Shown: positions 1-22,793 of the stretch, piece after piece
Position numbering within the stretch: the first letter of the stretch is position 1
Layout of the letters: the number at the start of each line of letters is the position of its first letter
IMG/VR virus record: IMGVR_UViG_3300027315_000007
Coordinates: 1-22,793 of that record
Reading direction: 5' to 3' (one strand)
Source: a virus
DNA: 22,793 nucleotides
Program-made: the position numbers and the translations under genes
Notes under the pieces: model-generated
The model's input: only the letters and a program-made list of their open reading frames with translations
Database searches by the model: none
Told to the model about the DNA's origin: nothing

Positions 1-317
1 ATGCTATCGAGTAACAAGGTCAGCCATAACCCAAGACCCGTGAGCGTTCGTTCTCGTTGGTTAGCTCCCAGGACAGCAGAAACGGAATGATTCCCGAAAG
101 GAACTCCCGAATCCATTAGAAGCCGATTGAGGAACTTTGACGCTGTGACCGATACAATTATCGACACGTCACGAAAGAAGTCGTATATGGCTCTCCAAAT
201 GCTTCTGAGGACATCTGAGGCAATAAAGAAGAGCGACTCACCAACCGAGTACACGATCCCAACGGGAATCGCTACGATTGCGAGGACTACGAGAAATAGT
301 ATTTTGATAGCTTTCAT
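1..317 (-). CDS. membrane protein, 3' end cut by window edge
   Basis: An open frame runs from an ATG at 317 to the left edge, giving 105 visible codons and no stop. The start overlaps the stop of the upstream gene in an ATGA junction, which supports the choice of start. Residues about 5-24 form a strongly hydrophobic stretch (KILFLVVLAIVAIPVGIV) after a short positive N-terminus, so it is a membrane anchor or uncleaved signal. A central part with aromatic and basic residues follows, and a second hydrophobic run (LGLWLTLLL) is just entering at the edge. I do not recognise the family. It follows the tail-fibre operon directly, so a tail-associated or lysis-associated membrane role is possible, but this is only context. 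Confidence 0.6.
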   Translation of the reverse strand, partial: MKAIKILFLVVLAIVAIPVGIVYSVGESLFFIASDVLRSIWRAIYDFFRDVSIIVSVTASKFLNRLLMDSGVPFGNHSVSAVLGANQRERTLTGLGLWLTLLLDS

Positions 318-715
318 AATTCGGGATCTTCAGGGAACCAACCATTCTCTTCCATGTACTCTTGATTTCGAACGGTGGTATCGCTTGGGATGATATAACC
401 GAACGGGAACTTCTGATTCGTTTGGACAAATGCAGACAGGGAGAACCGCTCATCATTCGACAGCTCAGGAAAGCACGCCACAAGGCGTTCGAGTATCGCA
501 GCGGGATGTACGTTGATGAGGTAATCCGTATCAACCTGCAAAGCGTTCTGTACTCCGTCAGGGTGTACGATAATCCCGAACACGGTCGAGGCCGCTTCGC
601 CTTCCGCCTGTATCAATACAGGGCGTGAGATGTTGTAGAGTTCGCGCGTGATTTGGTACGCTCTGCGCTCGCTTGTTTGCGTGTCCGTTGGTAGGACTAT
701 GATATATCCGTTCAT
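314..715 (-). CDS. hypothetical protein in tail operon (133 aa)
   Basis: A 133-residue soluble protein of unknown function. Its ATG overlaps the stop of the large tail protein by one base (TGATG), and its own stop overlaps the next start, so it is translated as part of the tail operon. There is no signal peptide or membrane segment. The N-terminal half is a mixed alpha/beta-like sequence beginning MNGYIIVLPTDTQ; the C-terminus is acidic and ends in EDPEL. I recognise no catalytic motif. Its place straight after a fibre-like protein suggests a fibre-assembly, chaperone or minor tail role, which is inference from position only. Confidence 0.6.
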   Translation of the reverse strand: MNGYIIVLPTDTQTSERRAYQITRELYNISRPVLIQAEGEAASTVFGIIVHPDGVQNALQVDTDYLINVHPAAILERLVACFPELSNDERFSLSAFVQTNQKFPFGYIIPSDTTVRNQEYMEENGWFPEDPEL

Positions 716-3700
716 CAGTAGATGCTGTAAAAGGTGTTGATGTTGGTCTCGATGTTGGTGCGGTTGGCTGATTCGTCGGAGTCATAGACTATTAACTCAG
801 ACGCTGTGCCTTTCCAGTAGCTACTAGCTCTCCTTCCGATACGTAAATCCATTTGACCACTAATAACACCTAATGTGCCGCTTGTTGCTGTGGCTCCATT
901 TATACCAAGTTCACCCCCGGTATTATCAAATACTGCATAAACCAATTTACTTGTTGTACTTGGCAATCCGGATAAGTTTATACCGCCATTATTGAAAGCC
1001 CAATATCCCGTAACCCTGTCGTAGAAAAAAGAATTTTCAAATCGGTCAAACTGTCCAAACATTCTCGCGGTTGCATCAAAATTGGTATGATGAATAAAAC
1101 AAGTGGCTACGGACAAGCCTACTGTTGGCGCGCTTATCTCCGTGCTTGTGCCATTAAACTCAACCGCAGGCTTTCCGTTGTCCGTCACTACGCCCGTAGT
1201 CCCGTCGTAAATCTTTGGCATTGAACCCGTGACCGTCTGCGTCGCGTCGTTGCTTCCTGTCTGTGAATACCACTTCGATACATAACCCGAATTTGAACCG
1301 CAATGCGCTGCGAGTGCTAGAGTATCAAGCTCACCGAATACGTTAAACCCTATATCCGCGTAGCTGCTCCCGTTGTAAACCTCTACCGCATCACCTGTGT
1401 AGCTACTCGAAAGCCGTCGCAATGAATACGCAGCCGCTGCACCGCTGTACGTGTCGAGTAGTGGCGTGTTTTGGGTGAAGTAGTCGCCTATGTTTTCTTC
1501 GATGGAGGTGCGGTTGTTTGTTCGGTCGTCCGAGTAAATTATTAATTCTTGGCGGTTACCGACCCAGCTACGTCCGAACGTCCTGTCTTCACTTATTCGA
1601 CCCGCAATCACTGTGTTTGACGTATGAATCATACTTAAAACATATTGCCCCGCGCTTCTCGTTGTCGTGTCAAGGGTTACGGCAGTACCATTTAAATAAT
1701 TTGCACCATCCCAAACCGCTTGAATCGCGTTAGTTGTATTCAGCCATTTACCCGAAATCCCGCTGTGATAATTATAATTGCTACTCGCTCCGAGGATAAA
1801 ACTAGAGTTATTATTTGTAAAGTCGGTAGGTCTTAATACAGAAAAAACACTATTGATGTTTGAGATTTGAGTAAAGCTAAAAGATGTCGAAGATGTTGAA
1901 GTAAAGGCTACGCGCCCTCCATCCTTCACAATCGCCCCACCCGTGTAAATCGTCGGTTCGTTTGCAGGTGCTGCGGCTGTCGCATCGTTCCCGTTTCCGC
2001 TTTGGTCTTTCCAAGTGTAGACCGTGCAAGTCGTACCCGTGCAGAAGGTTTCAATATCTGCCTCCGAGATGTTTCCTGAACCGTCGAAGCCTATCGTTGT
2101 AGTCGTGCTATCCGATGCCCTGCGAATGACCATGCACTCCGTTTGATCCCGTCGGAGTTGCCGCGTTGAATAAGCTGCTTCCGCTCCCTCTCCAAATTGC
2201 TCATCTAACAGTTTCGCGCTTTGGAAGTATGCGGAAATATTACCTTCGATATCTGTTCGGTTTTGGCTCGTTTTTGCTGAAGTGTAAAAAATATACTCCT
2301 GCGCTTTTCCAAGTAAATTGTGTGAAGTTTGCGTTGAAGCACCCAAAACAGAAAAAGAACCTGTACCGCTCAATGATTGCGACGTAGTGTCTGCTCCGTC
2401 GTAACTCATATTTGCCGTCCCGCTTTCCCTTCTAAAAAGTGACAAATATTGGTCACCCGCTGTAATTGTTGGTACAGTAGCGTAATAAGTTGCACCGCTA
2501 AATCTCCAACGTAATGTTGTTGTCGTGGCTTGATACGCTCCAAAATTACCCGTGGGACCACCATATGCAGAATCTGCCGCGCTATGCGTGGCAATGTGAG
2601 CAATTAGACAATCGCTAGTTAGGTCTATTTGTGTAAAATTCAGGTGGTCATTAGAACCGTCAAAATCTAACGCCAAGCGCCCGCCTTCCTTCACAAGCTG
2701 TCCGCCCGTGTAAATAGTCGGCTGCTTCGTTGCCTCTGTTTGGGTTGCGTTGTTCCCGTTGCCCGACTGGTCAAACCAAACTTGGATTGTGCAAGTAGTG
2801 CCACTGCAAAAGGTTTCGATGGCTGATTCATCGATTTCTTCCCCTACGAAGCCGATGCTTTGCGTTGTGCTGTCCGACGCTCTGCGGATGGTCATACAAT
2901 CGCCTGAGTATAGCCCATTCAATCGACGGGTTGAATACGCGGCTTCTGCTCCGCTGCCATACGTTTCGTTAAGTAACCCCGTGAACGCTGGCGCTGCTGT
3001 TACCTCTTCCCACGTTTGCTTGAGGCTGATTGGAACCGTCCCGCCCGTCCTCGCTTTGAGATACTCCAAAAGAGCCGCCTTTGCATTAGCGAAAGTAATA
3101 TCGTCCGCGAGGGTCGTAAACTCTACCCATGTCCCTGTATCGGGGTCTGCAAATGCAGCCTCTGAGTAATATATCTTCCTTTTTATAACCTTTCCCGCTG
3201 TTGGGGTGTCGCTCTCTGCATCCTCTGCGAGTCCGTCCCCGTCCGCTTTGGCGGTGTAATAAAGTTCGAGCGTATCCGTTGCACCGCTTCGGAAGGTCTC
3301 CGCGTCTGTTGCGAAGCGATCGTGATACTGGGTATCAATCGCAATGTCTGCCCACTCCGTATCGTAGTCCGTTCCGCTTGCCTTCACGAGAGCTTGTCCC
3401 AAAGTACCTCCCGCAATGACTCCAACCTTTGCCGTGTTCGCGGTTATCTCTCCCGCTTGAGTCGGTGTGATGCCTGTCTTTGCGTTGTTCGCGGTGATAT
3501 CGTTCGCCTGTTGGGTAGTGATCCCGACCTTCGCTGTGTTGGCTGTTATCTCGCTCGCTTGCGTTGGTGTTATTCCAACCTTTGCCGTATTAGCTACGAC
3601 AGCGGCATTCGCTGCGACCCGTGCCTCTGTGTAATAGAGATTCCCATTCTCGTCAATGTCTCCCGTATCCAATACAACCACGCCCGTTTGACCGTTTACC

Positions 3701-4839
3701 GAGTCGACAGGAACGTTCGGGATATCGGTTGTAAGTGCCAGGGTTCCCGTTGAGCTTGGAAGCAGCACTGTGATATTTCCTGCGTTAGGTGCGCGAAGCC
3801 AAATCTTACCCGTAGCATTCTCCCAATATGTTAACGCCCCTTGTTTGAAGTTGATTTCTGCAATTGTCGATAGAGCGTCGCTCCCTTCGATAGTCATTGC
3901 CTCAAACTCTACTTCGTTCCCTTCCGTACCTGCTGCAACTGCAAAGGACATAACCCCTGGAGAGGCTTCGGTAACTGTCAGACCTGAGAGGTTGACTTTC
4001 ATCTTTGCGCTATTGGCGAGAATGTCGATATACCCCTTCGTCGTGTCGTTGAGGGTGTCGTACATCTGCGCACCTGATCCGCTTGCTTTAAACCGTGCGA
4101 GAAGCTCTTGAAGCCCTCCATTCTTCATCCACTTCTGAACGCCTGAATTGTAGGATAGAACGTCCCCCTGTTCCGGGCTTATGATGTTCACATCGGTCAA
4201 GTCCTCGAGCGTTTCTGCTCCTCCCGTGTTTAAGGTAACCACCCCGTCTCCATCATCGGTGAGGGTGCCGTTCGTTACGTTGATTGTGCGAACGCTAAGG
4301 ACATCGGTTGTGCCGTCGAGCGTCAGCATACGCAAGAACCCGCGTCGAGCATATGAAGGGACATCCCCACCCCCGGGAATTACTCCGTCGATTGGAGCAT
4401 TGCAAGCGTCCCACTCGTAAGGGATCTCAACAGATAAATCGAGCAGCACGCCCGAGAGGACGTTCTTTGTCTCTTCCTCAAGTGGTGTAGTCGTAGCGTT
4501 TACGACTTCATAATCTTGAGCAAAGGTGAAGATATTCCCACCCATGCGGATATCTGCGATAATGTCTTCTGCGCATTGCTCCGCATCAGATACGACCTCC
4601 CGTTGTCGTTCTACCTTATCGGTCTTGTCTGCTGGTACGTCAAGGATATAAACCTCGATGTTGTAGGTCTTTGTCCCGGTGTCATATGTTGCCCCGGTGT
4701 AAACCATGTGCATCAAGGGGAACTCGGTAAACTTTGCGAGGTCTACATCATCCGGAGAGCCGAATGAGAATGACTTAATGAAGAAGTGATTCGTTGCGAA
4801 TACTTCAAACCTTTCGACGATGTTATTGAACGTGATCAT
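715..4839 (-). CDS. tail fibre / spike protein with three GH54-like lectin modules
   Basis: A 1374-residue protein and the largest gene here. Residues 1 to about 155 form a distinct N-terminal domain that probably attaches it to the virion. Residues about 405-475 hold a repeat of roughly 17 residues built on ITANTAKVG, typical of trimeric fibre shafts. From about 621 to the end there are three modules of about 250 residues (near 621, 877 and 1128), each with the pattern AAYS.R.L, a ...IGF strand, and W..QSGN.NATQ or a close variant, followed by P.IY.G. This resembles the concanavalin-fold part of GH54 arabinofuranosidase-B-like proteins found in phage fibres. The first two modules also share FC.GTTCT. 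The modules probably bind host glycans; I cannot confirm catalysis. The start at 4839 sits 15 bases after the 0-frame stop of the upstream chaperone gene and inside the end of its -1 frame. Confidence 0.85.
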   Translation of the reverse strand: MITFNNIVERFEVFATNHFFIKSFSFGSPDDVDLAKFTEFPLMHMVYTGATYDTGTKTYNIEVYILDVPADKTDKVERQREVVSDAEQCAEDIIADIRMGGNIFTFAQDYEVVNATTTPLEEETKNVLSGVLLDLSVEIPYEWDACNAPIDGVIPGGGDVPSYARRGFLRMLTLDGTTDVLSVRTINVTNGTLTDDGDGVVTLNTGGAETLEDLTDVNIISPEQGDVLSYNSGVQKWMKNGGLQELLARFKASGSGAQMYDTLNDTTKGYIDILANSAKMKVNLSGLTVTEASPGVMSFAVAAGTEGNEVEFEAMTIEGSDALSTIAEINFKQGALTYWENATGKIWLRAPNAGNITVLLPSSTGTLALTTDIPNVPVDSVNGQTGVVVLDTGDIDENGNLYYTEARVAANAAVVANTAKVGITPTQASEITANTAKVGITTQQANDITANNAKTGITPTQAGEITANTAKVGVIAGGTLGQALVKASGTDYDTEWADIAIDTQYHDRFATDAETFRSGATDTLELYYTAKADGDGLAEDAESDTPTAGKVIKRKIYYSEAAFADPDTGTWVEFTTLADDITFANAKAALLEYLKARTGGTVPISLKQTWEEVTAAPAFTGLLNETYGSGAEAAYSTRRLNGLYSGDCMTIRRASDSTTQSIGFVGEEIDESAIETFCSGTTCTIQVWFDQSGNGNNATQTEATKQPTIYTGGQLVKEGGRLALDFDGSNDHLNFTQIDLTSDCLIAHIATHSAADSAYGGPTGNFGAYQATTTTLRWRFSGATYYATVPTITAGDQYLSLFRRESGTANMSYDGADTTSQSLSGTGSFSVLGASTQTSHNLLGKAQEYIFYTSAKTSQNRTDIEGNISAYFQSAKLLDEQFGEGAEAAYSTRQLRRDQTECMVIRRASDSTTTTIGFDGSGNISEADIETFCTGTTCTVYTWKDQSGNGNDATAAAPANEPTIYTGGAIVKDGGRVAFTSTSSTSFSFTQISNINSVFSVLRPTDFTNNNSSFILGASSNYNYHSGISGKWLNTTNAIQAVWDGANYLNGTAVTLDTTTRSAGQYVLSMIHTSNTVIAGRISEDRTFGRSWVGNRQELIIYSDDRTNNRTSIEENIGDYFTQNTPLLDTYSGAAAAYSLRRLSSSYTGDAVEVYNGSSYADIGFNVFGELDTLALAAHCGSNSGYVSKWYSQTGSNDATQTVTGSMPKIYDGTTGVVTDNGKPAVEFNGTSTEISAPTVGLSVATCFIHHTNFDATARMFGQFDRFENSFFYDRVTGYWAFNNGGINLSGLPSTTSKLVYAVFDNTGGELGINGATATSGTLGVISGQMDLRIGRRASSYWKGTASELIVYDSDESANRTNIETNINTFYSIY
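718..2980 (-). repeat. three tandem ~250-residue lectin-like modules
   Basis: The C-terminal 750 residues of the tail protein are a threefold repeat, with unit starts near 2977, 2210 and 1458 on the DNA. Modules 1 and 2 are closest (both have IRRASDSTT, FC.GTTCT and DQSGNGN), while module 3 is more divergent (YNGSSYADIGF, WYSQTGSNDATQ). The pattern fits duplication followed by divergence of a receptor-binding unit. Confidence 0.7.
3420..3595 (-). repeat. 51-bp tandem repeat coding ITANTAKVG shaft units
   Basis: Within the tail-fibre gene about three and a half units of 51 bases encode 17-residue repeats with core ITANTAKVGIT.TQA. The protein repeat is clearer than the DNA repeat, because synonymous positions have drifted. 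Such units usually form the triple-stranded shaft between the attachment domain and the tip. Confidence 0.7.
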
Positions 4840-5047
4840 TTGCGCTTCTGTCTTTTAGATAGCTGAGGTGTTGGAAGATGACTTGAACAGGGAGTTCTGT
4901 AATCGCGTCCATTTTGAGAACGTCTTCCCCTGCGAGGGAATAGAGGAGGTGATACCATCCCCATTTTTCACCGACTGGATCGCTTTGTCCGCTACCTCCA
5001 GCAAAGAGAACTGCATATCGTGCAGCAGTTGATTTCTGGAAGTCCAA
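4823..5047 (-). CDS. tail assembly chaperone C-terminal domain in the -1 frame
   Basis: This 74-codon frame has no good start of its own (its first codon after the T-run is TTG) and is entered from the upstream gene by a -1 shift at the nine-T run. It contains KWGWYHLLYSLAGEDVLKMD followed by an ITELPVQ...LSYLKD segment, the kind of C-terminal block I associate with full-length Bacteroidota chaperone proteins. The fusion would be about 229 residues (155 plus 74). Its stop overlaps the start of the tail-fibre gene by 17 bases. Either this is programmed frameshifting, as in lambda G/GT, or a length error or mutation in the homopolymer; in both cases the fusion is probably the functional long form. 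Confidence 0.65.
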   Translation of the reverse strand: MDFQKSTAARYAVLFAGGSGQSDPVGEKWGWYHLLYSLAGEDVLKMDAITELPVQVIFQHLSYLKDRSANDHVQ

Positions 5048-5511
5048 AAAAAAAGCAGCATACCCGAGACAAGGTCTGCGGGCATCTCTTCAAAGATGCT
5101 TGCGTCTTCTTTGGTGGTGTACTTCTTTATCTCGTATTTGTCTCCGAGTTCGTAGGTCACTTCCCGATAGAGGAGAGCGGTAATTTTGTGAGCGTTTGCC
5201 CAAAAGTCTTCGAGGTGGTTTTCCATGTCGATCCACTCACCCGCTGTAAACTCATCCCAGTTCGGAATAAAGCCGAATCGTTTGCCGTCCATCTCAACGA
5301 CTTTCTCATGACGTGCAGTCTCTTGGGTTAGAAGATTGTCAAGATGCGCTGAGGCGGCTTCTATTAGCTTCTGAGGCATCGCACGCAGTTTCTCCACCGA
5401 GTACCCCGAGCAGATAGATATCTTTTCGAGGGGGTTGTCTGCGGTCATCATGACCTGGAGTTCTCCGAGTGAGAGATCCGACCATCGGTGCGGGAGTTTG
5501 AGTTCCATCAT
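4855..5511 (-). CDS. tail assembly chaperone-like protein, 0-frame product
   Basis: The 0-frame product has 218 residues. The N-terminal 155 residues (starting MMELKLPHRWSDLSLGELQ) resemble a Bacteroidota phage family that lies before tail genes and that I take as a tail assembly chaperone, comparable in role to lambda gpG. After residue 155 the 0-frame tail is serine-rich and looks unlike a conserved fold. The -1 frame from the same point reads instead into a convincing domain. Translation may start at either of two adjacent ATGs (5511 or 5508). Four TGCGTG repeats lie just upstream, and a terminator at 5619-5642 separates it from the previous unit, so it likely heads the tail operon. Confidence 0.7.
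   Translation of the reverse strand: MMELKLPHRWSDLSLGELQVMMTADNPLEKISICSGYSVEKLRAMPQKLIEAASAHLDNLLTQETARHEKVVEMDGKRFGFIPNWDEFTAGEWIDMENHLEDFWANAHKITALLYREVTYELGDKYEIKKYTTKEDASIFEEMPADLVSGMLLFFWTSRNQLLHDMQFSLLEVADKAIQSVKNGDGITSSIPSQGKTFSKWTRLQNSLFKSSSNTSAI
5047..5053 (-). other. putative -1 ribosomal frameshift site (T TTT TTT)
   Basis: The minus strand has nine consecutive T (5046-5054). In the upstream frame the codons are CTT TTT TTT TGG, so T TTT TTT is a canonical X XXY YYZ slippery heptamer. Slipping back one base gives TTG GAC TTC and enters the conserved-looking extension. Sixteen bases downstream, AACTGC (5030-5025) can pair with GCAGTT (5014-5009), a weak candidate stimulator. Confidence 0.55.
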
Positions 5512-5553
5512 TCTAATAACTTGATTTGTTTGGTTTCCTTATCCAAAATGGAA

Positions 5554-5589
5554 TGCGTGAAAAATGCGTGAATATTGCGTGTTTGCGTG
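5554..5589. promoter_or_regulatory. four TGCGTG direct repeats upstream of tail operon
   Basis: TGCGTG occurs at 5554, 5565, 5576 and 5584 on the plus strand (CACGCA on the coding strand). The first three are 11 bases apart, about one helical turn, and flanks are often A/T. They sit between the terminator at 5619-5642 and the chaperone start at 5511, where a promoter for the tail operon is expected. A likely role is a binding site for a phage activator or repressor. Confidence 0.5.
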
Positions 5590-5618
5590 AATTTTACGGG
5601 TAGCCCGAAAGTTAGGGC

Positions 5619-5642
5619 AAAAAAAAAGCCCCGTGAGGGGCT
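5619..5642 (-). terminator. Rho-independent terminator
   Basis: On the minus strand AGCCCC-TCAC-GGGGCT is a perfect six-pair hairpin followed by an uninterrupted T run. It lies two bases after the stop of the 27-aa reading frame and closes the unit that begins at the promoter near 6087-6116. Confidence 0.85.
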
Positions 5643-5643
5643 A

Positions 5644-5727
5644 TTAAGGCAGGAGAAAAGATTCGGTCTGCTCGGTGCGGTCGAGCACCTCTTGAAACCA
5701 TTCGGGCTCGTTGTTCATGCGTTCCAT
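5644..5727 (-). CDS. possible 27-aa peptide
   Basis: A short frame (MERMNNEPEW...) begins five bases after the end of the 109-aa gene, is preceded by an A-rich leader (TTGAAAAAA), and ends right at the terminator hairpin. Tight packing between gene and terminator and the good A-rich upstream context support translation. No family is recognised and the length is too short for certainty. Confidence 0.4.
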   Translation of the reverse strand: MERMNNEPEWFQEVLDRTEQTESFLLP

Positions 5728-5732
5728 TTTTT

Positions 5733-6062
5733 TCAAGCCTTGAATGCCTTGGACTTCGTGTTGAAGTACTTCTGCGCGGCAGCTACATTGTCCCATGTCA
5801 GGAATTTCGTGTGCTTCCAGATTTCAGAGTAATGAGCGAACTCTCCACCGTGCTTTGAAAGGCTGCAAGTGATGCGGACTTTTCCGTCGGTATCCTTTGT
5901 GGCTGTGAACTCTGCACGTCGGTCCTCTGCAGCATCCTTGATGACGATGTGTTGAGTGTATGCATGTACGTCTCCTTGTGACTGAGTGAAGCGGTCATCC
6001 GTTTGGTTAAGGACTGTTGCTGCTGCTACTGGTGAGTCTTGGATGATTTTTTCGAAGTTCAT
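5733..6062 (-). CDS. hypothetical protein, promoter-proximal unit (109 aa)
   Basis: A 109-residue soluble protein of unknown function, rich in charged and polar residues, with no membrane segment and no cysteine cluster. The middle (HIVIKDAAEDRRAEFTATKD followed by ...ITCSLSKHGGE) looks like a beta-rich domain; the C-terminus is helical and basic. It is preceded by its own promoter (6087-6116) and followed, after a possible 27-aa peptide, by a strong terminator, so it forms an independent transcription unit between the terminase and tail operons. That layout resembles a moron gene, but no function can be assigned. Confidence 0.65.
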   Translation of the reverse strand: MNFEKIIQDSPVAAATVLNQTDDRFTQSQGDVHAYTQHIVIKDAAEDRRAEFTATKDTDGKVRITCSLSKHGGEFAHYSEIWKHTKFLTWDNVAAAQKYFNTKSKAFKA

Positions 6063-6086
6063 GGTCTGTTTGTTTCGTTTGTTTGG

Positions 6087-6116
6087 CTAAGATACGCAAT
6101 TCTTTTAGTTATCCAA
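6087..6116 (-). promoter_or_regulatory. Bacteroidota-type promoter, copy A
   Basis: The minus strand reads TTGG, 18 bases, TATCTTAG, a near match to the Bacteroidota promoter (TTG upstream and TAnnTTTG at -7). An A-rich stretch with AAATTCGTTT lies just upstream. The same layout and much of the same sequence recur at 14664-14693. The expected leader before the ATG at 6062 is about 20 bases and A/C-rich. Confidence 0.65.
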
Positions 6117-6148
6117 CTACGAAACGAATTTTTTTTCTTTTTTCTTTT

Positions 6149-7303
6149 CTACCCGATAGCATAAGAACCGAAGTTCGGGTTCGTTTGGTTGAATGTTATC
6201 GCGTACCTCATCGCGTCAATAGCGTGATTGAATGAATCGACAGGTTCGTTCAGTTGCTTCCCGTTCTTGTCTTCCTTCCATTTGTAATTGCGAAGCTCCC
6301 GGATGAGGTTCACACTCCGAGCCGTGACAAGAAGCGGTCGCGAATGGAGGAATTGGATTCCGTTCTTGACGCTATCCTTTCCCTTTCTTGCTCCGTGAGT
6401 ATTGAATCCGTGAGCGTGTATCTCGTCGATGCTCTTGGGCTCTGCGGAGTCACATATGACAACATCCGATCGATTGACTTGATTATCTCGGAGGACTTTT
6501 GCAATATCCGAATTAGTAAGTCTTGTCGCGTAGCAGAGTTCATCGACTGCGAAGCCGTGCCCGTCTGTATAGACTCGGACGATTGCGGTTGGGTCGTTTG
6601 TATATCCGAAGTCGAGTCCGATGTTGAGGAGTTTAAATTCATTGGGGATTTGGTTTATTTCTTTCCAGTGGGTGAAGATGGTTGCTTGTGATGTTCCTCG
6701 TTCTCCGAGACCGTATACTTTCCAAAAGTTCTCGTCTGCTGTTTTAAACCGCTCAATCTCCAAGACCACACTTTCAGGCAGGAACGGGTTGTCTTTGTAC
6801 GTGGTTCGGAAGAACTCTGCGTCTTCTCGTGGGATGACTTCTTCATAGATCCAATGGAATTCGTCTGATGGGTTATAGTCTAAAAGCACCCTCCCCGTTG
6901 TTCGGAGGAGGAGTTGCCGCCAATCTTCGAGGTTAATCTCGTTGGCTTCGTTGATGAATAGAACGTCTCGCTTGCGTCCTCTGACCTTCTGCGGTTGGTC
7001 GATGCTGATGAACTCAACCATATTGCCCCATAGTTGATAGGTTGCATCGCTCTTGTTGTGGAGGTCTTGATTGTAGACATCTTCGTTGTTGAGTATCTCG
7101 AAGAAGTCCCGCATCGCTGTCGCTCGAAGTGCTGGGAATGTTTTCCGGCATATCGTGATGACAAGCCCCGAGTTCTTATGACAAAGCTCAATGAGTGCCG
7201 TGAGGATGGAGTACGTCTTTCCGGATCGTGTCCCGCCCTGGTGGATTTGAATCTTCGACTTGCATTCTTTAACGTGGTAATATGTCGCGGGGAGTTTATT
7301 CAT
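6149..7303 (-). CDS. terL: terminase large subunit
   Basis: A 384-residue packaging motor. An ATPase domain leads: Walker A GGTRSGKT at residues 23-30, Walker B in RDVLFINEANE near residue 110, and a coupling-like segment RVLLDYNPSDEFHW near 140-155. The C-terminal nuclease domain has GLDFGYTNDPTAIV near 228-241, VVICDSAEP near 280 and a final acidic site in HAIDAMRYA. These fit the PBSX/Terminase_6-like class that cuts and packages concatemeric DNA through the portal. Length is slightly short but all core motifs are present. Its start overlaps the small subunit by eight bases. No strong terminator follows it, so transcription may run on into the next unit. Confidence 0.93.
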   Translation of the reverse strand: MNKLPATYYHVKECKSKIQIHQGGTRSGKTYSILTALIELCHKNSGLVITICRKTFPALRATAMRDFFEILNNEDVYNQDLHNKSDATYQLWGNMVEFISIDQPQKVRGRKRDVLFINEANEINLEDWRQLLLRTTGRVLLDYNPSDEFHWIYEEVIPREDAEFFRTTYKDNPFLPESVVLEIERFKTADENFWKVYGLGERGTSQATIFTHWKEINQIPNEFKLLNIGLDFGYTNDPTAIVRVYTDGHGFAVDELCYATRLTNSDIAKVLRDNQVNRSDVVICDSAEPKSIDEIHAHGFNTHGARKGKDSVKNGIQFLHSRPLLVTARSVNLIRELRNYKWKEDKNGKQLNEPVDSFNHAIDAMRYAITFNQTNPNFGSYAIG

Positions 7304-7640
7304 CCAACCACGAGAGCGGCTTCTTCTCTTGAACCTCTATCTCTTGCCGTTCGATATATCCGCGCTTCTTGCCTTTGGTCTTGAGGAAGAAGATCGTCGC
7401 GGCTGGGTTGCCTTCCTTCACGAGTTTGTAGAGGTGGGATTCTGCGAAGTCAAGAACACCGTCTTGAATAGAGTTGACCGCGTTCTTATATTCCTCGTCT
7501 GCCTTCAGCCATGCGTAATGGGTCGATCGGTCGATACCTACCATCTTCGCGGCTGTTGATACAATACCCAAAGACTTGTCGAGGGCTTCGAGCATTGCTT
7601 CTTTTTTGGTGTTGGATGTGTTGGTCTTCACGGCTTCCAT
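7296..7640 (-). CDS. terS: terminase small subunit
   Basis: A 114-residue protein with an N-terminal helix-turn-helix (about residues 26-50, STAAKMVGIDRSTHYAWLKA) and a helical middle (LDFAESHLYKLVKEGNPAATIFFL), the usual layout of phBC6A51-type small terminases. It would recognise the packaging site and load the large subunit. It overlaps the downstream terL by eight bases and the upstream methyltransferase by 13, so the three are likely cotranscribed. The C-terminus (EKKPLSWLDE) is the probable contact region for TerL, by analogy. Confidence 0.85.
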   Translation of the reverse strand: MEAVKTNTSNTKKEAMLEALDKSLGIVSTAAKMVGIDRSTHYAWLKADEEYKNAVNSIQDGVLDFAESHLYKLVKEGNPAATIFFLKTKGKKRGYIERQEIEVQEKKPLSWLDE

Positions 7641-9127
7641 AGCTCTGCCTTTTTACCTGTGAAGTCCTCCCATCGCTTTACAATTACGTCGCAATACTTC
7701 GGGTCTAATTCCATGCCGTAACATTTGCGCCCGGTCTTCTCTGCCCCGATGAGGGTCGACCCTGAACCGAGGAAGGGTTCAATCGTTATTGCTCCAATTG
7801 GTGCGCTTGACTTCATGACTCGCTCCATCATTTCAACGGGTTTCGGGGTTGCGTGTCCGTGCCGCTCTTCTCCCTTGACTCTTTCGAATTGCCAAACCTC
7901 TGTCATGTTGTCGTGAGTGTTGTCAAAGAATGCGCGGGTCTTATAGAACTCCTCTTTTATTCTGTCGTGTTCGCGCTTCAAATCGTCGTGTTCGCGCTTG
8001 AAAGCTTCTTTTTTTGCTTCTTGTTGGAGTCTCTTATATTGATCCTCGGTCGGCATCGACCATTGACTTTGAGAGAACCAATGGTCAGCCATACGCGGAT
8101 GAAAACCAAAGAAGCCCGCCACAACTTTATTGTTCCACCCAATTTTGTCTCGTTCGTTTTTTAGGTAGGTTCGCAACGGCTCCCATCCTTCCCAATAGTT
8201 GTCGGAGTTATTATTAAATCCTTGCTCTCCAAGCATGAAGAAAAGAGCGCGTTCCGTAATTGACCCAAAACTCCGACCACTTGAGTTGTTTTGACCATCT
8301 CCCAAGCCCGAAGGAGGTTTAAACCAAACGACTTCATTCCTCATGGTCATTCGCTCAGACTCAGAAAGCCCTCCACGATACCACAACCTCCAAAGGTCGG
8401 GAGCGTTGCCCCAAATGTAAGCGCTCGCGTTGTCTTCGAGATGTGGGCGAAATGCTCTCCACCAATCCATTTGGAACGCGTCTAATTTATCCGAATAAAG
8501 GTTGTCGTTGAGTACCCCGTCTTTCTCTTTGCCCATTCCGTACGGTGGGTCTGCGTGTATCAGCGTGGCTTTCTCTCCGTTCATTAGCTTCTCCACGTCC
8601 TCCGCCTTCGTAGAGTCCCCACAAAGCAAACGATGCCCTCCCAAGATATACAAGTCTCCGAGTTTGGTCTTTGGCTCTTCCGGTGCTTCGGGTACTTCGT
8701 CGGGGTCGGTCAATCCTTCGACCTCTTCTTCTTCTTCGGGTTGCCATACATCGAGACCCCATTCATCGAGTTCTGCTGCGTCCCATTCGTTCGCGAGGAT
8801 ATCCCAATCCCATTCGCCAAAACCGACGTTATCTTTCACGATGAACTCCTTCGCCTTGCTTTCTTCCCATGTAGCGACATAGACGGGTGCCTCGGTCAGT
8901 CCTGCGGCTTTGGCTGCCTTTAGCCTCATGTTACCACCGAGGACAATCATATCCGGATTGACTACAATTGGACGCGCTTCGAGCATCTCCGGAAACTCCT
9001 TTATACTCGTTACGAGCTTTTGGAATTTATCGTCTTTAATTATCCGAGGGTTCGTCGGGTTTTGTTTGATCCCCGAGAGTTTCATTGGCTTGATCGAGGA
9101 CGGCTTCGAGGGTGTATCTGAATTCAT
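7628..9127 (-). CDS. ParB-domain / DNA methyltransferase fusion
   Basis: A 499-residue fusion. Residues about 12-110 are a ParB/Srx-like N-terminal domain (KLSGIKQNPTNPRII, LGGNMRLKAAKAAG). An acidic linker follows (near 128-155). The methyltransferase starts near GDLYILGGHRLLCGDS, with catalytic DPPY at about 192-195 and the cofactor motif FLGSGST at about 450, the beta order of amino-methyltransferases that make N6-methyladenine or N4-methylcytosine. Between them lies a charged coiled-coil insert (KREHDDLKREHD). No restriction endonuclease is nearby, so it probably protects phage DNA or marks it for packaging or replication. Its start overlaps the previous gene by 92 bases; Met15 at 9085 is an alternative. 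Confidence 0.88.
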   Translation of the reverse strand: MNSDTPSKPSSIKPMKLSGIKQNPTNPRIIKDDKFQKLVTSIKEFPEMLEARPIVVNPDMIVLGGNMRLKAAKAAGLTEAPVYVATWEESKAKEFIVKDNVGFGEWDWDILANEWDAAELDEWGLDVWQPEEEEEVEGLTDPDEVPEAPEEPKTKLGDLYILGGHRLLCGDSTKAEDVEKLMNGEKATLIHADPPYGMGKEKDGVLNDNLYSDKLDAFQMDWWRAFRPHLEDNASAYIWGNAPDLWRLWYRGGLSESERMTMRNEVVWFKPPSGLGDGQNNSSGRSFGSITERALFFMLGEQGFNNNSDNYWEGWEPLRTYLKNERDKIGWNNKVVAGFFGFHPRMADHWFSQSQWSMPTEDQYKRLQQEAKKEAFKREHDDLKREHDRIKEEFYKTRAFFDNTHDNMTEVWQFERVKGEERHGHATPKPVEMMERVMKSSAPIGAITIEPFLGSGSTLIGAEKTGRKCYGMELDPKYCDVIVKRWEDFTGKKAELWKP

Positions 9128-9257
9128 CGTTATGGACAGCTAAGGTTAGGAGTAAAGTCGCGGGATCGTCCCCGGCATGGAGTCGGATTGCTTTATCGTT
9201 CTCCGTGATGAGCAGGAAGTTCTTCGCATGGAGGAGGGCTTTTCTTGCGTTTCTCAT
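9036..9257 (-). CDS. hypothetical protein (73 aa)
   Basis: A small protein, helical in appearance, with a basic N-terminus (MRNARKALLHAKNFLL) and an acidic C-terminus. It starts in an ATGA overlap with the upstream gene, and its 3' end overlaps the start region of the ParB-methyltransferase. No known family recognised. The coupling on both sides supports a real gene of the replication and modification operon. Confidence 0.55.
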   Translation of the reverse strand: MRNARKALLHAKNFLLITENDKAIRLHAGDDPATLLLTLAVHNDEFRYTLEAVLDQANETLGDQTKPDEPSDN

Positions 9258-9457
9258 GGGTGCAATATACGACCCTCAACATCCCGTGCGATATTCTCCA
9301 GGGTCTCTTTGTCGTATGGGGTCATGGGAAGAACCCGCTTCACAAGGAAGGGATCGCCTCCAAAGTGCTGATCTTCAAATTTCTCTTTCCTGTCTTGTTT
9401 GAGGAATTGGCGGATGTTCTCCGCTATCTTCTCGCGTTCCGTTGTAGTGTAACTCAT
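9254..9457 (-). CDS. hypothetical protein (67 aa)
   Basis: A 67-residue charged protein beginning MSYTTTEREKIAENIRQFLK. The frame is open much farther upstream (to an ATG at 9652), but that part overlaps the cysteine-rich gene in another frame; the ATG at 9457 overlaps that gene's stop as ATGA, the junction type used throughout the operon, so I choose the short form. Probably helical; no motif recognised. Confidence 0.6.
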   Translation of the reverse strand: MSYTTTEREKIAENIRQFLKQDRKEKFEDQHFGGDPFLVKRVLPMTPYDKETLENIARDVEGRILHP

Positions 9458-9837
9458 TCTGTTTCGTTTATTAGCTTTTGTAGCTCCGCAAGCATTCGAC
9501 GGTTGCACGAACTGCATTGACTTGCTTGGGTGTTCGTTCCTGTGACCTTCGAATAAAGCTTCGCGAGCTGTCCGTTTGTTCTGAATTGGTTCTCTGTTTT
9601 GAGAAATGTCTTGATCGCTTCGAGGTCTGCTTGTTTTATTTCTGCTTCCCACTTACTTAGAGGACAGGAGGCAACCTTGAGACGGGTCTTCGTGGGCATA
9701 TGACAGCCGCACAACTCCGAGTCGGTGAAGGCTTCTGTCACGAGGTCTCCGCAACTCTTGGTCTTGTCGACGAAGTGTTCGCAGCCTTTGCAGATATTAA
9801 GTCGGTCAGTCCTCTTTTGTGCCGTTACGAAGAACAT
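9454..9837 (-). CDS. cysteine-rich, probably zinc-binding protein (127 aa)
   Basis: Cysteines occur in pairs or near-pairs: ICKGCEHF and KSCGD in the first 30 residues, LCGCHMPTK near 43, SCPLSKW near 58, and QCSSCNR near 107-113. This is a likely structural zinc site in the N-terminal half, with a second Cys pair near the C-terminus. I associate such small proteins with early regions of Bacteroidota phages, but no activity is known to me. It overlaps the sigma-like gene upstream by 32 bases and the next gene by four. Confidence 0.65.
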   Translation of the reverse strand: MFFVTAQKRTDRLNICKGCEHFVDKTKSCGDLVTEAFTDSELCGCHMPTKTRLKVASCPLSKWEAEIKQADLEAIKTFLKTENQFRTNGQLAKLYSKVTGTNTQASQCSSCNRRMLAELQKLINETE

Positions 9838-10291
9838 CTTTCAGGATTTTTCGGGTGATGTGTAGTGAGCGATAAAGGGTCGATTCTCCAATGCGAGACC
9901 GTCGAGATACGTCAGCCATGTTCCACCCTTGCAGGTATAGAGAGAAGATGGTTCTATCAAACCAGGATAGGCGGTCAAGGATGAGTTGCATTTGCTCTCG
10001 TTGAATGGCTTTTGTCCAATCGCTTTCGAAGGCTTGTTCTTTGGGGTCGGCATCTGTTACGTGATATAAGTCTTTGAATTTTCCTCGTGTCGCTTCGGTG
10101 TACATGGCTTTAACAAAGTACCCGAGCGGGTTTTCACTATCCCCATCGGGAAAGCGTTTGTCTAAACATCGAAGGTAAGTGTGATGTACAAGGTCGGAAG
10201 GGCTGTCCGTCCATCGTCGAGCGATGCGAACAAGTTTTGAATAATGCTTCGTTAAAAAGCTATTCCAACCCTTTCGACTTCCTGAGTTCAT
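9806..10291 (-). CDS. sigma-70-family-like transcription factor
   Basis: A 161-residue protein with the two-part layout of small (ECF-like) sigma factors. A region-2-like helix lies near residues 18-45 (LVRIARRWTDSPSDLVHHTY), where DLV..TYLR matches the usual core-binding helix. A region-4-like HTH lies near 105-150 (DRTIFSLYLQGWNMADVSRR then IGESTLYRSLHITRK). It could direct host RNA polymerase to phage late promoters. It overlaps ninG by 32 bases. The first recognisable ATG (10291) is used. A DNA-binding protein of RinA/ArpU type with the same HTH would be the main alternative. Confidence 0.75.
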   Translation of the reverse strand: MNSGSRKGWNSFLTKHYSKLVRIARRWTDSPSDLVHHTYLRCLDKRFPDGDSENPLGYFVKAMYTEATRGKFKDLYHVTDADPKEQAFESDWTKAIQREQMQLILDRLSWFDRTIFSLYLQGWNMADVSRRSRIGESTLYRSLHITRKILKDVLRNGTKED

Positions 10292-10661
10292 TTACCTTCT
10301 CTTTATATATTTTGCAAAGTGCCTCCAACTCGTGAACGCTGAATCGCTTTGTTTCGTTGCTCAACCGAACGAGACGATCCGCTGTCCCTTCTCCGTGTAG
10401 TTCGTCGAGGCGTTTCGCGAATTCGTATTGTGCTCCCCCTTCGAATCCGTTGCACGCCTTGCATTGGAATTGAACGTTCAACTCATCGAAGCGGGTGGGC
10501 ATCTTCTGACGTACCATGAAATGCCCTGCGTCTGCGCTCTTGTAATGGCGCAAGCGATCGCAAGTGAAACAAGCTCCCCACCCTTCATCGTTGACCGCAC
10601 GCAGCCGGATGAACTGAGAGAATATCTTGTCGAGTTTCTTCTTTGCTTTGCTTAAACTCAT
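10260..10661 (-). CDS. ninG: NinG/Rap-like recombination nuclease
   Basis: A 133-residue NinG-family protein. Conserved features in order: C31xxC34, AGHF (residues 45-48), RFDELNVQ (57-64), C67xxCN (67-71), and a GAQYEF segment. The paired cysteines and the GHF histidine outline a zinc-supported HNH-like fold. Lambda NinG (Rap) is a branched-DNA (Holliday junction) endonuclease acting in phage recombination. The start overlaps the stop of the methyltransferase in an ATGA junction. The length is shorter than lambda NinG (about 200 residues) but spans the core domain. Placement among replication genes fits processing of replication or recombination intermediates. Confidence 0.85.
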   Translation of the reverse strand: MSLSKAKKKLDKIFSQFIRLRAVNDEGWGACFTCDRLRHYKSADAGHFMVRQKMPTRFDELNVQFQCKACNGFEGGAQYEFAKRLDELHGEGTADRLVRLSNETKRFSVHELEALCKIYKEKVNELRKSKGLE

Positions 10662-11551
10662 AAAACCTCGGTTTTTTTAAATATGAGGATGTTTTGATGA
10701 ATCTTTACAAGTTTTCTACTCTTCATGTTTCCGTTCGCCCTCATCGAAGCACTCGCAATTGGATTTAATAATATTGCTTCATTGTAGAATTTCATGCCGC
10801 ACCTTTCAAACGCCTTGACTGTATCGGGAACGAATCCAATATAATTGCCTTTTTTATCTCTTACCTCTCCAACCACAAAACAAGCGAATCCGCCAGCGGT
10901 CAAGAGATTGCAAGATTTTTGAATTATAGATTCATAGAGTTCGAAAAATTCTTTATAAGGCTTGTTCGAGATGTCTCCTTCTAGATCGCTGTATATCTCA
11001 AGATTCGCATATGGAGGACAACTAAAAACCAAATCAAATTCTTTTTTCAATCCTTCTAGAACCTCCTTTGAATCGCCAACATACCAATTTGGTTGATTAT
11101 TAACCTCCAAAATTTCAACACCTTGTTCTCTGTTGCTTGCTATTTGTTCTTCTCTTATATCAATTCCGGTATACTTGTATCCTAGTTTATTTGCTACAAT
11201 ACCGCGAACCGAACCACCCGCAAAGGGGTCGAGTATGCGCCCTCCCTTTGGGCAAAACCAATGATAAAGAACTTCACACAAAGCAGGATCAAAAATGGAG
11301 GTATAATTATCTTTGTTGTCATATCCTTGTTTCTTTGATATGTCCCGGTATAAATCCGTTCCGCTGTTTATGGATTTTGCGACGCGTCCAATTTCGCTTT
11401 TTATACCGAGTTTTTTCCAAGTCTTTTTCCGTCTCTGCCAATTACCCGTCTTCGTGTCTAAAACGCTAAACGGAGGCTCGATGAATTCATCTCGCAAAAT
11501 CGGGTCGGTAACTATTACCTCGCCAAAGAGATTTACTTGTTCATTTATCAT
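10658..11551 (-). CDS. DNA amino-methyltransferase
   Basis: A 297-residue methyltransferase. The cofactor site DPFAGGSVRG lies near residues 106-115, followed by GYKYTGIDIREEQI, and the catalytic SCPPY near 178-182. The motif order (cofactor site first) and the CPPY variant suggest an N6-adenine or N4-cytosine enzyme. The N-terminus EQVNLFGE (residues 4-11) contains QxxLF, similar to a beta-clamp-binding motif. This gene looks more A/T-rich than its neighbours, which may mean separate acquisition. There is no adjacent nuclease gene. It overlaps its upstream neighbour by 11 bases and ninG by four. The target sequence cannot be predicted. Confidence 0.85.
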   Translation of the reverse strand: MINEQVNLFGEVIVTDPILRDEFIEPPFSVLDTKTGNWQRRKKTWKKLGIKSEIGRVAKSINSGTDLYRDISKKQGYDNKDNYTSIFDPALCEVLYHWFCPKGGRILDPFAGGSVRGIVANKLGYKYTGIDIREEQIASNREQGVEILEVNNQPNWYVGDSKEVLEGLKKEFDLVFSCPPYANLEIYSDLEGDISNKPYKEFFELYESIIQKSCNLLTAGGFACFVVGEVRDKKGNYIGFVPDTVKAFERCGMKFYNEAILLNPIASASMRANGNMKSRKLVKIHQNILIFKKTEVL

Positions 11552-12095
11552 TAGGCGCGTTTAATCCGGGTATCAAGAAGGGGTTGTTCTTCATGCGCCA
11601 TTCGAGGCGTGCTTGTTCGGGGTCGTAAGGCTTTACGTTGTGCGGGTCTTCGGCTCCTCGACTTACCGTCTTGTGTTGTTGCTCCAGGAGAGGCGCTCGT
11701 TCTGCTTCGTGCTTGATAATGCAGTCGCGGAACTCCTGAATCTTGAGTCGCTCAAAGAAGTTGCCGTAGTACCCTTGTTTCATCCTCTCGCAAATTAGCC
11801 TCAATTCCTCGAGTTTCAAAACCGGGAATACTTCGAAGATCGTTTCTGCGCAAAGTGCCATGTCCTCGAATGAGTGAAGGGTCTTCTTTGCGTCTATGAA
11901 TTGAATTGTCTTGTTGATCATCGTCACGACAGCCGCCCGAGTCTCTTCGGGATGGTAACGAAGTGCGGTTAGGATGTTAGTACCCTCCCACGCTTCTTCG
12001 TTGGTGGGTTTATAGATGCCCGTGCTTGAGATATGCTTCAAGCTGGTCTTGGCTTGGTTGCTTTGGAGTTCCTGTTTTGTTCGTTGTAAATTCAT
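11541..12095 (-). CDS. hypothetical replication-region protein (184 aa)
   Basis: A 184-residue, mostly helical protein without a recognised catalytic motif. A central segment (LRLICERMKQGYYGNFFERL followed by KIQEFRDCI) resembles proteins I have seen in Bacteroidota phages next to replication initiators, possibly a helicase-loader or accessory role, but this is inference. The ATG at 12095 overlaps the initiator gene by 86 bases, long for this operon; a TTG at 12041 is an alternative start. The C-terminus overlaps the methyltransferase start by 11 bases. Confidence 0.6.
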   Translation of the reverse strand: MNLQRTKQELQSNQAKTSLKHISSTGIYKPTNEEAWEGTNILTALRYHPEETRAAVVTMINKTIQFIDAKKTLHSFEDMALCAETIFEVFPVLKLEELRLICERMKQGYYGNFFERLKIQEFRDCIIKHEAERAPLLEQQHKTVSRGAEDPHNVKPYDPEQARLEWRMKNNPFLIPGLNAPNDK

Positions 12096-12735
12096 GACTT
12101 CGTTTTATCCAGTTACGCGCGGCAGCATTCCAATTCTTCATCTTGTTTCTGCCCGCTTTCCATCCGTTGGCTTCGTAGTAGTTCCAAAACTTCTCGCCTT
12201 CGTCGCGAGATGATCCCGCAAGTTCGAATGAATTCATCGCTTCTTCCAAACTTGGTTCTTGAAAACGTACTCTCTTCACTACTTCTTTACTCTTCTCTAT
12301 ACTCTTCTCTTTACTCTGCGCAACTGTAGTTGCAACTTTTGCGCCTATAGTTGCAACTTTTGCAACTGTAGTTGCTTCTACTTGCAACGATTGTTGCTTG
12401 TTCCGATCGTTGCTTGTTCCGATTGTTGCTTCTACAAGTACGCTCATCTTCCTTCGATGACCATACCCTTCACATTTGATGTGTGCGGTCTCGCAAAGTT
12501 CCTTGCGCATCTTGCGGATGTATTGAGAAGATACCCCAAGAGACTCAGCGAGGAAGTCATCTCCTGCCCAACACGAACCGTCTTTGTGACTGAGCGCGTG
12601 AATTTTAGAGAGGAGAATTCTTTGCATGGGAGAGATGTCATTCAATGCCCAAATCTCCTGGGGGATCCATATTCCGTTCATTCTTACAAAGTTATATCGT
12701 AATTCAGAAAGGTCATTCAATACCCTCTCTTTCAC
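12010..12735 (-). CDS. replication initiator-like protein (winged helix + DnaT/O-like C-terminus)
   Basis: A 241-residue protein with two parts. Residues about 20-90 (WIPQEIWALNDISPMQRILL ... AGDDFLAESLGVSSQYIRKM) are a winged-helix domain as in phage replisome organisers. Residues about 95-150 are a low-complexity linker of VATTVAK/VATIGAK heptads and then SKEKSIEKSKEV. The C-terminal part (FWNYYEANGWKAGRNKMKNW then AARNWIKR) is the short motif seen in DnaT and phage replication proteins that contact helicase or loader. The DNA of the linker carries iteron-like repeats, as in lambda O, so it may bind its own gene as origin. It overlaps the HTH gene by 23 bases. Confidence 0.75.
   Translation of the reverse strand: MKERVLNDLSELRYNFVRMNGIWIPQEIWALNDISPMQRILLSKIHALSHKDGSCWAGDDFLAESLGVSSQYIRKMRKELCETAHIKCEGYGHRRKMSVLVEATIGTSNDRNKQQSLQVEATTVAKVATIGAKVATTVAQSKEKSIEKSKEVVKRVRFQEPSLEEAMNSFELAGSSRDEGEKFWNYYEANGWKAGRNKMKNWNAAARNWIKRSHEFTTNKTGTPKQPSQDQLEAYLKHGHL
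12271..12429 (-). repeat. candidate replication origin: iteron-like repeats plus purine tract
   Basis: Six GTTGC copies on the plus strand end at 12333, 12354, 12375, 12397, 12413 and 12429, spaced 21, 21, 22, 16 and 16 bases. Two exact copies of the near-palindrome GCAACTGTAGTTGC (12320-12333 and 12362-12375) and a related GCAACGATTGTTGC (12384-12397) lie within. Directly adjacent, 12271-12317 is almost all purine on the coding strand, with GAGAAGAGTA repeats. Iterons plus purine/AT tract inside an initiator gene is the layout of the lambda origin. Confidence 0.55.
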
Positions 12736-12928
12736 ACAACAGAACTTCTTCGACGATCTCCGCGTATGTCGCTCCGCACGACTCGGATATCTCCGGGAGG
12801 TGCTTAAGGATATTCCGAGGCATACGCCCGCACCAATTGCGGACGGTGTTCGGGGTTACATCCAGAGTTTGAGCTGCGTTGAATGTCGAGCCGTAGTTCC
12901 TTATCAAGAACAGCTTGATATTATTCAT
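12713..12928 (-). CDS. small helix-turn-helix protein (71 aa)
   Basis: A 71-residue protein with an HTH around residues 8-34 (IRNYGSTFNAAQTLDVTPNT then VRNWCGR), where AAQTLDVTPNTVRNW is the characteristic segment, similar to small Cro/YdaS-like regulators. It lies at the head of the initiator gene and overlaps it by 23 bases, so it may regulate the replication operon or help at the origin. It overlaps the upstream gene by eight bases. No dimerisation or cofactor domain is visible. Confidence 0.65.
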   Translation of the reverse strand: MNNIKLFLIRNYGSTFNAAQTLDVTPNTVRNWCGRMPRNILKHLPEISESCGATYAEIVEEVLLCEREGIE

Positions 12929-13208
12929 ATCGGGTGACCTTTAACGCGCCCCAAAAGAACGAACGAGAGACCTTCACGCGCTTTGTTTCGACCTTCTTCT
13001 TTGTGGTCTTCTTCTTTGGCGTGTATCGGTAGCCGTTGAAGTTCATATTCGGCTGTATATACTTCGCCCAACGTGTTTGCATTCCGGGGAGCGTGTGCCG
13101 TTCCATCGGTTTGATTGCCTTCCATTGGATTGGGCGTTTGCTGTTCTGATAGATGTTGCGGTTGATTGTCTCAACGAGCTGCTTTTCTTCTTCAGGTGTC
13201 CAGTTCAT
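12921..13208 (-). CDS. small SANT/Myb-like basic protein (95 aa)
   Basis: Residues 1-50 (MNWTPEEEKQLVETINRNIY ... GMQTRWAKYI) have the spacing of a SANT/Myb-like helical domain, with tryptophans at the expected core positions. A strongly basic stretch follows (PKKKTTKKKVETKRVKV), then a short aromatic C-terminus (RSFFWGALKVTRYE) of a kind I associate with Bacteroidota phage proteins. It probably binds DNA. It overlaps the OB-fold-like gene by four bases and the HTH gene by eight. Confidence 0.6.
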   Translation of the reverse strand: MNWTPEEEKQLVETINRNIYQNSKRPIQWKAIKPMERHTLPGMQTRWAKYIQPNMNFNGYRYTPKKKTTKKKVETKRVKVSRSFFWGALKVTRYE

Positions 13209-13579
13209 AGCTTCGAGATAAGAGTGTTACGGATAGACAAAAGGAACTCAGCCGCTTCGAGAACCTTCTCAGGGTCGCTCTCTTGATTGATCGCATGACC
13301 AATTGCCCAGCTTGCATCGATCCTCTTTTGAATGTCCGGGTTGCTTCCCCTTGATTGATTTGGAGTGAACCCGGGCTTCATGAGTTTCATCTTATCGCCC
13401 CACTTCGACGGGGTGACTTCGAATTCTACTTCGTCTCCGACACTCCAACGGTCTTCACTCTTTGCAGATACTTCTCCGCTGTCTCCTGATTCGAGTTGTA
13501 TTTCGAATTTGTACATAATGCCGTTTTGGCTGTCATAGGTGCCATTCGGTTGAATGGTCTTGATTTTAGATTGTCCCAT
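13205..13579 (-). CDS. OB-fold-like protein, possibly ssDNA-binding (124 aa)
   Basis: The first 70 residues look like a five-strand beta barrel: YKFEIQLESGDSGEVSAKSE, then WSVGDEVEFEVTPS and MKLMKPG. The GEV.AK...W.VGDEVEFEV pattern is typical of small OB-fold domains. The second part is helical (PDIQKRIDASWAIGHAI ... EAAEFLLSI). In this early operon a single-strand DNA-binding or recombination-mediator role is plausible but not proven; there is no acidic SSB tail. The start overlaps the small zinc-protein gene by 14 bases. Confidence 0.55.
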   Translation of the reverse strand: MGQSKIKTIQPNGTYDSQNGIMYKFEIQLESGDSGEVSAKSEDRWSVGDEVEFEVTPSKWGDKMKLMKPGFTPNQSRGSNPDIQKRIDASWAIGHAINQESDPEKVLEAAEFLLSIRNTLISKL

Positions 13580-13691
13580 TTTCTTTGGTTTTAGGGGTTA
13601 AAAATTCTTCTTCAAAATCGCAATGTTCAAGGCACTGGGAACAGATTTCCCAGTCTCCAAATTGCGGAGCGCCACAACATTCACTCATCAT
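13566..13691 (-). CDS. very small zinc-ribbon-like protein (41 aa)
   Basis: A 41-residue frame (40 if the second Met is used) beginning MMSECCGAPQFGDWEICSQC followed by LEHCDFEEE. Cysteines sit as a CC pair, then CSQC and a further C, a minimal zinc-ribbon or knuckle pattern; similar MSxCCGAP proteins occur in Bacteroidota phages, to my memory. ATG at 13691 overlaps the previous stop. Too short for most gene finders but well supported by Cys spacing and coupling. Confidence 0.6.
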   Translation of the reverse strand: MMSECCGAPQFGDWEICSQCLEHCDFEEEFLTPKTKENGTI

Positions 13692-13840
13692 CTCGTTCTG
13701 TTTATTCGGACGTGTTCCTTGAGTTGAGAGATGAGGCGGTCGAATTCCGCGTCTTCATCTCGGAGGTTTGCTGCGAAATCGTTAAAGTCTTTCGCTGGGT
13801 TTACGTTCACACTACTTCGCACGCATATTGGCTTGCTCAT
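13688..13840 (-). CDS. small hypothetical protein (50 aa)
   Basis: A 50-residue frame beginning MSKPICVRSSVNVNPAKDFN and continuing into a helical, charged half (LRDEDAEFDRLISQLKEH). Its start lies inside the end of the upstream 51-aa gene (29-base overlap) and its stop overlaps the next start. Function unknown; the amphipathic C-terminal half could mediate oligomerisation. Confidence 0.5.
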   Translation of the reverse strand: MSKPICVRSSVNVNPAKDFNDFAANLRDEDAEFDRLISQLKEHVRINRTR

Positions 13841-13967
13841 TGATCTGTTTGTTTAGTTGTTCGAGTGTACTTTCGAGGTCGAAGATAAGGCGGTCGATAT
13901 CTTCGGAGTTGTGTTCTGCCTGCGCCCACTTGAAGTAAGCCAGTGCATCGGGTCGGAGTTCATTCAT
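13812..13967 (-). CDS. small coiled-coil-like protein (51 aa)
   Basis: A 51-residue frame: MNELRPDALAYFKWAQAEHN, then a clear amphipathic helix DIDRLIFDLESTLEQLNKQI. It begins seven bases before the end of the upstream 93-aa gene. The composition is protein-like, with no rare residues clustered. Function unknown; a dimerising helix is the only visible feature. Confidence 0.55.
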   Translation of the reverse strand: MNELRPDALAYFKWAQAEHNSEDIDRLIFDLESTLEQLNKQINEQANMRAK

Positions 13968-14241
13968 TGATGTCATAGAATAAACAGAAGTTCGGGTAAT
14001 CCATCTTCACGTAAATAAGTTCCTCGAACTCGTCCTTCGGTAGCTTGGAGAGGAAGAACTTATCTCTTCCCCCATAACCCTTCGTCCACAGGTACGACCT
14101 CCATCCGTCTGCGATGTACTTATCGCGATGTTCGTTGAGGTGGTCTTCGTCAACGGGTGTCCATACGCTCGCTCGGTATGCGGATGCGGATGTTGTCCCG
14201 AGTCTTCCTGTAACCCAGTTCTCTTCTTGGCTGTGGTTCAT
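13960..14241 (-). CDS. hypothetical protein (93 aa)
   Basis: A 93-residue protein with many aromatic residues (DGWRSYLWTKGYGGRDKFFL; YPNFCLFYDI) and an acidic middle. It may be a compact alpha/beta domain. The start is coupled to the 47-aa gene (ATGA overlap) and the end to the 51-aa gene. No family recognised. Confidence 0.6.
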   Translation of the reverse strand: MNHSQEENWVTGRLGTTSASAYRASVWTPVDEDHLNEHRDKYIADGWRSYLWTKGYGGRDKFFLSKLPKDEFEELIYVKMDYPNFCLFYDINE

Positions 14242-14381
14242 AGGTCGATGTTTTCTTGTACGATGTCCATTGCCATTTGAAGGGCGGTTCGTGTGAGACG
14301 ATGGCTTGTGGGTTGCTCCTGTCGGAGATCGTGCAAGGTGAGCCAGGCTTGCTTGAGTTCTGTTTGCTTGTTGTCGTTCAT
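14238..14381 (-). CDS. small hypothetical protein (47 aa)
   Basis: A 47-residue helical frame (MNDNKQTELKQAWLTLHDLR ... ALQMAMDIVQENIDL). It is the first gene after the UUCG terminator at 14386-14415; the ATG lies five bases beyond the T-rich stretch. Its expression therefore requires read-through of that terminator, or a promoter I cannot see. Its stop overlaps the next start (ATGA). Unknown function. Confidence 0.5.
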   Translation of the reverse strand: MNDNKQTELKQAWLTLHDLRQEQPTSHRLTRTALQMAMDIVQENIDL

Positions 14382-14385
14382 GGTA

Positions 14386-14415
14386 ATAAAATAAAGCCCC
14401 GACCGAAGCCGGGGC
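14386..14415 (-). terminator. Rho-independent terminator with UUCG loop
   Basis: The minus strand reads GCCCCGGCTTCGGTCGGGGC, an eight-pair stem (one G.U) closed by the very stable C(UUCG)G tetraloop, followed by TTTATTTTATT. It begins seven bases after the stop of the 70-aa gene. It would end most transcripts from the promoter at 14664-14693. Confidence 0.85.
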
Positions 14416-14422
14416 GTTGGGT

Positions 14423-14635
14423 TTATTTTGATTCTTTTCTTATGACCTCGAAGCGTTCAACTCGCGCCCTTATAAGATTCATTTCATTTATAAAGTCAAT
14501 GTGTTTTTTTTCGCTTTGAACTTTTTCCATCTCTGTCAGTCTAAGAAATTCACTCCATTCTTGTTGAATATCTTCAAACTGTAGGTGCAATGCATCGAGT
14601 TTTTTATCGAGCTGCTGTGTTGTTGCGTTTGTCAT
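14423..14635 (-). CDS. coiled-coil small protein, promoter-proximal unit (70 aa)
   Basis: A small helical protein with heptad-like spacing (LDKKLDALHLQFEDIQQEW; MNLIRARVERFEVI), so a coiled coil is likely. Two in-frame ATGs exist: 14659 (78 aa) and 14635 (70 aa). The -7 element of the upstream promoter ends only four bases before 14659, which would make that form leaderless; 14635 leaves an A/C-rich leader like that of the sister unit near 6062, so I prefer 14635. It is bounded by its own promoter and a strong terminator. Function unknown. Confidence 0.6.
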   Translation of the reverse strand: MTNATTQQLDKKLDALHLQFEDIQQEWSEFLRLTEMEKVQSEKKHIDFINEMNLIRARVERFEVIRKESK

Positions 14636-14663
14636 GGTGTTGTTTTGTGCGTTGTTCATGTGG

Positions 14664-14693
14664 CTAAACTACAAAACTAATTTAGTTATCCAA
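14664..14693 (-). promoter_or_regulatory. Bacteroidota-type promoter, copy B
   Basis: TTGG, 18 bases, then TAGTTTAG, the same spacing as copy A at 6087-6116. Shared between the two are TTGGATAACTAAA, TTAGCCA and, upstream, AAATTCGTTT within an A-rich tract. An overlapping exact TAnnTTTG match (TAGTTTTG) also occurs here but has no matching upstream element and is not conserved in copy A. Confidence 0.65.
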
Positions 14694-14725
14694 GCATAAA
14701 AACGAATTTATTTTTTCTTTTACGC

Positions 14726-14754
14726 AAAAAAAGGGAGACCCCGTTGAGCCTCCC
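14726..14754 (-). terminator. Rho-independent terminator after lysis genes
   Basis: On the minus strand GGGAGGC - eight-base loop - GTCTCCC (seven pairs, one G.U) is followed by seven T. It lies about 60 bases after the holin-like gene and just before promoter B, separating the structural/lysis operon from the early region. Confidence 0.8.
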
Positions 14755-14812
14755 TCCTTCGTACAAACGTAACACGGGCGGTCAAACCCTAACAAAACAG
14801 AACCCGAATATA

Positions 14813-15241
14813 CTACTTTTTTGATGCCCCGAAATAATAATTCACCACCTGACCAACGAGCGTCCCTTCCGCAAACCCGAGGATATGGAAGAAGATTTCT
14901 TTATCCTGCACCCCTGTCTTCGCCCATACAACCATAACAATCCCGATGATCATAGCAGCCGAACCGACAAAGACTTGCATCCAATCACGTTGTCCCAGTG
15001 TCTTGGTGATTTCTATCTCTCGATTCCTTGCGTTGGCTCTGTCCGCGTTTGCGAATTCACTCATCATCATTCGAGCTTTCACCTTTTCTTCTGCGCTTGT
15101 GTCGGTGCTGTCGATTAATGCACTGATTGTGTGCAGGACGTCCGCACCGGGGACAACCTCCGCAATGAGGCTGAACACCTTCGGACTTTTCTCTTTGAAC
15201 CATTTGCCAAGCTTTGTTTCTTTTAGTGGAGTTCCTCGCAT
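14813..15241 (-). CDS. holin-like membrane protein
   Basis: A 142-residue protein. After a soluble N-terminal half (KETKLGKWFKEKSPKVFSLI ... DTSAEEKVKARMMM) come two hydrophobic segments, one near the middle (MQVFVGSAAMIIGIVMVVWA) and a second near the C-terminus (FFHILGFAEGTLVGQVV). This matches the 3TM-holin-like proteins of gene-transfer agents and phages, which release the endolysin. The frame extends to an ATG at 15286, but that adds a 64-base overlap with the phosphoesterase gene; 15241 (19-base overlap) is preferred. The last gene of the lysis group, before the terminator at 14726-14754. Confidence 0.65.
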   Translation of the reverse strand: MRGTPLKETKLGKWFKEKSPKVFSLIAEVVPGADVLHTISALIDSTDTSAEEKVKARMMMSEFANADRANARNREIEITKTLGQRDWMQVFVGSAAMIIGIVMVVWAKTGVQDKEIFFHILGFAEGTLVGQVVNYYFGASKK

Positions 15242-16071
15242 TGTATATCGTATGAAGTGCCGTGAGGCTTGATTGAAAACTTCCAACCGCCCAACCGAGG
15301 AACCGAGAAGCCCTTTTCAACTTCCCACCCGATAGAACGGTCTTTCTTCTTGTATGATCCCGTTTGAACTACGTGAACGGTCTCTTGTCCGTGATTGAAG
15401 TTGGAGGTCAGTACGTCGCGCATTACGGGGACATACCACTTTTGATGGGTGTGACCGCGTGCAATGATAACCGCCTGAGGGTAGTCCTTCATATCTATGT
15501 CCACGTTCAGAACACCCTTGGAGCGTTTGGCATTGCCTCCGTAACCGTGATGGTAATGAATAGGGAAACTCTTTCGCGTTCCCTTTCCTTTGCGGCTGCA
15601 TTTCATAACCACCCATCCCGCATAATATCCCGCGATGATATTCCCTCCGTTAGCGTTTAGGATGCCCACCGTTCGTTGGATAGGATCAACCCCATGTCGT
15701 TTGGTGATATTGGTCTCGTGGTTACCCTGTCCAATGAGCTTGATGATATCCTTATATGGTTCGAGTTTATCGGTGCAGTCCTTGATGACCTCATCGATAT
15801 AAGCCATGGCTTTGAGTTCTGGTCGCAGCGAGTCGTAAGAGCCGCGCGGATCGAACTTCATATTCATCAAATCGTACAAATCTCCCAGAATCAAAACAAC
15901 CGCATTCTCTTCTTTGGCTCTGTCGAGGTGTTTAAAAAAGAGTTTGCGGTCGCACTTTACAGAATCGAAGTGAATGTCTGAGAGCAGGTAAACACTTCGC
16001 ACGTCTTCGGAGTTCTCAAACTCGAACGGGAGAACGTGAATGTCCCGGTCTTTGGTTATTAAATCATGCAT
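15223..16071 (-). CDS. calcineurin-like metallophosphoesterase
   Basis: A 282-residue phosphoesterase with all five metal-site motifs: SDIH (D32, H34), GDLYD (D64, D67), GNHE (N117, H118), HYHH (around H172-H175) and GHTH (H207, H209). These bind two metal ions that activate water against phosphodiester or phosphomonoester bonds. It lies between the M15 peptidase and the holin-like gene, an unusual place. Possible substrates are nucleic acids, nucleotides or cell-envelope phosphodiesters; the sequence does not decide. It overlaps the peptidase gene by eight bases. No signal peptide is seen, so it should act in the cytoplasm unless released. Confidence 0.88.
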   Translation of the reverse strand: MHDLITKDRDIHVLPFEFENSEDVRSVYLLSDIHFDSVKCDRKLFFKHLDRAKEENAVVLILGDLYDLMNMKFDPRGSYDSLRPELKAMAYIDEVIKDCTDKLEPYKDIIKLIGQGNHETNITKRHGVDPIQRTVGILNANGGNIIAGYYAGWVVMKCSRKGKGTRKSFPIHYHHGYGGNAKRSKGVLNVDIDMKDYPQAVIIARGHTHQKWYVPVMRDVLTSNFNHGQETVHVVQTGSYKKKDRSIGWEVEKGFSVPRLGGWKFSIKPHGTSYDIQCEELH

Positions 16072-16435
16072 ATGTCCAGATTCGGTTTTCGGGTTTCATC
16101 TCGTCTATATCGCAGTGTATGAAATTCTTGCCTATGCCCAACCGGGTGATGCCGACTTCCATCAACGAGTCAATGATGATAAAACGGTCTTGCGAATTGA
16201 GGACTTCGATATCTGCTGCGAGTCCTAAAAGGTGCGAGGAGTTACGTGAAGCGGGTAAACCCTTGGCAATGAGGGAGCGGTTGTAATCAACCGTGCGAAA
16301 GCCCGAAGAAATTACAAACGGAATTGAAGCGCAATCTCGAGCCTCATCGAGCAACCGAAGAAAGCCCCTGTCCATCATACGTCCCGAGCCTGGAGCGTCG
16401 GGAGAATCGAATTCTCTCAGTTTGAAGTGTCTCAT
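16064..16435 (-). CDS. M15-type peptidoglycan peptidase (endolysin)
   Basis: A 123-residue peptidase of the M15_3 (D-Ala-D-Ala carboxypeptidase-like) family. The zinc ligands are visible: SSHLLGLAADIEV gives H68 and D75, and FIHCDID gives H107, with D109 beside it. SSGFRT (43-48) is the usual conserved strand before the site. These enzymes cut peptidoglycan cross-links, so it is the likely endolysin, released by the adjacent holin-like proteins. The short, single-domain form without a cell-wall-binding domain is normal for Gram-negative hosts. Its start overlaps the small membrane gene by four bases. Confidence 0.88.
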   Translation of the reverse strand: MRHFKLREFDSPDAPGSGRMMDRGFLRLLDEARDCASIPFVISSGFRTVDYNRSLIAKGLPASRNSSHLLGLAADIEVLNSQDRFIIIDSLMEVGITRLGIGKNFIHCDIDEMKPENRIWTYA

Positions 16436-16632
16436 CGTTCCGCGAGCATGAGTTCGATCTTGTGAACTGCCTTCACGACTTCCTTCATCATGTCTTTGAG
16501 TTCGTCTTTATCGCTCTCCACGCGGATGATTCGCCCCTTGAGCTTCTCAATTTCACGGTTTAGGTTTACCCAAACTCCCACGATCGCGATTGCGCTTGGG
16601 AGTATCATTAGAATTATTTCGGTCGAGGTCAT
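16432..16632 (-). CDS. small membrane/coiled-coil protein, holin or spanin-like
   Basis: A 66-residue protein with one membrane segment at the N-terminus (IILMILPSAIAIVGVWV) followed by a charged coiled coil (IEKLKGRIIRVESDKDELKD). Such one-pass proteins next to endolysins often serve as holins, holin antagonists or spanin-like factors. Topology is probably N-out/C-in, from the positive residues after the segment. Its stop overlaps the peptidase start (ATGA), so the lysis group is translationally coupled. Confidence 0.7.
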   Translation of the reverse strand: MTSTEIILMILPSAIAIVGVWVNLNREIEKLKGRIIRVESDKDELKDMMKEVVKAVHKIELMLAER

Positions 16633-16677
16633 CGAGGAACTTTTTCAATAAGGTGATGTTTTCTTTTCGGCTCTTTC

Positions 16678-17238
16678 TCATCCGAAATATTGCTTGAGGT
16701 CTACGATGTTTGGAACGCCTCCGCTGCTTATGCTCATCCCGCTCTGGAAGTAGTCCGCAGGCTGCGGGAGCATATCCGCACCCGTGTTTGAACTGTACTC
16801 AGGAAACAAAGAGGAGTTGTTGCAGAGATATTGATACATTCGGTACGTGTAGAATTGGGCGTTCTGACGCGCTCTTTCCACTTCCCTATGTAAGTCATCC
16901 GGTGAGATGGTTTGAGTGGACTCAGACACCCTTAAAACGAGCGAGCCGTTGTCCATCTTCACGTAAAGAGACGGGATAAGTTCAACCATCGTCCACCAAA
17001 GTGTTGCCTTGCGAACGTAATCATTCATCAAAGTAGCGTAATCGCCCGTCAACCCACTGCCCGAGATATCGGTCTTCAGCTTCTCGAGGAGGTCGGTACC
17101 GAGATAGAGTTGGATGTACTTGTCTTGAGAGAGGATAATCGAAGGAACGAGATAAGCGTCTTCGATGCTTCCGTTTATGTTGGTGATCCGCTTGATGTAA
17201 TCCGGATTCACAAAGAGAACTTCTGCTTGTAGTGACAT
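16678..17238 (-). CDS. head-tail connector / adaptor-like protein
   Basis: A 186-residue mostly helical protein. Its N-terminal part (LFVNPDYIKRITNINGSIED ... QDKYIQLYLGTDLLEKLKTD) and the helices after it (LMNDYVRKATLWWTMVELIP) resemble Bacteroidota phage head-completion adaptors (HK97 gp6-like role, DUF6712-like). It would sit under the portal and join head to tail. The gene directly follows the portal, start and stop overlapping by one base (TAATG), the usual position. A serine-rich C-terminus ends in VDLKQYFG. Function assigned by resemblance and context. Confidence 0.7.
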   Translation of the reverse strand: MSLQAEVLFVNPDYIKRITNINGSIEDAYLVPSIILSQDKYIQLYLGTDLLEKLKTDISGSGLTGDYATLMNDYVRKATLWWTMVELIPSLYVKMDNGSLVLRVSESTQTISPDDLHREVERARQNAQFYTYRMYQYLCNNSSLFPEYSSNTGADMLPQPADYFQSGMSISSGGVPNIVDLKQYFG

Positions 17239-18869
17239 TATCGGGGATTTATGAAACCTTCGTTTGGCATATCGATGGGACGTTGTGCGACTCGCTTATC
17301 GTTCTCGGGTAGACGCTTCGCATCGACTCCCGCTTCTCGGATGAGTTTCTTCGCTTGGTTGACCGAGATCTTCTTGTTGTTCTTGCGGAGGTACGTTCGT
17401 CTTTTCCAAAAATGGTGGCATCGTGCGCCGCCTTTAAAGAGAAAGAGGTCGTAAGTATTTGCACCATTTGCACCGAGTCCGGGATTCACGGCTCTTTGGC
17501 TTGCCGCTTCGATGTCTTCCTTTCTGTAAACCCGACCCGATGAGACCATCTTTTTGCAGAAATCGCGACTATCATCAGAGACAGAATCGGGTGCGTACGT
17601 ATAACGAACTTTGATAATCTCAGTATCTTGTTCGCTCTTTGCACCTGTTGGTCTGCTTGCTTCTGGAACGATTGCTCGAGCAAAAGCCCACATCGCATCG
17701 CGTGCTTTCTCAAGGTCGTAATCGACGGGAGATTCGTCTATCAATTCCCATTCATCCGACATCTCTTCTCCTTTGTCGGTCAGATAGTCGACGCATCCAT
17801 CGAGATTGACTTCTTGCGGCTCTTCTGATAGCTGCACAAGTTGAGCGTCTAAACCAGCGGCATTGAGAAGCGTTTTGACGGCTTCTGTGACCACTTGTCG
17901 AGCTGGTGCAATGACATTCTTCTCGAAGAGTTCCGAAGCCTCTGCAAGCTCTCCACCGCCTCCGAGCTTACCCGGTACCGCAACCCCGAACATTTGCGGA
18001 GAGGTCACACGGTGTCCGACCATAATCTTCGAAGTAACCTCTTCCGAGAGGAACTGGTATTGATTGTGAGCGTCCGACAATTGGAACGGCTCAAAGTCCG
18101 GCTTTCTATCGGGATCGTCCGAATACGTGACAATGAACTTGCCCGCGTTGCTCGCTCCGCTGAGTTGCCTCTCGATATCCATCCGGATTCGGTTCCGCTC
18201 CTCTTGCGGTGGGATGCCGTTCTTGAAGTGTATGGAGAACGAAGGACTCATCCCATTCTTCATGTTGTTGATATGGTACACCCCGATTTCTTTATCAAGT
18301 TCGATGTAATTAATCGAGCCGACATAGTCCGGTTTCGGATAGTAGAACGAACCCGGAGAGAACGGCTTCACGTAAAGTATCTGTGTGGGGTGTTCGATAT
18401 TACGCTCAGGGTTAAACGTGCATATCTCCGACGGCTCTTCTCGCTTATCGTTCCAATCCTTCGAGTAGTAATAGTACTCGACTTTATCGTCTTCATTGAC
18501 GAAGCCCGAGCGGATATTCTCAAAAGGTAGGTGAGAGACGTTTGCGATAGTCGTTCGGTCGATGCTCCAATTCACCTCGAGAGCGAAGCCGCCTTGAATC
18601 TTAAAGTCCAGACAAGCCTTCCGGAGTTCGTCGTTTAGATTCCATTGGTCAAAAGCGAGCCTTCCATCGAGGGTCGTAGCGTCAAACCCTTCACCGAAGA
18701 TCATCATCGCAATAGTTGTCGACAATGCGTTGTGAGTAGCGGAGGAATGATAGAGGTCGACGAGGTATTGCGGGAAGAGGTTGTCATCTCCGTAATTAAC
18801 GAAGCCCATCTTGTTGGCTGTCTCCCGATAGGATCGCTCTTCGTATTGGTTGAGTTGGATTAATTCCAT
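17238..18869 (-). CDS. portal protein
   Basis: A 543-residue portal. The N-terminal part (NYGDDNLFPQYLVDLYHSSA; THNALSTTIAMMIFGEGF) matches the start of Bacteroidota phage portals, and the central part with ITSP/VTSPQMFGVAV and the LAEASELFEK helix is characteristic of the crown-stem region. The dodecamer it would form is the gate for DNA packaging and tail joining. It carries an unusual C-terminal extension with KGGARCHHFWKRRTYLRK and ...VAQRPIDMPNEGFINPR, a possible metal-binding finger. Starts and stops overlap the neighbours by one base (TAATG). Confidence 0.85.
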   Translation of the reverse strand: MELIQLNQYEERSYRETANKMGFVNYGDDNLFPQYLVDLYHSSATHNALSTTIAMMIFGEGFDATTLDGRLAFDQWNLNDELRKACLDFKIQGGFALEVNWSIDRTTIANVSHLPFENIRSGFVNEDDKVEYYYYSKDWNDKREEPSEICTFNPERNIEHPTQILYVKPFSPGSFYYPKPDYVGSINYIELDKEIGVYHINNMKNGMSPSFSIHFKNGIPPQEERNRIRMDIERQLSGASNAGKFIVTYSDDPDRKPDFEPFQLSDAHNQYQFLSEEVTSKIMVGHRVTSPQMFGVAVPGKLGGGGELAEASELFEKNVIAPARQVVTEAVKTLLNAAGLDAQLVQLSEEPQEVNLDGCVDYLTDKGEEMSDEWELIDESPVDYDLEKARDAMWAFARAIVPEASRPTGAKSEQDTEIIKVRYTYAPDSVSDDSRDFCKKMVSSGRVYRKEDIEAASQRAVNPGLGANGANTYDLFLFKGGARCHHFWKRRTYLRKNNKKISVNQAKKLIREAGVDAKRLPENDKRVAQRPIDMPNEGFINPR

Positions 18870-19273
18870 TATTGGTAATATATGTAATTATCGGGGATGT
18901 TGATATCCGGGATTTCGTAGCCTGTCGCACCCGCTACGTTCAAAGTCCCTTGCTCGAGGAGTCCAACAACCGAAACATCGGACGCGTTGAGGTTCGTTGA
19001 GCTGTTCTGTCCGTATGCTTTATACGTGTAGAGACCTGTCTCCGTTAGAAGAACACGGCTTGATGATCCGAGCGGTTGATTCGTGTAGACGCTGATTTTT
19101 GTATATCGAGCGTTATCGACTTCGACATCTCCCACAAATGCATGTTGGTCGGTGCTTGCCATGTTCTCCAAAATTATGAGATAATTCGTGAACGCGTCAA
19201 AGTCTTTTTTCATCTCTGCGAGCGTCAAGTAAATGAACTGCTCGTCTGCGCTGTTTGGGTTGAGGTGTATCAT
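18869..19273 (-). CDS. small structural protein of head/tail operon (134 aa)
   Basis: A 134-residue protein lying between the tail-tube-like gene and the portal. The first 45 residues are helical (EQFIYLTLAEMKKDFDAFTN); the rest appears beta-rich (ARYTKISVYTNQPLGSSSRV; LLTETGLYTYKAYGQNSS), like a small virion-decoration domain. No named family recognised. It follows a terminator hairpin by eight bases, which may tune its expression and that of the portal relative to capsid and tube. Confidence 0.6.
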   Translation of the reverse strand: MIHLNPNSADEQFIYLTLAEMKKDFDAFTNYLIILENMASTDQHAFVGDVEVDNARYTKISVYTNQPLGSSSRVLLTETGLYTYKAYGQNSSTNLNASDVSVVGLLEQGTLNVAGATGYEIPDINIPDNYIYYQ

Positions 19274-19280
19274 GTTGAAT

Positions 19281-19307
19281 CAAAAAAGGGAAGGCTATTG
19301 CCCTCCC
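19281..19307 (-). terminator. terminator/attenuator between tail-tube-like gene and portal group
   Basis: Minus strand GGGAGGGC-AATA-GCCTTCCC, eight pairs (one G.U), followed by TTTTTT. It ends eight bases before the next ATG, and no promoter is seen between, so it most likely lowers rather than abolishes downstream transcription. Confidence 0.75.
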
Positions 19308-19340
19308 CCTTCCTTTATATTCTAACCAAAGAAAATGAAA

Positions 19341-19856
19341 TCAAGTGCCAGCTGTCAAAGTCAAGTTGGTATCGCTTGCGTCTGCGAATGGAGCAGGTGT
19401 AGACTCTTCAGCTGTCAATTGGATTTGATAGCCGTTAAAGTCACCCTTTGCCGTTCCCGTGCCAATTGTTCCGCCTGTTGCCTCAACTCCTGTTGTGACC
19501 CCCATAGCGAGATAATTGTCATTGACATCTTGAACCAAAACCGTTAGGCGAGAACTCAGCAAGTCTTTAATTTCTTGATTGTCTCCCTCCGTTAAGTTAG
19601 GCAAAGACATCTCAAGAACTTGAGAGTAGAAAACAGTACCATTTTCAACCGAGGCATTCACCGTCTGTTGAAGTGATCCGTTGTTCTTCGTAATCTCAAA
19701 ACCGAAGAGTGTAATTCCTGAAGAGTTCGCGGCAACTTCACCATCTGTTTGAACCCAGTCATCCGACGCGAATTGCTTAATCCAGACGCGCTTGATTCCC
19801 CCGATTTTATCTTTACAGGGAAACGCCCTGCCGTTGATTGTAATTGTACAAGCCAT
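19341..19856 (-). CDS. major tail tube-like protein
   Basis: A 171-residue protein starting MACTITINGRAFPCKDKIGG. It appears beta-rich throughout, and its end (GDFNGYQIQLTAEESTPAPF then ADASDTNLTLTAGT) resembles tube proteins of Bacteroidota siphophages. If so, it polymerises into the tail tube around the tape measure. It lies after the capsid gene and between two hairpins (19872-19896 and 19281-19307), consistent with an abundant virion protein. A head-decoration or other structural role is the main alternative. Confidence 0.6.
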   Translation of the reverse strand: MACTITINGRAFPCKDKIGGIKRVWIKQFASDDWVQTDGEVAANSSGITLFGFEITKNNGSLQQTVNASVENGTVFYSQVLEMSLPNLTEGDNQEIKDLLSSRLTVLVQDVNDNYLAMGVTTGVEATGGTIGTGTAKGDFNGYQIQLTAEESTPAPFADASDTNLTLTAGT

Positions 19857-19871
19857 TTTTTAGGGAATTAA

Positions 19872-19896
19872 GGGGAGGGATTTTACGCCCCTCCCC
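19872..19896 (-). terminator. stem-loop after capsid gene
   Basis: Minus strand GGGGAGGG-nine-base loop-CCCTCCCC, eight perfect pairs, followed by TTAATT rather than a clean T run. It may be a weak terminator or a 3'-stabilising hairpin for the capsid message. Confidence 0.6.
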
Positions 19897-19903
19897 GAAT
19901 GAA

Positions 19904-20827
19904 TTAGGATGAGCGACGAGCTACAGCCAAAGAACCCAAATCAACGATTTGAACCCCTGCGCTAAACTTCATAATGATTCGAGTAACATCGTCACCCGTT
20001 ACACCCATCAAGTTCAAGACAGCCGCTTCGATGTGATCCGTCAACAAGTCGGTTCCGAAGTACAGATTCTCCTTCTTCGAGAAGATGAATGTGTCGTTCG
20101 GCATTCCACCCGGTGTGATAATCTCATATCCGTTAAAGAAGTTTGCAGCTTCAGCAGCGTGGAAAGTCAACTCAGCAGTTCCAGCCAAAGCCGTAAAGTA
20201 AAGCTGCTTCATTGCGCGACTCATGAACAACTTTGTGTCGGGGTCACCCGCTAACACGTCTGGAATATCTGCGGAAAGTGTTGTCAAACGTCCGAGGATT
20301 GTTGAGCTTGTAGTTGCACCAGTTAACAAGTCCTCATGTCCTGGAGTACCTGCAACAATCAAGTTGCAAATTCCGTCAAAAGAATCATAAGTCCCGTCGG
20401 TTCCGCCATCGTCAAAAGCAAAGTTTCCCTGCCACAAGTTGCGCTCGACTCCTTCAGCAACCTTTGCGGCTACGTATTGAGCGGCAAACGCTTGGAAGTC
20501 TGCGGGAGAGTTTGACGATTGACCGCGCATCTGGTTGGCTTCCCAAGCAGTTCGAAGGTCTTTGTTGCAGACTTGCTCATTGACTTGAAGTGCTGTTGTA
20601 GTCAATACAACGTCGGTCAAAGTTAGAGAGCCGGCTGAGTTTGAGAATTCACATCCAGCCGCTTGCAAAGCAACACCGTCGAACTTGCGAAGGTTGGCTT
20701 TGTATCGGACATTTTCGAGAACCTCGACGTAACCATTTGCGATGGTATCGCCTGAGAGGATAGCAGGAGCGACGTAAGGAAGAGCCGCGTTGCCTGCGTA
20801 GTTTGAAGTAATTACAGCGTTAGCCAT
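19904..20827 (-). CDS. major capsid protein
   Basis: A 307-residue protein with the composition of a capsid subunit (Ala, Gly, Asn and Thr rich). Landmarks are YVAPAILSGDTIANGYVEVL near the start, the central ALQVNEQVCNKDLRTAWEA and the C-terminal FSAGVQIVDLGSLAVARRSS, which fit the major capsid proteins of Bacteroidota phages. It probably folds like HK97. The gene follows scaffold and protease genes (one-base TAATG overlap), the classic order protease-scaffold-capsid. A hairpin follows it. Confidence 0.85.
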   Translation of the reverse strand: MANAVITSNYAGNAALPYVAPAILSGDTIANGYVEVLENVRYKANLRKFDGVALQAAGCEFSNSAGSLTLTDVVLTTTALQVNEQVCNKDLRTAWEANQMRGQSSNSPADFQAFAAQYVAAKVAEGVERNLWQGNFAFDDGGTDGTYDSFDGICNLIVAGTPGHEDLLTGATTSSTILGRLTTLSADIPDVLAGDPDTKLFMSRAMKQLYFTALAGTAELTFHAAEAANFFNGYEIITPGGMPNDTFIFSKKENLYFGTDLLTDHIEAAVLNLMGVTGDDVTRIIMKFSAGVQIVDLGSLAVARRSS

Positions 20828-21414
20828 TATTTAGAGAATTGATTTTGGATCGCGGCAATGCGCTCCTTCATTGATAATTCGGTCAAGTTGACAGGAGTTG
20901 GAACCTCCATCTTTGGGGCGCGTGAGATGCTCGGGGTGGCTTGCTTGCTCAACTCCGTGATCTTCGCGTCTCGCTCTTCAATTTGTGAAGAGAATTCTTT
21001 CTTTGTTGCTTCGATAGCTTCGGCAATCATGCCTTCAACAGCTTCTCGAGTCAACACCTCAGATGATGCTTGAACCTCTTCGGTCTCCGCTTTCATCTCT
21101 TCCTCCTTCTCCTCTTCCGCTTCGACTTCGGCTTCTGCCTCTTTCATCTCAGCGACTGCACCTTCTGCTACTACGAGCAAAGAGCCGTCCTGGAGTTTGT
21201 AGTCTCCATCTGGGAGAGGGATTCGTTCGCCTTCGTCATTCACGACAAAAGCAGAAACACCGACAGCGAATGCGTCCGCGTCGGTTTGGATTTCCTGTCC
21301 GCTATCGAGGACAGCAGTCGCAAATGCGACCTCTTGTGTTTCCTCCTTCTCTTCGACAGCGAGTTCGACGCTGTACTTTTCGAAGATATCGGAGATGCGT
21401 TCTTTCAGAGTCAT
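20827..21414 (-). CDS. scaffold-like acidic head assembly protein
   Basis: A 195-residue protein. The first 90 residues look like a small beta domain (TDADAFAVGVSAFVVNDEGE; GDYKLQDGSLLVVAEG); a Glu-rich stretch follows (near 92-118), then a helical part (LTREAVEGMIAEAIEATKKE) and a C-terminal helix (MKERIAAIQNQFSK). Acidic helical scaffolds next to the capsid gene guide capsid assembly and are removed by the protease, encoded just upstream. The placement is the main evidence; the family is not named. Confidence 0.7.
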   Translation of the reverse strand: MTLKERISDIFEKYSVELAVEEKEETQEVAFATAVLDSGQEIQTDADAFAVGVSAFVVNDEGERIPLPDGDYKLQDGSLLVVAEGAVAEMKEAEAEVEAEEEKEEEMKAETEEVQASSEVLTREAVEGMIAEAIEATKKEFSSQIEERDAKITELSKQATPSISRAPKMEVPTPVNLTELSMKERIAAIQNQFSK

Positions 21415-21449
21415 CTTCTGGGGTTTTTATATATAACGATTTGAAGGGG

Positions 21450-22391
21450 TCAATCCTTACTCGTTAGGTGGTTTTTAAGATATTCGAGTCCGAGTTCTAC
21501 TTCGATAGCTGACAGAAGCTCCAATTCCTTGAGTTTGGATTCCGACCAACGGAGAGCAGCCTTCCCGCCCCAAGCCATGTACATAAGATAGCCGCATCCG
21601 TCAGAGAATGAGGTTGACGATTCGAGGTCAGCTTCGTGACGGCTCAAATAAGACCTCATCCGTTTAATGGTTTCGACGCTGATATTCTCGCCCTTTGCAA
21701 GTTGGTTCGCTCGTTGCTTTCCTACTCCCGTTCCACATGACCCCCACCCGTTCTTCTCAGCCCATTCAACCGCCTTCTTAGCGTTGTTCTTCACTCCGTC
21801 GGGGTAATCGTTATAAGACTCCATATCGACGCGCTGTCCCTCTTTGTATCGCTTGTCCTTTTTGACGGTTGCCTTTGCGAGTTCGTACTTGTTTGTGAAG
21901 AATCCCTCAATAGAGAACCCTTTTACGCTGCCTTCCTTCACGTACTTCTCCCAAATCGCTTCGTTGTCGACCTTCATTGAGACCATCCACGTACCGACCG
22001 GGACATCGAGTCCATACATCCGGCTTTTATCCTGCTCTCCTTCGACGATCCAACTCTCGACAACATGCAACCCGTTCAACGTATGCTCGTGTTCGAGGGT
22101 CGCGTTCGCTTGGTTGCCGTTTTTGAAGTAGAGTTCCATCGCACGACGTACGGTCTTCTTTGAAAAGTAGACGTAATATTCCTCCTCCCCGTTCTTTCGG
22201 TAGATAGGTTTGTCGGGAATGAGTGCCGCACCCATGACAAGACGCTTCTCATTGTCTTGGGTCTTGAATTGGATTTGCTCGTTCTTGAGAGCTACGAAGT
22301 CCGATTCAATGGCGGGTTGTTCTACAAGTGAAATTGCGTCGATTCCGTACATCTCCGCTTCTTCGTCGATTATGAGTTCAATAATGTTCAT
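21450..22391 (-). CDS. XkdF-like head maturation protease with C-terminal extension
   Basis: A 313-residue protein. Residues about 45-165 form the XkdF-like protease domain: TLEHEH (H101, H103), VVESWIVEG, PVGTWMVSMKVDN and VKGFSIEGF with candidate catalytic Ser160. It would cleave scaffold and capsid during maturation. A second domain of about 195-290 (YNDYPDGVKNNAKKAVEWAE; GWGSCGTGVGKQRANQLAKG; CGYLMYMAWGGKAALRWSES) is a helical block that also appears fused to phage head proteins. Its start overlaps the upstream tape-measure stop (ATGA). Confidence 0.82.
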   Translation of the reverse strand: MNIIELIIDEEAEMYGIDAISLVEQPAIESDFVALKNEQIQFKTQDNEKRLVMGAALIPDKPIYRKNGEEEYYVYFSKKTVRRAMELYFKNGNQANATLEHEHTLNGLHVVESWIVEGEQDKSRMYGLDVPVGTWMVSMKVDNEAIWEKYVKEGSVKGFSIEGFFTNKYELAKATVKKDKRYKEGQRVDMESYNDYPDGVKNNAKKAVEWAEKNGWGSCGTGVGKQRANQLAKGENISVETIKRMRSYLSRHEADLESSTSFSDGCGYLMYMAWGGKAALRWSESKLKELELLSAIEVELGLEYLKNHLTSKD

Positions 22392-22793
22392 CCTACTAAT
22401 GATGCTTGATCGTTTATTCGTTGGTTCGCCTGTTGGCTGTTCGATACTTCCGAGGCAATGACGTAACTCCTCAAGCCCGCTTGTCCTGCTCCGGCTCCTA
22501 AGAACCCGAGGTCGAGTTGTGGGCTTTGCGGAATTGCTCCTGTTGCACCTCCCCCTCTGCTTCCTGGAGGTGGTGGCGTTGAACCGCTTCCAAATTGAGT
22601 CTTCTTGATGGTTGCTATTTGAGCAACTCCCGTCGCGGCTGCGATGGCTGCCTCTACAAATTGCGCTCCGGTTGCAAGTTTGATAGGGTTACCACCTGCG
22701 GTCAAAGCACCCGTGACAGCCATACCCGTTTGGATGATGGCTTGAGCGACTTGAAACTTCTTGTTTCTTTCAAATGCTTTCTTCTGATCCGAC
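22388..22793 (-). CDS. tape measure protein, C-terminal part only
   Basis: The frame is open to the right edge, so the start lies outside. The visible 134 residues begin SDQKKAFERNKKFQVAQAII, then Ala/Gly-rich hydrophobic segments (AAIAAATGVAQIATIKKTQF), a Pro/Gly/Ser-rich piece, and a C-terminus ending SYVIASEVSNSQQANQRIN. This pattern (FERNKK.Q.AQAII, AAA.G..QIA.IK, V...VSN.Q) is typical of tape-measure C-termini in Bacteroidota siphophages. The full protein would set tail length and span the tube. A terminal ATG at 22723 is internal, not a true start. Confidence 0.75.
   Translation of the reverse strand, partial: SDQKKAFERNKKFQVAQAIIQTGMAVTGALTAGGNPIKLATGAQFVEAAIAAATGVAQIATIKKTQFGSGSTPPPPGSRGGGATGAIPQSPQLDLGFLGAGAGQAGLRSYVIASEVSNSQQANQRINDQASLVG

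Follow-up and report, generated by a model that had tools for sequence, protein, structure and literature searches.

A repeat array and the low-stability tract adjoining it very probably constitute the replication origin of an uncultured phage, embedded in the gene of that phage's own initiator. The DNA analyzed here, a 22.8-kb virus record (the window), contains an initiator gene carrying six short sites that are constrained as DNA, retain a fixed geometry among relatives, adjoin the weakest duplex of the gene, and change in sequence with the N-terminal domain of the encoded protein. A candidate lambda-like origin inside an initiator gene had been proposed in a sequence-only reading of the window, and the proposal is supported by conservation at the DNA level and by an equivalent signature in lambda O. 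The result provides a precise and testable candidate origin for uncultured phages, probably of Bacteroidota, consisting of an array at 12320-12429, a tract at 12271-12317, and a protein encoded at 12010-12681.

Protein comparison with named phages indicates ∼43% identity of the large terminase of the window to those of Flavobacterium and Bacteroides phages, and 34% identity of the portal to those of Nonlabens phages P12024S/L. Because the closest named relatives by protein are Bacteroidota phages, the host phylum is probably Bacteroidota. The replication module of phage P12024S, the nearest by portal, differs and has a VirE-type primase; the initiator gene has no DNA-level match among the phage records of the collection, and PF13730 has just six matches in 198 surveyed genomes that belong to the class of G014.

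The initiator matches HTH_36 (PF13730) in a Pfam scan with an E-value of 2.7e-6 and a score of 27.5 bits, compared with the Pfam cut-off of 25, and it matches phrog_270, phrog_2880 and phrog_19658, annotated 'replication initiation protein', and phrog_391, annotated 'O-like'. Similarity to O-like PHROGs extends over residues 28–173 for phrog_391 (E 1.6e-5) and residues 29–144 for phrog_345 (E 0.0066), the C-terminus being of another type. In the AlphaFold model the N-terminal domain is composed of helices and wing strands with a pLDDT of about 80, the linker (residues 84–139) has a pLDDT of about 33 and is probably disordered, and the C-terminal part is poorly modeled. The top Foldseek matches of the protein include the Rep N-terminal domains 4pql, 4pt7, and 5kbj with weak E-values; no Rep match is returned by a profile search of solved structures, and no match to RepA_N (PF06970) by the Pfam scan. 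The N-terminal HTH_36 domain is the predicted binder of the array sites, and the C-terminal domain presumably contacts host replication proteins.

The array occupies the gene segment between the HTH_36 and C-terminal domains. On the + strand GTTGC starts at 12329, 12350, 12371, 12393, 12409, and 12425, in steps of 21, 21, 22, 16, and 16, exactly as first noted; in coding-strand order these are six sites starting GCAAC in steps of 16, 16, 22, 21, and 21 bp. The ideal unit is the dyad GCAAC-N4-GTTGC. Two identical 14-base near-palindromes, described earlier as lying 42 bases apart, are present as GCAACTGTAGTTGC at 12320-12333 and 12362-12375. Perfect GCAACNNNNGTTGC has three copies in the 22.8 kb, all within the array, and allowing one mismatch gives four matches, compared with 0.5 expected and a count of four reached in 0 of 100 shuffles. 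At this location, 21-bp and 16-bp arrays are detected by Tandem Repeats Finder. Site 5 and sites 1 and 2 of the window are not full palindromes, which is counted against the origin reading.

Table 1. Coordinates of the initiator gene, its array sites and adjoining tract, and other features of the window.
Feature	Position	Strand	Remarks
Replication initiator gene, HTH_36 phage type	12010-12681	-	223 aa, ATG at 12681
Alternative in-frame start of initiator	GTG at 12735	-	Relatives use the ATG equivalent to 12681
HTH_36 / winged-helix N-terminal domain	12487-12639	-	Pfam residues 33–83 of 241-aa frame
Site 1, GCAACAATCGGAAC	12416-12429	-	Half site; full palindrome in some relatives; frame 0
Site 2, GCAACGATCGGAAC	12400-12413	-	Half site; frame 1
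Site 3, GCAACAATCGTTGC	12384-12397	-	Full palindrome; frame 2
Site 4, GCAACTACAGTTGC	12362-12375	-	Full palindrome; frame 0 in window, frame 2 in groups B and C
Site 5, GCAACTATAGGCGC	12341-12354	-	Right arm degenerate in window, full palindrome in most relatives; frame 0
Site 6, GCAACTACAGTTGC	12320-12333	-	Full palindrome; frame 0
Candidate DNA-unwinding element, low-stability purine-rich tract	12271-12317	-	Least stable 45 bp of the gene, starting 2 bp past site 6
C-terminal domain, KFWNYYEANGWKAGRNKMKNW type	12010-12264	-	Unrelated domain instead in groups D and E, L071, and L095
Conserved next gene, DUF6633-like	11541-12095	-	184 aa; homologue after initiator in 13 of 13 contigs examined
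Cro/YdaS-like HTH gene	12713-12928	-	71 aa; constant length upstream of initiator in groups A-D
Second N6/N4-type methylase	10658-11551
NinG/Rap-like gene	10260-10661	-	Close after initiator; recurs in relatives of groups A-D
Sigma-70/ECF-like protein	9806-10291	-	After NinG/Rap-like gene; recurs in relatives of groups A-D
ParB_N domain fused to N6/N4 DNA methylase	7628-9127	-	Pfam scan
1374-aa protein, probably tail or receptor-binding protein	715-4839	-	At least three internal module copies, starting AAYSxRRL and ending near NRTxIExNI

Viral contigs, searched at the protein level, provided 44 relatives, and the 46 distinct genes, including that of the window, were assigned to groups A to E. 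In 44 of the 46 genes, the first and last sites are exactly 96 bp apart. The 22-bp step is the third in group A, the fourth in most of group B, and the fifth in group C, and as a result of its differing place the reading frame of the sites differs among groups. Site 4 encodes ATTVA, ATIVA, or ATIGA in group A and a peptide rich in Q and L in groups B and C, and across the relatives equivalent array DNA encodes EATTVAK in some and QLQLQ, QPQLQ, or QQSLQ in others. In these alignments the DNA and the geometry of the array are seen to be kept while the encoded peptide changes completely. A search of 2.9 million viral contigs for two perfect palindromes 21 bp apart finds 62 stretches, 51 of them in the initiator family of the window. 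One of the 62 belongs to a phage protein outside that family (L123, 9600-10322), which carries GGCAACCACAGTTGCC-type dyads; its peptides QPQLPIGNHS and LGNHSVP suggest that it is probably an initiator of another family, and its dyad site is apparently convergent.

Within the window gene itself the array copies lie in frames 0, 1, 2, 0, 0, and 0, thereby occupying all three reading frames, and a single protein contains ATIGT, SNDRN, KQQSL, and ATTVA as translations of the repeat unit. Because copies occur in all three frames, heptads do not explain the array. The suggestion that the 21-base units code heptads (VATTVAK, VATIGAK) holds for three of the six sites and fails for the others, which read ATIGT, SNDRN, and KQQSL, and the related suggestion that coding and binding constraints overlap is partly right, half of the sites being outside the heptads. 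In synonymous codon shuffles that preserve the protein, GCAAC/GTTGC words number 3.8 (maximum 10) compared with 11 observed, and repeated 8-mer positions number 6 (maximum 43) compared with 67 observed, neither observed value being reached in any of 20,000 shuffles; the word GCAAC was picked after inspection, and the repeated-8-mer measure is independent of that word. Groups A, C, and D have synonymous change rates per synonymous site of 0.059, 0.054, and 0.039, respectively, in the array, compared with 0.30, 0.50, and 0.29 in the N-terminal part and with 0.161, 0.390, and 0.238 as the lowest values in any other equal-size window of the same genes. Synonymous change is thus 4 to 9 times lower in the array than elsewhere in the gene in these groups, within each of which sequences share ancestry, so that the rates are not independent; the three groups differ enough to be considered three tests. 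A test set in advance was whether relatives keep the heptads while their DNA repeats are scrambled, and the opposite is seen: sites and spacing are kept, the peptide changes, and synonymous change is reduced. These sequence comparisons show the array repeats to be constrained as DNA and not as protein.

The second element of the candidate origin adjoins site 6. A purine-rich stretch at about 12271-12319, containing GAGAAGAGTA twice on its coding strand, is present in the window, as had been reported, but it is the low duplex stability of this stretch and not its purine content that is kept. The tract has a purine content of 0.85 in the window and of 0.67–0.75 in several relatives; because purine content falls in relatives while stability stays lowest, low duplex stability is the conserved feature, and the purine tract as such was rejected. 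The weakest 45 bp of the gene is situated 1–15 bp past the last site in 45 of 45 genes tested. For the tract, the observation is reached in 57 of 20,000 codon-null shuffles for the window and in 0–10 of 5,000 for seven relatives. The tract is the weakest stretch of the gene and not of the whole window, some other places of which are weaker. A GC-skew check, also proposed in the sequence-only reading, gave no support, with no cumulative turning point at the array in either the window or a 40-kb relative; nearly all genes run one way, which makes this test weak.

The sequence of the sites is associated with the N-terminal domain. Group D, L071, and L095 have the N-domain type and the sites of the window together with a different C-terminal domain, while L185 (initiator at 3001-3756) has a C-terminal domain of the window type, an N-domain that is 51% identical, and sites of the form GTTCC-N4-GGAAC or half sites thereof in the same 16/21-bp grammar. 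Taken together, these patterns indicate that the site sequence tracks the N-domain rather than the C-terminus. In both L185 and L186 the 16/21-bp grammar with GTTCC half-sites is found alongside a changed recognition helix, CTVPYIRKLRK. Further HTH_36 initiators have other repeats at 22–23 bp in several frames with the weakest duplex of the gene next to them, namely GGAACCACAGTTCC in L191, GTGCGGGGCAG in L198, and CGGACAG/GGGTGGG in L188 and L207; the weakest 45 bp thus follows the last site in L185, L188, L191, L198, and L207, in which the repeats differ.

An unbiased 9-mer frame-hopping test applied to 25 usable linker-bearing genes of initiator type, several of which belong to one group and are therefore not independent cases, gives 0–1 of 500 shuffles for 18, including the window. 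L046 and L242 are intermediate and outside the 18, at 10 and 6 of 500, respectively. The exceptions are L025 of group B (104 of 500), in which the copies differ by mismatches, and L195, L055, L239, and L244, in which no 9-mer frame-hopping signal is found. L044 and L243 are short HTH-only proteins lacking a linker, and L237 and L241, two of the six loci from the PF13730 survey, were left out. We lean toward the interpretation that in HTH_36 phage initiators the N-terminal domain, the array, and the weak duplex form one transferable cassette that is combined with varied C-terminal domains, and that its specificity can be switched array-wide at kept spacing, as from GCAAC to GTTCC in L185. If this interpretation is true, the origins of uncultured phages could be located from sequence alone by frame-hopping repeats beside the weakest duplex of the gene, tested against a null that preserves the protein. 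In initiator genes, the frame-hopping test distinguishes repeats kept as DNA from repeats kept as protein, and it picks out the known origin of lambda; applied to metagenomes, it could serve to find phage origins together with their cognate domains.

Other roles for the array are all improbable to differing degrees. The one that survives best, although still with little probability, is that the sites are operators through which the initiator or another phage regulator controls its own operon, with the origin elsewhere. An early operon could be repressed through a multi-site array of dyads inside it, a Cro-like gene (12713-12928) is found just upstream of the initiator, and a site sequence that follows the N-domain fits any role of that domain. 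However, the array is some 250 bp inside the gene and not at a promoter, an operator would not be expected to have a conserved weak duplex on one fixed side at a set distance, and in lambda O the equivalent layout has been proven to be an origin (PMC3349717).

Palindromes acting as mRNA hairpins that control translation, stability, or attenuation are a distinctly poorer explanation. The array does fold better than shuffled RNA (z = −4.3), but perfect DNA dyads fold trivially as RNA, the arms are nearly invariant in the family, and the pairing lost at degenerate sites (GGAAC, GGCGC) is not compensated. The 21–23 bp spacing is suited to the helical phase of DNA, and no Rfam family matches the array. 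RNA hairpins and known RNA families were accordingly rejected, given the lack of both compensatory change and an Rfam match.

Very improbable as well is an origin of the repeats as a by-product, either of selection for a repetitive linker peptide with heptads like VATTVAK or of neutral slippage. Slippage does create tandem repeats and three sites do code heptads, but the other copies are in other frames, relatives encode QLQLQ, QPQLQ, and QQSLQ from equivalent DNA, the codon-shuffle null is 0 of 20,000 and synonymous change is suppressed 4–9 fold, the 96-bp span is fixed, and the linker is predicted to be disordered. A heptad-repeat protein as cause of the array is refuted in its simple form by the frames, the peptides of relatives, and the synonymous change. 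Comparably slight is the probability that the array is a partition centromere or a packaging signal and not an origin: iteron arrays also act as centromeres and a ParB_N-methylase fusion is encoded at 7628-9127, but a methylase domain forms part of that fusion, neither ParA nor ParM was noticed among the genes of the window, and the array, located in the initiator gene, tracks the N-domain of that same initiator.

For the preferred reading, an origin within the initiator gene, lambda (PMC3349717), SPP1 (PMC6316719), and pSK41 (PMC5703833) are the models from which we infer occupation of the array by the N-domain, opening of the tract, and recruitment of the helicase; dimer stoichiometry and origin activity are inferences as well. 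The N-terminal winged-helix domain, presumably as a dimer, would bind the GCAAC-N4-GTTGC dyads in the linker DNA, which are spaced mostly two helical turns apart. The resulting nucleoprotein complex would strain the adjacent 45-bp weak duplex on the C-terminal coding side so that it opens, and the C-terminal domain, probably together with the product of the next gene, would then bring in the host replicative helicase. Use of a host helicase is plausible, since 10 related records, fragments among them, yielded no DnaB-type helicase gene. The helicase-loading step itself is unsupported, because the C-terminal model is poor and the downstream gene matches no solved fold.

The next gene occupies the position of lambda P, and our guess is that it acts in helicase loading. 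Members of its family match DUF6633 in 8 of 11 cases with a best E-value of 6e-5, DUF6633 being the sole Pfam match, and the AlphaFold model of the product has a core pLDDT of about 85 with no fold match in the PDB. As a known helicase loader the gene was rejected for these reasons, the missing PDB match and a Pfam assignment to DUF6633 only. In most relatives and in all groups the first ATG of this gene lies roughly 80–160 bp inside the 3′ end of the initiator gene, the overlap in the window being 12010-12095, and the overlap frame gives similar N-termini, for example MDGKAY from NGWQGLF.

An origin inside the initiator gene is textbook knowledge for lambda, and a review by Weigel and Seitz (2006) reportedly lists many such origins. 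No report of an in-initiator origin for Bacteroidota phages was found in the open-access literature searched; the earlier statement that the arrangement is undescribed for these phages agrees with that literature, and elsewhere the arrangement is well known.

The lambda origin, which is proven, consists of four 18-bp iterons and a 38-bp AT-rich sequence (PMC3349717). With lambda O as a control, the four annotated iterons are in frames 0, 2, 2, and 1, the weakest 45 bp is 11 bp past iteron 4, and the frame-hopping test gives 0 of 500 shuffles. The lambda-like organization perceived in the sequence-only reading is thereby matched in its quantitative signature of three frames, adjoining weak duplex, and frame-hopping null. 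As in lambda O and ori-lambda, the candidate origin is in the initiator gene with dyad iterons in the inter-domain region, an AT-rich or weak tract is by the last iteron on the C-terminal side, and the next gene is at the P position. Unlike lambda, in which the iteron is ATCCCTCAAAACGAGGGA and four sites are arranged at 20, 24, and 23 bp, the window has six sites at 16, 21, or 22 bp, its PHROG O-like similarity is weak and mainly N-terminal, and its next gene is not recognizably P.

The product of SPP1 gene 38 binds direct repeats of oriL, which lies within that gene and is flanked by an AT-rich unwinding element (PMC6316719). The likeness to the window, which is by published description, is in repeats inside an initiator gene next to an easily melted element; SPP1 differs in having a second origin (oriR) as well as a loader and a helicase of its own. 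In the rep gene of pSK41 the winged-helix N-domain binds Rep boxes in the middle of rep, where the protein sequence of the linker is dispensable, and in the hybrid rep of pPR9 a phage-like PF13730 (HTH_36) N-domain replaces the RepA_N domain together with the origin region, and the hybrid replicates (PMC5703833). The window initiator resembles pSK41 rep in having a winged-helix N-domain and sites that are central in the gene, their binding being predicted here, and differs from it in that pSK41 is a plasmid and not a phage, RepA_N and HTH_36 are separate Pfam families, and the C-terminal domain differs. The arrangement is thus a known one, represented by lambda, SPP1, and pSK41, and what is new is the phage family, the frame-hopping evidence, and the occurrence in most of the linker-bearing initiators sampled.
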